From: Ignavibacteria bacterium
GTDB taxonomy: Bacteria > Bacteroidota > Ignavibacteria > Tepidaquicellales > Tepidaquicellaceae
NCBI GenBank assembly: GCA_026417495.1
Contig: JAOADD010000038.1
Coordinates: forward strand, 62,001 to 126,000
Length of the DNA: 64,000 bases
Direction: 5' to 3'
Under the pieces are notes generated by a model. It was not told the origin of the DNA and ran no database searches. It saw only the letters and a list, made by a program, of their open reading frames with translations. Of the stretch, positions 1-64,000 are shown in pieces (position 1 is the stretch's first letter; the number at the start of each line of letters is the position of its first letter). The position numbers and the translations under genes are program-made.

Positions 1-2
1 TG

Positions 3-200
3 CCAAAGCAAACATTAGTGAAACTAAAAGTATATGATGTACTTGGAAGGGAAGTTGCAACTATTCTAGATAAAGAGATGCCAGCTGTTAAAGGTTATGA
101 AGTTGTTTTCGATGCTACAAAATTATCTTCTGGAATTTATTATTATAAACTAATTACATCCGATATAACGCTATCAAAAAGAATGGTAATTATAAAATAA
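3..200 (+). CDS. T9SS-secreted protein, C-terminal end only
   Basis: The reading frame is open from the left window edge, so this is the 3' end of a longer gene; GTG at 18 is probably internal. The 65 visible residues form a type IX secretion C-terminal sorting domain: VKLKVYDVLGREV, then a strand region, then LSSGIYYYKL and a basic tail ending MVIIK. The same pattern ends the proteins at 34541-37015 and 49538-55780. In T9SS organisms this domain directs export across the outer membrane and is then removed. The nature of the secreted part cannot be seen. Confidence 0.85.
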   Translation, partial: PKQTLVKLKVYDVLGREVATILDKEMPAVKGYEVVFDATKLSSGIYYYKLITSDITLSKRMVIIK

Positions 201-222
201 TTTATTTGATAATTTATTAATT

Positions 223-263
223 AAAGATAGGTTGTTTAATAAAAAGACAACCTATCTTTTTTT
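223..263. terminator. Bidirectional intrinsic terminator
   Basis: A perfect 13-bp stem (223-235 with 247-259) around an 11-nt loop is followed by a T-run to 263 on the plus strand and preceded by A-rich sequence. It lies between the converging ends of the T9SS gene (200) and the minus-strand peptidase (278), so it can serve both. Confidence 0.85.
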
Positions 264-277
264 ATATCCGTTATTTA

Positions 278-3154
278 TCAGTATCCGTCAATTAACCCCT
301 TTTTTATTGCTGGTATTCCTTTTGCCATCCATTCAGGCATCTCCATTCCCTTTAGATAGTGGTCAAAGAATTGTTTCATACGAATCGATAAGTCCACCCT
401 ATTGGGCCATTTAGTTAAATTGTGTTCCTCTCCATTATATGATAATAACCATGCTTTCTTATTAAGTCGTCTTAATGCATTATAAAACTCTAATCCTTGT
501 TGCCACGGCACAGCCCCGTCATTATCATTACTCATTATCAAAAGTGGAGTAACTATTTTATCTACTTTAAAAAGAGGACTATTTTCGAGATATAAATCCA
601 ATCTTTCCCATAAAGTTGCCCCAATCCTGCTTTGTGCTTGTTCATATTGAAAAATTCTTACTAACCCTGATTCCCATCTAATTCCACCATATGCACTTGT
701 CATATTTACAACAGGTGCTCCTGACATAGCAGCTTTAAACAAATCTGTTCTTGTTACTATATATGCGACCTGATAGCCACCCCAACTCTGCCCTTGCAAT
801 CCAAGATTATTTCTGTCAATATACCCTCTTTCAAGCATAGCGAGAGTGCCACTCATCACTATGTTAAAAGCACTTTCACCTGGATAACCAATTTTATAAG
901 TTAAATCAGGAATAAATATTATGTAACCATTACTGTTATATAAAGGGAAATTTATTACTGAACGACTTGGATTTGGTATATAATGAGTGTGAATTTTGTC
1001 TGTATATTTTTCATAAAAATATACTATCATAGGGTATTTTTTGGTAGAGTCGAGATTTTCTGGTTTATATAACAATCCTTTTTGTTCAGTACCTGTTGAG
1101 TCCAGCCATTTTACTAATTCAACTGTTCCCCATAGATATCTTTGTTGTTGTGGATTTGTGTAAGATAGTTTTTTGAGATTTAAAAAGTCTAAATCACTTA
1201 CCCATAAATCAGGGTACTCGAGATATGATGCTTTCTGCCATATTATAAGCTCGGCATTTCTAGCCTTTATTGGTTTTGTATAATTATTGTCTGTTTCTAT
1301 TAATTTATAAGGTGATTTATTATCATTTAAGTTTACTTTATAGAAACCCTCTTTAAAATTGTCTTCATTTTTATAATACAATAAAATATTACTTGTAGTG
1401 GGAATGTATATTGAGTCTTTATCTAAGTTAATATACCTAAATATTGATTTTGTATTTCTACCATTTGTAATGTTAATGGCACTATTGATATTTTTTGGGT
1501 CTACTTTCCAGATATCATATCTATCATATATAAGTACATTTTCATCATTTAATGTCCATCCGCAGATCCCATATGGTTCAGGTGGACCTGGTGTATCATT
1601 CAATTCATCTGAAAGGTTAATACCTTCAGGAAAAGAGAGTTTTGTAAAAGTACTATTACTAATCGAATAAGTATACCAACTGCTATCTAACTTATTCCAA
1701 TAAATAATATAATTTCCAGTAGGTGATATATCAACTTCATATTGCTGTTTTCGTATAATGAGTGATTTTACACCAGTATTCAAATTAATTAGATAAACAT
1801 CTTTATAGGCAGGGTCTTCCCATGAAACAAGTTTATAATATGGTGAATATGAGAGTCCGATTGCATAATTTGAATTTAAATTTTTTGTATACTTTATTTC
1901 CTGTATTGTTGAATCTGCTACAAATACTAATGAATTTTCATCTATATTGTAAAGTGCATCGTAAGTTTTCTTTTTATCTTTATCCAGCTCTTTAAGTTGC
2001 TGACTTTGGAGTCTATCATCATCTGTACTCCAAATATCAAGTTTGAATTTTTCTTCCTCAAGTAGAGTATCTTTCGGCTGTTGAAAGATTTTGGGAGCAA
2101 TTCCAAAAATTAATCTCTTCCCATTATCAGTAAATTTCGGTTCTTTATATCCACTTATCTCCCAATCAGGTGGTAAAAAGTAACTGTTTGTATCTGCAAT
2201 TTTTTTTGCAATATTGAGGGAAAGTTTTTCTAATTTTATATCTTTTTTCCAATAATACAAACTATATCTTTTTACTTCGCTTGTATCTTTTGTAAATAAA
2301 AACGCTGATTGAATTCCACTTGAATCAAGTGTTATATTCATTACATTTCCTTTTCCCGTAAAAATCTTCTGATTACTTAAATCTGAATAGTTAAAAATGT
2401 ATACTTCGGAATTTATTGATTTATTATCAACTGTGTCATATGATAATTTAACATATCCAATGTTATTACCGTTTTTAGATAATGAAAAATCTGAAATATT
2501 ATTGATATTTAAGATTAATGTGTCTTTTGAAAGATCATATATATTTAAAGTATAAGTATCTTTAACTTTTAATTCTTCTGTTTCTTTTGTTTTTTTCTTT
2601 TTTAATTTTTCTTCCTGTGGTTTTTCTTTTGTTTCGGTTAGATAAACTATAACAGGTTTTGAATTCATATTCTCGGGTATTGAAAATTCTTTAAAATCTG
2701 GGATTTTTATTATTGTATCTATATATTCATTAATTCTAAATTTTCTTAATTTTTTTATACATAATGTATCGGTGGGAAATTCCTCTTTCTTTTTCTTTTC
2801 AAGTTTTAATTTTCTTGTAAGTTCATATGGAGGTTTCAATTTAAAAACTATAAAATCGCTATTAGCAGAATATGTAAGATCATAACCCCTATAAAAAGTG
2901 TCTATTTTATTAGTCTTTAAATTTATATTAACTAAAAACCCATCACCTTTTTGGGGATTTATCTCATAACTTACATAGTTACCCGAAAAATCTATATTTG
3001 GTTTCTCTAATTTGTTCCATTTTTCATATACTGAATGGTCAAGAATTAGTTTTGAAGTAATAGTATCTTTTTCTTGAGAATAAGAAAATCTGATTACAAA
3101 AAACAGAAAAATTAAACAAATTTTAGGAATTGCTTTTACTAAATTAATTTTCAT
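278..3154 (-). CDS. Exported S9-family (prolyl oligopeptidase-like) peptidase
   Basis: A 958-residue protein with a Sec signal peptide at about residues 1-26 (hydrophobic core, likely cleavage after SYS), so it acts in the periplasm or at the cell surface. The long N-terminal part has the weak WD/TolB-like repeats expected of the S9 beta-propeller. The C-terminal alpha/beta-hydrolase domain carries the triad in the right order: Ser790 in GQSWGG, Asp879 in NDNDGAVPW and His911 in GEEHNL. The family cleaves short peptides next to Pro or other small residues, and exact specificity cannot be read. The Lys/Glu-rich stretch at about residues 110-200 is an insertion in the propeller region. It is divergent from a second S9 peptidase at 3218, with 63 bp between the starts. 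Confidence 0.9.
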   Translation of the reverse strand: MKINLVKAIPKICLIFLFFVIRFSYSQEKDTITSKLILDHSVYEKWNKLEKPNIDFSGNYVSYEINPQKGDGFLVNINLKTNKIDTFYRGYDLTYSANSDFIVFKLKPPYELTRKLKLEKKKKEEFPTDTLCIKKLRKFRINEYIDTIIKIPDFKEFSIPENMNSKPVIVYLTETKEKPQEEKLKKKKTKETEELKVKDTYTLNIYDLSKDTLILNINNISDFSLSKNGNNIGYVKLSYDTVDNKSINSEVYIFNYSDLSNQKIFTGKGNVMNITLDSSGIQSAFLFTKDTSEVKRYSLYYWKKDIKLEKLSLNIAKKIADTNSYFLPPDWEISGYKEPKFTDNGKRLIFGIAPKIFQQPKDTLLEEEKFKLDIWSTDDDRLQSQQLKELDKDKKKTYDALYNIDENSLVFVADSTIQEIKYTKNLNSNYAIGLSYSPYYKLVSWEDPAYKDVYLINLNTGVKSLIIRKQQYEVDISPTGNYIIYWNKLDSSWYTYSISNSTFTKLSFPEGINLSDELNDTPGPPEPYGICGWTLNDENVLIYDRYDIWKVDPKNINSAINITNGRNTKSIFRYINLDKDSIYIPTTSNILLYYKNEDNFKEGFYKVNLNDNKSPYKLIETDNNYTKPIKARNAELIIWQKASYLEYPDLWVSDLDFLNLKKLSYTNPQQQRYLWGTVELVKWLDSTGTEQKGLLYKPENLDSTKKYPMIVYFYEKYTDKIHTHYIPNPSRSVINFPLYNSNGYIIFIPDLTYKIGYPGESAFNIVMSGTLAMLERGYIDRNNLGLQGQSWGGYQVAYIVTRTDLFKAAMSGAPVVNMTSAYGGIRWESGLVRIFQYEQAQSRIGATLWERLDLYLENSPLFKVDKIVTPLLIMSNDNDGAVPWQQGLEFYNALRRLNKKAWLLSYNGEEHNLTKWPNRVDLSIRMKQFFDHYLKGMEMPEWMAKGIPAIKKGLIDGY

Positions 3155-3217
3155 ATAACTATGAATTTAATATTTAATTTAAAAGAATTAATTTATAATA
3201 AAGTTTAATTAAATTTA

Positions 3218-5947
3218 ATGAATAAAATGAAAAAATTTATTTTCTCCATAATTGTATTTTTTCTAATAACAGGGTTAAAATTTCAAAATTTAAATCACTT
3301 ACAAATGAAGAAAGACCTTCCCCCAATAATTGATATTGAAGTATTTTTTGGTGACCCAGAAATTTCTGGTGCTCAGATATCACCAGATGGTAAATACATA
3401 TCTTTTAGAAAGCCTTATAATGATGTAATGAACATTTGGGTTAAAGGGATTGATGAACCTTTTGAAAATGCAAAACCTATTACAGCAGAAACTAAAAGGC
3501 CAGTTACAAGTTACTTTTGGAGTAGAGATAGTAAACTTATTTTATATGTTCAAGATTTTGGGGGGGATGAAAATTTTCGTGTATATTCGGTTGACCCAAA
3601 TGGTAAACGAGATGATAAAACAGGTGTTCCTGTACCGAAAGATTTAACACCAATTGAAAAAGTTAGGGTATACATTTTAGGTGTTCCTAAAAATGATCCT
3701 GAGCATATTATTGTTGGTATTAACGATAGAGATCCTCAATATCATGATTTGTATAAAGTTAATATAAAAACAGCAGAAAGGACTCTAATTATTAAAAATG
3801 AAGATAAGGTTTTAGCATATTTAGTAGATGATTTTGGGATTCCAAGAGCAGCATTAAGGCAAAAAGATGATGGAGGAGAGGAATTACTCAAAATTAAAGA
3901 TGGTAAATTAGAAAGAATTTTTGATGTTAATTTTGAAGAGACTATTGATTTTCAGGGATTTTCTGAAGATCCAAATTTTGCATATATAAGTACAAATAAG
4001 GGAGAGAATATTGATTTAACTAGATTGATTAAAATGAACCTTACAAATGGGGAATACGAAATAATTGAGTCTGACCCTGAAAATGAAGTTGATTTTGGTG
4101 GAGTAATGTTATCAGAGAAAACTCATAAACCAATTGTTACATTTTACATTTCTGATTATGTAAGATATTACTTTAAAGATAAACAATGGGAAGAATCTAT
4201 AAATAATGCATTAGATAAATTACCCAAAGGACAATGGTCAATCACAAGTATGACAGAAGATGAATCTAAGATAATAATTTATATTTCAAGAGATGTTGAT
4301 CCAGGAAGTGCATATTTATATGATAGAATTACAGGTGAATTAAAATTTCTATATAAATCACGACCAAATTTACCTACCGAGTATTTAGCAGAAATGAAAC
4401 CATTGAAATACAAAGCTCGAGATGGATTAACAATACCTGCATATTTAGTGACTCCATTAGGTGTTGAACCGAAAAATTTACCAACAGTAATTTTTCCTCA
4501 TGGAGGTCCATGGGCAAGAGATGTATGGGGATATAATGCCTTTGCTCAGTTTCTTGCTAATAGAGGATATGCTGTGTTAATACCGAATTTTAGAGGTTCA
4601 ACAGGATATGGTAAAAGATTTCTTAATCTTGGTAATAAGCAATGGGGGACTGGTACGATGCAACATGACATTACTGATGGTGTATCATATTTAATTGAAA
4701 ATGGAATTTCTGATCCCAAACGAGTTGCAATTATGGGAGGGTCTTATGGTGGTTATGCAACACTTGCTGGATTAGCATTTACTCCTGATTTATACGCTGC
4801 TGGAGTTTCTATAGTTGGACCATCAAATTTATTAACACTAATCAAATCTATACCACCTTATTGGGTGCCAATGATGAAAATTTTCGATATTAGAGTTGGT
4901 AGTTTAAATAATCCTGATGATGTTGAAAGATTGAAAAAACAATCACCACTTTTTTATGCACAAAACATTAAAGCTCCTTTGTTAGTAATTCAGGGAGCAA
5001 ATGACCCAAGAGTGAAACAAGCAGAATCTGATCAAATTGTCGCTACCTTAAGAGATTTGGGAAGGCAGGTAGAATACTTACTCGCTAAAGATGAAGGCCA
5101 TGGATTTTTAGGAAAACTCAACCGACTTGCTATGATTGCTAAAATTGATAAATTCCTTGAATTGCATTTAGGGGGAAGAAGTCAAGAAAAATATTCACCT
5201 CAAATTCAGAATAAATTAGATGAGCTTGTAGTTGATATAAAAACTGTAAAATTACCTGAAAATACTGAGATAGAGATTGAACTTGCAAAAAAATCTTCTC
5301 TCCCTATTATTCAGAAGGAAAAATTTTCAGAAGGTAAATTTAATTATAACTTGTCAACCAAAATAATGGGGCAAGACTTCAAGTTTAGTCTTGAGAGAAC
5401 AATTAAAATAAATTCAGATAACAAACCTGAAATTGTTGACTTAACTATAATGCCTATGGGACAAGTAACTGTTATATATAGTTTAGATAAGGAAAATCTT
5501 TTACCAATTACAGTAATTACAAAACAGGGGAATTCAGAAATTTCAAGTTTAAATTTCTTATCTGATAAAATTACAGGATATACCCAGACAAATAATCTTA
5601 AGAATGATGTTAACTTAAACATAGAAAAACCAGTAATGTGTGATGGAGGATATCTTGATGTTATACTTGGGCTAATTAAATATGGCGATAAACCGATATA
5701 TTTAACTGTCTATAATTCTTCTACAAATTCACTTAAATATCTGAAAGCTGAATTCATCATTAATGAAGATGTAGTTATTGAAGATCGAACTTATAGATGT
5801 GTAAAAATACAATTAACAAACCTTGAGGATAATTCAAAAGAATTTTATTGGTATAATGAATTAAATCCAATACAACTGGTTAGAAGTGAAACTAAACTAC
5901 CTGCTGAACTTGGTGGTGGAATTTTAACAACTGAGTTGAAAAAGTGA
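3218..5947 (+). CDS. S9-family peptidase with C-terminal extension
   Basis: A 909-residue protein with a hydrophobic N-terminal segment (signal peptide or anchor); ATG 3218 and ATG 3227 are both possible starts. Residues about 30-400 form the beta-propeller and about 410-660 the hydrolase, with Ser509 in GGSYGGY, Asp596 in GANDPRV and His628 in DEGHGF. This is the acylaminoacyl/dipeptidyl peptidase branch of S9. Most such enzymes end about 20 residues after the His region, but here some 240 further residues follow (about 665-909). They look beta-rich, end near TKLPAELGGGILTTELKK, and may be a separate ligand-binding domain I do not recognise. The oppositely oriented S9 gene at 278-3154 suggests a paired role in peptide scavenging. 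Confidence 0.9.
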   Translation: MNKMKKFIFSIIVFFLITGLKFQNLNHLQMKKDLPPIIDIEVFFGDPEISGAQISPDGKYISFRKPYNDVMNIWVKGIDEPFENAKPITAETKRPVTSYFWSRDSKLILYVQDFGGDENFRVYSVDPNGKRDDKTGVPVPKDLTPIEKVRVYILGVPKNDPEHIIVGINDRDPQYHDLYKVNIKTAERTLIIKNEDKVLAYLVDDFGIPRAALRQKDDGGEELLKIKDGKLERIFDVNFEETIDFQGFSEDPNFAYISTNKGENIDLTRLIKMNLTNGEYEIIESDPENEVDFGGVMLSEKTHKPIVTFYISDYVRYYFKDKQWEESINNALDKLPKGQWSITSMTEDESKIIIYISRDVDPGSAYLYDRITGELKFLYKSRPNLPTEYLAEMKPLKYKARDGLTIPAYLVTPLGVEPKNLPTVIFPHGGPWARDVWGYNAFAQFLANRGYAVLIPNFRGSTGYGKRFLNLGNKQWGTGTMQHDITDGVSYLIENGISDPKRVAIMGGSYGGYATLAGLAFTPDLYAAGVSIVGPSNLLTLIKSIPPYWVPMMKIFDIRVGSLNNPDDVERLKKQSPLFYAQNIKAPLLVIQGANDPRVKQAESDQIVATLRDLGRQVEYLLAKDEGHGFLGKLNRLAMIAKIDKFLELHLGGRSQEKYSPQIQNKLDELVVDIKTVKLPENTEIEIELAKKSSLPIIQKEKFSEGKFNYNLSTKIMGQDFKFSLERTIKINSDNKPEIVDLTIMPMGQVTVIYSLDKENLLPITVITKQGNSEISSLNFLSDKITGYTQTNNLKNDVNLNIEKPVMCDGGYLDVILGLIKYGDKPIYLTVYNSSTNSLKYLKAEFIINEDVVIEDRTYRCVKIQLTNLEDNSKEFYWYNELNPIQLVRSETKLPAELGGGILTTELKK

Positions 5948-5991
5948 AAAATCTATTAGATGTATTTAAATTTATAAACTTATTTTATTGA

Positions 5992-7395
5992 ATGATTGAG
6001 GAAGAGATAAAAAAATTAACTTTTAATTTTTTGATTAATCTTTTAGGTAGTGATAATGTAATTTTTGATGAATATAGTAAGGAAATTTATGGAAAAGACA
6101 ACACAGAAGATTTGCTTTTCTTGCCTGATATCATAGTCAAGCCATCAACTGCAAATGAAGTTTCAGAAATTCTCAAATTTGCAAATAAATACAAAATTCC
6201 TGTTACTCCAAGAGGTGGAGGAACTGGTCTGTCGGGTGGGGCTTTACCCTGTGATGGTGGAATTTTACTATCACTTGAAAGAATGAATAGAATTCTGGAG
6301 ATAGATGAAAGAAATTTTCAAGTTATTGTTGAACCTGGTGTGATTACTGAAGTATTACAAAAAGAATGTGAAAAGAAAAATATGTTTTATCCTGTAGATC
6401 CTGCTTCAAGTGGTAGCTGTTTTATTGGTGGTAACGTGGCGGAGTGTGCAGGAGGGCCTAGAGCGGTTAAGTATGGTGTCACAAAAGATTATATTCTTTC
6501 TCTTGAAGTTGTTTTACCAAATGGAAAGATTATCAACACAGGGTCAAGGACTCTGAAAAATGTTGTTGGATATAATCTTACGCAGCTTTTTGTTGGGAGT
6601 GAAGGAACACTTGGAATTATTACTAAAATAATTTTAAAACTTATACCTCTTCCCAAAATCAGAAAAGCTTTGTTAATTGCATTCAACAGTCCAAAAGAGT
6701 GCATCGCTTCAGTGGCTGAATTTTTTCGACAAAGTATAACACCATCAGCACTTGAATTTATGGAAAAAGATGCTATTAAAGCAGCTGAAAAGCACTTAGA
6801 TAAAGTTTTCCCGAACTCCAATGCTGAAGCTCAATTACTTTTAGAACTTGATGGTGATATGGAAGAAAATTTATATTATCAAATGGAGAAAATCTCTGAG
6901 ATAGCTGAGAAATTTGGAGCATTTGATATTATTATTGCTGATGATAAAACCAAAGTTGATGAATTATGGTTGTTGAGGAAATCTATTGGTGAAGCTGTTA
7001 AAGCAATATCAGTGTATAAAGAAGAAGATACTGTAGTACCAAGATATTTTCTACCTGACTTGCTTTTAGGTGTGAAAGGTATTGCTGAAAAGTATAACTT
7101 AAAAACAATATGTTATGGTCATGCTGGTGATGGTAATCTTCATGTGAACATATTGAAAGAAAATATGAGTGATGAAGATTGGAACTCAAAAATAAATTAT
7201 GCAATAGAAGAGATTTTCAGGTTGACAGTCTCTTTGAATGGTACTATCTCTGGTGAACATGGGATTGGATATACTCAAAAGAGGTTTTTAAAAATTGCAT
7301 TATCAGAAGCTGAAATTGATTTAATGAAATCGATTAAAAGATTATTTGACCCAAATAATATTTTGAACCCAAACAAAATTTTTTTATATGATTAA
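5992..7395 (+). CDS. FAD-linked oxidase, GlcD family (glycolate/D-lactate dehydrogenase type)
   Basis: A 467-residue flavoprotein. The FAD-binding PCMH-type domain covers about residues 38-215, with the pyrophosphate-binding loop RGGGTGLSGG from residue 74. The C-terminal FAD-oxidase domain carries CYGHAGDGNLH (374-384) and GEHGIG (422-427), which hold the metal/substrate His residues. The family oxidises 2-hydroxy acids such as glycolate or D-lactate and passes electrons to a quinone or a partner subunit. No GlcE or GlcF (iron-sulfur) partner is adjacent, so it may be a single-subunit D-lactate-type enzyme. The next gene starts 8 bp before its stop, giving translational coupling. Confidence 0.9.
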   Translation: MIEEEIKKLTFNFLINLLGSDNVIFDEYSKEIYGKDNTEDLLFLPDIIVKPSTANEVSEILKFANKYKIPVTPRGGGTGLSGGALPCDGGILLSLERMNRILEIDERNFQVIVEPGVITEVLQKECEKKNMFYPVDPASSGSCFIGGNVAECAGGPRAVKYGVTKDYILSLEVVLPNGKIINTGSRTLKNVVGYNLTQLFVGSEGTLGIITKIILKLIPLPKIRKALLIAFNSPKECIASVAEFFRQSITPSALEFMEKDAIKAAEKHLDKVFPNSNAEAQLLLELDGDMEENLYYQMEKISEIAEKFGAFDIIIADDKTKVDELWLLRKSIGEAVKAISVYKEEDTVVPRYFLPDLLLGVKGIAEKYNLKTICYGHAGDGNLHVNILKENMSDEDWNSKINYAIEEIFRLTVSLNGTISGEHGIGYTQKRFLKIALSEAEIDLMKSIKRLFDPNNILNPNKIFLYD

Positions 7396-7789
7396 AAGTG
7401 AATTGTTTTATAGAGTCCTTTATGCCCACACTGATATGATGGGTGTGATATATTATGCAAAGTATTTTGAATATTTCGAAGCTGGTAGAAATGATTTGCT
7501 AAGGAATTTGAATTATCCTTATTCATTATTAGAGCAAAAGGGTTATGCTCTTCCGGTAATTGAAACTAGTTGTAGGTTCTTTCTTCCTGGAAAGTATGAT
7601 CAACTACTAAAAATTGTAACTATGATGAAGAATGTTCCTTCTGTTCGATTAAAACTTGATTATGAAATTTATAATGAAAATACTCTTTTAGTTTCAGGGT
7701 ATACTATTCATTCATTTGTTAGTGTAAGAACATTAAGACCTATCAAACCACCAGAAGACTTTATGCAATTAATAAAAAGTAAATTTTGA
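7388..7789 (+). CDS. Acyl-CoA thioesterase, YbgC/4-hydroxybenzoyl-CoA thioesterase family
   Basis: A 133-residue single hot-dog-fold protein. The N-terminus has the family signature YAHTDMMGVIYYAKYFEYFE, with Asp16 at the position of the catalytic Asp of 4-hydroxybenzoyl-CoA thioesterase. Relatives hydrolyse short-chain or aromatic acyl-CoAs and often serve housekeeping CoA release. It overlaps the upstream flavoprotein by 8 bp and ends 3 bp before nadC, so the three are probably cotranscribed although no common pathway is obvious. Confidence 0.9.
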   Translation: MIKSELFYRVLYAHTDMMGVIYYAKYFEYFEAGRNDLLRNLNYPYSLLEQKGYALPVIETSCRFFLPGKYDQLLKIVTMMKNVPSVRLKLDYEIYNENTLLVSGYTIHSFVSVRTLRPIKPPEDFMQLIKSKF

Positions 7790-7792
7790 ATT

Positions 7793-8674
7793 ATGAATTA
7801 TTATAAAAATTTTGATTTCGTCCTTGCTGAGAAACTTATAAAATTAGCATTAAAAGAAGATATCGGGAAAGGGGATATAACATCCGATATATTAATTTCA
7901 AATGACTCAAAAATAAAAGCAGATATTTTACTTAAGGAACAAGCGGTTATAGCTGGTTTAAAAATATTTGAAAGGGTATATAAATTGGTAGATGGTAATG
8001 TTAAAATTAAATTATTTGCGAAAGACGGTATTGAATATCAATCTAATACCATTATAGGAACTATATCAGGTAATACAAAAAATATTTTAAAATGTGAAAG
8101 GTTATCACTTAATATTTTACAAAGAATGAGTGGAATTGCAACTTATGTAAACAGATTAGTTAAAAAATTAAATAATCCTGATATTAAAATTCTTGATACA
8201 AGAAAAACAACTCCTAATTTCAGAATCTTTGAAAAATTAGCAGTAAGAATTGGTGGTGGATATAACCATAGAGCGGGTTTGTATGATATGATACTAATTA
8301 AAGATAATCATATTGCTGAAGTAGGTGGCATATTGAATGTTATAAATATTCTTGGCAGTAAAAAAATTCAGAATTACAAAGTTGAGATAGAAGTAAAAAA
8401 CATTGATGAGTTTAAAACTGTACATAAATATGGGAAAAATTTGTTTGATATAATTATGCTTGATAATTTTTCAATTGCTGATATCAAAAAAGTTGTTGAA
8501 ATAAATAAGGGAATTTTTAAATTAGAAATATCAGGAGGAATTAATTTAGATAATATTTCGTTGTATTCTGGGCTTTATGGTATAGATTATATATCAGTTG
8601 GTTCTTTAACACATTCATATAAATCAATTGATATTTCACTTGAATTTGAAAATTCATCTGTTAAATTAAAATAA
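7793..8674 (+). CDS. nadC: Nicotinate-nucleotide diphosphorylase (carboxylating)
   Basis: A 293-residue enzyme of normal family length. It converts quinolinate and PRPP into nicotinate mononucleotide, CO2 and diphosphate in de novo NAD synthesis. Diagnostic stretches are EDIGKGDITSD near residue 20, RMSGIAT, ILDTRKTTPNFR (phosphate/quinolinate-binding Arg and Lys), GGGYNHRAGLYDMILIKDNH and the C-terminal ISGGI and ISVGSLTHS. No nadA or nadB lies in this window. The start ATG 7793 follows the thioesterase stop by 3 bp. Confidence 0.95.
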   Translation: MNYYKNFDFVLAEKLIKLALKEDIGKGDITSDILISNDSKIKADILLKEQAVIAGLKIFERVYKLVDGNVKIKLFAKDGIEYQSNTIIGTISGNTKNILKCERLSLNILQRMSGIATYVNRLVKKLNNPDIKILDTRKTTPNFRIFEKLAVRIGGGYNHRAGLYDMILIKDNHIAEVGGILNVINILGSKKIQNYKVEIEVKNIDEFKTVHKYGKNLFDIIMLDNFSIADIKKVVEINKGIFKLEISGGINLDNISLYSGLYGIDYISVGSLTHSYKSIDISLEFENSSVKLK

Positions 8675-8700
8675 CATCTTTTAAATCTAAATTTAGAGCT

Positions 8701-9126
8701 ATGAGTACAAAACTTTTCTTTCTTGTTTTCAGTTATTTGATTTTTACACTTTTGTTTGTTGGTTGTGAAAAGAAAAGTTCTCTATATTTCTGTGAAGATT
8801 ATGTTGATGGAAAAGAAATTGGGGTTAGCAAGCGCTTCACTCCTGGTTACCTAACTGTAATGGTTGATTTAAGACCAGAAAATAAAAAGGTTGGTGCTGA
8901 AGAAGTAGAATTAATTCTTACTCAAATTAAAGATGAAAATGGAACTGAAATAGCTGAGAAGGAAATAGATAGAATTCCTTTTACAGTAAAAGCGGATTGG
9001 GATTATTTTTATTTTCAAAATAAAGAGCGCTTAGGATTTAAATTACCTGGTACTTATAGAGTTACATTAGCTGATAAGAATGGCAATAAAATTGCTTCTG
9101 GAGAAATAGAAGTTGTGAAAAAGTAA
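8701..9126 (+). CDS. Small lipoprotein with the same domain as the kinase ectodomain
   Basis: A 141-residue protein. Residues 1-22 form a lipoprotein signal ending in the lipobox LFVGC, so Cys22 would be lipidated and the protein exported. The remaining roughly 115 residues, from LYFCEDY to EVVKK, match the C-terminal extracytoplasmic part of the Ser/Thr kinase at 12826-14361 along their whole length, including GVS.RF.PGYLTVMVD.RP and the WDY.YF region. The pair must share ancestry; I do not recognise the domain. It may bind the same ligand as the kinase or interact with it. It ends 104 bp before the flippase gene. Confidence 0.8.
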   Translation: MSTKLFFLVFSYLIFTLLFVGCEKKSSLYFCEDYVDGKEIGVSKRFTPGYLTVMVDLRPENKKVGAEEVELILTQIKDENGTEIAEKEIDRIPFTVKADWDYFYFQNKERLGFKLPGTYRVTLADKNGNKIASGEIEVVKK

Positions 9127-9230
9127 TTGCGTAATTCTTTATAATCATCATTTTAATTAAGGGGTAGATTATTTTTATTTACTTTTTAGGATTATTATTT
9201 TCATATATTTAGGTTATTTTTTAATTCATT

Positions 9231-10697
9231 ATGTTTGAGAAGATTAAGGCATTATCCAAGGATACTTTGATTTATGGTACTAATACTATTATTGGGCGGT
9301 TTATAAATTTCCTTTTTGTACCTTTATACACAAATATTTTTGCACCAAGCGAGTTTGGAATCGTTGCTAATATTTACGCTTATATTGCAATATTAAATGT
9401 TTTTTTTACAATTGGATTAGAATCGGGATTTTTTAGATTTGCTGCAACTCTTGAAGTTGGTGATTCTAAAGAAAATTTTTCTCACCCTTTTTTAGGAATT
9501 CTTATTAATTCTTTTATACTATCTTGTATACTTTTCATTTTTTCTAAAAACCTTTCTTGGTTATTTCAAGTACCTGAAAACAGAAGTATTATTTTAAAAT
9601 ATACTGCATTAATTCTTTTTTTTGATGCTATTGCTATCGTACCATTTGCATATTTAAGATTAGCTCGAAAACCAGTCAAATTTGTTACTATAAAACTTAT
9701 TAATATAGGAATTAACGTTACTCTTAATTTCATCTTAATTCTTGGTTTCAGGTGGGGTATTGAATCTGTTTTCATTAGTAATGTAATAGCTTCTGTTATA
9801 ACTTTTATTTTACTAACTCCTATTGTAATAAAAAATTTAACATTAAAATTCAATAAAGAGTTATTTTCTGAATTACTTAAGTTTTCATTACCCTATATCC
9901 CTGCAGGAATAAGTTCAAATATTATTCAGGTAATCAGTCGTCCTATGCTTTACCTGATTACAAAAGATTACTCTGAAGTAGGTATTTTTCAGGCAAATTA
10001 CAAGTTAGGAATATTTATGATGCTTTTCGTATCTATGTTTGAGTTTGCCTGGCGACCTTTTTTTATGCAGACTTTTCAAGAACCTGATGCTAAAAAGGTT
10101 TTTTCTAAAGTATTAACACTTTTTACTTTGGCGGAAGCATTTTTGTTTGTTTTATTGACTTTATTCATAAATGATATTGTTCATATCAAATTTTTTAATA
10201 AAGGATATTTAATCGGACAAGCATATTGGTCTGGATTAAATATCGTACCTATAGTTTTATTTGCATATCTGGTGTATGGTATTTACATCAATTTAATGCC
10301 TGGAATATATATTATGAAGAAGACTAAATATTTGTCTCTAATCACAGGAGTCGCTGCATTAGTAAATGTTATACTGAATTTGATTTTAATCCCTTTCTTT
10401 GGGATTTTTGGTTCTGCCATTGCATCATTGTTTAGTTATATTTCAATGGCAGTTGGTATATTTCTTGTAGTAAATAAGTATTATAAAATCCATTATGAAT
10501 ATTCAAAGTTAATGAATATTTTTATAGCAATATTCATAACAACTTCATTGTATTATTATATTAATACTTTAAATACGAATGTTATAATTTACTTAAAATT
10601 TGTTTTGCTTTTTATTTTTATTTCTTTAATTTTTATATTAAAAGTGGTAAGGATAGATAACGTAAGATTTGTTATGCAAAAATTATTTAAAAAATAA
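9231..10697 (+). CDS. Polysaccharide (O-antigen/teichoic-type) flippase
   Basis: A 488-residue, strongly hydrophobic protein with about 12-14 predicted membrane helices and no signal peptide. Length, helix spacing and the N-terminal stretch DTLIYGTNTIIGRFINFLFVPLYTN-like are those of the Wzx/RfbX group of the MOP exporter superfamily, which moves lipid-linked sugar repeats across the inner membrane. No glycosyltransferases are next to it, so its substrate is unknown. The following gene starts 13 bp downstream and is probably in the same transcript. Confidence 0.85.
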   Translation: MFEKIKALSKDTLIYGTNTIIGRFINFLFVPLYTNIFAPSEFGIVANIYAYIAILNVFFTIGLESGFFRFAATLEVGDSKENFSHPFLGILINSFILSCILFIFSKNLSWLFQVPENRSIILKYTALILFFDAIAIVPFAYLRLARKPVKFVTIKLINIGINVTLNFILILGFRWGIESVFISNVIASVITFILLTPIVIKNLTLKFNKELFSELLKFSLPYIPAGISSNIIQVISRPMLYLITKDYSEVGIFQANYKLGIFMMLFVSMFEFAWRPFFMQTFQEPDAKKVFSKVLTLFTLAEAFLFVLLTLFINDIVHIKFFNKGYLIGQAYWSGLNIVPIVLFAYLVYGIYINLMPGIYIMKKTKYLSLITGVAALVNVILNLILIPFFGIFGSAIASLFSYISMAVGIFLVVNKYYKIHYEYSKLMNIFIAIFITTSLYYYINTLNTNVIIYLKFVLLFIFISLIFILKVVRIDNVRFVMQKLFKK

Positions 10698-10710
10698 TTG
10701 AATTATTAGA

Positions 10711-11583
10711 ATGGAAAATTCTAATAAACAAAATCAATATAGAGAAGAGGACAGTGATGTGTTCTCAACACCATTTGTTGTAGAAAAGAAAAAGAAAGAG
10801 AAAGCAACATTTCTGAGAAGTTTAAAAGGGGTTAATAAAAAGAAAATTATTTATATTGTTCTTGTTCTTATAGTTATTTTATTAATTTTCCTTTTATTGA
10901 TAACAGGTTCTGATAACAATTTGTTTAAAGGTGAAATCAAATCTGTCAGGAATTACTCAACTGGTTTGGAAGCGAGTATCGAATCATTTTTATTTTATTT
11001 ACATAATGACGAGCCTCTTCCTGATTCAATAAAATTTTATTTTGATAAGGTTTCTTATATTGACTTGCATTTTCAAGAAACATGCGGATTAAAGAGAATT
11101 AAAGAGTTATTATCAAAAAGAGGGTTTGTACATAGTATTATAATAGAATCAAAAACTTTCAAAGATTTAGGGGTCAACAGTTGGATATATAGGACAAACT
11201 TTATCGAGGGTGATTATATTAATGCTGAGTATATAATTGATTTCGAATACAAGAATGACACTTTGTTTCCTAAATCTTTTGAGCTACTATCGGAAACAAA
11301 AAAACAAAAGGAAGATATCGGGATACCAAGTAAAGATACTGTTATAAAAAAGAAGAAACGAGAAACCGAAGTAATAAGTATCGACACCCTTACTAAGAAC
11401 AAAATTGACTCAGCCAAAAAGAAAGATACTAAAATTGAAGAAAGGGAAATAAAACAAGAAGAACAGAAAGAAGAAAGCAAAGATAAGCAAATTGAAAAAA
11501 TCAGGGAGCTTAATGAAAATGAGCTGATACAAAAAAAAGAGCAAGGTAAAGAAGATAAACCAAGAGAAAGTGAAGAAAAATAA
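10711..11583 (+). CDS. Membrane-anchored protein with charged C-terminal tail, function unknown
   Basis: A 290-residue protein I do not recognise. Residues 1-45 are hydrophilic and basic; residues about 46-65 form one membrane helix. A globular part of about 120 residues (70-190) follows, with one Cys in QETCGL. The last 90 residues are almost only Lys, Glu, Asp, Gln and Arg and probably form an extended or coiled-coil tail. Basic residues before the helix predict the C-terminal part outside the cytoplasm. It sits between a flippase and a cell-wall muramidase, whose gene begins inside its last codons (14-bp overlap), so an envelope role is likely. Confidence 0.7.
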   Translation: MENSNKQNQYREEDSDVFSTPFVVEKKKKEKATFLRSLKGVNKKKIIYIVLVLIVILLIFLLLITGSDNNLFKGEIKSVRNYSTGLEASIESFLFYLHNDEPLPDSIKFYFDKVSYIDLHFQETCGLKRIKELLSKRGFVHSIIIESKTFKDLGVNSWIYRTNFIEGDYINAEYIIDFEYKNDTLFPKSFELLSETKKQKEDIGIPSKDTVIKKKKRETEVISIDTLTKNKIDSAKKKDTKIEEREIKQEEQKEESKDKQIEKIRELNENELIQKKEQGKEDKPRESEEK

Positions 11584-12805
11584 TTTTCTAAAATTTATTC
11601 TTTTCTTATTTTTTTTATCATCAAATATATTTTTTTTATATTGTCAAAATAATCTATCACTGCACCAGAACTTCAAAACGGGAAGTGAAGTTTTATTAGA
11701 TTCCTTGCATTTACTTTTAAATAAGAGAGTAGCACTTATTACAAATCATTCTGGCGTCATTAAAGATGGAAGGCATATTTTAGATATTTTAATTAGTAAG
11801 GGAATAAATATTGTCAGGATTTTTACACCCGAACATAATTTTTTTGCTGATGATGAAAACAGAAATTATTATAATGGCATTGAAATTATTTCTTTATATA
11901 ATAAAAACAAAAATATAAAAGATGAATATTTAAGGGACGTTGATATTCTAATATATGATATTCAGGATTTAGGGGTAAGGTTTTATACTTACACTTCTAC
12001 TCTATACTTTACAATGAGAGATGCATTTAGAAATGAGATTACTTTTATATTATGTGACCGACCTGCAATTCATAATTTAAATTACATTTCAGGATTCATG
12101 CTTGAACCAGAGTTTTCATCATTTGTAGGGTCAATTCCAACACCCGTTTGTTATGGAATGACTACTGGGGAACTTGGAAATTATTTAAAATCTTTAATTG
12201 ATAGCGATAACAAAACATTAGACTTGAGAATAATGAAAATGCAAGACTATAATAGAAATATTGATTATGAAAATTTAAACTTTATATGGATAAACCCTTC
12301 ACCCAACATAAGAAGTCTGGAATCAGCAAGACTTTATCCTGCTTTATGCTTTCTTGAAGGAACAAATTTTTCTGAAGGAAGAGGTACTGAGTATCCTTTT
12401 ACTTTATTCGGAGCACCATTTTGTGATAATGATATTCTATTAAATGAACTGAATAAATATAATTTACCTGGTGTGAATTTTGAAAAAGTTGAGTTTATAC
12501 CAACAAAAGATAAATATGGTAGTACGCCAAAATATTCTAATGAAAAATGTTTAGGAATAAAGATTAATCTTAAAAATTTCAGGCAATTTGAACCTATGGA
12601 AACCGCTGTTGCTATTTTATTAACTCTGAAAAATACACAAAAGGATTTTAAGTGGATTAATAATAATTTCATTGATAAATTAGCAGGTTCAGATAAGTTG
12701 AGAATTATGATTGACAACCATGAAAATTATTTAACTATTTTAAATTCATGGAAAAATGAAGTGGAAAATTTCAAAAATGTAATAAGCAAATTTTTATTAT
12801 ACTAG
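11570..12805 (+). CDS. namZ: NamZ-like exo-beta-N-acetylmuramidase (DUF1343)
   Basis: A 411-residue protein from GTG 11570 with an N-terminal signal segment ending near FFLYC. Features of the DUF1343/NamZ family (glycoside hydrolase family 171) are present: ALITNHSGV, IVRIFTPEHNFFADDE, ILIYDIQDLGVRFYTYTSTL, CDRPAIHN and SEGRGTEYPF. Characterised NamZ removes terminal MurNAc from peptidoglycan fragments. The substrate here is inferred from family membership. An anmK kinase for amino-sugar recycling occurs at 26892-28049. The start overlaps the previous gene by 14 bp, and no better ATG exists upstream of the signal sequence. Confidence 0.85.
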   Translation: MKKNNFLKFILFLFFLSSNIFFLYCQNNLSLHQNFKTGSEVLLDSLHLLLNKRVALITNHSGVIKDGRHILDILISKGINIVRIFTPEHNFFADDENRNYYNGIEIISLYNKNKNIKDEYLRDVDILIYDIQDLGVRFYTYTSTLYFTMRDAFRNEITFILCDRPAIHNLNYISGFMLEPEFSSFVGSIPTPVCYGMTTGELGNYLKSLIDSDNKTLDLRIMKMQDYNRNIDYENLNFIWINPSPNIRSLESARLYPALCFLEGTNFSEGRGTEYPFTLFGAPFCDNDILLNELNKYNLPGVNFEKVEFIPTKDKYGSTPKYSNEKCLGIKINLKNFRQFEPMETAVAILLTLKNTQKDFKWINNNFIDKLAGSDKLRIMIDNHENYLTILNSWKNEVENFKNVISKFLLY

Positions 12806-12825
12806 TAAAAAAATAATGAAAATTT

Positions 12826-14361
12826 ATGATTGGTGAAATTTTATTAAATTACAAAGTTATTAAAAAAATTGGTGAAGGAAGACTCGGTTCTGTTTATTTA
12901 GCAGAGCATCAAAAGATAAAAAATAAATTTGTTGCAGTAAAAGTATTTATACCTGCACTCTCCATTGATATTGAATTGAAGTCTCGGTTTATAAAAGAAG
13001 CAGAAACTTTATCTAAGTTGAATCATCCTTACATTGCATCTCTTGTTGATTTTATTGAGAAAGAAGATAAATTAATTATTTTAATGGAATATGTTCAGGG
13101 ATATCCACTAGATATTTACATCGAACAAAATGGTCCAATACAGGAAGAGAGAGCAGTTCATATATTCCTGAAAATATTAGATGCTTTCAAATATGCTCAT
13201 AGTGTTGGTATTATCAATGGAGATGTGAAACCTTCAAATATAATATTAACAGAAGATGATATTCCCAAAATCATTGATTTTGGAATTGCAAAAATAATTA
13301 GAGAGTCTGGTAGCGATAAGAAAATCCCATCAGGTACAATGCTTTATATGAGTCCAGAACAAGTAACAGGGGCTAAAATTGACTTACGATCAGATATTTA
13401 TTCACTTGGGGTAAATTTATTTTTTATACTTACTGGTAAAAAACCTTACGATCTAAATCTCTCAAGTGAATTTTTTATACAGGAAAAAATTAAGAAAGAA
13501 CCTTTACCACCTCTTAGAGATTTTATTCCAAATATTTCATCATCTTTGGACTTTATTATTGCAAAAGCAACTGACAAAAATTTAGAAAGGAGATTTCAGA
13601 ACTATAACGAATTTATTAATGCTTTGAACAGTTATAAATCTGATTTGGAAAAAAATGAATTTAGAAGTTTCATCTCAATGTACTCGCAAGAATCTCAATC
13701 AACAGAGCAAAAATATACTACTCATCTTTATAATGATGCAAAAAATATCAGCAATCAATACCAGCAACCTTATTCTCCTCAAACAAAATCCATTCCTGAT
13801 ATATCAGAATACCCATATCCTAAAACAAAGAAATCGGTACCATTAGGAGCAATAATTGCTTCAATTGCTGTGATTATATTTATAATTGCGGGAATTCTAA
13901 TATTTAGTCTAGTTAATTTTGATAGCTCTAACAAATCCAAGACTGAGGATGAAGCAAAAAGGATTCAAAAGACTTATGATAATGAAAACGAAAATGAATT
14001 TAAAACAAGACCGAAACTGTATTTTTGTGAAACTTATGATGTAGATAAAGGTGAAATTGGTGTAAGCAATAGATTTTCTCCTGGATATTTGACTGTAATG
14101 GTAGATTATAGACCAATAAAGAAAAATATCGGAATGAAGAATGTGTATATAAAAATTACAAAAATTAAAGATGAATTTGGATATGATATAAAAGAGAAAT
14201 CAATTCGAACCGTTCATTTTACTGTTGAGCCCGAGTGGGACTATATTTATTTTTTTGATAAAAAAAATATCAACTTCAAGTCAGCTGGAACTTACAAGGT
14301 TTATTTGCTTGATAAAAATTATAATTATATAACTCACGGTATAGTTGAAATCGTTAAGTAA
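12826..14361 (+). CDS. Transmembrane Ser/Thr protein kinase (PknB-like) with unusual ectodomain
   Basis: A 511-residue protein. The kinase domain (about 5-275) has the P-loop GEGRLGSVYLA, Lys39 in VAVK, catalytic Asp133, IDFG with Asp151 and a GTMLYMSPEQ activation segment. The usual HRD is Asn-Gly-Asp (131-133), so the catalytic Asp stays but the preceding His and Arg are lost. A low-complexity linker (about 280-335) leads to one membrane helix (about 340-362). The final part (397-511) lies outside and matches the lipoprotein at 8701-9126. PknB-type kinases usually sense wall material through PASTA repeats, but here this other domain takes that place. Neighbours (NamZ before, CapA-like after) fit envelope signalling. 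Confidence 0.9.
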   Translation: MIGEILLNYKVIKKIGEGRLGSVYLAEHQKIKNKFVAVKVFIPALSIDIELKSRFIKEAETLSKLNHPYIASLVDFIEKEDKLIILMEYVQGYPLDIYIEQNGPIQEERAVHIFLKILDAFKYAHSVGIINGDVKPSNIILTEDDIPKIIDFGIAKIIRESGSDKKIPSGTMLYMSPEQVTGAKIDLRSDIYSLGVNLFFILTGKKPYDLNLSSEFFIQEKIKKEPLPPLRDFIPNISSSLDFIIAKATDKNLERRFQNYNEFINALNSYKSDLEKNEFRSFISMYSQESQSTEQKYTTHLYNDAKNISNQYQQPYSPQTKSIPDISEYPYPKTKKSVPLGAIIASIAVIIFIIAGILIFSLVNFDSSNKSKTEDEAKRIQKTYDNENENEFKTRPKLYFCETYDVDKGEIGVSNRFSPGYLTVMVDYRPIKKNIGMKNVYIKITKIKDEFGYDIKEKSIRTVHFTVEPEWDYIYFFDKKNINFKSAGTYKVYLLDKNYNYITHGIVEIVK

Positions 14362-15445
14362 TTTAGTAAATAAAATTTGTCTTTTTCTTTTTACTATTCT
14401 ATTATCATATCTGTTTTTATCTTGTAATGATAAGGAAGAAGAACAAATCCAACCAGAAAATTTTATAGATAGTGATTCTGTAATTTCTGATAGTTTCTCA
14501 TTTATTTTCGTCGGTGATATTATGATGGGGACGACCTATCCTGAAAACACTTTGCCTCCTGATGATGGGAAACAATTGTTTAAAGATGTTAAAGAAATAC
14601 TACAAGATGCAGATTTTACTGTTGGGAATCTGGAAGGTCCACTTTTAGATAAAGGTGGCACTCCCAAGATTTGTAATGGTTGTGTTGCATTCAGAACTCC
14701 TACCCGTTATGCTAGATATTTAAAAGAAGCAGGTTTTGATTTTCTCAATTTAGCTAATAATCATACAAATGATATGGGCTTGGAGGGAAAAAAAAGCACA
14801 ATAAGAACATTGGATTCTATGGGTATTGGCTACTTTGGTTTAAAAGAGAAACCTTATTGTGATACATTATATATGGGGAAAAGAATAGTTTTTATAGGTT
14901 TTGCTAGGAATCATTATTTAAATGAATTAAGCAAAGCTGTAGAATTAATAAAACATATTGATAATGATTCATCGATTATAATTGTTTCAGTTCATGCTGG
15001 TGCTGAAGGTGAAAATGCTACCCGTGTAAATAGGAAAAGAGAAATTTATATGAATGAAGATAGAGGAAATATTTATGAGTTCGCACATAAAATGATAGAT
15101 TCGGGTGCTGATATTGTTTTTTGTCATGGACCGCATGTTCCACGTGGGTTAGAATTATATAATGATAAAATTATTGCTTATAGTCTTGGGAATTTTTGTA
15201 CATATGCTAAATTTGGTTTATCAGGTTATCTTGGACTTGCTCCAATACTAAAAGTTTTTATTGATAAAAATGGTAAATTTTTATCTGGTAAAATATTTTC
15301 TTGTAAGCAGATTAAAAGAGGCATACCTACAAAGGATAAAAGTAACGCCTGTGTAAAATTAATGAAAAAATTATCAGAATTAGATTTTCCAGAAAGTGAA
15401 TTGATTATTAATGATAATGGTGATTTGAGTAAAGGAAACAATTAA
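14345..15445 (+). CDS. CapA-family metallophosphatase-like lipoprotein
   Basis: A 366-residue protein starting at TTG 14345, 17 bp inside the kinase gene; the frame holds no ATG before the signal sequence. A lipobox LFLSC places it in the envelope. The CapA/PgsA fold motifs appear in order: FVGDIMMG, GNLEGPL, NLANNHTNDMG, VSVHAGAEGE, CHGPHVPRG and YSLGNF, which carry the Asp, Asn and His residues of the calcineurin-like metal site. Founding members take part in poly-gamma-glutamate capsule synthesis, but most homologues have unknown substrates. No PgsB or PgsC lies nearby. The overlap suggests coupling to the kinase. Confidence 0.85.
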   Translation: MKSLSNLVNKICLFLFTILLSYLFLSCNDKEEEQIQPENFIDSDSVISDSFSFIFVGDIMMGTTYPENTLPPDDGKQLFKDVKEILQDADFTVGNLEGPLLDKGGTPKICNGCVAFRTPTRYARYLKEAGFDFLNLANNHTNDMGLEGKKSTIRTLDSMGIGYFGLKEKPYCDTLYMGKRIVFIGFARNHYLNELSKAVELIKHIDNDSSIIIVSVHAGAEGENATRVNRKREIYMNEDRGNIYEFAHKMIDSGADIVFCHGPHVPRGLELYNDKIIAYSLGNFCTYAKFGLSGYLGLAPILKVFIDKNGKFLSGKIFSCKQIKRGIPTKDKSNACVKLMKKLSELDFPESELIINDNGDLSKGNN

Positions 15446-15529
15446 TTTTTTATTATTTGAATTTTTAACTGTTGGTTTTTAAAAAATAAGAATGAATATT
15501 TATTTTGATTATAAAGTCTAATTAATAAA

Positions 15530-15550
15530 ATAAGTTTAATTTAAACTTAT
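15530..15550. repeat. Perfect 10-bp inverted repeat, candidate operator
   Basis: Two 10-bp arms (15530-15539 and 15541-15550) are exact reverse complements around one base, inside the 162-bp AT-rich gap between the CapA-like gene and the gene at 15608. It lacks a T-run and has too short a loop for a terminator. It may be a dimeric-regulator site, but in such AT-rich DNA chance is possible. Confidence 0.35.
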
Positions 15551-15607
15551 AATTAATTAATTTTGAATTAAATTGTAAAATTTTTAAAATCATTTAGTTA
15601 AAGATAG

Positions 15608-16030
15608 GTGAAAAAGTCCATAAAAAGAGATTATATAAAAAAAAATTTGAAAGCGATAGAAAAATTGTTTGGAAAAAAATTTACAATATTTAAAAATTCA
15701 TATTCTCTTGTTGTTGAAAATCAAGATAAGAAAACCAAAATCTCACTTGATTTGATTATTAATAGTAAAAATAATTCATTAATTTCAGTTTATACTAAAA
15801 ATTCCCATTTGCAGTTACAAAATAGTAATTATTTTATTTTAAGCACTATGCTTGATGAAGTTATATTTATTTCTGAAAACAAAACTACTGTTTCAGGTTT
15901 AATTATTTCTTTACAGGGGGATTGTTCCTTGTATTCGAATGTTGATAAGAAGTTATTAAAAAGTGATTTCAAAAAATTAAACTCTGAAGAATTAATATCT
16001 GCAGTGGTATTATCTTTAATAGAAAGTTAA
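15608..16030 (+). CDS. Hypothetical protein upstream of ybeY
   Basis: A 140-residue hydrophilic protein from GTG 15608, with no signal peptide, membrane helix or motif I recognise. The N-terminus is very basic, and the middle (about 30-110) alternates short hydrophobic and polar runs as in a small mixed alpha/beta fold. It ends 8 bp before ybeY and shares the base composition of its neighbours, so it is probably the first gene of the ybeY-smg-topA-xer operon. No function can be assigned. Confidence 0.6.
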   Translation: MKKSIKRDYIKKNLKAIEKLFGKKFTIFKNSYSLVVENQDKKTKISLDLIINSKNNSLISVYTKNSHLQLQNSNYFILSTMLDEVIFISENKTTVSGLIISLQGDCSLYSNVDKKLLKSDFKKLNSEELISAVVLSLIES

Positions 16031-16038
16031 ATACTTAG

Positions 16039-16506
16039 TTGAAAACTCCTAATATAAATTTTTTTATCGATTATCCATTAAGGTGGAACAAAACTGAGCT
16101 AAAATTATTTAAAGATAAAGTGAAATATCTTGCTAAAGAAATTTTTTCACTTGAAAATGAGTTATGCCATACTTTAAATTTGAATTTGACTGATGATAAA
16201 AATATTAAAAAATTAAATAAAAAATATTTGAACCACAACTATGAAACTGATGTTTTAACATTTAGGTATGATGATGATATAATTGAAGCAGATGTAGTTA
16301 TTTCTATTGATACGATAAAAGAAAATTCCGTAAGGTATAGAACTGATTTTTTTATTGAATTATACAGGGTTATTATACACGGTTTTTTACATTTATGTGG
16401 TTATGATGATAAAACTAAGAATCAGAAATCATTAATGAAAAGAAAAGAAAATCAATATTTAAAACTATTAAACAATTTGAGTGATGTTTCAAGAAAGAGT
16501 ACTTGA
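16039..16506 (+). CDS. ybeY: Endoribonuclease YbeY
   Basis: A 155-residue protein from TTG 16039. YbeY is a metal-dependent RNase used in 16S rRNA 3'-end maturation and ribosome quality control. The signature reads HGFLHLCGYDD: the first two zinc-binding His are present, but the position of the third His is Asp. As I recall, Bacteroidota homologues commonly carry a GYKD form at this point, so this is likely a lineage trait and not a defect. Other conserved parts are LNKKYLNHNYETDVLTF and ADVVISIDT. The next gene begins inside its 3' end. Confidence 0.9.
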   Translation: MKTPNINFFIDYPLRWNKTELKLFKDKVKYLAKEIFSLENELCHTLNLNLTDDKNIKKLNKKYLNHNYETDVLTFRYDDDIIEADVVISIDTIKENSVRYRTDFFIELYRVIIHGFLHLCGYDDKTKNQKSLMKRKENQYLKLLNNLSDVSRKST

Positions 16507-16942
16507 AATAATTATTTTTATCCTGAATGAATTAAAACACGAAAAGAATTTCAGCGATATTGATTACTCTGAACTAACAAAGATTGGATATACTGATTCA
16601 GAAATCAATACTGCTATTGCTTGGATTTATTCTAGAATTCAGGAGAATGAAAAAATGTTTTTCGAAAATCTGAGTTCTACAAAATCAATCAGGGTTTTGA
16701 ATAGTGTTGAGAAAAGATTATTTACTCCTGAAGCAATTGGATATCTAATTACAATTCGTGAGTTAGGGATAATATCAGAAGAAGATTTTGAATTTTTGAT
16801 AGATAAAATTACATCTCTAAATTTGCATAAAGTAGATTTGGCTGACCTTAAACCTGTTATTTCTTCGTTTGTCCTTAATCTTGATGATCCCCACGATAAA
16901 AGAAACAGATTATTAATTAATAATAACGATACGATAAATTAA
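16484..16942 (+). CDS. smg: Smg/DUF494-family protein
   Basis: A 152-residue protein. ATG 16484 is preferred over the GTG one codon upstream; either start lies inside ybeY. It matches the DUF494/Smg family: MFQERVLEIIIFILNEL, GYTDSEINTAIAWI and the late RLFTPEAIGYLITIRELGII block. The biochemical role of Smg is unknown, but the gene is typically found beside topA or dprA. Here it ends 9 bp before topA, which supports the call. Confidence 0.8.
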   Translation: MFQERVLEIIIFILNELKHEKNFSDIDYSELTKIGYTDSEINTAIAWIYSRIQENEKMFFENLSSTKSIRVLNSVEKRLFTPEAIGYLITIRELGIISEEDFEFLIDKITSLNLHKVDLADLKPVISSFVLNLDDPHDKRNRLLINNNDTIN

Positions 16943-16951
16943 TAAAGTTCT

Positions 16952-19252
16952 ATGACTAAATCATTAGTTGTTGTAGAATCTCCATCAAAAGCAAAAACCG
17001 TAAATAAATATCTCGGTAAAGATTATATTGTTGAAGCAACAATTGGGCATATAAAAAATTTACCTGAAAAAGACTTTGGTGTGGATATTGATAACGGATA
17101 TAAACCAAAATTCATTACTATTGCTGGAAAGGAGAAGGTAATTAAAAAAATCGTAGAACTAGCGAAGAAATCTGACAAAGTTTTTATAGCAACTGACCCT
17201 GATAGAGAAGGAGAAGCAATTGCATGTGACATCTCTGATGAAATAAAAAAAGCTGTTAAAGATAAACTACAGATTAAAAGAGTACTTTTTGAAGAAATTA
17301 CTAAAACTGGTATTCAAAGAGCAATGTCTAACCCTAAGGATATTGATATGAATCTTGTGGATGCTCAAACAGCAAGAAGGGTTTTAGACAGAATTTTAGG
17401 TTATAAAGTTAGTCCATTCCTTTGGAAAGTGTTCTATTATGGTTTATCAGCAGGTAGAGTTCAATCTGTAGCTCTAAAACTAATTTGTGAAAGAGAAGAA
17501 GAAATTAGAAATTTTTCTCCAATTGAATATTGGTCTATTGATGCAATATTTTCAAAACCTTCAGGTAGTAGTAAATCTTTCCCATCTAAATTATATAAGA
17601 TAGACGAGAATATAATAAAATACAATGGTGAAGACCCAAAGATTGAATCACTTGAACAGGCTCATAAAATATTGGAAGATTTAAAAGATAATAAATTTAA
17701 GGTTATTGATATTCAATCAAAAGAGGTAAAGAAAAATCCACCTGCCCCTTTTACTACAAGTGTATTGCAGCAAGCAGCATCTACTCAACTTGGTTTCTCT
17801 CCAAAAAAGACTATGAACCTTGCGCAGAAATTATATGAAGGTGTTGAAATTGTTAAAGGGGAAGGTAATATTGGTTTAATTACCTATATGAGAACGGATT
17901 CCACAAGAGTAAGTCCAGAAGCTATTAATTCTGTTAGAAAATATATTTTGGATAATTTTGGAAATGAATACCTACCAAAAGAACCGAATGTTTTTAATAA
18001 GAAATCTAAAAATATTCAAGAAGCTCATGAAGCAATTAGACCAACTGATATTAATATAACACCTGATAAACTTAAAAAAATTGATAAAAGTTTATATCAG
18101 CTTTACAAACTTATTTGGGAAAGATTTGTAGCTTCACAAATGCACAATGCTATTCTCAATCAAAAAACAGTTTTGATTAAAGCTATAAGTCCGAAGGGTT
18201 TAACAAAAGAATACATCTTTAAAACTGTCGGAAGTGAAATTAAGTTTAGCGGATTTTTAAAATTATATAAAGATATTAAGGAAGAAAAAGCAGAAGAAGA
18301 TGAAGAGGAAGATACATTACTCCCTGACATTTCAGTTGGTGAAATGTTGAAAGCATTGTCTATTACGAAGAATAGGCATGAAACCAAACCACCACCAAGG
18401 TATACTGAAAGTAGTCTTATTAAACAATTGGATAATTTAGGGATTGGAAGACCAAGTACTTATGCATTGATAGTTTCTACTGTTATTGATAGAAAATACG
18501 TCGAGTTGAAAGATAGGAAACTTTATGCTTCTAAACTTGGAATGGAAGTAAATAAATTATTGGCTGAATATTTTAAAGATGTGATTAACTATGAGTTTAC
18601 TGCACATATGGAAGATGAACTTGATACTATAGCAAATGGAGATGCTTCTTATGAAAAGGTTGTGGATGATTTTTATAAACCGTTTATAAAAGACTACCAA
18701 CTTGCTGAAAATAAAATAAAAGAAATAAAGAGTAACTTAATTGTAAAAACAGAAATTCCGTGTCCAGAATGTGGAGAACAAACGGGGGCGAAAATGCTCA
18801 AAAAGTGGGGTAGAAATGGTCTATTTCTTACTTGTGAAAGGTATCCCAAATGTAAAGCAACTGCCAATATAGATGAAGATGTTGAAAAGGAAGAACCACA
18901 GACTGAGATTCTTTGTCCTGAGTGTAATTCACCAATGGTTTTAAGGGTTGGTAGATATGGGAAATTTTATGGGTGCATTAATTATCCTAAATGCAATGGT
19001 ATCAGACCTTATACTTTAGGTATAGCATGTCCAAAATGTAATCAAGGAGAAATTTTACCAAGAATGAATAAAAGGAAAAAACTTTTTTATGGTTGTTCAA
19101 GATTTCCAGAATGCGATTTTATTACAAATTATGAACCTGTTAGTAAACAATGTGATAAATGTAATAATCCATATTTGGAAAAACGGACTAATAAAGATGA
19201 TACTAAATATCTTTATTGTCCGAATTGTAAAAGTAAATTTGATTTAGAATAA
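16952..19252 (+). CDS. topA: DNA topoisomerase I
   Basis: A 766-residue type IA topoisomerase that relaxes negative supercoils. The Toprim domain starts at VVESPSKAKTV and includes ATDPDREGEAIA, whose Asp residues bind Mg2+. The active-site Tyr312 lies in LITYMRTDSTR. A Glu/Asp-rich stretch near residue 450 precedes the GRPSTYA region. The C-terminus (about 600-766) has four successive Cys4 zinc-ribbon repeats, each opening with CPEC, CPEC, CPKC and CDKC. Length and order are normal for bacterial TopA. Confidence 0.97.
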   Translation: MTKSLVVVESPSKAKTVNKYLGKDYIVEATIGHIKNLPEKDFGVDIDNGYKPKFITIAGKEKVIKKIVELAKKSDKVFIATDPDREGEAIACDISDEIKKAVKDKLQIKRVLFEEITKTGIQRAMSNPKDIDMNLVDAQTARRVLDRILGYKVSPFLWKVFYYGLSAGRVQSVALKLICEREEEIRNFSPIEYWSIDAIFSKPSGSSKSFPSKLYKIDENIIKYNGEDPKIESLEQAHKILEDLKDNKFKVIDIQSKEVKKNPPAPFTTSVLQQAASTQLGFSPKKTMNLAQKLYEGVEIVKGEGNIGLITYMRTDSTRVSPEAINSVRKYILDNFGNEYLPKEPNVFNKKSKNIQEAHEAIRPTDINITPDKLKKIDKSLYQLYKLIWERFVASQMHNAILNQKTVLIKAISPKGLTKEYIFKTVGSEIKFSGFLKLYKDIKEEKAEEDEEEDTLLPDISVGEMLKALSITKNRHETKPPPRYTESSLIKQLDNLGIGRPSTYALIVSTVIDRKYVELKDRKLYASKLGMEVNKLLAEYFKDVINYEFTAHMEDELDTIANGDASYEKVVDDFYKPFIKDYQLAENKIKEIKSNLIVKTEIPCPECGEQTGAKMLKKWGRNGLFLTCERYPKCKATANIDEDVEKEEPQTEILCPECNSPMVLRVGRYGKFYGCINYPKCNGIRPYTLGIACPKCNQGEILPRMNKRKKLFYGCSRFPECDFITNYEPVSKQCDKCNNPYLEKRTNKDDTKYLYCPNCKSKFDLE

Positions 19253-19259
19253 AAGTATA

Positions 19260-20207
19260 ATGTCATTAAAAAAGTATATTGATATTGTAAATGAATTTTC
19301 TGACTACTTAAGAAAAGTAAAAAATTATTCCAAAAATACAATCATTTCTTATAATACCGATTTAAAACATTTCGGTGAATTCCTGATTCAATTCTATAAT
19401 AAGGAGGAAAGCATTGATAAACTTAAAATAGAATTGGAAGATATAGATTTATTCCTTATTAAAAATTACCTTGTTTTTTTATATGAACAACAAAAAATAG
19501 AGATTAAAAAAACACCGAAATATAGTAAGAAATCAATATCAAGGAAAATATCAACCCTAAAATCTTTCTTTAAATATTTATATAAAAGAAAATATATTAA
19601 TAAGAATCCAACATCAGGTATATTATTGCCCAAATTACCAAAACGTTTACCTTCATATTTAAGTTTTCATGAGATAGAAAAATTGTTGGAAGAAAAAGAT
19701 GGTATTAATTTAAGAATTCTTGATAAAGCGGTATTAGAGTTATTTTATAGTACAGGTATTCGATTATCAGAGTTAATTAATTTAAAATTAGCGGATGTGG
19801 ATTTATCAAAAAGGTTAATCAAAGTTCGAGGAAAAGGTGCTAAGGAAAGAATTGTCCCCTTTGGCAAAAAAGCAGAATTGGCATTAAAAAATTATTTACA
19901 AATTAGGGATATATCAAACATAAAAAATCTTGATTTTTTATTTGTTGATAACAAGGGTAATAAATTATACCCAATGAAAATATATAGAATGGTTAAAAAG
20001 GATTTATCACAAGTTACGAACTTAAAAAAGAAATCTCCACATATTTTAAGGCATACATTTGCAACTCATCTTCTTGATAAAGGAGCGGATATTAGAGCGA
20101 TAAAAGAATTATTAGGTCATGAAAATCTTTCAACTACACAAATTTATACATCAGTTACACTTGAACGATTGAAAAAAATATATAAACAAGCCCACCCACG
20201 AGCATAG
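19260..20207 (+). CDS. Tyrosine recombinase, XerC/XerD type
   Basis: A 315-residue site-specific recombinase. An N-terminal SAM-like DNA-binding domain (about 1-110, slightly long because of a Lys-rich insertion) precedes the catalytic domain, which holds Arg168 (TGIRLSEL), Lys192 (RGKGAKE), His261 and Arg264 (HILRHTFATH), His287 (LGHENLSTTQ) and Tyr296. Its position 7 bp after topA, in a core gene run without mobile-element marks, favours a Xer protein for chromosome dimer resolution over a phage integrase. XerC and XerD cannot be told apart by eye. Confidence 0.9.
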   Translation: MSLKKYIDIVNEFSDYLRKVKNYSKNTIISYNTDLKHFGEFLIQFYNKEESIDKLKIELEDIDLFLIKNYLVFLYEQQKIEIKKTPKYSKKSISRKISTLKSFFKYLYKRKYINKNPTSGILLPKLPKRLPSYLSFHEIEKLLEEKDGINLRILDKAVLELFYSTGIRLSELINLKLADVDLSKRLIKVRGKGAKERIVPFGKKAELALKNYLQIRDISNIKNLDFLFVDNKGNKLYPMKIYRMVKKDLSQVTNLKKKSPHILRHTFATHLLDKGADIRAIKELLGHENLSTTQIYTSVTLERLKKIYKQAHPRA

Positions 20208-20447
20208 ATTTTTATATATTTCAAAATAGCATACAATTTTCTAATTTATTTATAGGTATATATTCAAGTATCGTAAATATAGATATTTTTTTTCAATGCT
20301 AACATTTTAGATGTTTTGAATTAATTTCATGAGAAGATACTAGAAATTTTTTATTTATAAATGTTTAGTAACTTTTTTGGGTACAGATAAATGAATTTCA
20401 ATAGATTTACACATTTAGTATTTTTATAAAATTAGAGAATTAGAATT

Positions 20448-21540
20448 ATGTTTGAACAGCAGAAATATAAAATAAAAAATTTAGAGTCACGGGTAAGAGA
20501 ACTCAGGGGGTATCTTTGAAATCTCTGAAAAAGAGCAATTAGTTAAGGATTTAGAAAAACAAACACATTCAGCGAATTTTTGGGATGATAATCAAAGTGC
20601 TCAAAAAGTGCTTCAACAAATTTCTAATTTAAAAAAATTTATTAGTGAGTTTGAAGAGGTTGAGAAACAATTAATTGATATTAATACTTTGATTGAAATT
20701 GCAGTTCAGGAGAATGATGAATCGTTAGAACAGGAAATTGATTCAGAAATAACGAAATTAGAAAAGATGATTGAGAATTTAGAGTTTAAGAAAATGCTTT
20801 CTGATAAAGATGATATTAGAGATGCAATTTTAACAATAAATTCTGGTGCTGGTGGAACAGAATCACAGGATTGGGCAGAGATGTTACTGAGGATGTATTT
20901 AAGATATTGTGAGAAAAAAGGGTTTAAAACAACTTTAATTGATAAACTCGACGGTGATGGTGCAGGAATAAAAAGTGCTACAATTGAAGTTGAAGGTGAA
21001 TATGCTTATGGTTATTTAAAAGCAGAAAATGGAGTTCATAGACTTGTAAGAATTTCTCCTTTTGATGCAAATAAAAAAAGGCATACTTCTTTTGCTGCAG
21101 TTTTTGTAACTCCAATAATAGAGGATGAAATAGAAATAGAGATTAATCCAAATGATTTAGAAATTGACACTTTTCGGGCTGGTGGTGCTGGTGGTCAAAA
21201 TGTTAACAAGGTAGAAACTGCTGTTAGGATTACTCATTTACCAACGGGTATAGTTGTGCAATGTCAAAATGAAAGATCGCAACTCCAGAATAAACAAACT
21301 GCTATGAAAATGTTGAGGTCTAAACTATATATGCTGGAAAAAGAAAAAGAATTGGAGAAAAAAAGAAAACTTGAAAAGTCAAAGAAAAAAATTGAATGGG
21401 GTAGCCAAATTAGAAGTTATGTATTTCATCCTTATTATCTCGTAAAAGATCATAGGACAAATTATGAAACTACTGATGCTTATGCTGTTATGGATGGTGA
21501 GATTGATGAATTTATCAGAGCATATTTATTGCAGGAATAG
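20448..21540 (+). CDS. prfB: Peptide chain release factor 2, made by programmed +1 frameshift
   Basis: RF2 ends translation at UGA and UAA. The gene starts at ATG 20448, reads 23 codons to CTT (20514-20516), meets in-frame TGA (20517-20519) and continues in the +1 frame from GAA 20518 to the stop at 21540. The product is 363 residues, close to the usual 365. Reading only the second frame from its first start (20608) loses about 53 N-terminal residues. Key motifs in the full-length numbering are Ser203-Pro-Phe205 (stop-codon recognition) and GGQ 248-250 (peptide release). The 240-bp gap before it holds no gene. Confidence 0.95.
20505..20520 (+). promoter_or_regulatory. RF2 autoregulatory +1 frameshift site
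   Basis: The site reads AGG GGG TAT CTT TGA A. A Shine-Dalgarno-like AGGGGG sits three bases before the slippery CTT, followed by in-frame TGA; this is essentially the classic prfB arrangement. When RF2 is scarce the ribosome slips +1 at CTT and makes full-length RF2; when it is abundant, RF2 terminates at TGA after 23 codons. Confidence 0.95.
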
Positions 21541-21556
21541 AAAAATAATTAACAAA

Positions 21557-22774
21557 ATGAATTATAAATTTTTTATTGCTAAAAGGTATTTGTTTTCAAA
21601 AAAGGACACAAGATTTGTTTCATTTATCACTTATATGTCTGTTCTTGGTGTGGCTCTTGGGGTTGCTGCATTAATTATATCGGTATCTATTTTAAATGGA
21701 TTTGAAAAAGAAATTTCAGATAAAATTTCCAGACTTGTTTCGCACATTCAAATTAGTTCCTTTGAAACAGGTGGTATTAAAAATTATGATTCTATTGCCA
21801 ACAAAATAAGAAGCAATGTAAAAATAATTAATAACATTGTGCCTTATATACAAAGAGAAGCTGTAATTAGGGCAAAAGGAAAAGTGGAGGGTATAATTAT
21901 AAAGGGTATTACAAATGATTTGCAATCAACTTTCGAAAGAATGAAAATTTTACAAGGCAGTGGTGATTTGAATCCTTATGATACTATATTCTCAAGTTTA
22001 ATTATTGGTGATAAACTTGCGAATAAACTATCGCTAAATGTGGATGATAAAGCAATTATTTTTGGTCTTAAAGGATTGCCATCACCTGAAAACTTACCCA
22101 AAATTAAGCAGTTCAGAATTAAAGGTATTTATGAAACAGGACTTCGAGAATATGATGATTTAATTATATATACGGACTTAAACACTTTACAGAAATTCTT
22201 TAATATGGAATCAACTGTAACTGCGATTGAAATATCACTTACAGATGTGACTAAAGTAAATGAGGTAGCAGAATATTTGAAAAAAATATTAAGATATCCG
22301 TTTTACATAAGAACTATGTATCAGATTCACAAAGAATTATTTACTTGGGTAGAACTTCAGAAAGCACCAACACCATTTATACTTGGGTTAATAATAATAG
22401 TTGCTACTTTTAATATTGTTGGTACATTACTCATGCTTGTAATTGAAAAAACTCATTCAATTGGAGTTTTAAAAGCACTTGGTTGTAGCAATACAGAAAT
22501 TATGAAAATTTTTATCTATGACGGTTTTATAATTGGTTTCTTGGGGATTGTATTGGGAAACATTATAGGAATTGGTCTATTACTTCTGGAAATGAATTTA
22601 AAATTTTTTAGATTACCAGAACAGTATTATGTAAAAAGTGTACCAATAATTATACAGGCAGATTATGTTATTCTTATATCTCTTATAACAGCAGCATTAA
22701 TATTTCTTGCAACTCTAATCCCTTCCTTTATAGCATCAAGGTTTGACCCTGTAAAATCAATAAGATTCGCATAA
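21557..22774 (+). CDS. ABC transporter permease, LolC/LolE type
   Basis: A 405-residue inner-membrane protein starting at ATG 21557; earlier in-frame starts lie inside prfB and give no conserved sequence. It has one N-terminal helix (about 20-45, VLGVALGVAALIISVSILNG), a large periplasmic domain (about 50-270) and three C-terminal helices in a FtsX-like domain (about 275-405). This is the layout of LolC/LolE/MacB-type permeases, which extract lipoproteins from the inner membrane. GFEKEI near residue 47 and the ending FDPVKSIRFA support the Lol branch. No LolD ATPase is adjacent. Confidence 0.88.
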   Translation: MNYKFFIAKRYLFSKKDTRFVSFITYMSVLGVALGVAALIISVSILNGFEKEISDKISRLVSHIQISSFETGGIKNYDSIANKIRSNVKIINNIVPYIQREAVIRAKGKVEGIIIKGITNDLQSTFERMKILQGSGDLNPYDTIFSSLIIGDKLANKLSLNVDDKAIIFGLKGLPSPENLPKIKQFRIKGIYETGLREYDDLIIYTDLNTLQKFFNMESTVTAIEISLTDVTKVNEVAEYLKKILRYPFYIRTMYQIHKELFTWVELQKAPTPFILGLIIIVATFNIVGTLLMLVIEKTHSIGVLKALGCSNTEIMKIFIYDGFIIGFLGIVLGNIIGIGLLLLEMNLKFFRLPEQYYVKSVPIIIQADYVILISLITAALIFLATLIPSFIASRFDPVKSIRFA

Positions 22775-22833
22775 AATCATTGAAAAAGAAAATAAATTAC
22801 TATATATTTGTTATTTAAAATTTTAATATTTGA

Positions 22834-23121
22834 ATGAAGAAGAATAAAACTAAAGAAAATTATAAACTAACGCAGCAGTTATCTACGAAAAAGCCAACTG
22901 CACAGAAAAAAAGAGACCCATTTAAAGAAAAGGGCATCGACGATTTCATTGATTTTAAAGATGTAAAACTATTGTCAAGATTCCTTAATGAACAAGGTAA
23001 AATATTACCTGCGCGAATTACTGGTGCTTCTGCAAAAATGCAAAGAATTCTAACAAAAGCAGTAAAAAGAGCTCGTCATCTTGCATTGCTTCCATTTGTA
23101 GGTGAAGGTTATAAATACTAA
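22834..23121 (+). CDS. rpsR: 30S ribosomal protein S18
   Basis: A 95-residue protein with the S18 core from about residue 32: [31 protein letters not shown] and [12 protein letters not shown]. The basic N-terminal extension of about 30 residues is longer than in E. coli. S18 binds S6 and the 16S platform. The gene stands without the usual rpsF, ssb or rplI neighbours. No Shine-Dalgarno precedes ATG 22834. Confidence 0.95.
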
Positions 23122-23161
23122 AAAAATTAATTCTTGAAATAATATTATTAAATTGGGGTAA

Positions 23162-24163
23162 ATGTTTAAATTATTTAAAAAGTTTTACTTTACCCTTATT
23201 TTTTTATTAATATCAATTTCTGCAGCTTACTCGCAGAATGTTGATTCTTCTTTTGTAATTGGGGAATTTATAATCACTAAAGTTGTCGATGGTGATACTT
23301 TTAAATTTGATAAATTAGATAAATCTACTAGATTGCTAGGAATAGATACAGAAGAAACTTTCAAAGATAAAAATGCTCAACAAAAAAGTTTCGATTTAAT
23401 TCAGTCCTGGCCACAGGAATATTATAATGAGCAGCGAAAAAATGAAACTACATATCCAATAAAAATTGATAGCCCATTTGGGTTCGAAACCTGGATGTGG
23501 GCAAAAGATTTTGTTAAAGATGCTACTTCTGTCAGACTTGAAATTGAAAACCCAGATAGAATTATAGATTCTTACGGAAGATACCTTGTATATATGTTTT
23601 TAAATATTGATGGAAAATACATTAATTATAATTTAGAATGTGTTAGAAGAGGTTACAGCCCTTACTTCACAAAATATGGCTACAGTAAGAGGTTTCATAA
23701 AGAATTTCTTGAAGCACAAGAATATGCAAGAAAAAATAAGTTGGGGATATGGAATCCAGACTCTAAATGTTATCCTGATTATGACCAAAGGTTAATATGG
23801 TGGAATAAAAGAGCAGAGCAGATAAAAGAATTTGAAACAGAATTTTTAGGAGTTAAAAATGCTTTTAACTTAATGAATAATAGTGATGTAGAAAGGTTAA
23901 AAAATTTTATTGGGATGGAAGTTATAATTTTGGGGAATGTTGCTGAAATTTATACTAATAAAGATCCTGCGATAATAAAAATTAATATTGCAAAGGGAAT
24001 AGATTTTGATTTGGTATTTAAACAAGAGAACAGGGATATATTAAATGATTATAATCTTGTTGATATGAAAGAATATTTCGTCTGCGCTAAAGGAACACTC
24101 TCTCAATATCATAATAATTTTCAAATAATAATTGAGAAAAAATCACAATTCTGGATGTATTAA
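23162..24163 (+). CDS. Exported thermonuclease-like (SNase) protein
   Basis: A 333-residue protein with a Sec signal peptide (about 1-23, cleavage near AYSQ). The SNase/TNase-like OB-fold domain spans about 35-200: KVVDGDTFKF with the metal-binding Asp, RLLGIDTEET with the catalytic Arg and Glu region, and SYGRYLVYMF with the second catalytic Arg. It should cut extracytoplasmic DNA or RNA in a Ca2+-dependent way. An insertion containing WPQEYYNEQ separates the first two motifs. Residues about 230-333 form a second, possibly OB-like domain that I cannot name. Its stop faces the minus-strand phosphatase stop 3 bp away with no terminator between. Confidence 0.85.
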   Translation: MFKLFKKFYFTLIFLLISISAAYSQNVDSSFVIGEFIITKVVDGDTFKFDKLDKSTRLLGIDTEETFKDKNAQQKSFDLIQSWPQEYYNEQRKNETTYPIKIDSPFGFETWMWAKDFVKDATSVRLEIENPDRIIDSYGRYLVYMFLNIDGKYINYNLECVRRGYSPYFTKYGYSKRFHKEFLEAQEYARKNKLGIWNPDSKCYPDYDQRLIWWNKRAEQIKEFETEFLGVKNAFNLMNNSDVERLKNFIGMEVIILGNVAEIYTNKDPAIIKINIAKGIDFDLVFKQENRDILNDYNLVDMKEYFVCAKGTLSQYHNNFQIIIEKKSQFWMY

Positions 24164-24166
24164 TTT

Positions 24167-25894
24167 TTATATTAATCTTTTTATAATTATTAATGTTTGA
24201 TCGTCGAAAAGGGGTGAGTTATTCGTAAAACTTTTAACATCATTCAATATAGTATCACCCAACTCTGATGGTAATTTATCTTTATTTTTTTTAACAAGTT
24301 CTTTTAATCTATTTAATCCATACTCTTCACCTTTATCATTTTGGCTTTCTGTGATTCCATCAGTGTAAAATAGTATTATATCATTTGGATTGATTTTAAG
24401 TTCGTCCTGTTCATACTCAAACCCGATATCATAAACTCCAACCATTAAGCCACCTTTTGCTAATTCTATTATTTTGTTTTCGGAAAATACCATTGTAGGA
24501 TTGTGCCCAGCGTTTATATATTTGAAAGTGTGATTCTTTGTGTCAAGAATTCCCCAGAAAAAAGTTATAAATTTATCTGACTCTGTGTTCTCGCAAATTA
24601 GAGAATTTATTTTTTCTGTCGCTTTAATTAGGTTAAATTTTTCAATATCAGTTCTAAGATATGAGCGAACCAGTGATTGTAGGTTTGCCATTAACAATGC
24701 AGCAGGGGTCCCTTTACCCGAAACATCTGCTATTGCAATTGCAAATAAATTATCGGTTAATTTTAAAATGTCAAAGTAATCACCCCCAATTTGCAAAGCT
24801 GGAATGTTTGAAGCAAAAATTGCATACCCTTCAGGTTGTGGTATTTCTTTTGGTAATAATGCTTTTTGTATATCTCTTGCAATTTTTAATTGATTCTCAA
24901 GTATTTCCTTCTCAATTGAATCTTTGAATAGAATTGAATTTTCCAATGCAATAACGGATAAATTCATAATTGCTTCTAAAAAGGATATATCATCTTCATT
25001 ATAAGGTGTACTGTTTAACTTCTTCCCAAGAAATACAATTGACTCCAAATTTGTATCATTACTAAATATTGGTATAACAAGCTCAAAACCGCTATCAGCA
25101 AATATTTTCAAAAATTTGTCTTCGATATTTTTGTTTAATATTTGATATTTTTTTAGTTCTGGTATTCGATAATTTTTAAAATCTGGGACTTTTAAACCAG
25201 GTGTTTTACTTAATATGTAATAATCATCTGCTCTGTATTTTGAAATTATAATTAAATCTTTTATTCCAAAATTACCGAGTAAGGTATAGCTTAAAAGATT
25301 AATTATTTTACTTTTATCTAAAAAATTTGTATTAAATTCCTTACTTAATTCGAATAAAGAATTCAACTTATTAATCTTATTACTTAATTCAAGGTTTAAC
25401 TTCTTTATCTCTTCGAACTTCAATGTATTTTCAATAGTTGTTGAAGATATATTAAGAATAGTTTCTATAAATATTATTTCCCTTTTAGAGAGAGGTTGCT
25501 TATTAATTTTTTCACCTAAACCAAGTATTCCTAATAGTTTATTTTGAAAATATATTTTAAAAAAATATTTTATATTATTATCTATGATTATTTGAGGTTT
25601 CGGTTGTTCTATATCATCTGTGAAAAAAGATTCGGTTGGTAAATCGAACTCAACAATACTACCATTTGTCCCGTCTGTTGTTCCTTTTGATGCTTTAATA
25701 ATAAACTCATTTTTCTTTTCTAGGTTTGGTGTCTTTATCAATAGCAAAGATTTTGATATCAGCATTCTTCCCATTAGGGTCAACAAAATATTGTTTAGAA
25801 TAAAATTTAAATCTAAATTGCTATTGATAAGATTTGAAAATTCAATTAATGTATTTAATTCTAACTGTTTTGCTTTACTGTGGATATCATTCAT
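24167..25894 (-). CDS. GAF-containing PP2C/SpoIIE-type Ser phosphatase (RsbU-like)
   Basis: A 575-residue soluble protein. Two GAF-like regions (about 15-175 and 185-330) are probable sensor domains; a short coiled coil follows. The SpoIIE/PP2C phosphatase domain (about 345-575) shows GGDYFDILKL, IADVSGKGTPAALLMANLQ, NAGHNPTMVF and FYTDGITESQN, with the metal-binding Asp residues in place. Such enzymes dephosphorylate a STAS anti-anti-sigma factor. The STAS and kinase partners lie directly upstream on the same strand, so this is the output-resetting phosphatase of a partner-switching module. Confidence 0.92.
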   Translation of the reverse strand: MNDIHSKAKQLELNTLIEFSNLINSNLDLNFILNNILLTLMGRMLISKSLLLIKTPNLEKKNEFIIKASKGTTDGTNGSIVEFDLPTESFFTDDIEQPKPQIIIDNNIKYFFKIYFQNKLLGILGLGEKINKQPLSKREIIFIETILNISSTTIENTLKFEEIKKLNLELSNKINKLNSLFELSKEFNTNFLDKSKIINLLSYTLLGNFGIKDLIIISKYRADDYYILSKTPGLKVPDFKNYRIPELKKYQILNKNIEDKFLKIFADSGFELVIPIFSNDTNLESIVFLGKKLNSTPYNEDDISFLEAIMNLSVIALENSILFKDSIEKEILENQLKIARDIQKALLPKEIPQPEGYAIFASNIPALQIGGDYFDILKLTDNLFAIAIADVSGKGTPAALLMANLQSLVRSYLRTDIEKFNLIKATEKINSLICENTESDKFITFFWGILDTKNHTFKYINAGHNPTMVFSENKIIELAKGGLMVGVYDIGFEYEQDELKINPNDIILFYTDGITESQNDKGEEYGLNRLKELVKKNKDKLPSELGDTILNDVKSFTNNSPLFDDQTLIIIKRLI

Positions 25895-25913
25895 ATATAT
25901 AAATAATATGAGA

Positions 25914-26330
25914 CTATAGTTGTTTGATTAGAATGAGTTTATTCAAGTTTGGTCTTATGTGATGGTATTCAATTTTATTAAGAAACTTTTTCATTAACGG
26001 AATACCTAATCCGCCAACCTTGAATTTTTTTAAGTATTCCTTCATATTAGGGCTTTTCACTTTATTTGGGTCGAAACCTTTTCCCCTATATATTATTTCT
26101 ACTATGAACTCCTTGTTATTGGTTAATGTTTTTATACTTATTCTATGTGATTCTTCATAATTATATGTGTACTTTATTATGTTGGTACATGCTTCATCTA
26201 CTGCTAATACAATCTGGTCTACTTTTTCTTTCTTAATTCCTGAATTTAGAGCGGAGCGTTCGATGAATTTTCTTATTGAATGTAAATTTTTCGTAGAACT
26301 TAAAACCGTTATTTTATTTTCTCTTTTCAA
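25914..26330 (-). CDS. RsbW-like anti-sigma/Ser kinase (HATPase_c_2)
   Basis: A 138-residue GHKL-fold protein from TTG 26330. The N-box VDEACTNIIKY holds Glu46 and Asn50, and the G2 region GGLGIPLMKKF is intact. In the G1 box the usual Asp-x-Gly-x-Gly reads Tyr81-Arg-Gly-Lys-Gly, so the adenine-contacting Asp is lost. It should phosphorylate the STAS protein encoded 7 bp upstream and sequester an unknown target, a sigma factor or another protein. No sigma gene is adjacent. Confidence 0.85.
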   Translation of the reverse strand: MKRENKITVLSSTKNLHSIRKFIERSALNSGIKKEKVDQIVLAVDEACTNIIKYTYNYEESHRISIKTLTNNKEFIVEIIYRGKGFDPNKVKSPNMKEYLKKFKVGGLGIPLMKKFLNKIEYHHIRPNLNKLILIKQL

Positions 26331-26337
26331 AATTTTA

Positions 26338-26694
26338 TTACTGTTTTGGATTCATAAATTTCGCTAAAGCTTCTTCTTGTTTATCATATATCTCAAAAAG
26401 TAGTGGAAAACCAAGCATATCAAAAACATTAAAGATCTTCTCTCTCATTTCACACAATTTTATATCCCCCCCATTAATTCTTGCTCTTTCTATGAATGCC
26501 ATAAAGACACCTAATCCTGCACTACTTATATAGGTCAATTTTTTAAAATTAACAATAATTTTGTAAAACTTTTTATCAAATAATTGATTGAAAGCATTTT
26601 CTAAAGTTGATGATGTATGCGCATCTAAGAAACCTTCCAGACTTAATATTTTTATATTATCCTTTGTAGATTCTTTAATGTTGAACTCTTCCAT
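26338..26694 (-). CDS. STAS-domain anti-anti-sigma factor (RsbV-like)
   Basis: A 118-residue single STAS domain. The phosphorylation region reads TYISSAGLGVF; Ser58 aligns with the Ser phosphorylated in SpoIIAA and RsbV, while the usual preceding Asp is Ser57. It is the first gene of a three-gene minus-strand operon (STAS, HATPase kinase, SpoIIE phosphatase), spaced 7 and 19 bp. A TATAATTTTG stretch on the minus strand at 26725-26734 could be its promoter -10. Confidence 0.9.
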   Translation of the reverse strand: MEEFNIKESTKDNIKILSLEGFLDAHTSSTLENAFNQLFDKKFYKIIVNFKKLTYISSAGLGVFMAFIERARINGGDIKLCEMREKIFNVFDMLGFPLLFEIYDKQEEALAKFMNPKQ

Positions 26695-26891
26695 TTTTTA
26701 AAATTTTATTTTATTTAAAATCTACAAAATTATAGACAAAATAAATATAAATAATATAATAAAATCATTTATCATATTTTTTAATATTTATTTATATATA
26801 CTTAATTTTTCATATTTTGTTACACTTTATTCATAGAAAATCTAAACTAATTGATTTATATTTGAATTTTAATTTAACCTTGATTTTCCAT

Positions 26892-28049
26892 TTGAGTAAA
26901 AGTGATAAATTCAAATTCGTTATTGGTCTAAACTCAGGAACATCAGTAGATTCAGTAGACATTGTCCTTGTAAAAATTAAAGGTTTTGATGTTTCTACTG
27001 AAATCAAAGTATTGAAATATCAGGAATATAAATATCCTGAATGTATAAGAAATTTGATATTTGAATGTTTTAGTAATGCTTCATCGAATGTAGAAAAAAT
27101 TTGTTCATTGAATTTTATACTTGGTAGATTCTATGCACAAAAAATTTTAGAGTTCATTAAAACATCCCCAGTAAAGAGTATTGATTTGATCGGTTCACAT
27201 GGTCAAACGGTTTATCATATTCCAACCCATAAGAAAGTTTGTAATATTTCTTCTAAGTCTACTTTACAATTAGGAGATCCATCCGTGATTTGTGCATTAA
27301 CTGGTATAGATACTGTAGGTGAATTTAGATATGCTGATGTTGCGGTAGGAGGTGATGGTGCTCCACTTGTTCCTTATCTTGATTATATCTTATTCAGAAG
27401 TAAAACTAAATCCAGACTATTAATAAATATTGGGGGGATAGCTAACATTACATTTTTAGAAAAAAATTGTGATAGAAATAATATTATTGCATTTGATACA
27501 GGTCCAGGGAATGTATTGATAGATTTATCAATGAAAATTTTGTTTAATAAGGACTTTGATAAAGATGGATGTACTGCTTATAAAGGGAAGTATGATAAAG
27601 AAATTTTTGAAATTCTAAGAAAAAATGACAAATTTGTTACTAGAAAACCACCAAAATCAACTGGTAGGGAATACTATAATTATATTTTCTTGGAAAAAAT
27701 CTTAAATGAAAGGAAATTTTTACCTGCAGATATTATTAACACTTTGACATATTATACTTACTATACAATAAGATACAATATTGAGAATTTCATAAATAGC
27801 AATATTGATGAAGTGTACATTACAGGTGGAGGCTCAAATAATATATGTTTAATTGAGCTGTTAAAAGAATTTTTTGGAAAAAACAAAGTCAAGAAGTTTG
27901 ATTTTTACGGTATCAACGAAAAAAATAAAGAAGCAGTTCTGTTCGCTGTACTTGCTAATGAAGCAATAAACAGAAACTCCGCCAATATACCATCTGTTAC
28001 TGGTTCAAAAAATAATGTAATTTTAGGAAAAATTTGTTATGCAAGATAA
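26892..28049 (+). CDS. anmK: Anhydro-N-acetylmuramic acid kinase
   Basis: About 385 residues from TTG 26892, chosen because the family starts shortly before GLNSGTS; an earlier TTG at 26817 would add 25 residues of poor, AT-driven sequence. It phosphorylates and opens 1,6-anhydro-MurNAc for cell-wall recycling. Motifs are GLNSGTSVDSVD (ATP loop), IGSHGQTVYHIP, VGEFRYADVAVGGDGAPLVP (catalytic Asp region), NIGGIANIT, FDTGPGN and ITGGGSNN. With the NamZ-like enzyme at 11570 it suggests muropeptide salvage. The next gene overlaps by 11 bp. Confidence 0.92.
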   Translation: MSKSDKFKFVIGLNSGTSVDSVDIVLVKIKGFDVSTEIKVLKYQEYKYPECIRNLIFECFSNASSNVEKICSLNFILGRFYAQKILEFIKTSPVKSIDLIGSHGQTVYHIPTHKKVCNISSKSTLQLGDPSVICALTGIDTVGEFRYADVAVGGDGAPLVPYLDYILFRSKTKSRLLINIGGIANITFLEKNCDRNNIIAFDTGPGNVLIDLSMKILFNKDFDKDGCTAYKGKYDKEIFEILRKNDKFVTRKPPKSTGREYYNYIFLEKILNERKFLPADIINTLTYYTYYTIRYNIENFINSNIDEVYITGGGSNNICLIELLKEFFGKNKVKKFDFYGINEKNKEAVLFAVLANEAINRNSANIPSVTGSKNNVILGKICYAR

Positions 28050-28761
28050 GGAAAAAGTAATTATCATTACAGGTGGTACAGGTGCTTTAGGGAGAGTAGT
28101 GGTAAGTTATCTTTCTAAAGTTCGAGAATATAAACTTTATTTACCAGTTTTAGATGTAAAAAAAGCATCAAATATTTTTCATAATCAAAATGATGATGTA
28201 AATTCCGAACTACGAAAAATTTATATCATGGAATGTAATGGATTTAATCATCATCAAGTTAAAAAATTCATTTCTGATGTAGCTACCCTTGAGAATGGAA
28301 AAATTGATGCTCTTATTAATATAATTGGTGGAATTCATAAACTATGCAATGTTGTCGATATGAGTCCAGAATTTTTTGAAGAAAATTTTAGATTAAATTT
28401 TTTGACTACATATTATTTTTCACATTTTGTTCTAAAATATATGGCTGCTCAAAAATATGGAATTATAGTTTCAATTGGTGCGATGGCGGGATTGAGAGAA
28501 GAAGCAGGAAGATTTGCATATTCACTTAGTAAGTATTCCTTAATTCATCTTATGAATACTATTTCTAAAGAGATGAAGGATTTCAATATCAGGTGCAATA
28601 CGATTGTTCCTTATATTATTGATACAGAAGCAAACAGACAATGGGCAAAAGGAGATGAATATAAAGACTGGGTCTCTCCACTTGAAATTGCAACTTTAAT
28701 TTCAGATTTAATACAAGATAAATATCCGAAACTTAAAGAAAGCGTAATAAAATTATATTGA
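28039..28761 (+). CDS. Short-chain dehydrogenase/reductase
   Basis: A 240-residue Rossmann-fold oxidoreductase. The nucleotide loop is TGGTGALG at about residues 10-17, a NIIGG segment sits in the middle, and the catalytic Ser (VSIGAMAG) and Tyr-x3-Lys (YSLSK) are present. No Asp or Arg pattern lets me decide between NAD and NADP. The start overlaps anmK by 11 bp, and a sugar epimerase follows after 16 bp. Substrate unknown. Confidence 0.88.
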   Translation: MQDKEKVIIITGGTGALGRVVVSYLSKVREYKLYLPVLDVKKASNIFHNQNDDVNSELRKIYIMECNGFNHHQVKKFISDVATLENGKIDALINIIGGIHKLCNVVDMSPEFFEENFRLNFLTTYYFSHFVLKYMAAQKYGIIVSIGAMAGLREEAGRFAYSLSKYSLIHLMNTISKEMKDFNIRCNTIVPYIIDTEANRQWAKGDEYKDWVSPLEIATLISDLIQDKYPKLKESVIKLY

Positions 28762-28777
28762 AATAAATTAATGTTAT

Positions 28778-29821
28778 ATGAAAGTAATAGTAACAGGTGG
28801 TGCAGGTTTCCTTGGGTACCATTTAGGCCAAAGGATAAACGAATTAACAGAGTATAAGAACTCTGTGTTCTTTGATATTGCTCCATTTCCCCCTGGAGAA
28901 TATCACCCAGAAATTAATACTATCTATGGTGATGTAAGAGATGCAAAGCAAATGGATGAAATTATTAAAGGAGCTGATATAGTAATCCACTGTGCAGCAG
29001 CACTTCCACTTTGGAAAAAGAAAGATATATTTGAAACCAATGTTAATGGAATGAGAAATGTTTGTGAGAGTTGTTTGAAATTTAATGTTGATAGGTTAAT
29101 ATTTATTTCTTCTACTGCAGTTTATGGAGTTCCTGATGTGCATCCTATTTATGAAAACCATGAAAGGATTGGTGTTGGTCCTTATGGTAAAAGTAAAATT
29201 CTCGCAGAAGATGTTTGTGAGGAATATAGAAAAAAAGGTTTGACTATTCCAATTCTCAGACCCAAAAGTTTTATTGGAACTGCAAGATTGGGAGTTTTTC
29301 AAATTTTATATGACTGGGTTGAATCAGGATGTAGAATACCTATCATTGGAAATGGGAAAAATCGATATCAGCTTTTTGAAGTAGAAGATTTAGTTGATGC
29401 TATTTTTCTTGTATGTAAGTTACCCAAAGAAATTGTTAATGATACTTTTAATCTTGGAGCAAAGGAATTTACTACTGTTGAAGAAGATGTAGGAGCATTA
29501 TGTGAGTATGCAAAATCAGGTGCTAGGGTTTTAAAAACACCTGCATGGCTTGTTAAACCTGTTTTAAGACTATTTGAGATTTTAAAATTATCTCCACTAT
29601 ATAAATGGATTTATGGTACTGCTGATACAGATTCATTTGTTTCTATAGAAAAAGCGGAAAAGATTTTAGGTTGGCATCCAAAATATTCAAATAAGGAAGC
29701 CTTAATTCGTTCCTATCAATGGTATCTAGACAATAAAAATAATATACAGCAAGGTTCTGGTGTGACTCACCGAATAGCATGGAAGCAAGGTATTTTAAAA
29801 TTATTTAAAAAAATTTTATAA
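28778..29821 (+). CDS. NAD-dependent epimerase/dehydratase (extended SDR)
   Basis: A 347-residue extended SDR. GGAGFLGYH binds NAD, Asp39 (FFDIAPF) fits NAD preference, SSTAVYG carries the Ser and YGKSK the catalytic Tyr-Lys pair. RPKSFIGTARLG resembles enzymes acting on nucleotide sugars or sterol-like substrates. The C-terminal region near WLVKPVLRLFEIL may touch the membrane. It lies between an SDR and a Cys-less aldehyde dehydrogenase homologue, so the three may form one pathway, but the substrate is not readable. Confidence 0.88.
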   Translation: MKVIVTGGAGFLGYHLGQRINELTEYKNSVFFDIAPFPPGEYHPEINTIYGDVRDAKQMDEIIKGADIVIHCAAALPLWKKKDIFETNVNGMRNVCESCLKFNVDRLIFISSTAVYGVPDVHPIYENHERIGVGPYGKSKILAEDVCEEYRKKGLTIPILRPKSFIGTARLGVFQILYDWVESGCRIPIIGNGKNRYQLFEVEDLVDAIFLVCKLPKEIVNDTFNLGAKEFTTVEEDVGALCEYAKSGARVLKTPAWLVKPVLRLFEILKLSPLYKWIYGTADTDSFVSIEKAEKILGWHPKYSNKEALIRSYQWYLDNKNNIQQGSGVTHRIAWKQGILKLFKKIL

Positions 29822-29839
29822 TAAAAAATTGATATCGCC

Positions 29840-31231
29840 ATGGTTATAATGATGAAACAAAAATTTGTAATGGATATCAATCCAGCAATAGGGGAGATGT
29901 TCCAGAAAATAAAATGCTCTTCTCCTGGAGAAGTGTCATCTGGAGTTAAATTAGCACGTAAAGCGCTTAAGACATGGGGCTGTTTACAGTTAAGATATAG
30001 GTTTCAATATATTAATAAGATAATAAAAGAGTTGAGAATAGCAAAAGATGAGTTAGCGAAATTGATTACACTAGAAATGGGTAAACCTATAAAATTTTCA
30101 AATCAAGAAATTGATGACTCAATCAATTTGATTTTGGAATTAATGGATTATGCAGAGGAGGCATTCAAACCAAAGATTCATAAAGATAAATCATCTATTA
30201 CTGAAGTTATTAGAGCGCCAATTGGTATTGTTGCGGTTTATTCATCATTCAGTTATCCTGTTTTAACTTCAATAAAATTAATTGTTAGTGCAATTATTGC
30301 GGGAAATAGCGTTATATATAAACCTTCTGAGATTACACCACTAACAGGAAAAACTTTGTTTGAAATTATTAACAGAATACTTCCAAAAGGAGTTATTAAT
30401 TTAGTACAGGGTGGTGAGGAGGTATCTGATTATTTATTAACTACAGATATCAATATGGTTTCTTATATTGGAGATAGAGACAATGCAAGAAAAATTAATT
30501 CTACTATAGCAAGTAAATTTCATAGAGTAATAATGGAATTGCAGGGTAAAGATGCGATGATAGTTTTAAAGGATGCTAACATAGAAAAAGCTGCAAAATT
30601 TGCAGTTGAGTATTCACTGAAAAACTGTGGGCAAGATAATAATTCTGTTGAAAGGATTTATGTCGATACCAGTATTTTTGACAAATTTTCTGAGAGTGTT
30701 GTGAATTTAGTCAAAAAAATAAAAGTTGGTGATCCATTTACCAATGTTGATCTCGGTCCCCTCGCTACTGAAGCATTGAGAAGCAGGGTATTCGCACAAA
30801 TCGAAGAAGCTAGAAGGAAAGGGGCGAAAATTCTTTACGGTGGAACAAAACCAGAAGTGAAAGGATACTATTTAAATCCCACTGTAATTGTAGATGTTAG
30901 TGAAAAGCATGACCTGATAACAGAGGAAACTTTTGGACCAGTTATCAGTATTCAAAAAATGTTTTCTTTAGAAGATGTTATTGAGAAAATTAATCGTTCT
31001 CCTTTTGGGCTTGGTGTTTCTATTTGGTCTCAAAGTTCAAAGAAAAGTTATGATATAGCAACTAAAATTGAGTGTGGAATGGTTAGTATTAACAGACCTG
31101 TAACAGGTGTAAAGGGGACTCCCTACATTGGTTTTAGGGAAACAGGGTTAGGTTATTCGGGAAATGCTGAAGCTCTCAGATTATATACTCAACCTAAAAA
31201 AATAACATACGAAAATATTAAGTACGGTTAA
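29840..31231 (+). CDS. Aldehyde dehydrogenase-family protein lacking the catalytic Cys
   Basis: A 463-residue ALDH-fold protein (ATGs at 29840, 29849 and 29852 are possible starts). The NAD-binding and catalytic domains are present, with NSVIYKPSEITPLTG, the general-base Glu233 in MELQGKD and TEETFGPVIS. The catalytic region reads NCGQDNNS: the residue 34 after Glu233, where ALDHs have the nucleophile Cys, is Asn267. A Cys (263) sits four positions earlier. Unless Cys263 substitutes, dehydrogenase activity is unlikely. Its 3' end overlaps mutL's 3' end by 14 bp. Confidence 0.88.
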   Translation: MVIMMKQKFVMDINPAIGEMFQKIKCSSPGEVSSGVKLARKALKTWGCLQLRYRFQYINKIIKELRIAKDELAKLITLEMGKPIKFSNQEIDDSINLILELMDYAEEAFKPKIHKDKSSITEVIRAPIGIVAVYSSFSYPVLTSIKLIVSAIIAGNSVIYKPSEITPLTGKTLFEIINRILPKGVINLVQGGEEVSDYLLTTDINMVSYIGDRDNARKINSTIASKFHRVIMELQGKDAMIVLKDANIEKAAKFAVEYSLKNCGQDNNSVERIYVDTSIFDKFSESVVNLVKKIKVGDPFTNVDLGPLATEALRSRVFAQIEEARRKGAKILYGGTKPEVKGYYLNPTVIVDVSEKHDLITEETFGPVISIQKMFSLEDVIEKINRSPFGLGVSIWSQSSKKSYDIATKIECGMVSINRPVTGVKGTPYIGFRETGLGYSGNAEALRLYTQPKKITYENIKYG

Positions 31232-33032
31232 AGCGTTTATCTATCTCTTCTATATTTATTCTCAATATTGTAGGTCGTCCGTGTGGGCAAACATAAGGAG
31301 TTGATGTTAAGAAAAGGGAGTCAATTAAATTTAACATTTCTTGCTGACTAAGTCTATCACCTGATTTTATTGCTCCTTTGCATGCAAAGGATTTTGCAAT
31401 ATTATCCCTTTTTTCTAAATTTAGTTTTAGTTCATATTCTTTATACTGTTCGATTAATTCTTGTAATATTTTGTTTTCTTCCCCCGTTTTGACATCTGAG
31501 GGTACACCTACCAATTCTAAAGTATCATCATCAATTATATTGAAATTAAATCCAAGACTTTTTAATTCTTCTTTTAAATTAAGTGCAATTTGATAATCAA
31601 TCTTTGATAATTTTATTTGTATTGGTATAAGTAATTGTTGTGAAAAATTTGCTTTACTATTTAGCATTTCATATGCTTTTTCATATAATATCCTTTCGTG
31701 TGCAGCATGTTGATCAATTATCATTAGTCCTGTTTCCGTCTGGCATATGATATATTTATTATGTAATTGCCAAACTGTAAATTGTTCTGATTCTGTCTTG
31801 TTTTTATGTTCAAAAATATTTGATTGTTTTTCGGGAAATACCTCGGTTTCAATTTCACTATCTGTTCCTTTATTGAAAGAATTATCAAAATCCCTTGGTG
31901 ATATCTCTTTTTCAAACTCAATAATCTTAAAAGGTTTATTAATTCTACTCTTATTTGTGGAGGTGGTTATTTTATGTATAATTTTATCTGTTTTATCAAA
32001 GATGTCTTGCTTTTCATCAAAGCCTATTTCAAATGTTAAATCTGAGTCTCTTAATGATTTCTTTACTGCATTTCTTACAAAATTAAATATTGCTGATTCA
32101 TCCTCAAATTTTACTTCTAACTTTGATGGATGTACATTAACATCGACTTTTGTAGGGTCAATATCAATAAAAACAAAGTAAGAAGGGAAATTACCTTTTT
32201 CAATGAGGTGCTCGTATGAATTATAGATTGCAAAGTTTATGTTTTTATTTATTATATATCGATTATTTAAGAAAATATATTGATTATCCCTTGTTTTCTT
32301 TACAAAACTTGGTTTTGATATATATCCGTGTATAGAAATTATAGGATTATCACTATGAATAGGGATTAAATTATTAGTAACTTCCTCTGTGAAGATTTCC
32401 TTTAACCTTTCTAATGTATTACTTGGTTTTAAGTTAAATATCTGAGAATCGTTATTATAAAAAATAAAATAAATTTCAGGATAGGATACCGCAAATCTTA
32501 CAAAAGTGTCGTAAATATGCTTAAATTCTGTTTGATTTGACTTGAGAAAATTTCTTCTTGCTGGAGTGTTGAAAAAAAGATTCTTAACGGAAATATTTGT
32601 ACCCTTATCCATTGATACTTGAGATACTTCAATTAAATCATTTCCTTCCATTCTTACATAAGTACCAATTTCGTCGTCAGCAGTTTTTGTTTTTAATTCT
32701 ATTTGAGAAACTGAGCATATTGATGCTAATGCTTCTCCTCGGAATCCAAGTGTTCGAATTGCATCTAAATCTTCGAAATTGTATATCTTACTTGTTGAAT
32801 GTCGCTGAAAACATAATATCGCATCATCTTTAACCATACCAATACCATTATCAATAACTTGAATTAATGATTTTCCTGCATCTTTAATAACAAGCGTAAT
32901 TTCTGTTGCACCAGCATCTATTGAATTTTCTATTAGTTCTTTCACCACTGATTCAGGTCGTGATACAACTTCACCTGCCGCAATTCGGTTTGCTACTGCT
33001 TCAGGTAATATTTTAATTTTGCCTGTATTCAT
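31218..33032 (-). CDS. mutL: DNA mismatch repair protein MutL, endonuclease type
   Basis: A 604-residue protein from ATG 33032 (a TTG codon lies directly upstream). The GHKL ATPase (about 1-330) has VKELIENSIDAGA, DNGIGM and RTLGFRGEAL. The C-terminal domain holds the latent endonuclease motif DQHAAHERILYE plus ACKGAIKSGD and CPHGRP, so this MutL should nick the strand itself, as in bacteria lacking MutH. A hydrophilic linker (about 340-420) joins the domains. Its start overlaps the end of ftsY by 20 bp. Confidence 0.95.
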   Translation of the reverse strand: MNTGKIKILPEAVANRIAAGEVVSRPESVVKELIENSIDAGATEITLVIKDAGKSLIQVIDNGIGMVKDDAILCFQRHSTSKIYNFEDLDAIRTLGFRGEALASICSVSQIELKTKTADDEIGTYVRMEGNDLIEVSQVSMDKGTNISVKNLFFNTPARRNFLKSNQTEFKHIYDTFVRFAVSYPEIYFIFYNNDSQIFNLKPSNTLERLKEIFTEEVTNNLIPIHSDNPIISIHGYISKPSFVKKTRDNQYIFLNNRYIINKNINFAIYNSYEHLIEKGNFPSYFVFIDIDPTKVDVNVHPSKLEVKFEDESAIFNFVRNAVKKSLRDSDLTFEIGFDEKQDIFDKTDKIIHKITTSTNKSRINKPFKIIEFEKEISPRDFDNSFNKGTDSEIETEVFPEKQSNIFEHKNKTESEQFTVWQLHNKYIICQTETGLMIIDQHAAHERILYEKAYEMLNSKANFSQQLLIPIQIKLSKIDYQIALNLKEELKSLGFNFNIIDDDTLELVGVPSDVKTGEENKILQELIEQYKEYELKLNLEKRDNIAKSFACKGAIKSGDRLSQQEMLNLIDSLFLTSTPYVCPHGRPTILRINIEEIDKRFNRT

Positions 33033-33972
33033 CAATGAATAATGCTTTTATGAAAGAATCGGGATTAAAAAGTTGTAAATCATCTATTTTTTCTCCTACA
33101 CCAACAAATCTGACGGGTATCTTCAGTTCATTACATATTTTTAAAACTATTCCTCCTTTTGCGGTGCCATCAAGTTTTGTTAATATAATTCCTGTTATTT
33201 TTTCTAATGCTTTTTCAAATTCTTTTGCTTGATTTAATCCATTCTGTCCAGTGGTTGCATCAATTACAAGGAAGACCTCATCAGGTGCATCAGAAATAAC
33301 TTTTTGCATTACTCTCTTTACTTTTTTTAATTCTTCCATCAGATAAGCTTTGTTATGTAGCCTACCTGCTGTGTCGATTATTACAATATCAATATTTTTA
33401 GCAACAGCTTTTTTTAAAGTCTCGTATGCTACCGATGCAGGGTCTTTAGTATTTGGGTTATAAACTATATCTACACCTGCTCTCTTTGCCCAGATTTCTA
33501 ATTGTTCGTTTGCTGCTGCTCTATATGTATCAGCGGATCCGATTAAAACTGATTTTCCTACTTTCTTAAAATTGTAAGCAAGTTTTCCAATCGATGTTGT
33601 TTTACCAACCCCATTTACACCGACTATCATAATAACGTAAGGCTTTTTCTGTATATCTGCATCAAATGATTTAAAGCTTGAAGTAGATTCGGTAAAAATT
33701 TTCTTTATTTCGCGTTCTACAATATTGTATAATTCTTCCTCTGTTTCATATTTTTCAAGCTTAACTGATTCTTTTATGTTACTGATAATTTTTTCAGCGG
33801 TATCATATCCCATATCAGATAGCAAAAATATCTCTTCAAGTTCTTGCAAAAAATCTTCATCAATCTTTTTCTTTGCATGAATTAAACTGTTTATTTTTCC
33901 AAGTAAATTGTCTTTGGTTTTAGATAATCCATCTTTTAATTTATTAAAATTTATTAACCCTAAAAATGACAT
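33013..33972 (-). CDS. ftsY: Signal recognition particle receptor FtsY
   Basis: A 319-residue SRP-type GTPase that docks ribosome-SRP complexes at the inner membrane. The N domain covers about 1-90; the G domain has VGVNGVGKTTSIGKLA, DTYRAAANEQL, DTAGRLHNK and TKLDGTAKGG. The long acidic A domain of E. coli FtsY is absent, as in many bacteria. It is the first gene of the ftsY-mutL pair. Confidence 0.95.
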   Translation of the reverse strand: MSFLGLINFNKLKDGLSKTKDNLLGKINSLIHAKKKIDEDFLQELEEIFLLSDMGYDTAEKIISNIKESVKLEKYETEEELYNIVEREIKKIFTESTSSFKSFDADIQKKPYVIMIVGVNGVGKTTSIGKLAYNFKKVGKSVLIGSADTYRAAANEQLEIWAKRAGVDIVYNPNTKDPASVAYETLKKAVAKNIDIVIIDTAGRLHNKAYLMEELKKVKRVMQKVISDAPDEVFLVIDATTGQNGLNQAKEFEKALEKITGIILTKLDGTAKGGIVLKICNELKIPVRFVGVGEKIDDLQLFNPDSFIKALFIDEYRQN

Positions 33973-34108
33973 ACTTACAAAAATTATTTAATTAATAAAT
34001 ACAATTTTTTAGTGTTACTCGGAAATTCATTAATATAAAGATTAATGTCAAGCAATATTTTAATATTTTATTAGAATATTCTTTGATTTTATTATGAAAT
34101 ATTTAAAA

Positions 34109-34369
34109 TTACTTTGTTGCTTTTCTGTATTTTTTCCCAAACCAGAAATATAATAAAACCGCAATAACAAGATGAATCCAAAACCATGGGGATTGTACCC
34201 CAAGATTTTCTACAATATATATAATAATCAATACTCGTGGAAGAAATATTGCAAGCAGCAAATCAGCAATAAAAGGGACGGAATTGTTGGGTAAACCAAC
34301 GAATAACCAAAAAATTATTAGGGTGATTCGTGGTAAGAAAATACTTAGTACTAAAAAAACTGAATTCAT
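34109..34369 (-). CDS. Small membrane protein, function unknown
   Basis: An 86-residue protein with two or three hydrophobic segments (about 3-24, 33-55 and 64-80) and a basic C-terminus (KKYRKATK). The phrase FLPRVLIIIYIV is repeated in weaker form as FLPRITLIIFWL near the start, suggesting an internal duplication. It is separated from ftsY by 136 bp and from the divergent T9SS gene by 171 bp. No function can be named. Confidence 0.6.
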   Translation of the reverse strand: MNSVFLVLSIFLPRITLIIFWLFVGLPNNSVPFIADLLLAIFLPRVLIIIYIVENLGVQSPWFWIHLVIAVLLYFWFGKKYRKATK

Positions 34370-34540
34370 ATACGAGTAATTTATATTTTGAATTTAGATT
34401 TATGATTATAACTTAAATTAAGAAATTTTTGTTTAAAAAAAACCACACTTATTTTTTTACTTTATTTGTTACTATTAAGACAGATTTTTAATAATAAAAT
34501 GGTTAATTTTCAATCAATTTATTTTAAACAATTTATTATT

Positions 34541-37015
34541 ATGAAATACATTTTTTCTTTAATCATTTGCTTAGTAATGCCACTTATGGTATTTGCTCAA
34601 GTAGATTTGCCTGATTATAGTAAATTAAAATCTATTGTTATACCACCTCCTGGATATCAAGTCACTCCTGATGGTGTTCAATCAATTCCAAAAATAATAA
34701 ATGGTTTTGATAATATGTTTTTGGGTGTTGATTATGGAGAACCATATATTGCTACAAATCCAAACGACCCACTAAATGCTGTTTGTGCTTTTAATATTAA
34801 TAACCTTTATTATACTATTGATGGATTTAATTGGACGAAAAACACACCATCCTTCCCTGGATATGGTGTTCTTGGTGATCCTGTTCTTGCTTATGACAGT
34901 TTAGGTAATGTTTATTATGCTACTTTGTATCAAAATGGTTCTATATATGGAATTGCCATTGTTAAATCTTCCAATAAGGGTATAAGCTGGTCAGCTCCAA
35001 TAAGTGTATATTCTACAACTGTTGGGCTTGCTGATAAAGAATGGATTGCAGCAGATCAAACTGCAGGTCCGTATTCAAACTATTTGTATGCTGCATGGAG
35101 ACAATTTGGAACATCTGGAATGAGATTTACAAGAAGTTCTGACGGTGGTAATACTTGGTCTACTCCAGTTACTCTTACCGGCGACCAGGGCGCATATATC
35201 GCTATAGGACCTAATAATAATATCTCAGGTGGAAGTGTTTATTTTGCTTGTGCTTTGGGTAATTACATTGCAGTTTATAGGTCTACAAATGGAGGGCTAA
35301 CTTTTGGTGCTTATGTACTTGCGACCCCGTATTTTATCGGTCCTGGTACTGTTTGCTATGGTAGATATACAGTAAAAAATTGTATTAGAACTGATAATTT
35401 CCCGAGAATGGCGGTTGATAACAGTTATACATCTACTCGTGGAAATGTGTATGTTGTTTATGCTGCAAACCCTAATATTGGAGCGGATAAAGCAAATATA
35501 TACCTTGTTCGTTCAACTAATTATGGTGCAAATTGGTCTTCACCAATTAAAGTAAATGATGATAATACTACGACTGATCAATGGATGCCAGCGATTTCAG
35601 TAGATAAATCTGGTAGAGTTTTTGTTACATGGTATGACTCCAGAATAGATACTACTGCTAATATAATGACAATGCTTTATGGCGCTGTTTCTACAAATGG
35701 GGGAGTATCATTTCAACCGAACCAACCAATATCTAATGCACCATTTAATCCAAACAATATGGCGGTAGGTAGTTCTGGAGATGCTAAATATATTGGTGAT
35801 TACATTGGTAATAATCCTACAGGTAATACATGTTGGCATGTTTGGATGGATGGAAGAGAAAATAATCTTGGGAGTTATGTAGGTTATTATCCTGATTTTG
35901 GATTAATTACTAATCCAAATACAATTTTTATTGGTAATAATGATAGTACGAATATTCTTATAAAAGTACCTGCTATCAAGGGTCCTTTCAATGATAGAGT
36001 TAAATTTACAGTGACTTTGGATTCATTACCAACTTCCGGGACAATTAGCCTTACCTATCTTAATGGGAAAGATTCCATAACAAATTTCCCCGATTCAACT
36101 TATTTAAAGGTTAAAACTATTGGAAATGTAACTACACGATTGTATAAACTTACAATTTCTGGTGCAGGTAAAAATGGTACACCTGTTCATAAAAGAGTTA
36201 TTGATTTGTATGTAAATCTTTCTACTTTATCCGTTGGTACTAATAGGGAACCCATAGTTGACTTCAAAGTAAATGGTATTCAATATAATACTCGTCAACA
36301 ATTTATAGTCCCCACAAATACAATAATGAATGTTCAGGCACTTAGTCCAAAAATTGCAGGCGGTTCACAGTTTGTTTTCTTAAACTGGTCGGATAATGGA
36401 GATACTACTCATAATGTTACCGTTAATGGGAATATATTCCTAACTGCATTCTATAAAGTTCAATATAAAATTGTTGTGATATCATCAATTGGTAATGCAT
36501 TCGGTAATAATACTTATGTAGACTCTGCAGGTAATGGAACATTTGGAGTTTATTCAAAATTCTATATGTACAATAATCAGTTATATCAATTTAGAGGTTG
36601 GACTGGTTCAGGTAATAATTCTTATACATCACCCGATAGTACAGGTAATGATACTGTTGTAACAATACCAATTTATAATCCTATTGTTGAGACTGCAAGA
36701 TGGACACCCGTTGTTGGTATAAGTCAGGTTGGAAATGAAATACCTAACGAGTATAAGCTTTATCAAAATTATCCTAACCCTTTCAATCCGTCTACAACAA
36801 TTGATTATGACTTAAAAGAAAATTCTGATGTTAGATTGATATTATATGATGTTATGGGTAGAGAACTTTTTGTATTGATTAACGAAAGGCAACCGGCAGG
36901 TAAGTATAAATATAATTTAGATATGACAGTCTATAATCTATCAAGCGGAATTTATTTTTATAAAATTCAAGCTAACAAATTTTCTGATATAAAGAGATTG
37001 GTCTTTATTAAGTAA
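34541..37015 (+). CDS. T9SS-secreted sialidase-like (BNR) repeat protein
   Basis: An 824-residue protein from ATG 34541, where a clear signal peptide starts (cleavage near VFAQ). Residues about 55-450 have repeated Asp-box-like motifs typical of sialidase/neuraminidase propellers: SSNKGISWSAP, SSDGGNTWSTP, STNGGLTFG, STNYGANWSSP and STNGGVSF. Catalytic sialidase residues cannot be confirmed. A region at about 620-735 (FLNWSDNGDTTHNVTVNGN, then FRGWTGSG) resembles divergent InlB B-type repeats. The end is a T9SS sorting domain with LYQNYPNPFNPSTTI, LYDVMGRE and LSSGIYFYKI. It should be a cell-surface or released protein. Confidence 0.88.
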   Translation: MKYIFSLIICLVMPLMVFAQVDLPDYSKLKSIVIPPPGYQVTPDGVQSIPKIINGFDNMFLGVDYGEPYIATNPNDPLNAVCAFNINNLYYTIDGFNWTKNTPSFPGYGVLGDPVLAYDSLGNVYYATLYQNGSIYGIAIVKSSNKGISWSAPISVYSTTVGLADKEWIAADQTAGPYSNYLYAAWRQFGTSGMRFTRSSDGGNTWSTPVTLTGDQGAYIAIGPNNNISGGSVYFACALGNYIAVYRSTNGGLTFGAYVLATPYFIGPGTVCYGRYTVKNCIRTDNFPRMAVDNSYTSTRGNVYVVYAANPNIGADKANIYLVRSTNYGANWSSPIKVNDDNTTTDQWMPAISVDKSGRVFVTWYDSRIDTTANIMTMLYGAVSTNGGVSFQPNQPISNAPFNPNNMAVGSSGDAKYIGDYIGNNPTGNTCWHVWMDGRENNLGSYVGYYPDFGLITNPNTIFIGNNDSTNILIKVPAIKGPFNDRVKFTVTLDSLPTSGTISLTYLNGKDSITNFPDSTYLKVKTIGNVTTRLYKLTISGAGKNGTPVHKRVIDLYVNLSTLSVGTNREPIVDFKVNGIQYNTRQQFIVPTNTIMNVQALSPKIAGGSQFVFLNWSDNGDTTHNVTVNGNIFLTAFYKVQYKIVVISSIGNAFGNNTYVDSAGNGTFGVYSKFYMYNNQLYQFRGWTGSGNNSYTSPDSTGNDTVVTIPIYNPIVETARWTPVVGISQVGNEIPNEYKLYQNYPNPFNPSTTIDYDLKENSDVRLILYDVMGRELFVLINERQPAGKYKYNLDMTVYNLSSGIYFYKIQANKFSDIKRLVFIK

Positions 37016-37061
37016 TACAGATCTTAAAAATTATGTTCCACTAATCATTTTAAATGAAAAT

Positions 37062-37093
37062 ATAAAGTGTTATCATATACTTTATGTTTTTTT
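37062..37093 (+). terminator. Weak intrinsic terminator
   Basis: A 7-bp AT-rich stem (37062-37068 with 37079-37085) and 10-nt loop are followed by G and seven T residues. It lies 47 bp after the T9SS sialidase-like gene and 35 bp before the next promoter. Confidence 0.5.
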
Positions 37094-37127
37094 AATATAT
37101 ATTTTAAATTTATAATTAGTTAATATA

Positions 37128-37156
37128 TTGACAAATTAAAATTTTCTTTTTATAAT
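37128..37156 (+). promoter_or_regulatory. Perfect sigma70-type consensus promoter
   Basis: TTGACA (37128-37133), a 17-bp spacer and TATAAT (37151-37156) match the consensus at all twelve positions. The expected transcription start, seven bases after the -10, is the A of the ATG at 37163, so the mRNA would have little or no leader. Confidence 0.8.
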
Positions 37157-37162
37157 TCACCG

Positions 37163-37867
37163 ATGAAAGATGTTATCATATCGGTGATAAAAGAGGGTGA
37201 GCGTTCTCATAAATTGAGTGAATTAATTGATTTCTGTCAAAAAATTGCAGTTACTACTATTAATGTATCTAAGTATAGAAATTTTATTATAGAAAAAAGC
37301 GGGCTATCAATTAATGATTTAGCAATTGATGTAATTGCAGATTTATTCGCTTGTGAAAAGGGGAAATATAAATTTATTGATTCTTGTTTGAAAAGAATTA
37401 TTGATAGTAAATCAGAAGATGAAATTTTAGCAAAATTATATGCGCTTGTTATTGCCAGAACAAATCAAAGGATTGTTGAATTAAGAGAAGAGTGTGGTGA
37501 ATTATATTTTAAAATAAAAAAGGCTGTCAAACTTTTTTTAAATAGGTGTAATGACTATAAAAAAGTTTTTTATAAATCAACCTGTTATATTTATTCTTGT
37601 GAGCTTAGTAAACTGAACCCAAGGTTAAAAGAGATTCCAATTGAAGAATTATTGCAGCTTCTTTTTTCTTTAAAGTTTGAAAAGTTATCCGTAGCATCAA
37701 TAACAAGTAAGGCTCTTGAAATTGTAAATTCTCAGAAAAAATATTTACGGGCTATTAGTGAGTTCAATTTATACTTTGTTATTTCAGAGTTTTATAAATG
37801 TAGACTGCGAGATCACTTGAAAGATATGGAAAATGTACACTATATAGATATAGAGGTTGAAATATGA
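37163..37867 (+). CDS. Unknown soluble protein, possibly sigma-factor-like
   Basis: A 234-residue helical, soluble protein with no signal or membrane segment. I do not recognise it with certainty. The segment DLAIDVIADLF (about 52-62), followed at about 95-110 by a LVIARTNQRIVELREE stretch, recalls region 2 of extracytoplasmic-function sigma factors (DLxQEVFLxLF ... ARNxxxDxxR). The C-terminal part (about 155-215) could hold a helix-turn-helix (LSVASITSKALEIV) but is not a clear region 4. It is first in a tight three-gene operon whose second gene looks anti-sigma-like and overlaps it by 4 bp (ATGA). Sigma function is a hypothesis only. Confidence 0.6.
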   Translation: MKDVIISVIKEGERSHKLSELIDFCQKIAVTTINVSKYRNFIIEKSGLSINDLAIDVIADLFACEKGKYKFIDSCLKRIIDSKSEDEILAKLYALVIARTNQRIVELREECGELYFKIKKAVKLFLNRCNDYKKVFYKSTCYIYSCELSKLNPRLKEIPIEELLQLLFSLKFEKLSVASITSKALEIVNSQKKYLRAISEFNLYFVISEFYKCRLRDHLKDMENVHYIDIEVEI

Positions 37868-38373
37868 AATTGATTACAGACGAAATATTACATCTTTATT
37901 TTATTAATCCTGATTTATTAGATAAGGATACTCTTAAAGAAATTAAGGAGTATCTTTTAACAGATGAAGATTTCATTAATCGCTATAGAGAAATAGAGAA
38001 ATTTCACAAAATTTTCCGTGAGATTAACTCATCAGAAAAATTTATAACTCTTTATCCATTTCAATATGAAAAAACTAATAATATTAGACTAGCAGCAGCT
38101 CATATAAAAGAAAAAAAGAATGAGTTTCGATATTATACTTCTTTCATTTCTGCTGACAATGTGGTTATACTTAGAGTTCAGAAAAATGATTTAACAAATC
38201 AATATAAATTAAATTTAATAACAGATATACCTGTTGATTTTAAAAAAGTAAGGATAAATATTGGAGGATATGGAAAAGATATAATACCTGATGATTATGG
38301 GGTTGCAATTATAAATGATTTTGAAATAGACATCGATACAAATATACATATAAATCTCGGTTTAGAAAATTAA
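37864..38373 (+). CDS. Unknown protein, possibly anti-sigma-like
   Basis: A 169-residue soluble protein. Its N-terminal 55 residues (ITDEILHLYFINPDLLDKDT, then a helix with DEDFINRYREIEKF) have the helical pattern of anti-sigma-factor N-termini but lack the His-Cys-Cys zinc ligands. The C-terminal 90 residues look like a beta sandwich (RYYTSFISADNVVILRVQ, NLITDIPVDFKKVRINIGG). No membrane helix. It overlaps the upstream gene by 4 bp and ends 6 bp before the Lon-like membrane protein, so the three are cotranscribed and probably made in fixed ratio. Confidence 0.6.
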   Translation: MKLITDEILHLYFINPDLLDKDTLKEIKEYLLTDEDFINRYREIEKFHKIFREINSSEKFITLYPFQYEKTNNIRLAAAHIKEKKNEFRYYTSFISADNVVILRVQKNDLTNQYKLNLITDIPVDFKKVRINIGGYGKDIIPDDYGVAIINDFEIDIDTNIHINLGLEN

Positions 38374-38379
38374 TGATTA

Positions 38380-40509
38380 ATGAAATCTCACCTGCTTGAA
38401 GTTGAGAATTATTTTATTCATTTAATTGATCTTTTAAGGACTCAAGCTTCAAATGGTTTTAAATTAACAGCCATTTATGAATTTCTCAATATTCTTCTAT
38501 TAAGGAAAGATTATTCAAAATTTGTTTCCTACTATTCAGATTTAGCACCATATATAGAATATATTATAAATGAAGCAAAATTTGAGGGGTTATCACCTAT
38601 TTTCTTAACAGATTATCAACTAATAATTGATAAGTTATCTATATTCGATCTATTCAAGAACAAAATTGAACTACTTAAAATTCTTGAAGAGGGTAAAAAA
38701 AATATTTTTAATCCAATTGAGAAAGACTTATTATACAACTGTATCCCTATCATTCTCATTGAAGAAAATAGTAATCAAGGGTTTAGGTTAAATCCCAAGT
38801 TTGCAGTTATAAAAAAACTTTATATACATACTACCCTTGCTGATAAAGAGCAGAATGAAGATAAAATTGAATTTAAAAATATCATTGATTTGAGGGAAAC
38901 AGGTATAATCGATTGCTTAAAAGATTCTATTAAAAAAGTTAAAGTACTATGTAATCAGAAAGGAATAAAAGTTCACAATTATAATTTCACATTCTATTTT
39001 GATAGTGATCAATACATATATACGGGTTCGTCCCTTCAGTTAGCTGCTACATCTCTGGCATTTAATTCTATATTATTAACAGAATTAAATAATCAGTACT
39101 ATAAATTTAGGAATGATTGTGTAATGACGGGAGCTTTAGATGATGATGGTAATGTAATGAAAATGGATACGGATATATTGGAGCTGAAAATAAAAGGAGT
39201 GTTTTTTTCAGGTTATTCTAAAATGATTTTGCCTGAAGATAATTTTGCTGATGCTATTGAGATTTTGAAAAGTATGAAAAATATATATCCTGAAAAGAAT
39301 CTTGAAATCATACCTATTAAAAAAGCTGATAATATATTTACAAATTTAGAAATTGTTGAAAGATTTGATTTAAAAATTTTAGAAAAATTAAAAGCTAGAT
39401 ATAAAAAATATAATGTTGCTGTTAATTGGGTTTTAAGTTTATTACTTATCATTTTTATCTTACTTGCAACAGTTGACTATGTAATTCCAAGACTTGATAG
39501 AAATCCTATTGAATATAATTATTTGGATAATCATTATTCCATTTTTAACAAATATGGAATTGAAATTTGGAGGTCAAAGATTTTAAGCGATATTAATCGT
39601 GAATACTATTATGATCAGCTATGCCCAAATAGTCGTTGTTTATTAACCGATGTAGATAGTAATAACATTAATGAATTAATTTATCTTGTAAGGGATTATA
39701 ATGATAATGATGAAAGTAGAAGTATTTTTTGTTCAAATCCCGAGATAAAACTCTTTCCATTCTTATTGCCAATTAGAACACTAAACTACCCCAATGATCC
39801 TATAGATAATTATAACTATTATATAAAAGGTATCGTATTGATAGATTGTAATGCTGATAATAGAGAAGATATCCTATTTTGGGGTTTAAATTCAAAATAT
39901 TATCCTGGTATAATTGGTGCTATTGACTTCAATGGTAATATTATCGCAGAATATTGGAATGAAGGACATACAACAATTGTTAAAGTGTTCGATATTGATG
40001 GTTATGGTAATAAAGAGATTTTTGTTGGGGGATGTAATAATAGAGATTCTATTGAGTGTGCTGCATTAATTGTTTTTAATCCTTATTATATTTCTGGTAG
40101 CAGTCCTTATACGAATCCATTATCCAATAATAAAAAAGGATTAGAAAAATATTATATTATATTTCCAAAATCCATTATACTTAAATATACAAGGAGAGAA
40201 AGAAATAACGTTCAGAATATAAACTATAATATCAATAATACAATCTCATGCTGGACTTTTGAGGGTGAGATATCAGAAGATTTGTCTATCTGTTACCAAT
40301 TTGACAAAGATTTAAATTTACTTAGAGTTGACTGCAATGATAAATTTAAGAATGCATATGAAAAATTAATAAAAGAGAAAAATTTAGACCTTCCAGATAT
40401 ACAAACCTACCTAAATAATTTAAAATCAGAAGTTAAATGGTGGAATGGTGATTATTTCTCCAAAAATCCATCAACAAATAGACATTATTTAGAAGCAATA
40501 AATAGATAA
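38380..40509 (+). CDS. Membrane protein: degenerate Lon-like domain plus extracytoplasmic FG-GAP-like region
   Basis: A 709-residue protein. Residues 1-175 are helical and of unknown type. Residues about 178-330 resemble the Lon (S16) proteolytic domain: a helix with GIIDCLKDSIKKVKVLC, then GSSLQLAATSLAF where Ser218 matches the Lon catalytic Ser, VMTGALDDDGNV matching the Lon MTGExxxxGxV strand, and SKMILPEDN matching TVLIP. The catalytic Lys position is Ile266 and its GG pair is Asp263-Thr264, so proteolysis is improbable. One membrane helix (about 347-367) with Lys/Arg before it places the rest outside. The outer part has Asp-rich loops at 424, 489 and 538 (DVDSNNINE, DCNADNRED, DIDGYGNKE) like Ca2+ loops of FG-GAP/VCBS propellers. 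Confidence 0.75.
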   Translation: MKSHLLEVENYFIHLIDLLRTQASNGFKLTAIYEFLNILLLRKDYSKFVSYYSDLAPYIEYIINEAKFEGLSPIFLTDYQLIIDKLSIFDLFKNKIELLKILEEGKKNIFNPIEKDLLYNCIPIILIEENSNQGFRLNPKFAVIKKLYIHTTLADKEQNEDKIEFKNIIDLRETGIIDCLKDSIKKVKVLCNQKGIKVHNYNFTFYFDSDQYIYTGSSLQLAATSLAFNSILLTELNNQYYKFRNDCVMTGALDDDGNVMKMDTDILELKIKGVFFSGYSKMILPEDNFADAIEILKSMKNIYPEKNLEIIPIKKADNIFTNLEIVERFDLKILEKLKARYKKYNVAVNWVLSLLLIIFILLATVDYVIPRLDRNPIEYNYLDNHYSIFNKYGIEIWRSKILSDINREYYYDQLCPNSRCLLTDVDSNNINELIYLVRDYNDNDESRSIFCSNPEIKLFPFLLPIRTLNYPNDPIDNYNYYIKGIVLIDCNADNREDILFWGLNSKYYPGIIGAIDFNGNIIAEYWNEGHTTIVKVFDIDGYGNKEIFVGGCNNRDSIECAALIVFNPYYISGSSPYTNPLSNNKKGLEKYYIIFPKSIILKYTRRERNNVQNINYNINNTISCWTFEGEISEDLSICYQFDKDLNLLRVDCNDKFKNAYEKLIKEKNLDLPDIQTYLNNLKSEVKWWNGDYFSKNPSTNRHYLEAINR

Positions 40510-40616
40510 TTATCCATTAACTTAAATTTTAAATACTATTTTTGATATAATAAATATATGTATATTAATAATTTTAAACACATATTTAAAATTTTACTTT
40601 AAGATAAATTTTTAAC

Positions 40617-40645
40617 TTGACAAAAAATAATATAGTTATTATTTT
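40617..40645 (+). promoter_or_regulatory. Promoter for the candidate small RNA
   Basis: TTGACA (40617-40622), a 17-bp spacer and TATTTT (40640-40645; four of six consensus positions). Transcription would begin near 40652, just before the GC-richer structured segment. Confidence 0.55.
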
Positions 40646-40651
40646 AATGTT

Positions 40652-40820
40652 GCTATGGGAACTGAATCACGTATCGAACCTGTGGTCTATAGTTATGGAG
40701 GGAACCTTCTGTTTTCTTTATATTTGTTGAGTAAAGGGAAGATTTTCAATAAAAAAGTAAAGGTTTTTAACAGAATGGGAAAAGTTATTTTTTATTATGA
40801 GGGCCACAGGTAATTTTTTT
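40652..40820 (+). ncRNA. Candidate structured small RNA (6S-like hairpin)
   Basis: This stretch is clearly richer in GC than its AT-rich flanks and can fold into one long interrupted hairpin. The closing helix pairs 40678-40687 with 40802-40811 (10 bp, one G-U). Inner helices pair 40705-40713 with 40769-40778 (one bulge), 40716-40720 with 40758-40762, and 40724-40730 with 40746-40752. A large two-sided internal loop lies between the closing and inner helices. The closing helix is followed by a run of eight T, as in an intrinsic terminator. Length (about 165 nt), one-hairpin shape and central bubble recall 6S RNA, the RNA polymerase regulator; that identity is inference. A 52-codon frame (40655-40813) also crosses it. 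Confidence 0.45.
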
Positions 40821-40837
40821 TATTATTAAGATTTATC

Positions 40838-41230
40838 TTGAGAAAATCAAATCACATTAAGGTTTTTAAAGCTAAAGATTTGCATACTTATTCGAGTGAA
40901 GCAAAAATAAGGAAAAATGTTCACTATTCAAAAGATATTATCAATTTATTGAAAAAACAAAAGTTCGATATTGTAATATTTGATTTCAAATTGAATCTCA
41001 AAGATAGTTTAAGCTTTTTGAACGAATTAAAATTTGCTGAAATTAAAGCTAAGATAATTATTTTTACAAACTTTGGTAAAAGAAAAGATTCATTACTCAT
41101 AAGAAAAAAAGATAAACCATTTTTAATGATGGTTGAAAAAATTCCAAAAGATTTGATAAAGGAAGCTATATATAGATTGAAAGAGTCCAATTGTAAAAAA
41201 ATGACGAAAGGATTAATAAAAGTTTTTTAA
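40838..41230 (+). CDS. Possible degenerate response-regulator receiver domain
   Basis: A 130-residue protein from TTG 40838 with no ATG alternative nearby. Its alternating strand/helix pattern resembles a CheY-like fold. FDIVIFDFKLNLKDSLSFL has an Asp where receivers are phosphorylated, KIIIFTNFG matches the Thr strand, and a Lys occurs in MVEKIP. The acidic pair expected near the N-terminus is missing, so phosphorylation may not occur. No output domain or partner kinase is present. It lies 18 bp after the candidate RNA and is followed by a strong terminator. Confidence 0.45.
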   Translation: MRKSNHIKVFKAKDLHTYSSEAKIRKNVHYSKDIINLLKKQKFDIVIFDFKLNLKDSLSFLNELKFAEIKAKIIIFTNFGKRKDSLLIRKKDKPFLMMVEKIPKDLIKEAIYRLKESNCKKMTKGLIKVF

Positions 41231-41258
41231 AGAAACCATACCCTATTTACACACCTTC

Positions 41259-41295
41259 AATAATAGGCGGATACCCAGACCGCCTATTATTTTAT
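41259..41295 (+). terminator. Intrinsic terminator
   Basis: A perfect 12-bp stem with a GC-rich tip (41259-41270 with 41280-41291) and 9-nt loop, followed by a short T-rich stretch. It closes the unit ending at 41230 and precedes the ABC-F gene. Confidence 0.8.
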
Positions 41296-41356
41296 TAAGA
41301 TATAATAATTTGTTAATTTATTTATAATAGAATTTTAATTTCTTATTTTTAATAAG

Positions 41357-43330
41357 GTGGTTAAGTTAGAAAATATATCAATTTCCTTTGGAGCGAGAGA
41401 TTTATTTAAAGATATTAGTATTTCTATAGGTATTAAAGATAAAATTGGGTTAATCGGAGTAAATGGTTCTGGCAAATCTACACTTTTTAAGATAATAAGT
41501 AAAAATCTTATCCCTGATAAAGGCAAAGTTATTTTATCGAAGCACACAACTGTGGGATATTTACCACAGGATGGTTTAGAAGTTTCGGGAACTACTCTTT
41601 ATGATAGTGTTTATAATTCTGCTGGAAATATTTCAGAGATTGAAAAAGAAATTAATGAAATTGAAAATGAAATTAGAAATTTTAAACAAAAAGACTCTGA
41701 AGAATACTTAGATTTACTTCAGCAGTATTCTGAGTTGCAGGATAGATTTAATTTACTTGAAGGATACAAATTAGAGGGTAAGATAATTAAAATATTAAAA
41801 GGGCTTGGTTTTAAAGAGTCAGAGTTTGATAAATCAATATCTGAATTGAGTGAAGGATTTAAAATGAGAGTAGCTCTAGCAAAACTATTAATTTTCAATC
41901 CATCTTTGCTTTTACTTGATGAACCTACAAATCATCTTGATTTTGATTCGCTTATCTGGTTAGAAGAGTATCTTAAAGAGTATAATGGTAGTTATATTAT
42001 CATATCGCATGAGAGAAATTTTTTGAATAATCTTGTAAAAAAAGTTTTTGAACTTTCTAATGGGAATATAAATGAATACTCTGGTAATTATGATTTTTAT
42101 GAGAAGCAAAAGATACTAAGAATTCAGCAGCAAGAAAATGAGATGAAAAATAGATTGAGATATATTAAGCAACAAGAACGTTTTATAGAAAGATTCCGTT
42201 ATAAAGCAACCAAAGCAAGTGCAGTTCAAAGTAGAATAAAATTACTTCAGAAATTACAACCTATAGAAAAGGAATTAGATGAAAAACAAATTGACTTTAA
42301 TTTTCCTCCTGCTATTAAAAGTGGGAAGGTAATTTTGGATGTTATTAACTTATGTAAAACTTATGATGGTGAAAATTACATTCTTGAAAACATTAATTTT
42401 AGTATTGCAAGGGGAGAAAAAGTTGCTGTTCTTGGTGCTAATGGTGCAGGTAAATCAACTCTTGTTAGAATAATTGCAGGGAAAGAAAACTATCAAAAAG
42501 GGGATATTAATTTTGGATATAATGTTGTTATGCAATATTACTCCCAAAACCAGTTAGAGGAATTAGACACTGAATTAACCGTACTTGAAACTCTTCAAAA
42601 AGTCGCTGATAATATACCTGAATCATCATTAAGAAATATTCTTGGAAGTTTCTTATTTACAGATGATGATGTTTTTAAATATGTAAGAGTTTTATCAGGA
42701 GGAGAGAAGTCTAGACTATCATTAGCAAAGATGCTTGTTTCAAAATCAAATTTTCTGATTCTTGATGAACCCACAAATCATCTCGATATAAGGTCTAAAA
42801 GTGTTCTCAAAAATGCCTTGCTAAAATATGAAGGTGCTGCTTTGATTGTTTCTCATGATAGGGATTTTCTTTCAGGGTTAACAGAAAAAATATTGGAAGT
42901 AAAAGATAAAGGTATCAGAATGTACCTTTATAATATTGATGAATATAGCTTAATAAAGCGTGAAGAAATACTATCACAAATCACACAGAATCACACAGAA
43001 GAATCATCAAAAAGGCAAACAAAGAATGATTCCCTATATTTAAAAGGACTTGAAATTAAAGCAAGAAAAAAAGAAATTAGTAAGAAAATAAATCAAATAA
43101 AAAAGGTAATTACTTTAATTGAAAATGAAATAATTTCACTCGAATGTAGGAAAAAAGAGATTGAAAGTTTAATGACAGATGATAATATTTACAAAAAGGT
43201 AAGTAGATTGATAGAATTGAAAAAAGAGTATTCCGAAATAATTGATAAACTTGATGCTCTAAATTCTAATTGGAATAAGAGTGTTGATGAATTAGAAAAC
43301 CTAAACAAACAACTTTTATTAATTAAATAA
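41357..43330 (+). CDS. ABC-F family ATPase
   Basis: A 657-residue soluble protein with two ABC ATPase domains and no membrane segment. Walker A motifs are GVNGSGKST (34-42) and GANGAGKST (360-368), signatures LSEGFKMR and LSGGEKSR, and both sites have LLDEPTNHLD-type Walker B. A Lys/Arg-rich linker between the domains has the Uup/EttA-type coiled helices, and the C-terminal 90 residues form a charged coiled coil as in Uup. ABC-F proteins act on the ribosome or in DNA-related stress responses; the exact subgroup is not settled. Start GTG 41357. Confidence 0.92.
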   Translation: MVKLENISISFGARDLFKDISISIGIKDKIGLIGVNGSGKSTLFKIISKNLIPDKGKVILSKHTTVGYLPQDGLEVSGTTLYDSVYNSAGNISEIEKEINEIENEIRNFKQKDSEEYLDLLQQYSELQDRFNLLEGYKLEGKIIKILKGLGFKESEFDKSISELSEGFKMRVALAKLLIFNPSLLLLDEPTNHLDFDSLIWLEEYLKEYNGSYIIISHERNFLNNLVKKVFELSNGNINEYSGNYDFYEKQKILRIQQQENEMKNRLRYIKQQERFIERFRYKATKASAVQSRIKLLQKLQPIEKELDEKQIDFNFPPAIKSGKVILDVINLCKTYDGENYILENINFSIARGEKVAVLGANGAGKSTLVRIIAGKENYQKGDINFGYNVVMQYYSQNQLEELDTELTVLETLQKVADNIPESSLRNILGSFLFTDDDVFKYVRVLSGGEKSRLSLAKMLVSKSNFLILDEPTNHLDIRSKSVLKNALLKYEGAALIVSHDRDFLSGLTEKILEVKDKGIRMYLYNIDEYSLIKREEILSQITQNHTEESSKRQTKNDSLYLKGLEIKARKKEISKKINQIKKVITLIENEIISLECRKKEIESLMTDDNIYKKVSRLIELKKEYSEIIDKLDALNSNWNKSVDELENLNKQLLLIK

Positions 43331-43338
43331 TATATAAA

Positions 43339-44094
43339 ATGAAAGTAAAATCAGAATTTCTAACTTTTCTTTTTATAATGTTTTTAGTTGCTCAATCAAT
43401 ACTTGCAGGGGACCCTGATGATTTGAAAGAAAGTAAAAATATTGTAAAATTAAATAAAGATAAATTACATAATGACTATAAGTTTAAGAAAAAAGAATAT
43501 GATATTAAAACAGGGAAACCAGTTGATTTCTATATAGATTTCCATTTAGGACTCGGCTCAACAACTGCATCAATAAGTAATGCAACGAATAAAGGTGCTT
43601 ATGAAACTGCTTCAAAACTTGGTGCTATGTTAGGAGGTGCAATCCATCTAAATTTATTTGATATTGTGAGCTTTACTTCTGGTTTAGATTTACAAGGTAA
43701 GAGCTTTAAATTTACTCCTCCTATTACTGATTCTATTGCAATTAATACAATGGGTTCTGGGGAAAAAAGTTTATCTAACACATATCTTAATATACCGATT
43801 AATATAAATGTGGGTGGTATGATTTCTGAAAAGGTCGGGCTTGTTTTTAATGGTGGTCCCTATATTGGAATTAGGTTAAATAATGATAATTATAATGGAC
43901 TTGGTTACAAAAATTTCGATTTCGGTCTAAATGGTACTTTGATTCTGAATTATGTTATTCAATATCCTTTTAGTATAATTTTTGGTACTAAATTTGAATT
44001 TGGTGGCTTAAATAAACTTGGGAATACAAATCTTATTGATGATATTACTACAAGTAATTATTCTTTCTTCTCAGGTGCTAGAATTTGGTTCTAA
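43339..44094 (+). CDS. Outer-membrane beta-barrel protein
   Basis: A 251-residue protein with a signal peptide (about 1-22, cleavage near ILAG). A charged segment rich in Lys (30-55) is followed by about 190 residues of alternating short amphipathic strands, many with Gly and aromatic ends (FYIDFHLGLG, YIGIRLNNDNYNGLGYKN), finishing in FFSGARIWF with a terminal Phe as is usual for barrels. It fits the PorT/OMP_b-brl_2 group common in Bacteroidota. It lies 8 bp after the ABC-F gene. The ligand is unknown. Confidence 0.75.
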   Translation: MKVKSEFLTFLFIMFLVAQSILAGDPDDLKESKNIVKLNKDKLHNDYKFKKKEYDIKTGKPVDFYIDFHLGLGSTTASISNATNKGAYETASKLGAMLGGAIHLNLFDIVSFTSGLDLQGKSFKFTPPITDSIAINTMGSGEKSLSNTYLNIPININVGGMISEKVGLVFNGGPYIGIRLNNDNYNGLGYKNFDFGLNGTLILNYVIQYPFSIIFGTKFEFGGLNKLGNTNLIDDITTSNYSFFSGARIWF

Positions 44095-44105
44095 AATTTT
44101 TGACA

Positions 44106-44954
44106 ATGATAATTGGTGATTATAAAATTCATTCGTTTATTTCTGAGTATTTTAAACTTGATGGTGGGATTGTATTTGGAATTATTCCTAAAACACTTTG
44201 GTCAAGAACTGTAAAATCAGATGCTGATAATAGAGTCCAATTATGTAATAGAATTTTATTTTTAGATAACGGAAAAAGGAAAATAATTATTGATACAGGG
44301 ACTGGAGATAAATTATCTAAAAAGCTGAAAGAAATTTATGTAATTGATAATTCTGATTGTAATTTATTTTTGGGGCTAGATAATTTGAATGTTAAACCTG
44401 AAGAAATAACCGATGTTATCCTTACTCATCTACATTTTGACCATAGTGGTGGTTCTACATATTACAATGATAATAGAGAATTAACTGTATCTTTTCCGAA
44501 TGCCGTTTATTATGTTCAAGAAAAGCAATATGAGTGGGCAATTTTACCAAATGAAAGAGAGAGGGCAAGTTTTTTCCCAAATGACTTTGAACCTTTAGAT
44601 AAATCGGGACAATTAAGATTAATTAAGGGGAATTATCAATTTGATGATTACATAGAATTAATACCGTTGAGTGGACATACTAGAGATATGATGGTTGTAA
44701 AAATTACCGATGGTAAAACTACGCTTCTTCATACAGCTGATTTAGTCCCGATGGAGATGCATTTATCTCTTCCAACAATTTCCGCTATTGATGCGTTACC
44801 GCTTATGAGTCTTTGTGAAAAAAAAATATTATTAAGCAGTGCAGTAACGGAAAATTGGGTTTTATTCCTCTGTCATGACCCACAAACAGAGTGTATAAAA
44901 GTAAATTTCGATAGAGATATATTTTTTACGAAAGAGAAACTTCAGATTGACTAA
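44106..44954 (+). CDS. Metallo-beta-lactamase-fold hydrolase
   Basis: A 282-residue protein. ATG 44106 is preferred because the conserved part begins IIGDYKIHSF; a TTG at 44085 lies inside the previous gene. The metal site is read from THLHFDHSGG, PLSGHTRDMMVVK, LLHTADLVP and FLCHDPQ, giving a complete set of His and Asp ligands for two metals. The pattern resembles the lactonase branch (AiiA-like), but substrate cannot be predicted. It ends directly at the start of the symporter gene. Confidence 0.88.
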   Translation: MIIGDYKIHSFISEYFKLDGGIVFGIIPKTLWSRTVKSDADNRVQLCNRILFLDNGKRKIIIDTGTGDKLSKKLKEIYVIDNSDCNLFLGLDNLNVKPEEITDVILTHLHFDHSGGSTYYNDNRELTVSFPNAVYYVQEKQYEWAILPNERERASFFPNDFEPLDKSGQLRLIKGNYQFDDYIELIPLSGHTRDMMVVKITDGKTTLLHTADLVPMEMHLSLPTISAIDALPLMSLCEKKILLSSAVTENWVLFLCHDPQTECIKVNFDRDIFFTKEKLQID

Positions 44955-46454
44955 TTGAATTTTTCAACATTAGATTACATAATTGTTTTTTCGTATTTAA
45001 TAGCGATTGCTCTTTTTGGTATTATATCTTCGGGTAAGCAGAAAAATGTAAACGACTACTTTTTAGGGTCGAAAAAAATACCATGGTGGGCAGTGTGCGT
45101 TTCAATTGTTGCAACTGAAACAAGTACACTTACATTTATAAGTATTCCAGGACTTGCTTATCTTACAAATATGAATTTTCTTCAATTGGCTTTTGGTTAT
45201 TTAATTGGGAGAATTGTTGTTGCTTTTGTTTTCATCCCTCGATACTATAAAGGACAAATAGAGACGGCTTATCAGTTTTTAGGGAATAGGTTTGGTAATC
45301 CCATGCGCAGATATGCTTCTGTTACTTTTATATTGCTTAGAATTTTTGCTGATGGTGTTAGATTATTTATAACTGCAATCCCTATAAAATTTATTACAGG
45401 GTGGGGTTATTTTGAATGTATATTAATTGTTGGAATTGTTACTCTAATATATTCATATATTGGTGGAGTAAAAGCAGTTGTCTGGACTGATGTTGCTCAA
45501 ATGTTTATTTATATGTTTGCTGCTTTTGCTTCAATTCTCATAATATACAAATTGATTCCTGGTGGTTGGAGCAGTATTTTTAACTTTGCTTTTGAGAAAG
45601 GAAAATTTGAAATATTTAATTTGAATTTTACTTCATTTAAAGAGTTTTTTACTGGTAAATATAATCTGATTGGTGGCTTGATTGGTGGGGCTTTTCTCTC
45701 TATGGCTTCTCACGGTACAGATCAATTAATAGTGCAAAGATTATTAACCTGTAAAGATAAAAACTCATCTCAAAAAGCGTTAATTACAAGTGGTATTATT
45801 ATAATAATTCAGTTTTTTATTTTTCTGTTTATTGGTGTAATGTTGTATGTCCTTTATAATGGTATTGATTTTCAAAAGTTATCTATTGGTAATTACTATC
45901 TAACGAAATCTGATGAAATTTTTCCTAAATTTATTATTGAAAATCATCCCGTTGGTATAAGTGGACTTGTTGTAGCGGGTTTGCTTTCTGCATCTATGTC
46001 AACTCTATCTTCCGCATTTAATTCTCTTTCAGCTACCACTGTTATGGATTTATTCAGAAAATATATTGGGGATGATTCGAAGAAACAATTGTTTTATTCT
46101 CGCATTGCCACATTATTCTGGGGAATTGTCATAATTGGTACTAGCTTACTCTTTCAAGATGAAAAAAACCCTGCAGTTGATTTTGCTTTGAAAATTCAAT
46201 CTATAATTTATGGTGGGTTACTTGGTGTTTTTATTCTTGGAATTATAAATAAATCTGCGAATTTATTATGTGCTAATATTTCCTATACTTTTACTATTAT
46301 TATTCTTGTATTATTATTTATCTTACCGCAATTCAATTTGATTCCAGCACTTAATTTAACTTTCTTTACTCTTTTCGGGGTTATTATATGTTTACTTATT
46401 GGATATATTTCAACTATATTTATAGATAATAAGCGAAATTCTGTTGAAACCTGA
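44955..46454 (+). CDS. Sodium:solute symporter (SSS family)
   Basis: A 499-residue inner-membrane protein with about 13 helices, starting at TTG 44955 immediately after the metallo-hydrolase stop. Family features are DYFLGSKKIPWWAV near residue 35, ATETSTLTFISIPG (Na+ site helix), SYIGGVKAVVWTD and SHGTDQLIVQRLL. It moves a sugar, amino acid, nucleobase or similar solute with Na+. A metal-dependent hydrolase directly upstream may act on the same compound. priA starts 11 bp before its end. Confidence 0.9.
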   Translation: MNFSTLDYIIVFSYLIAIALFGIISSGKQKNVNDYFLGSKKIPWWAVCVSIVATETSTLTFISIPGLAYLTNMNFLQLAFGYLIGRIVVAFVFIPRYYKGQIETAYQFLGNRFGNPMRRYASVTFILLRIFADGVRLFITAIPIKFITGWGYFECILIVGIVTLIYSYIGGVKAVVWTDVAQMFIYMFAAFASILIIYKLIPGGWSSIFNFAFEKGKFEIFNLNFTSFKEFFTGKYNLIGGLIGGAFLSMASHGTDQLIVQRLLTCKDKNSSQKALITSGIIIIIQFFIFLFIGVMLYVLYNGIDFQKLSIGNYYLTKSDEIFPKFIIENHPVGISGLVVAGLLSASMSTLSSAFNSLSATTVMDLFRKYIGDDSKKQLFYSRIATLFWGIVIIGTSLLFQDEKNPAVDFALKIQSIIYGGLLGVFILGIINKSANLLCANISYTFTIIILVLLFILPQFNLIPALNLTFFTLFGVIICLLIGYISTIFIDNKRNSVET

Positions 46455-48951
46455 ATATGTAAATATTGCTTTCGATTTACCAGTAAGGAAATTATTTACC
46501 TACAAAGTACCCTCCTATCTTTTGGAAAAAGTTGATTTAGGAATGCGAGCAATTGTTCCTTTCGGAAAAAAGATATTGACAGGTATAATCTTTGAGTATA
46601 CTGAGTTTAAAGATTTCAAAGTAAAAGAAATTAAGTCACTTCTGGATGAAGAAAGGATAATTGAAAATGAATATCTAAATTTCTGTAAATGGTTATCAGA
46701 ATATTATGTTGCTCCGATAGGGGAGCTACTTTTTTCGGGAATACCAAGAAAAACTAATTTAACTTCAGATTTTTATTACTCATTAGCTGAAAATTATATA
46801 GACGCTTTTGATAAAATTAAATCAAAAGAAGATGTACTTGTTTGGATTTATGATTTATTCAAAAATGATACATCTTTGTATCTGACAAAAAAGCAGATTG
46901 AAAAAAAATTAAATATTTCCAATTCCAAAAAATATTTAGATTTATTAGTAGATGCTGGTGTTATTGAATGTGAAAAATCCTATACAAAACCAACAAAACC
47001 AAAATTTGCCAAATTAATTATCAGAAATTTTAATCCGAGTGAATTAGATATAATTATTCAAAAAGAAAAAATTAAATCAAATAAACAGAAATTAGTTTTA
47101 GAAGAAATATCAAAAACAGAAAGCAAGTTGCTGCAAGAACTGATAAAAGATTTTGGTATATCCATATCATCTATTAATACATTATTAAAAAAGGATTTAA
47201 TTAAAGTTTCAGAAATCAGGATTGATAGACAGTCAGGGGATATTTATACCGAACCATATAAAGAAATTGTTTTAAACAAAGCTCAAAGCTATTGTCTTGA
47301 TTTAATTACCGCTGCTATTAAAAAAAATGAGTTTAAAACTTTTTTACTACATGGTGTTACAGGTAGTGGTAAAACTGAAGTTTATATTAGAGCTATTAGA
47401 GAGTTATTGAAATGTGATAAACAAGCAATAGTTCTTGTTCCTGAGATATCATTAACTCCTCAATTAATTCATAGATTTAGAGTAAATTTTGGTAATATAA
47501 TAGGTGTAATTCATAGCAGATTATCAGATGGTGAAAGACTTGATACATTTGATAGAATTCGCTCTATGAAGTACAAAATTATAATTGGTGCTCGTTCAGC
47601 ATTATTTGCACCAGTAAAAAAACTCGGTTTCATAGTTGTAGACGAAGAACATGATACATCTTACAAACAGGAAACATCCCCTCGTTATAATGCAAGGGAT
47701 GCTGCTATTATTCGTGCAAAAATTAATTCAATACCTGTCGTGCTAGGCTCTGCTACACCTTCGTTAGAATCATATTATAATGCTATTACAGGTAAATACT
47801 CACTTTTAAATTTACCTGAAAGAGCTACAAAAATTAATATGCCAAAAATCATTATTGTTGATACACGGCATAAAACACCAATTGATTTTAATACCTTGAA
47901 TAGAGAATCTTTATTAGATTTGATAGAAAAAGTCAGAGTAAAGTTTCTTTCCAGAGAATTATTGCTTGCGATAGATGATAGATTGAAAAAGGGAGAAAAT
48001 ATTATTTTGTTACAAAATAGGCGAGGGTATCACTCTTATCTTGAATGTTTGGACTGTGGAAATGTTGAAATGTGTAGAAAATGTAGCATTGCATTAACTT
48101 TTCATAAAGTTGTTAATTTACTTAAATGTCATTATTGTGGATTTTCAAAATCTCGTATTGAAAATTGTTCAGTTTGTGGTTCAAAAAGAATTATTGAGAA
48201 AGGAACAGGCACTGAAAGAATCGAAGAGGAAATAACTAAACTTTTTCCATCTACAAGAATTTCAAGATTAGATTCAGATGCCATTACATCGCGAAAAAAG
48301 TATGAAAGTATTTTAAGTGATTTCAGCGTTGGGAATATTGATATTCTTGTTGGTACGCAAATAATTGCTAAAGGACTAGATTTCCCAAATGTTACACTTG
48401 TAGGAGTAATTAATGCTGATATTGGATTACTGCACCCTGATTTTAGAGCAACTGAAAGGACTTTCCAAATTCTTACTCAAGTTGCTGGTAGAAGCGGTAG
48501 AAGTGAAAAAATTGGGGAAGTTATTATTCAAACAAGTCATCCTGAATATAAAGTATTTGAGTTTGTAAAAAATCATGATTTTGAATCATATTATAATCAC
48601 GAAATTTTAACGAGAAAAGCAGCAGGTTATCCACCATTTTATAGAATTGTTTTAATAGAAGTCAATTCAAAGGATAAATTACAGGCAGAATCAAAAATTA
48701 AGGAACTTTTCAATTTTCTGGTTAATTTAGATAAAAGAAAACTTTTAGAAATACTTCATCCTGTTCAACCTCTTTTCTCAAAATTAAGAGAAAGATATAG
48801 ATTTCACATAATTCTAAAATCTAAGAAATCAATAGACCCCTCTGGAAAATACCTCACAGATATTTTAAACTTCCTACCAGATTATATAGATAAACATATA
48901 CCTTCATCAGTGCGAGTTATTATTGATGTAGACCCCCTAAATTTATTATAA
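46444..48951 (+). CDS. priA: Primosomal protein N' (replication restart helicase PriA)
   Basis: An 835-residue superfamily-2 helicase that reloads the replisome at stalled forks. An N-terminal 3'-DNA-binding domain begins VNIAFDLPVRKLFTYKVP, followed by a winged-helix part. Helicase motifs are HGVTGSGKTEVY and VDEEHDTSYKQ. The zinc-binding insert holds eight Cys (CLDCG, CRKC, CHYCG, CSVCG). QIIAKGLDFPNV and QVAGRSGR follow. Start TTG 46444 overlaps the symporter by 11 bp. Slightly longer than E. coli PriA (732) mainly in the N-terminal half. Confidence 0.95.
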   Translation: MKPEYVNIAFDLPVRKLFTYKVPSYLLEKVDLGMRAIVPFGKKILTGIIFEYTEFKDFKVKEIKSLLDEERIIENEYLNFCKWLSEYYVAPIGELLFSGIPRKTNLTSDFYYSLAENYIDAFDKIKSKEDVLVWIYDLFKNDTSLYLTKKQIEKKLNISNSKKYLDLLVDAGVIECEKSYTKPTKPKFAKLIIRNFNPSELDIIIQKEKIKSNKQKLVLEEISKTESKLLQELIKDFGISISSINTLLKKDLIKVSEIRIDRQSGDIYTEPYKEIVLNKAQSYCLDLITAAIKKNEFKTFLLHGVTGSGKTEVYIRAIRELLKCDKQAIVLVPEISLTPQLIHRFRVNFGNIIGVIHSRLSDGERLDTFDRIRSMKYKIIIGARSALFAPVKKLGFIVVDEEHDTSYKQETSPRYNARDAAIIRAKINSIPVVLGSATPSLESYYNAITGKYSLLNLPERATKINMPKIIIVDTRHKTPIDFNTLNRESLLDLIEKVRVKFLSRELLLAIDDRLKKGENIILLQNRRGYHSYLECLDCGNVEMCRKCSIALTFHKVVNLLKCHYCGFSKSRIENCSVCGSKRIIEKGTGTERIEEEITKLFPSTRISRLDSDAITSRKKYESILSDFSVGNIDILVGTQIIAKGLDFPNVTLVGVINADIGLLHPDFRATERTFQILTQVAGRSGRSEKIGEVIIQTSHPEYKVFEFVKNHDFESYYNHEILTRKAAGYPPFYRIVLIEVNSKDKLQAESKIKELFNFLVNLDKRKLLEILHPVQPLFSKLRERYRFHIILKSKKSIDPSGKYLTDILNFLPDYIDKHIPSSVRVIIDVDPLNLL

Positions 48952-48957
48952 TTTTAG

Positions 48958-49029
48958 TGCCCCTGCAAGGATTCGAACCCTGACTATTGGTTCCGAAGAC
49001 CAGTGTGCTATCCATTACACCACAGGGGC
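48958..49029 (-). tRNA. tRNA-Arg (anticodon TCG)
   Basis: On the minus strand a complete cloverleaf is seen: 7-bp acceptor (GCCCCTG with CAGGGGC), D arm GTGT...GCAC, anticodon loop CTTCGGA giving anticodon TCG, T arm with GGTTCGAATCC and discriminator A. The outermost anticodon-stem pair is a C-A mismatch. CCA is not encoded. A minus-strand TATAAT at 49050-49055 is a likely promoter -10. The 3' end faces priA only 6 bp away. Confidence 0.95.
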
Positions 49030-49537
49030 AATTTTTAGAAAACATCTTCATTATAACATAAATATTTAAAACTTTTGATTAAATGTAAAAATAAAATTTT
49101 AACTAAATATTTTAGTTAATTATATAAACAATAACATAAGCATATACCTTTTATATTTCAATACTCTATTATATTGATTTTTTAATTATTAACTATTATT
49201 CAAAATTCATAAAAATTAAATATTTCATGTATAATACTTGTTATTATTAAATGAAATTACTTAATCCATAAATTACACTTATTGAAACCTTTTATTTTAG
49301 TGCTTTTAATGTTAGTATTTATTATGAACTTATTAAAATTTATGATAAAGAGAAAAATATATAGATAAAAAAAATCTGAGTAGTTTTTACACAAAATTTA
49401 AGTTTCAAAATAATTAAGAAAAGTTTAATTTTGAGACTTTTAAAAATTTGTTTTATTATAAAATTGAAAATGTATTTTTAAAAATTTTTGGTATGATTTT
49501 TGTGTATTTCAAATTGGTTAAATTAAAGTGAAAGGCT
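49030..49537. other. 508-bp AT-rich non-coding region
   Basis: No gene-like frame is visible. It contains the tRNA promoter -10 (49050-49055, minus) and, near its right end, an extended -10-like TGGTATGAT (49489-49497, plus) about 40 bp before the giant T9SS gene. GAAAGG four bases before ATG 49538 is a weak ribosome-binding site. The rest is A/T runs with no repeat that stands out. Confidence 0.6.
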
Positions 49538-52500
49538 ATGAAAAAAAGTACTATTTTTATAATTTTTATTATATTAAGCACAATACTAATAGCTGAAAAT
49601 CTATATTCCCAAACAATTCGTACTGTAGGAGGTGCAGGTGCAAATTATGCTAATTTAAAAGCAGCATTTGACGCTATAAATAATGGTTCTTTAACTGGCA
49701 ATATTATTCTACAATTAACAGGTAGTACAACAGAAACAAATGCTATTACTTTGAATGCTAGCGGTAGTGGTGGTGCAAATTATTCATCAATAACTATATA
49801 TCCTACAGTCTCAAATGTCATTATAAGTGGTGATTTGAATACTAATCTTATATATTTAAATGGTGCTGATAATGTTACTTTTGATGGTAGAATAAATCAA
49901 TCTGGTAGTGAAAAAAGTTTAACAATACAAAATACAAGTACAGGTGCTTCAGCTACTACTTTTAGGTTAATTAATTCAGCTGAAAATAATACTATAAAGT
50001 ATTGTATAATCAAAGGTTCGGGGACAAATTCGTCTCTAGGGATTATTACTATTTCAACTGCTAATACAGGAAATGGAAATGATAATAATACAATTACATA
50101 TAATGACATCACATCAAGTTCTGCTGGTAGACCAAGGTATGCAATTTTTTCTGCTGGAACTGCAGAAAGAGATAATGATAACAATATTATCTCGTATAAT
50201 AATATATATGATTGTTTTAATACTGGTGGTCACTCTTATGCGATATTTATAAGTTCATATTCTAATAACTATACTATATCAAATAATAGTATATATGAAA
50301 CAACTAATTTTGCACCATCTGGTAGTTATAATTACAATGGTATAAGAGTGTCGACGAATAGTAATCATACAGTAATTAGTAATTATGTGGGTGGTACACA
50401 GCCAAATTGTGGTGGAAGTGCTATGATTTTTAATGCAAATTATCCACATTATTTTTGTGGTATTTTTATTTCAGGTGGTTCTACAGGTGCTTCATTAGTT
50501 CAATATAATATAATAAAAAATATTAATTACACTAGCACTCAAGCAAATCCGTTTGATGGTATTTTTATTAATTCTGGTAATGTTAATGTTTATAATAATA
50601 CTATAGGTTCAACAAGTGAAAATAATTCTATTGTTATAAATACTCCCTGTGCATCTGCTTCGGCTACTATTACAAATGGTGTAGTAACCTCTATAACTTT
50701 AATTGGTGGTGGTAGTGGTTATACCACAGCACCTGTTATTACCTTTTCTGGTACTTGTACAGATTCAGCAAAAGCAGTTGCAAATATCAGCAATGGAGTT
50801 GTAACAAGTATTACATTATTGAGTGGTGGTTCAGGTTATACATCAACACCATTTGTATTATTTGATGGTGCTACATATTCTACAACACATGGTATTATTC
50901 AAAACAGTGGTGGTACTGTAAATATTAATAATAATAATATTAGTGGTATTACCACAGTTGGTTCAACTTACTATTCTCATGGCTTCGAAGGTATTTATGT
51001 TAGAAGTGGTGGTGGTATCACTAATATTACTAATAATCTAATTGGTAGTTTAAATACAACAAATAGTATTTATGTTTCATCAACAGCACAAAATTCTCTG
51101 CAAAAACAAGACATATACGGAATATATAGTGCGAGTACTAATACAACAACTATTTCTGGTAATACTATAGCTAATCTTACAAATAATTACTCTGGTAACT
51201 CCGCAGCTGCAAGAGCAAGGGGAATTCAAACAAGTGCTGGTATTAATACAATAACAAATAATTTGGTTAGAGATATAAGAACAAGTAGTGGTCAAACATC
51301 AATAAAATCAGCTGCATCTTTAATAGGTATATCTCAAACAATAAACAGTGGAACTCAAACCGTAACGGGGAACACTGTTTACAATTTATATAATTTAAAC
51401 ACAACAGCAAGATATGATATATATGGTATTTATTTTATTGCTCCAAATTCTGGTGTAAATACTGTTGCTAACAATTTTATTCACAGTATATATCCTTCAT
51501 CTAGTAATACAGGAACTGAAATAGAAGGAATTTTTCTTAATGGTGGTTCTATTTATTGTTACAATAATATTATTTCTCTTGGGAATAGCATTTCAAGAGG
51601 CTATGAAATTAATGGGATTTGGGATGAAAATGGTTCTGGTTCCAGTAGTTATATTTATTTCAATACAGTTTATATTGGTGGTACTGTTACCTCTGGAACA
51701 ACTTCCTATACTGCTTGTATTTGGAGCAATAATAGTGGAACTATAAGAAATTTCAGAAATAATATTTTTGCTAATTCTAGAACTGGAGGTTCATCAGGAT
51801 ATCATTTATCCATTTATCTTAATAATATAACAAATTTAACTATTGATTATAATGACTATTATAATGCTGCTGGTACCCTTGGTAGAATAGGTGCTAACCC
51901 TAGAAACAATTTATCGACCTGGAGAAATGGAACAGGACAGGATAACAATAGCACTGATATAAATCCTAGTTTTGCAAATCCTACAGGAACTACACCTGAT
52001 GATTTCCTTGCATCAGCAAGTTTACCTGCAGTAACGGGAACTGGAATTACAACAGATTATAAAGGAAATGCAAGAGCACCAGTCCCTCAAATGGGAGCAT
52101 TAGAATCAACTATTGAATATGTATGGCAAGGGAATACAAGTAGCAATTTTGGTACTGCAAGCAATTGGACAAATAATATGGTTCCTCCTGATGGGGCAAA
52201 TATAAGATTTGCAACTTCTCCTGCAAACGATTGTGTTTTAGACCAAAATAGAGTTCTTGGGAAAATTACTAATTCACAATCTGCAAAAAAACTTGTCGTA
52301 AATGGTAAACAACTCACTATAACGAAAGAACTTGATTTCACTAATAATGCTCAAATAGATGCTACTGCAAGTAACTCTACAGTTGTATTCGGTGGTACCT
52401 CTACTCAAGTAATTCCTTCAGGTGCATTTACCAATAATACATTAAATAATTTAACTATCAATAATAATTATGGTGTTGCTATAAATAATAGTCTAACAAT

Positions 52501-55500
52501 AAATCAAATGTTAATTTTGACTTCAGGTAATCTATCAATTGGGAGTAATACTTTAACATTGAATGGTATTGTTTCTGTATTTAATGGTGGGTTTACAGGT
52601 GGTAACAATTCCAATATAATATTTAGTGGCAGTGGCACAGCATATTTACCATCAGTAACACTAAATAATTTGACTATTAACAGAACGGATGGAGTAATAA
52701 TGATTGGAAATGTAACTGTGAATGGTACTTTGACTTTAACAAACGGTACTCTAACAGTTGGAAATAATAACACACTAACCATAAATTCTATTTCGGTTTC
52801 AAATGGTAAAATAAATGCTAATGGTGATTCTGCTACCGTAGTTTTCAATAACTCTTCTGCTATTACTTTACCTAATGAGTTCTTTACTTCTTCATCAATA
52901 TTTAATTTAACAATCAATGGTTCTGGTGGTATCACTTATCAGGGATATTTAACAGTTAATGGTATATTAAATTTAGCAGCAAATAATCCATCTTCTACCC
53001 AAGGTATTCTTCATATGCATAATGGAAGTTTATCGACAACCTTAACTATGGGTGCAAATGCAGTAACGTTAGGTGTAGGTGATGTAACAGGTATTGTTAA
53101 AAGAAATTACTTTATTGCAAATAAGGAATATACATTTGGCAATCAGTTTACAAAAATATGTTTCTTACCAGGTGGTACATATCCAGATAGTATTGTTGTT
53201 AAAATTTTAATTGGTAATCCTCCTATTTGGAAATCAAATGCAATAAAAAGAATGTATGACTTTGTCCAAAGAGGAGGAAGTAATTGTATTGCTACTATTA
53301 CTACCCATTATTTAGATGATGAGCTAAATGGAAATCCTGAACAAGATTTAGTCCAATGGACTTGTTATGCTGATAGTGTTCCCCCGAAAGTTTATGAATG
53401 GGGACGTTCGAACCTTAATACTGAAAATAATTGGATTGAAATTGATAATATTAATATTGGTTATTTCCCTACAAGATTCGGGCAATTAGAGAATACATTG
53501 GCTAAATCGTCTTTGTCTTATTATACCTGGAAAGGTACGCAGAGTACTAACTGGAACACTCCTGAGAATTGGGACCCAGTTGGTAGGCCAAATGAAACAT
53601 CTAATATTATTATTCCTGATGCTGCAAATACTAATTATGACCCAGTAATTCCAAATGGAACTGAAATTAAAACTATAACTCTACAAAGTGGTAGTATCCT
53701 CAATACAGAAGCTAATGCACAGATTACTATTAATGGTGGTTTAGGTGCTTGGGTTAATCTTGGTGGAACTTTTAACCCTAGTACAAGCAATTTAATTTTT
53801 ACAAATAGAAATGCTACAATGAGTGGAGAAAATGATGTCTATAATCTTACTATTGGTAGCGGTGATACACTTTGGATGGCAGAAAATAGTGTAATTAGAA
53901 TATATGGTAGTGTATACAATAATGGTGTATGGAGAACAGTAATTAGTGGACATACAACAGTGGAATATTGCGGTGGTACTCAAACAGTAGTTGTACCAAA
54001 TCCTTCAACAAATAGATATTCGCACTTGATTTTAAGTGGAAGTGGTACAAAAACATTACCAAGTTCTGCTCTAAATATTTATTGTGATTTAGTTATAACT
54101 GGTACTACTACTGTCAATACTAATTCTTCACTCACTATTGGTGGTGATTTAATAGTAGATGAAGGTGCTACTTTTAATGCTGGTAATTTTAACCATACAA
54201 TATTTGGTAATTTTCAAAATTATGGAACGGTTAACCTTCCTGCTGGTTATACAATAACTATGAAAAGCGATACAGCTCGATACATTGATGGTATTTCACC
54301 AATAAATTTTGCTAATTTAACATTAGATAATGCTGTAAATGTAACAATATATGGTGATGTATACATAAATAATCAACTTACTATTTCTAGAGGTTACCTG
54401 TATTTAGGTGTTCCAAGTGATAAGAATGAAAATCCTTTATTGAGGAATAATAAATATCTTGTAATGAATCCTTTAAGTGCCTCTTTAAACGTTTATCTGA
54501 AACTTAAAGGGGGTATTAGTACCACTTCAAATTCGAAAATTAATGCAACCTCTAAATATTCAACAATTGAATTCAATGGAAGCTCAACTCAAATAATACC
54601 AGATGGGCTTTTTATAGATAACGAAGTAAATAATTTAAAGATTAATAATAGTTCTGGTGTAAATATGGAAGGTAATTTAAAAATTAATGGTGAATTAATC
54701 TTGAACTCTGGAATATTAAATACTCAATCCAACAGTATAATTTTTGATGTAGATGCTATTGACCCTGTTGAGACTTCATCAAGCAGAATAGTTGGAACTG
54801 CTAAAATATTAAATGTTCCTGTTGGGACTGGTTCTTTCTCTTTCTTAAGTATGGATATTTCTAATGGAATGGATGACCTTGGAAATGTTTCTATAACAAG
54901 AAAAACAGGACCTTCTGCTGTAATTATTGTTGGACAATATTCAAGTATTGCTTCGCATTGGAAAGTAGAGTCGGATTATCCACCAACTAATGGTAGAACT
55001 ATCACATATAAATGGTTATCAGTTTTGGATAATGGTAAGAATTTTTCAGCTATTAACAAAGCTCAAACTTGGTATAGTACAGATGATGGAAATAGTTGGG
55101 TTGCTTATGGAGATGAAATAGATGTTTCTAATTCAAATCCAAGAATTATGAATGTTACAACAACTCATTTCTCTTATTGGGTTGCATCAGATAAGGAGGG
55201 ACCATTACCTGTTGTTTTAAATTCATTTAATTCAGAGGTTAAAGGAAGGAATGTAAAATTAACTTGGATTACTGAAAATGAAACAAATAATTCTGGTTTT
55301 GAAATAGAGAGAAAATCTAATGAAGATAGTTGGACTAAAGTTGGATATATGCCTGGTAAAGGTACGACTAATAAGAACAATTACTACATTTTTGAAGATA
55401 AAAATCTAAATACAGGTAGATATAAATATAGATTAAAGCAAATAGATATTTATGGCAATTATAATTATTTTGACTTGAAAAATGAAATCGTAATACTTCC

Positions 55501-55780
55501 ACCGACTAAATTTGAACTTGGACAGAATTATCCAAATCCATTTAATCCAAGAACTAAAATAGATTTTCAAATCCCATATGAAAGCAGAGTTAACCTGATT
55601 GTTTATGATATACTTGGAAGGGAAGTGAAGAAATTAATTTCAGAAAATTTGAAAGCAGGATATTATACAATTGATTTCAATGCATCAGAACTTTCAAGTG
55701 GAATATATTTCTATAGAATCGTTGCTATCTCAGGGAAAAAAGAATTTATTGATACTAAGAAAATGCTTGTTATTAAATAA
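49538..55780 (+). CDS. Giant T9SS-secreted beta-helix surface protein
   Basis: A 2080-residue protein with a signal peptide (about 1-24, cleavage near LYSQ). Residues about 25-830 are a right-handed beta-helix made of Asn/Ser/Thr/Gly-rich coils with NNTI and NNII-type turns. A tandem 39-residue repeat sits at 375-452. From about 860 and again near 1328, modules open with YVWQGNTSSNFG and YYTWKGTQSTNWN and lead into further beta-rich repeats (TLNNLTINR-like). Residues about 1880-1980 look like a fibronectin-type domain (VKLTWITENETNNSGFEIER). The end is a T9SS sorting domain with NYPNPFNPRTKI and LSSGIYFYRI. Probably an adhesin or surface-layer filament; no enzyme site is seen. Confidence 0.88.
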   Translation: MKKSTIFIIFIILSTILIAENLYSQTIRTVGGAGANYANLKAAFDAINNGSLTGNIILQLTGSTTETNAITLNASGSGGANYSSITIYPTVSNVIISGDLNTNLIYLNGADNVTFDGRINQSGSEKSLTIQNTSTGASATTFRLINSAENNTIKYCIIKGSGTNSSLGIITISTANTGNGNDNNTITYNDITSSSAGRPRYAIFSAGTAERDNDNNIISYNNIYDCFNTGGHSYAIFISSYSNNYTISNNSIYETTNFAPSGSYNYNGIRVSTNSNHTVISNYVGGTQPNCGGSAMIFNANYPHYFCGIFISGGSTGASLVQYNIIKNINYTSTQANPFDGIFINSGNVNVYNNTIGSTSENNSIVINTPCASASATITNGVVTSITLIGGGSGYTTAPVITFSGTCTDSAKAVANISNGVVTSITLLSGGSGYTSTPFVLFDGATYSTTHGIIQNSGGTVNINNNNISGITTVGSTYYSHGFEGIYVRSGGGITNITNNLIGSLNTTNSIYVSSTAQNSLQKQDIYGIYSASTNTTTISGNTIANLTNNYSGNSAAARARGIQTSAGINTITNNLVRDIRTSSGQTSIKSAASLIGISQTINSGTQTVTGNTVYNLYNLNTTARYDIYGIYFIAPNSGVNTVANNFIHSIYPSSSNTGTEIEGIFLNGGSIYCYNNIISLGNSISRGYEINGIWDENGSGSSSYIYFNTVYIGGTVTSGTTSYTACIWSNNSGTIRNFRNNIFANSRTGGSSGYHLSIYLNNITNLTIDYNDYYNAAGTLGRIGANPRNNLSTWRNGTGQDNNSTDINPSFANPTGTTPDDFLASASLPAVTGTGITTDYKGNARAPVPQMGALESTIEYVWQGNTSSNFGTASNWTNNMVPPDGANIRFATSPANDCVLDQNRVLGKITNSQSAKKLVVNGKQLTITKELDFTNNAQIDATASNSTVVFGGTSTQVIPSGAFTNNTLNNLTINNNYGVAINNSLTINQMLILTSGNLSIGSNTLTLNGIVSVFNGGFTGGNNSNIIFSGSGTAYLPSVTLNNLTINRTDGVIMIGNVTVNGTLTLTNGTLTVGNNNTLTINSISVSNGKINANGDSATVVFNNSSAITLPNEFFTSSSIFNLTINGSGGITYQGYLTVNGILNLAANNPSSTQGILHMHNGSLSTTLTMGANAVTLGVGDVTGIVKRNYFIANKEYTFGNQFTKICFLPGGTYPDSIVVKILIGNPPIWKSNAIKRMYDFVQRGGSNCIATITTHYLDDELNGNPEQDLVQWTCYADSVPPKVYEWGRSNLNTENNWIEIDNINIGYFPTRFGQLENTLAKSSLSYYTWKGTQSTNWNTPENWDPVGRPNETSNIIIPDAANTNYDPVIPNGTEIKTITLQSGSILNTEANAQITINGGLGAWVNLGGTFNPSTSNLIFTNRNATMSGENDVYNLTIGSGDTLWMAENSVIRIYGSVYNNGVWRTVISGHTTVEYCGGTQTVVVPNPSTNRYSHLILSGSGTKTLPSSALNIYCDLVITGTTTVNTNSSLTIGGDLIVDEGATFNAGNFNHTIFGNFQNYGTVNLPAGYTITMKSDTARYIDGISPINFANLTLDNAVNVTIYGDVYINNQLTISRGYLYLGVPSDKNENPLLRNNKYLVMNPLSASLNVYLKLKGGISTTSNSKINATSKYSTIEFNGSSTQIIPDGLFIDNEVNNLKINNSSGVNMEGNLKINGELILNSGILNTQSNSIIFDVDAIDPVETSSSRIVGTAKILNVPVGTGSFSFLSMDISNGMDDLGNVSITRKTGPSAVIIVGQYSSIASHWKVESDYPPTNGRTITYKWLSVLDNGKNFSAINKAQTWYSTDDGNSWVAYGDEIDVSNSNPRIMNVTTTHFSYWVASDKEGPLPVVLNSFNSEVKGRNVKLTWITENETNNSGFEIERKSNEDSWTKVGYMPGKGTTNKNNYYIFEDKNLNTGRYKYRLKQIDIYGNYNYFDLKNEIVILPPTKFELGQNYPNPFNPRTKIDFQIPYESRVNLIVYDILGREVKKLISENLKAGYYTIDFNASELSSGIYFYRIVAISGKKEFIDTKKMLVIK
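50660..50893 (+). repeat. Tandem 39-residue repeat in the giant T9SS protein
   Basis: Two consecutive 117-bp units encode related segments, NGVVTSITLIGGGSGYTTAP and NGVVTSITLLSGGSGYTSTP. The protein repeat is much better conserved than the DNA, which points to an old duplication kept by selection. The unit interrupts the surrounding beta-helix. Confidence 0.75.
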
Positions 55781-55802
55781 TTTTATATGACAAGTTATTG
55801 TT

Positions 55803-55838
55803 AAACTGCTTACCAAAATGAAGGTAAGCAGTTTTTTT
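55803..55838 (+). terminator. Intrinsic terminator after the giant T9SS gene
   Basis: A perfect 12-bp stem (55803-55814 with 55823-55834), 8-nt loop and a T-run to 55838, 22 bp after the stop codon. Confidence 0.9.
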
Positions 55839-56201
55839 ATTTGTATTTTTTTACTTTTTTTGATGTTTATAGTTGTATTTAATGTATTCTATATTTCAAT
55901 ACAGTTAATGAGAAGATTATTTTATGTGAAGATTAATATTTTTAAAACGGAAAGATATATTTAAACCAATACATTTAAATAAATATCATAAAAACATATT
56001 GATAAGAATTTTGATTCATGCGTGATTATAAATTTTTTTGGATTTGTCAATTATGTCATCACCTGATTCATTATTTATTTAAATTAATAATAAATTTTAT
56101 TATTTTAGAAAATAGAATTACTCTTTTTGGATTTCAATATGTCTTGTCACCATAACTCTTTTATGAGTTTTTGTTATATAAATATGAAACAATTTTAATT
56201 T
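55839..56201. other. 363-bp non-coding region upstream of the KamA operon
   Basis: Very AT-rich, with no gene-like frame. The only structure seen is an imperfect direct repeat (56035-56063 and 56124-56151) listed separately. No consensus promoter is evident. Confidence 0.6.
56035..56151 (+). repeat. Imperfect direct repeat upstream of the KamA operon
   Basis: Copies at 56035-56063 and 56124-56151 share TTTTTGGATTT, then CAAT.ATGTC and TCACC, differing by a small indel and a few bases. They lie 89 bp apart and end about 50 bp before the operon's first ATG. The GGATTT and TCACC parts stand out from the A/T background, so regulator-binding sites are possible. Confidence 0.45.
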
Positions 56202-57785
56202 ATGTTTAAACTGAAAGTTAATTCAAAAACTATGGAAAAAATTGATAAAATAAAAGCAATTCGATGGTATTGTAATGATGATAAAATTTTAGATACTATT
56301 GAGAATGAAAATTTATGCCCTGATGGTCTTCTAAATAAACTGCACTATTGTTATAGAGAACATTCTAACATCTTACGAGATGGAGAACCAATTTTTAAAA
56401 CGAAAAATTTTTATTCAGGATTAAGTGGATTTAAAGAAATTATAGAGGAATTGAATAAGAATGGAATTGATATTGGAGATGTTCGGGAGAGGGAATTTTT
56501 CATAGAAGTTTATAGATTTTTGGCGACGAAACATGCTCTAAATGCAATAGATTGGAGAAATTATCAAGATAATTCTATATACCATTTGATTATCCCTCAA
56601 CCAAATATGATTAAGAAAGAAGAGGTGCAAAAATACTTAAACGCTAAGACTGAAGAAGAAAGAATGCAAGTGGTTAAAGATTATCAAAAGAAAACAAACC
56701 CTCATGATGGCAAGCAGAAACTAAATAAACCATGGTATATAGATGACAATAACAGACTTGTCATATTAGATGGTTGTCAACATAAATATCCACCTATTAA
56801 TTTAATTCTTGATAAAACTACTCAAAGTTGTTTTGCATTTTGCACTTATTGTTTCCGTCATGCGCAGGTGAGGGGTGATGAAGATATGTTTGTACAAGAA
56901 AGTGTTCAACAGGTGCTTGATTATTTGAAAAGACATAAAGAAATAACTGATATTTTAATTACTGGTGGTGATGCAGCATTTTTACCCTATGATAGATTAA
57001 GAGAATATGTTATACCTATTGTTCAAGAAGAGGAGTTGAGTCATATCAGAAATGTTAGATTTGGTTCGAGAGTCTTAACATACCATCCCGAATTTATTTT
57101 GAATGATAAATTTAAAGAACATTTAGACCTTATGAGATATGCTATTGATAATGGAGTACAAGTAGTTTGGGTTTCACATTTTTCAACACCAAGGGAAATA
57201 TTGAATCCTTTGACTATATCAGCAATTAGAAGGTTGAAGTCTTTCGGGTTAACCTTAAAAAATCAAAGTCCGATAATGAAGCATGTAAGCTTATTCTTAG
57301 ATGAGAATGGAAAAGTAGATATAGATAAATCAGCACAAAATTGGATTGATTTAGGAAATATTTTAGCTATGCTTGGAATTGGTTTCCATTCTATGTACTG
57401 TGCAAGACCAACAGGTGAATACCACTATTTTACAGCTCCTTTGGCGGATATAGTTGAAATATTTAATAAAGTTTTTAGAGAGTTAGCTTCAATAAATAGA
57501 CCCTCGAGATTCATTACAATGACATTTTCATCAGGAAAAATTTCTTTATTAGGAACAACTCATATAAATAATGAAAAAGTGTTTGTATTAAGATTTAATG
57601 AAGCACGTAATATGAAATGGATGGATAAGATATTTTTTGCTAAATTTAGTGAAACTGAGACTTCAATTGAGAATCTCGAACCCTATGATGCTGATGAGTT
57701 TTTCTATAAAGATGAATTAAGAAAGATAGAAAAAGAATTAGCTGACTTGCTTGAGAAAGAAAAATATAACCACAGAAATGATTAA
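56202..57785 (+). CDS. KamA-family radical-SAM aminomutase of unknown substrate
   Basis: A 527-residue protein. The radical-SAM cluster motif is Cys210-x3-Cys214-x2-Cys217 (CFAFCTYC) followed by FRHAQVRG; ITGGDAAFLP binds SAM. Lys446 in SSGKISLL matches the PLP-binding Lys of lysine 2,3-aminomutase. The two Asp that bind the substrate's side-chain amine in that enzyme are missing: Ala401 (in CARPTG) replaces the first and Thr439/Met440 the second. It is therefore probably a 2,3-aminomutase for another amino acid. An N-terminal part of about 200 residues is longer than in clostridial KamA. It is first in an operon with CoA-transferase, aminotransferase and thiolase genes. Confidence 0.9.
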   Translation: MFKLKVNSKTMEKIDKIKAIRWYCNDDKILDTIENENLCPDGLLNKLHYCYREHSNILRDGEPIFKTKNFYSGLSGFKEIIEELNKNGIDIGDVREREFFIEVYRFLATKHALNAIDWRNYQDNSIYHLIIPQPNMIKKEEVQKYLNAKTEEERMQVVKDYQKKTNPHDGKQKLNKPWYIDDNNRLVILDGCQHKYPPINLILDKTTQSCFAFCTYCFRHAQVRGDEDMFVQESVQQVLDYLKRHKEITDILITGGDAAFLPYDRLREYVIPIVQEEELSHIRNVRFGSRVLTYHPEFILNDKFKEHLDLMRYAIDNGVQVVWVSHFSTPREILNPLTISAIRRLKSFGLTLKNQSPIMKHVSLFLDENGKVDIDKSAQNWIDLGNILAMLGIGFHSMYCARPTGEYHYFTAPLADIVEIFNKVFRELASINRPSRFITMTFSSGKISLLGTTHINNEKVFVLRFNEARNMKWMDKIFFAKFSETETSIENLEPYDADEFFYKDELRKIEKELADLLEKEKYNHRND

Positions 57786-58491
57786 TAAAATTGTTAAAAC
57801 AGTTCATGAAGCCGTAGCTGATATCTTTGATGGTGCAACTATTATGATAAGTGGTTTTGGGGAAGCAGGGAGCCCAATTGAATTAATTCATGCTTTAATT
57901 GACCAAGGAGCAAAAGACTTAACTGTTATTAGTAATAATGCTGGTAGCGGCTATGTTGGATTAGCGTCATTAATAGAACATAGAAGAGTAAGAAAAATTA
58001 TTTGTTCGTTCCCCAAAACTACAAACTCTAAAGTATTCCCTGAGTTATATTTTAAAGGAGAAATTGAACTCGAGTTAGTACCGCAAGGGACTTTAGCTGA
58101 GAGAATAAGAGCTGGTGGTGCTGGAATTCCTGCATTTTATACACCTACTTCTGTTGATACAATTCTCTCTGAAGGTAAAGAGAAAAGAATTATTAATGAT
58201 AAAATGTGTGTTCTTGAATATGCTTTAAAAGCTGATTTTTCACTTGTGAAATGTCTTAAAGCTGATAGATTTGGTAATCTTGTATATAATAAAACAGCAA
58301 GAAATTTTGGGCCAATAATGTGTATGGCAGCAAATACTACTATTGTTCAAGCTAAACAGATTGTAGAGCTTGGTGAGTTAGACCCAGAATGTATTGTAAC
58401 ACCAGGAATTTTTGTAAATAGAATTGTTGAAGTAAAAAACCCCGCTGATGAGTCAAAACTAGTAGAAGAGAATAGGAGGTACCCATGGTAA
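57778..58491 (+). CDS. 3-oxoacid CoA-transferase, alpha subunit (PcaI-like)
   Basis: A 237-residue protein. ATG 57778, inside the last codons of the KamA-like gene (8-bp overlap), begins the conserved MINK segment; an earlier ATG at 57751 is not expected. Family I CoA-transferase features are SGFGEAGSPIELIHAL, VISNNAGSGYVGLA, CSFPKTTNSKVF, VPQGTLAERIRAGGAGIPAF and ARNFGPIM. The wording is close to PcaI, the 3-oxoadipate:succinyl-CoA transferase subunit. It pairs with the beta subunit that follows. Confidence 0.92.
   Translation: MINKIVKTVHEAVADIFDGATIMISGFGEAGSPIELIHALIDQGAKDLTVISNNAGSGYVGLASLIEHRRVRKIICSFPKTTNSKVFPELYFKGEIELELVPQGTLAERIRAGGAGIPAFYTPTSVDTILSEGKEKRIINDKMCVLEYALKADFSLVKCLKADRFGNLVYNKTARNFGPIMCMAANTTIVQAKQIVELGELDPECIVTPGIFVNRIVEVKNPADESKLVEENRRYPW
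58474..58480 (+). promoter_or_regulatory. Strong Shine-Dalgarno for the beta subunit
   Basis: AGGAGGT lies four bases before ATG 58485, within the 3' end of the alpha-subunit gene where it encodes Arg-Arg. It is the only full Shine-Dalgarno before a start codon that I noticed in the window. Confidence 0.5.
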
Positions 58492-59141
58492 GTGAAGAAA
58501 AAAATGTAGGTTGGACTCTTAATCAAGTGGCAGAACAGGTAGCTATGGATGTTTTTGATGGTGCATATGTAAATCTCGGTATTGGATTACCTGAATTAGT
58601 TGCGGACTATGTTGCATCAGATAAAGAGGTTATCTACCACACAGAGAATGGTTTATTAGGAATGGGAAAAGCACCTGAACCTGGAAAAGAAGACCCTGAA
58701 CTCATTAATGCGGGTAAAAAATATGTTACAGCAATTAAAGGTGCCTGTTACTTTCACCATGCAGATAGTTTTGCTATGATTAGAGGTGGCCATATTGATA
58801 TTTGTGTTATGGGTGCTCTTCAGGTTTCGGAGGAAGGTGATCTTGCAAATTGGACTACGGGAGAAAAAGATACTATTCCTGCTGTTGGGGGAGCGATGGA
58901 TTTAGTAGCAGGGGTTAAAACACTTTTCATCATAATGCAACACACCACTAAAGATGGGAAACCAAAAATAGTAAATAAATGCACATATCCACTTACAGGC
59001 AAAAACTGCGTAAATAGAATTTATACTAATCTTGCAGTTATAGATGTTCTTGATAAAAAATTATGGGTACGAAAATTAGCACCGAATGTTTCGTTTGAAT
59101 ATTTACAATCTAAAACAGAAGCGAAATTAAACATTAAATAA
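58485..59141 (+). CDS. 3-oxoacid CoA-transferase, beta subunit (PcaJ-like)
   Basis: A 218-residue protein of normal family length. NLGIGLPELVADYV and the catalytic-Glu motif HTENGLLGMG are followed by GKEDPELINAGKKYVTAIKG, FHHADSFAMIRGGHIDI, GDLANWTTGE and CTYPLTGKNCVNRIYT, which closely follow PcaJ. The Glu forms a thioester with CoA taken from a donor, usually succinyl-CoA, and passes it to a 3-oxo acid. It overlaps the alpha-subunit gene by 7 bp. Confidence 0.93.
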   Translation: MVSEEKNVGWTLNQVAEQVAMDVFDGAYVNLGIGLPELVADYVASDKEVIYHTENGLLGMGKAPEPGKEDPELINAGKKYVTAIKGACYFHHADSFAMIRGGHIDICVMGALQVSEEGDLANWTTGEKDTIPAVGGAMDLVAGVKTLFIIMQHTTKDGKPKIVNKCTYPLTGKNCVNRIYTNLAVIDVLDKKLWVRKLAPNVSFEYLQSKTEAKLNIK

Positions 59142-59252
59142 TAAATCCATTTCATCTAACATCATACTTTTCATGCTTATTATTTATAAATAGTAATTTC
59201 ATAAAAGATAATTTACAATTTCCAAAAAAGTGTAAATAATTTAGACTAATTT

Positions 59253-60587
59253 ATGGAAAATAAAAAAAGTGCAGAACTTTATCAGAAAGCAATTGAGTTA
59301 TTACCAGGAGGTGTTAGTAGAAATACAGTATTTAGAAAACCTTTTCCTGATTATGCTGCAAAAGCTTCCGGTTGTTATATAACTGATATAGATGGTGTTG
59401 AGAGAATTGACTTTTCAAACAATATGGCATCCTTAATTCACGGACATGCTCATCCTGAAATAGTAGAAGGTGTGATTGAACAATTGAAGAAAGGTACAGC
59501 TTATACATTAGCATCAGAAGCTGAATTGAAATTTGCTGAACTGTTAGTAAACAGGGTAGAAAGTTTTGAGAAAATCAGATTTGTGAATTCTGGTACGGAA
59601 GCGGTTATGATAATGATAAAAGCAGCAAGAGCATATACAGGAAAACCTAAAATTGCAAAAGCAGAAGGTGCTTATCATGGTACTTATGATTTTGCAGAAG
59701 TGAGTCAACATGCAAATCCATCTAATTGGGGTGATATCGATTGCCCTAATAGTGTACCACTTGTATTTGGTACTCCAAAGGGAGTCCTTGATGATGTAAT
59801 TATTTTTCCATTCAATGATATTGAAAGAACTTTAAGAATTCTAGATAAACATAAAGATGAAATTGCTTGTGTTTTATTAGATCCAGTTCCACATAGAGTT
59901 GGACTTATGAGAGCTACGGAAGAATTTATTGAAGCTGTGTACAAATGGACGCGGGAAAATAATTCTTTATTGATTTTTGATGAGGTTCTATGTTTTAGAG
60001 TTGGTTATGGTGGTGCACAGGAAATTTATAAATATAAACCAGATCTTACAGCTCTTGGAAAAATAATTGGTGGTGGTTTTCCTGTCGGAGCTATTGCTGG
60101 AAGAGCGGATGTTCTAAAAGTTATGGACCCTAGAGAACCTAAACTTTTATTCCCTCATTCTGGAACTTTTTCTGCAAATCCAATAACAATGACTGCTGGT
60201 TATATCGCAATGAAATTATTTGATAAAGAAGCGGTTGATAGGTTAAATGCACTGACTTCTAAAGCAAAAGAACAGATAAAAGAAGTAATCAAAATTTGTG
60301 ATGTTCCTGTTTCAATTTCAGGAGCTGGTTCTATGTTCAGGATACATTTGAAACCAAATCCTCCGACAACTTATAGGGAAACATATCAATGTCCCGAAAC
60401 TTTAAAGGTATTGGTTCAATTACTTGATCATTTATATTATAAGGAAAAAATTCTTATGATTAATACATTTTCTTGTATGTTCTCTACCGCTATTACACAA
60501 AAAGAAGTTGATAGATTATCTGATGGATTAATGAATGCATTCAAGCTGTATAAAAAAGAAATTGAAAGTATTCAACAAATAAATTAA
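59253..60587 (+). CDS. Class-III PLP aminotransferase (GSA-aminomutase/beta-amino-acid type)
   Basis: A 444-residue fold-type I PLP enzyme. LLPGGVSRNTVFR, FVNSGTEAVMIMIKAAR (phosphate-binding), YHGTYDF, LIFDEVLCFR (Asp to the pyridine N) and Lys270 in LGKIIGGGFPVGA (PLP Lys) are present. The sequence type is that of glutamate-1-semialdehyde aminomutase, a group that also contains beta-amino-acid aminotransferases such as those for beta-phenylalanine. A haem role is unlikely, since no haem genes are near and the operon is catabolic. In context it could convert a beta-amino acid into a 3-oxo acid. A 111-bp gap separates it from the CoA-transferase pair. Confidence 0.9.
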   Translation: MENKKSAELYQKAIELLPGGVSRNTVFRKPFPDYAAKASGCYITDIDGVERIDFSNNMASLIHGHAHPEIVEGVIEQLKKGTAYTLASEAELKFAELLVNRVESFEKIRFVNSGTEAVMIMIKAARAYTGKPKIAKAEGAYHGTYDFAEVSQHANPSNWGDIDCPNSVPLVFGTPKGVLDDVIIFPFNDIERTLRILDKHKDEIACVLLDPVPHRVGLMRATEEFIEAVYKWTRENNSLLIFDEVLCFRVGYGGAQEIYKYKPDLTALGKIIGGGFPVGAIAGRADVLKVMDPREPKLLFPHSGTFSANPITMTAGYIAMKLFDKEAVDRLNALTSKAKEQIKEVIKICDVPVSISGAGSMFRIHLKPNPPTTYRETYQCPETLKVLVQLLDHLYYKEKILMINTFSCMFSTAITQKEVDRLSDGLMNAFKLYKKEIESIQQIN

Positions 60588-60598
60588 TAATTTATCAG

Positions 60599-61798
60599 AT
60601 GCAAAACGCATATATTTGTGATGCTATTAGAACACCAATTGGTAAATATGGTGGTTCTCTTTCTTCTATTAGACCTGATGATTTAATGGCTTATGTTTTA
60701 AAATCTTTGAGAGAGAGAAATAAAAATATCGATTGGAATGAATTAGATGATGTTATCATTGGTTGTGCCAATCAATCAGGAGAAGATAATAGAAATGTTG
60801 CTAGAATGGCACTATTGATTGCCGATTTTCCATATACAATACCTGGAGTTACAGTAAATAGACTTTGCGGTTCGGGAATGGAAGCTGTTGGTTGTGCTGC
60901 TAGGAATATTAGAACAGGTGAAGCAGATTTAATTATTGCTGGTGGTGTTGAAAGTATGTCTAGAGCTCCTTTTGTTATAGAAAAATCGTCAGAACCGTTT
61001 TCAAGAAATGTTAAAATGTATGATACGACTCTTGGTTGGAGATTCATTAATCCAGTGATGCAACAGAAGTATGGTACTGAATCAATGATAGAAACTGCTG
61101 AAAATATTGCACAAGATTTTAAAATAAGCAGGGAAGACCAAGATAAATTTGCATTATGGAGTCAAGAAAAAACCAGAATTGCGCAAGCAGAAGGTTTATT
61201 CAAAACTGAAATAATACCTGTAGAAATACAGGGAAAAGAAAAGGTAATTTTTGAAATAGATGAACATCCAAGACTTACATCTCTTGAAAAATTAGCATCT
61301 CTAAAACCTATTGTTAAAATTGACGGAACTGTTACAGCGGGTAATTCATCGGGGATTAATGATGGAGCTGCCGCATTGTTAATAGCATCTGAAAATGCGA
61401 TTAAGAAATATAACTTAAATCCACTTGTAAAAATTCTGGGTATGGATGTAGCGGGTGTTGAACCGAGAATAATGGGATTGGGACCTGTGCCTGCAACTCA
61501 AAAATTACTTAAAAGACTTGGTATAAAAATTGAAGAGATTGATATTATTGAATTAAATGAAGCTTTTGCTTCTCAAGCTTTATGTTGTATTAGAGAACTT
61601 GGATTAAGCGACTTTGATGAAAGGATTAATCCATTAGGTGGTGCTATTGCACTTGGGCATCCGTTAGGTATGACGGGCGCGAGACTTATTACAACAGCAG
61701 TGCATCAATTAAAACGAACTAGTTTAAACATAGCTCTTTGCACAATGTGTATTGGAGTTGGGCAAGGTATCGCAATGGTTATAGAAAATGTAAATTAA
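60599..61798 (+). CDS. Acetyl-CoA acyltransferase, PcaF/3-oxoadipyl-CoA thiolase-like
   Basis: A 399-residue thiolase. Nucleophile Cys90 lies in NRLCGSGMEAV, GGAIALGHPLGMTGAR supplies the His, and CTMCIGVGQG the second Cys. Stretches such as AICD-like ICDAIRTPIGKYGGSL, GCANQSGEDNRNVARMALL, TTLGWRFINP and MGLGPVPATQKLL are typical of PcaF, which cleaves 3-oxoadipyl-CoA to succinyl-CoA and acetyl-CoA. It ends the operon; the previous gene stops 11 bp upstream. No terminator is seen after it. Confidence 0.93.
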   Translation: MQNAYICDAIRTPIGKYGGSLSSIRPDDLMAYVLKSLRERNKNIDWNELDDVIIGCANQSGEDNRNVARMALLIADFPYTIPGVTVNRLCGSGMEAVGCAARNIRTGEADLIIAGGVESMSRAPFVIEKSSEPFSRNVKMYDTTLGWRFINPVMQQKYGTESMIETAENIAQDFKISREDQDKFALWSQEKTRIAQAEGLFKTEIIPVEIQGKEKVIFEIDEHPRLTSLEKLASLKPIVKIDGTVTAGNSSGINDGAAALLIASENAIKKYNLNPLVKILGMDVAGVEPRIMGLGPVPATQKLLKRLGIKIEEIDIIELNEAFASQALCCIRELGLSDFDERINPLGGAIALGHPLGMTGARLITTAVHQLKRTSLNIALCTMCIGVGQGIAMVIENVN

Positions 61799-61940
61799 CT
61801 TATTATTTAAATTATTTCTTGGAAAATTTATTATAATAATTAGACAATTAATCAAATCAGCTAACTATATATATAAATCATTAAGTCAAAACTTATTTAC
61901 AAAAGTTCTTATTTGTCTTTTTCATATATCTCTGATTTTT

Positions 61941-61980
61941 AATGTAAATTCTTTATTTTATTATAATTATAATTTACATT
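61941..61980. repeat. Perfect 10-bp inverted repeat before tig
   Basis: AATGTAAATT (61941-61950) and its reverse complement (61971-61980) flank 20 bp of A/T sequence in the 236-bp gap between the thiolase and tig. It could be a weak hairpin or operator; there is no T-run for a terminator. Confidence 0.3.
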
Positions 61981-62034
61981 GTAAATTTTCATTATAAAAA
62001 TTAATTTAATAGTTTTAAATAATTAAATAAAAAA

Positions 62035-63369
62035 TTGGAAGTAAATATTATAGATAAAGGTAGGTCTAAAAAGGAAGTGCATTTGACCCTAAATAAAGAA
62101 GAATTGGATGTGTACTTTGAAAAGGCTTATAAAGTATATGCAAAGAACTTTAAAGTTGATGGGTTTAGAAAAGGTAAAGCACCCGTGAATATGGTTAAAA
62201 GACAATATGGAGAATATATCAGAGAGCTTGCGATTACAGATTTCGTACCTCAGGAAGCTTTTAATGATTATGTAGATGAAAACAGAATTTATATTGTAGG
62301 TACTTCAAAATTATTGGATGTAGAAAAAAAAGATGATAATTTAGTTACTATAAAGATTGAATATGAACATTTACCAGAACCCGAAACAGCAATATATAAA
62401 AATATTGAAGTAACTAAAGAAAATATTATTATTGATGATTCGGATGTAGAAGAACAGTTTAAAAAAGTAATTTTACAGCATTCTACACGAGCATTGGATG
62501 CACAGGCTTTAGACAATGAATACATCGTTACTGTTGATATTCAAGCATTAGATAATTCAGGTACAATTATTATTGGTAAAAATAAAAAAGATGTAGAAAT
62601 ATATTTAGGGGATGATAAATTGGAAAAGAATATATATGAAGCATTAAAAAATATAAAAGAAGGGGAGGAAAAAGTATTAGATCTTACTGTTTCAAAAGAT
62701 AAGGATTCCAATTCTGGTAAAGAAAGAGAAAATCAACTTTTTCGAATTACTTGTAAGAAAGTTGAAAAGGTTATTTATCCTGAATTAACAGAAGAATTTT
62801 TTAAAAAATTAACGAATAGAGATGATATCAAAACTCAAGAAGATTATAAGAAGTTTTTAAAGCAAAAAATTCAAGAATATTATGATGATAAAAGTCAAAT
62901 AGATCTTGAAAATTCAATCATTCAAGAGATTGTTAAATTAAATGATATTGAAATACCTGATGTTTATGTTAATAGTATCCTAGAAAAAAAATACGAAGAA
63001 TACTTAAATCATATCAATAAACATCATAAGGAGAAAGGTGAATCCCCTAAAAGTAAAGAAGAATATATTAGAGAAATTAGACCTGATACAATATTTAATC
63101 TTAAATGGTATTTAATTAGTGAAAAAATAATCAAACAGGAAAATTTGACAGTAAATGATGAAGATTATCTTAAACTTGCTGAAAGAGAACTAAAAAGGCT
63201 TCCTTTTGATATTGAGGTTGATAAATTTGCTGAAATGCTGAAAAAAGAAAATAAATATAAAAACAGAGCACTTGATAATAAACTCATGGGATTTCTAATT
63301 GAAAATGCTAATGTGAAAGTTGTAGAAAAAACTTTAAAAGATTTTGAAGAAAATAAAATAATAACTTAA
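62035..63369 (+). CDS. tig: Trigger factor, ribosome-associated chaperone/PPIase
   Basis: A 444-residue protein from TTG 62035. The N-terminal ribosome-binding domain (about 1-120) shows the signature as [12 protein letters not shown] in place of the usual GFRxGKxP, so it should dock at L23. The middle region (about 150-250) corresponds to the FKBP-type domain but is poorly conserved, and the C-terminal half (about 255-440) is the helical chaperone cradle. Immediate succession by clpP is the common tig-clpP order. Confidence 0.92.
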
Positions 63370-63370
63370 A

Positions 63371-64000
63371 ATGGATTTCACAAGCATAATTAAAAAAAAT
63401 GATGATTTCATTCAGAAAGGACTGGATGAAGTTCACAAAATAAAAAATCAATTAGTACCAATTGTTGTTGAGTCTACTTCTCGTGGTGAAAGAGCCTATG
63501 ACATATATTCAAGGCTATTAAAAGAGAGAGTAGTTTTCCTTGGTACTCCTATTTTTGATGAAGTTGCATCATTAGTAGTTGCCCAACTGTTGTTTTTGGA
63601 ATATGAAGACCCTGATAAGGATATTGCATTGTATATAAATACTCCAGGTGGAAGTATATCTGCTGGATTGGCTATTTATGATACAATGAATTATATTAGA
63701 TCTGATGTTTCAACAATTTGTGTTGGTATGGCAGCTTCTATGGGTCAAATTTTATTAACAGGTGGTGCAAGTGGAAAGCGGATTGCATTGCCGCATTCAA
63801 AAATTATGATGCATCAACCAATTGGTGGGGCTCAAGGACAAGCAACTGATATAGAAATTTATACCAAGGAAATGTTAAGAACGAGAGAAACGATTTATAG
63901 AATTATTTCTAAACATACAGGAAAACCAATTGAACAAATAGCAAAAGATGCAGAACGAGATAAATATATGACTGCAGAGGAAGCTAAGGAATATGGATTG
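63371..64000 (+). CDS. clpP: ATP-dependent Clp protease proteolytic subunit, 3'-truncated by window
   Basis: The frame opens at ATG 63371, one base after the tig stop, and runs off the right edge after 210 codons. The Ser protease triad is Ser123 (GMAASMGQ), His148 (MMHQP) and Asp197 (ERDKYM). [19 protein letters not shown] and [14 protein letters not shown] are further ClpP landmarks. Probably only about 10-20 residues are missing. It forms the proteolytic barrel for ClpX or ClpA. Confidence 0.96.

Follow-up and report, generated by a model that had tools for sequence, protein, structure and literature searches.

Protease-controlled signaling through sigma and anti-sigma factors is known from several systems. 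In a type III CRISPR system, the Lon protease CalpL cuts the anti-sigma factor CalpT, thus freeing CalpS (PMC11417357), which is an ECF sigma factor. In a second CRISPR-associated system, Csx29 cuts Csx30, the inhibitor of CASP-sigma (PMC10028731). In the present study, we analyzed a locus from an Ignavibacteria bacterium, located in a stretch of 64,000 nucleotides (hereafter, the window), in which a Lon peptidase, an anti-sigma protein, and a sigma-like gene are likewise found together, as in CalpL/CalpT/CalpS. The logic that we propose is also that of CalpL, in that an activated Lon peptidase would cut the anti-sigma protein. The preliminary description of the locus had stated that no system with this layout was known, and we found no published description in the literature searched. 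In particular, a search that combined FG-GAP with either anti-sigma factors or ECF sigma factors, with most subscription journals outside its scope, returned no paper.

The locus contains three genes, A, B, and C, all on the forward strand, as are the promoter and the domains, residues, and motifs given below for these genes. Gene A (37163..37867) encodes a helical regulator of 234 amino acids, a probable divergent sigma-like factor whose sigma identity did not reach significance in searches. Gene B (37864..38373) encodes a soluble protein of 169 amino acids that has no membrane helix and is anti-sigma-like by family assignment. Gene C (38380..40509) encodes a membrane protein of 709 amino acids that resembles a receptor protease. 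The open reading frame coordinates confirmed the tight three-gene operon noted earlier, with a 4-bp overlap between A and B and a 6-bp gap between B and C. A sigma-70-type promoter (TTGACA-17-TATAAT; 37128..37156) matches the consensus at 12/12 positions. Since its -10 element ends 6 nt upstream of the ATG of A, a leaderless mRNA is implied. The claim of a single promoter was upheld to the extent that a perfect site is present; however, the match is suggestive only, since the operon region is AT-rich and contains 38 promoter-like sites when about 32 are expected.

The neighborhood of the operon was also inspected. Directly upstream (34466-37015) is a gene for a BNR-repeat protein with a type IX secretion sorting tail, a possible target of the module. 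Downstream (40838-41230) is a short, degenerate response-regulator receiver domain of 130 amino acids without an output domain. Elsewhere in the window (49538-55780), a 2080-amino-acid protein is encoded whose type IX secretion sorting tail is the sole part recognized by Pfam.

Protein C is predicted from hydropathy and flank charge to cross the membrane once, with its N-terminus inside. The transmembrane helix was placed at 39418..39486; its hydrophobic stretch (amino acids 351-369) has a 19-residue hydropathy of 2.7, and its cytoplasmic flank has a net charge of +4. The predicted outer sensor region (39505..40299) contains three Asp-rich, Ca-loop-like motifs at amino acids 424, 489, and 538. 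While the window's own C gave no Pfam FG-GAP match, FG-GAP_3 was above the cut-off in relatives (E 8.1e-9 in locus L037 and E 4.6e-10 in locus L125, which has the two-gene form described below), and the FG-GAP regions of these relatives align to the outer part of the window's C. The sensor also carries a C-terminal WWNGDYF motif (40438..40458) that is conserved as W-[DN]-G-x-x-F in the relatives. The hydropathy, the loops, and the Pfam matches in relatives bore out the earlier reading of one membrane helix followed by an outer FG-GAP region. The Asp-rich loops fit structural Ca2+ loops of the kind usual in FG-GAP repeats and do not demonstrate the Ca2+-related sensing that had also been suggested for the outer region. 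In some relatives of C, the outer part is LamG/ASH-like instead of FG-GAP; the sensor can thus be exchanged, with the Lon part being retained.

We then analyzed protein B. Its N-terminal region (37864..38043) was identified as a putative zinc anti-sigma (ZAS)-like domain by alignment with its relatives. Used alone, the window's B gave no clear match in profile searches. When a family profile of the N-terminus that included the window's B was used, the best PDB match was the anti-sigma factor RsiW (E 9.8e-6). Among 25 single members of the family, 12 matched zf-HC2, 14 matched RsrA, and 3 matched ChrR, and the pattern H..HxxxCxxC is visible in the alignment of the B relatives. Such an HHCC arrangement has been described for ChrR-type ZAS proteins (PMC5358783; PMC4598750). 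On this sequence evidence, the B family belongs to the ZAS family, and the anti-sigma identity first suggested for B is supported through its relatives. The window's B, like the relatives nearest to it, no longer has any of the four zinc ligands (H->L, H->Y, C->D, and C->F). The loss does not exclude function, since zinc-free anti-sigma domains such as that of RseA are known (PMC5358783, PMC4598750).

Many relatives of the module have a two-gene form, in which A is followed by a single protein of about 480 amino acids. In this protein, a ZAS domain is joined to the membrane helix and FG-GAP sensor known from C, and no Lon domain is present. The membrane helix is present in 18/18 of these B fusions and in 0/26 stand-alone B proteins; the zinc motif is present in all 18 fusions and in 8/26 of the stand-alone proteins examined. 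Either the anti-sigma protein or the protease is tied to the outer sensor. The fusion of the sensor with the ZAS domain suggested that the target of the sensor is the anti-sigma protein, reached either directly or via the protease. No other observation argues as strongly as the two-gene form for an action of the outer sensor and of the Lon domain of C on B.

The identity of protein A was less readily established. The AlphaFold2 model of A is confident (pLDDT 91.6) and consists of helices and one beta hairpin, and the order of its first helices resembles that of sigma region 2. The helix at amino acids 50-62 (37310..37348), with near-invariant D52, D56, and F62, resembles sigma region 2.2 (DLAIDVIADLF in A and DLVQEVFLRLW in the sigma region), with the D-x3-D motif being near-invariant. 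The window's A is shorter than most of its relatives, lacking their C-terminal 100 or so amino acids, and a sigma-4-like part may consequently be missing from it. Profile comparison recognized S16 in C, the anti-sigma family in B relatives, and FG-GAP in relatives of C, but no sigma family in A: neither profile searches of 54 members, nor hhalign, nor Foldseek gave a significant sigma match. An alignment of 90 A sequences compared with ECF sigma factors by hhalign gave P 0.15. In ungapped profile-profile windows of A against sigma factors, the sigma-2.2 register appeared, but shuffled and reversed controls equaled or beat the match. Foldseek searches returned nothing below E 0.2 for the window's A against the PDB and nothing below E 0.6 for a full-length A relative against the PDB and viral models. 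Sigma factors nevertheless recurred among the weak matches, making up 5 of the 31 best Foldseek matches of the full-length relative, all weak, and 3 of 15 weak NCBIfam matches over two scans of A members. Thus, of the sigma-like assignment given to A in the preliminary description, what stands is a set of weak but coherent hints.

ZAS domains are anti-sigma domains, and sigma genes usually sit directly upstream of them. On this genomic context, A is quite likely a highly divergent sigma factor. A less likely explanation, and one that we take seriously, is that A is a transcription or signaling regulator of a new, non-sigma fold that is held by B, with C still being the receptor protease. Such a regulator would be favored by the fact that profile searches, hhalign, and Foldseek all failed to give a significant sigma match even though the model reaches a pLDDT of 91.6, whereas the position of A directly before an anti-sigma domain, the helix order and D-x3-D motif, and the recurrence of weak sigma matches all argue for a sigma factor.

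To characterize the cytoplasmic part of C, we used a profile built from 16 relatives. The profile matches the LonB protease of A. fulgidus (E 9e-7), with a conserved serine and a conserved lysine in register with the Ser-Lys pair of LonB. Pfam Lon_C matched at E 6e-4 in one member (L140), at E 0.014 in another (L037), and only at E 0.21 for the window's C alone. Based on these matches, C carries an S16 (Lon) peptidase domain at about amino acids 125-335 (38752..39384), as the preliminary description had surmised. The predicted catalytic residues, Ser218 (39031..39033) and Lys270 (39187..39189), align with the catalytic serine and lysine of LonB and are kept in 55/55 distinct Lon regions with identities down to 13%. 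A chance match of C to Lon was considered and rejected on the E value of 9e-7 and the invariant dyad. Since no AAA+ ATPase match was found in C or in the relatives scanned, C contains an S16 peptidase domain without being a Lon protease in the strict sense (LonA/LonB). A separate, ordinary Lon of 823 amino acids is encoded elsewhere in the genome.

It was proposed in the preliminary description that the Lon-like part binds a protein. The invariance of the Ser-Lys dyad in 55/55 relatives led us to change binding to cutting: the Lon domain of C should cut and not merely bind. In an improbable alternative, the domain has no catalytic activity and serves as a platform for B or A, with the bound protein being let go upon a change in conformation. 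The two-gene relatives, which work with the same sensor and no protease, indicate that a conformational mechanism is feasible, but a Ser218 and Lys270 pair unchanged in such divergent proteins is hard to explain without catalysis.

The distribution of the module was then examined, and the loci were annotated with a hidden Markov profile for each of the three genes. A genome scan with the window's C as a single protein found no relatives, while an alignment-based scan with C yielded 34 loci. C-like proteins were found in 17 of 59 related genomes in the search of relatives. In a larger sample of 294 genomes of the class, the C profile, which also detects the two-gene form, had matches in 86, and gene A was present in 108. 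The named relatives are from Ignavibacteria, other Bacteroidetes bins, a Chlorobiaceae bin, and Aminicenantes and KSB1 bins.

The three genes largely remain together in these relatives, as had been expected. By profile placement, nearly all intact three-gene loci have the order A-B-C. B or a B fusion follows A directly in 48 of the 54 loci in which A is not cut by a contig edge, and in most loci C comes immediately after B. The trio is likewise kept together in further Ignavibacteria and in classes elsewhere in the phylum, and it is complete in a genome from KSB1 (L251), indicating that the arrangement is not due to chance.

In a few genomes, C is located away from A-B or occurs in tandem copies (L178, L192, L194, L196, and L197), and in one lineage (L193-L197) A and B remain adjacent with C elsewhere. 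Such genomes could suggest that the substrate of C is an unrelated envelope or membrane protein, which C would degrade or mature, and that C belongs to the operon only because regulation is shared. We consider this very doubtful, since C immediately follows B in most loci and, in the two-gene relatives, the sensor and the B domain form one fused protein.

Additional copies of the genes were also observed. At some loci (L178, L194, and L117), two or three paralogues of C stand in tandem next to a single A-B pair, as if several sensors fed one regulator. Some genomes have multiple A paralogues, with up to 7 A matches in one (G520) and 3 in another (G519); several paralogues per genome are common for sigma/anti-sigma systems. 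At two loci (L182 and L253), extra A-like genes are found beside proteins of 117-124 amino acids (e.g., L253:10862-11218) that are unlike any module described here. Outside the window, contig C62 of genome G000 (2022-2888; L002) carries a broken second Lon-like copy of C that has internal stop codons and is closer to the LamG type; no adjoining A partner was found for it in the G000 genome.

We also searched for links to CRISPR defense. Profile searches and PADLOC gave no SAVED or CARF match in C. In the genome scan for type III CRISPR signatures, no Cmr2 was found, and Csm1 was matched only weakly and partially, below the cut-off, on another contig (C73 of G000, 3075-3365; L257), where a 557-amino-acid frame resembles the first 100 positions of Csm1/Cas10 at the N-terminus. 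That the module is an anti-phage defense effector related to CRISPR-associated Lon proteases is highly improbable, since the functional parallel to CalpL/CalpT/CalpS (PMC11417357) and a weak PADLOC match of one C relative to CARF_LON (E 0.024) stand against the lack of any PADLOC match for the window's A, B, and C, of any above-cut-off type III signature in the genome, and of CRISPR-like repeats near the operon, and against a sensor that is outside the cell and of the FG-GAP or LamG type, not CARF/SAVED.

The mechanism that we favor starts from what was observed by computation: the operon and its synteny, the S16 domain with its conserved dyad, the topology of C, the FG-GAP region, and the ZAS membership of the B family. 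From these we infer that A is a sigma factor, that B binds A, that C cleaves B, and that a signal activates C. C would be a single-pass receptor protease in a trans-envelope signaling module. Its outer FG-GAP region would sense an envelope or surface ligand, and sensing would control the cytoplasmic, ATP-independent S16 (Lon) Ser-Lys peptidase. The soluble anti-sigma-like B would hold A and is the most likely substrate of C; on balance, we expect that C cleaves or inactivates B and so frees A, which would then redirect RNA polymerase. More tentatively, C may found a class of single-pass receptor proteases in which an outer FG-GAP/LamG sensor gates a cytoplasmic Lon-type peptidase directly, controlling a new sigma family, invisible to present profiles, via proteolysis of a soluble ZAS protein.

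If this is true, the module would represent an undescribed route from an outside signal to gene expression, with C as the protease counterpart of a receptor kinase, and the Lon/anti-sigma/sigma circuit of CRISPR defense would exist in a general, envelope-sensing version as well. The natural exchange of a sensor fused to an anti-sigma domain for one joined to Lon would offer a ready-made comparison with which signal transmission could be tested. A may also add a transcription factor family, present in over a third of the class genomes sampled, that has been overlooked by current annotation.

What is new in the locus, compared with the known protease-controlled systems, is the receptor architecture and a regulator of an unrecognized family. 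In many members of the B family, the N-terminal H..HxxxCxxC pattern is that of ChrR/RsrA-type ZAS proteins, with HHCC as in ChrR; however, the window's B is without all four ligands, and the C-terminal part is different. C resembles archaeal LonB of A. fulgidus in its S16 fold, as judged by profile, and in the register of its Ser-Lys dyad, but it has no AAA+ domain, and its peptidase is N-terminal of a membrane helix to which an outer sensor is attached. Unlike CalpL, C is membrane-anchored and has an outer FG-GAP or LamG sensor in place of the SAVED domain; unlike in the CalpL/CalpT/CalpS system as a whole, no CRISPR is involved, B is of the ZAS type, and A is not recognizable as an ECF factor. 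Csx29/Csx30/CASP-sigma, in which CASP-sigma is an ECF sigma factor, is a similar triad of a protease, an anti-sigma inhibitor, and a sigma or sigma-like factor; however, that system uses a Cas7-11-linked CHAT protease, is activated through a CRISPR RNA complex, and is cytoplasmic without a trans-membrane sensor. As in the regulated intramembrane proteolysis of RsiW/PrsW/RasP and RseA/DegS/RseP, an outside signal would lead to proteolysis of an anti-sigma protein. While the anti-sigma factor of the RsiW and RseA systems is itself a membrane-spanning protein that separate proteases cut, B is soluble, and a single protein, C, is predicted to be both sensor and protease.
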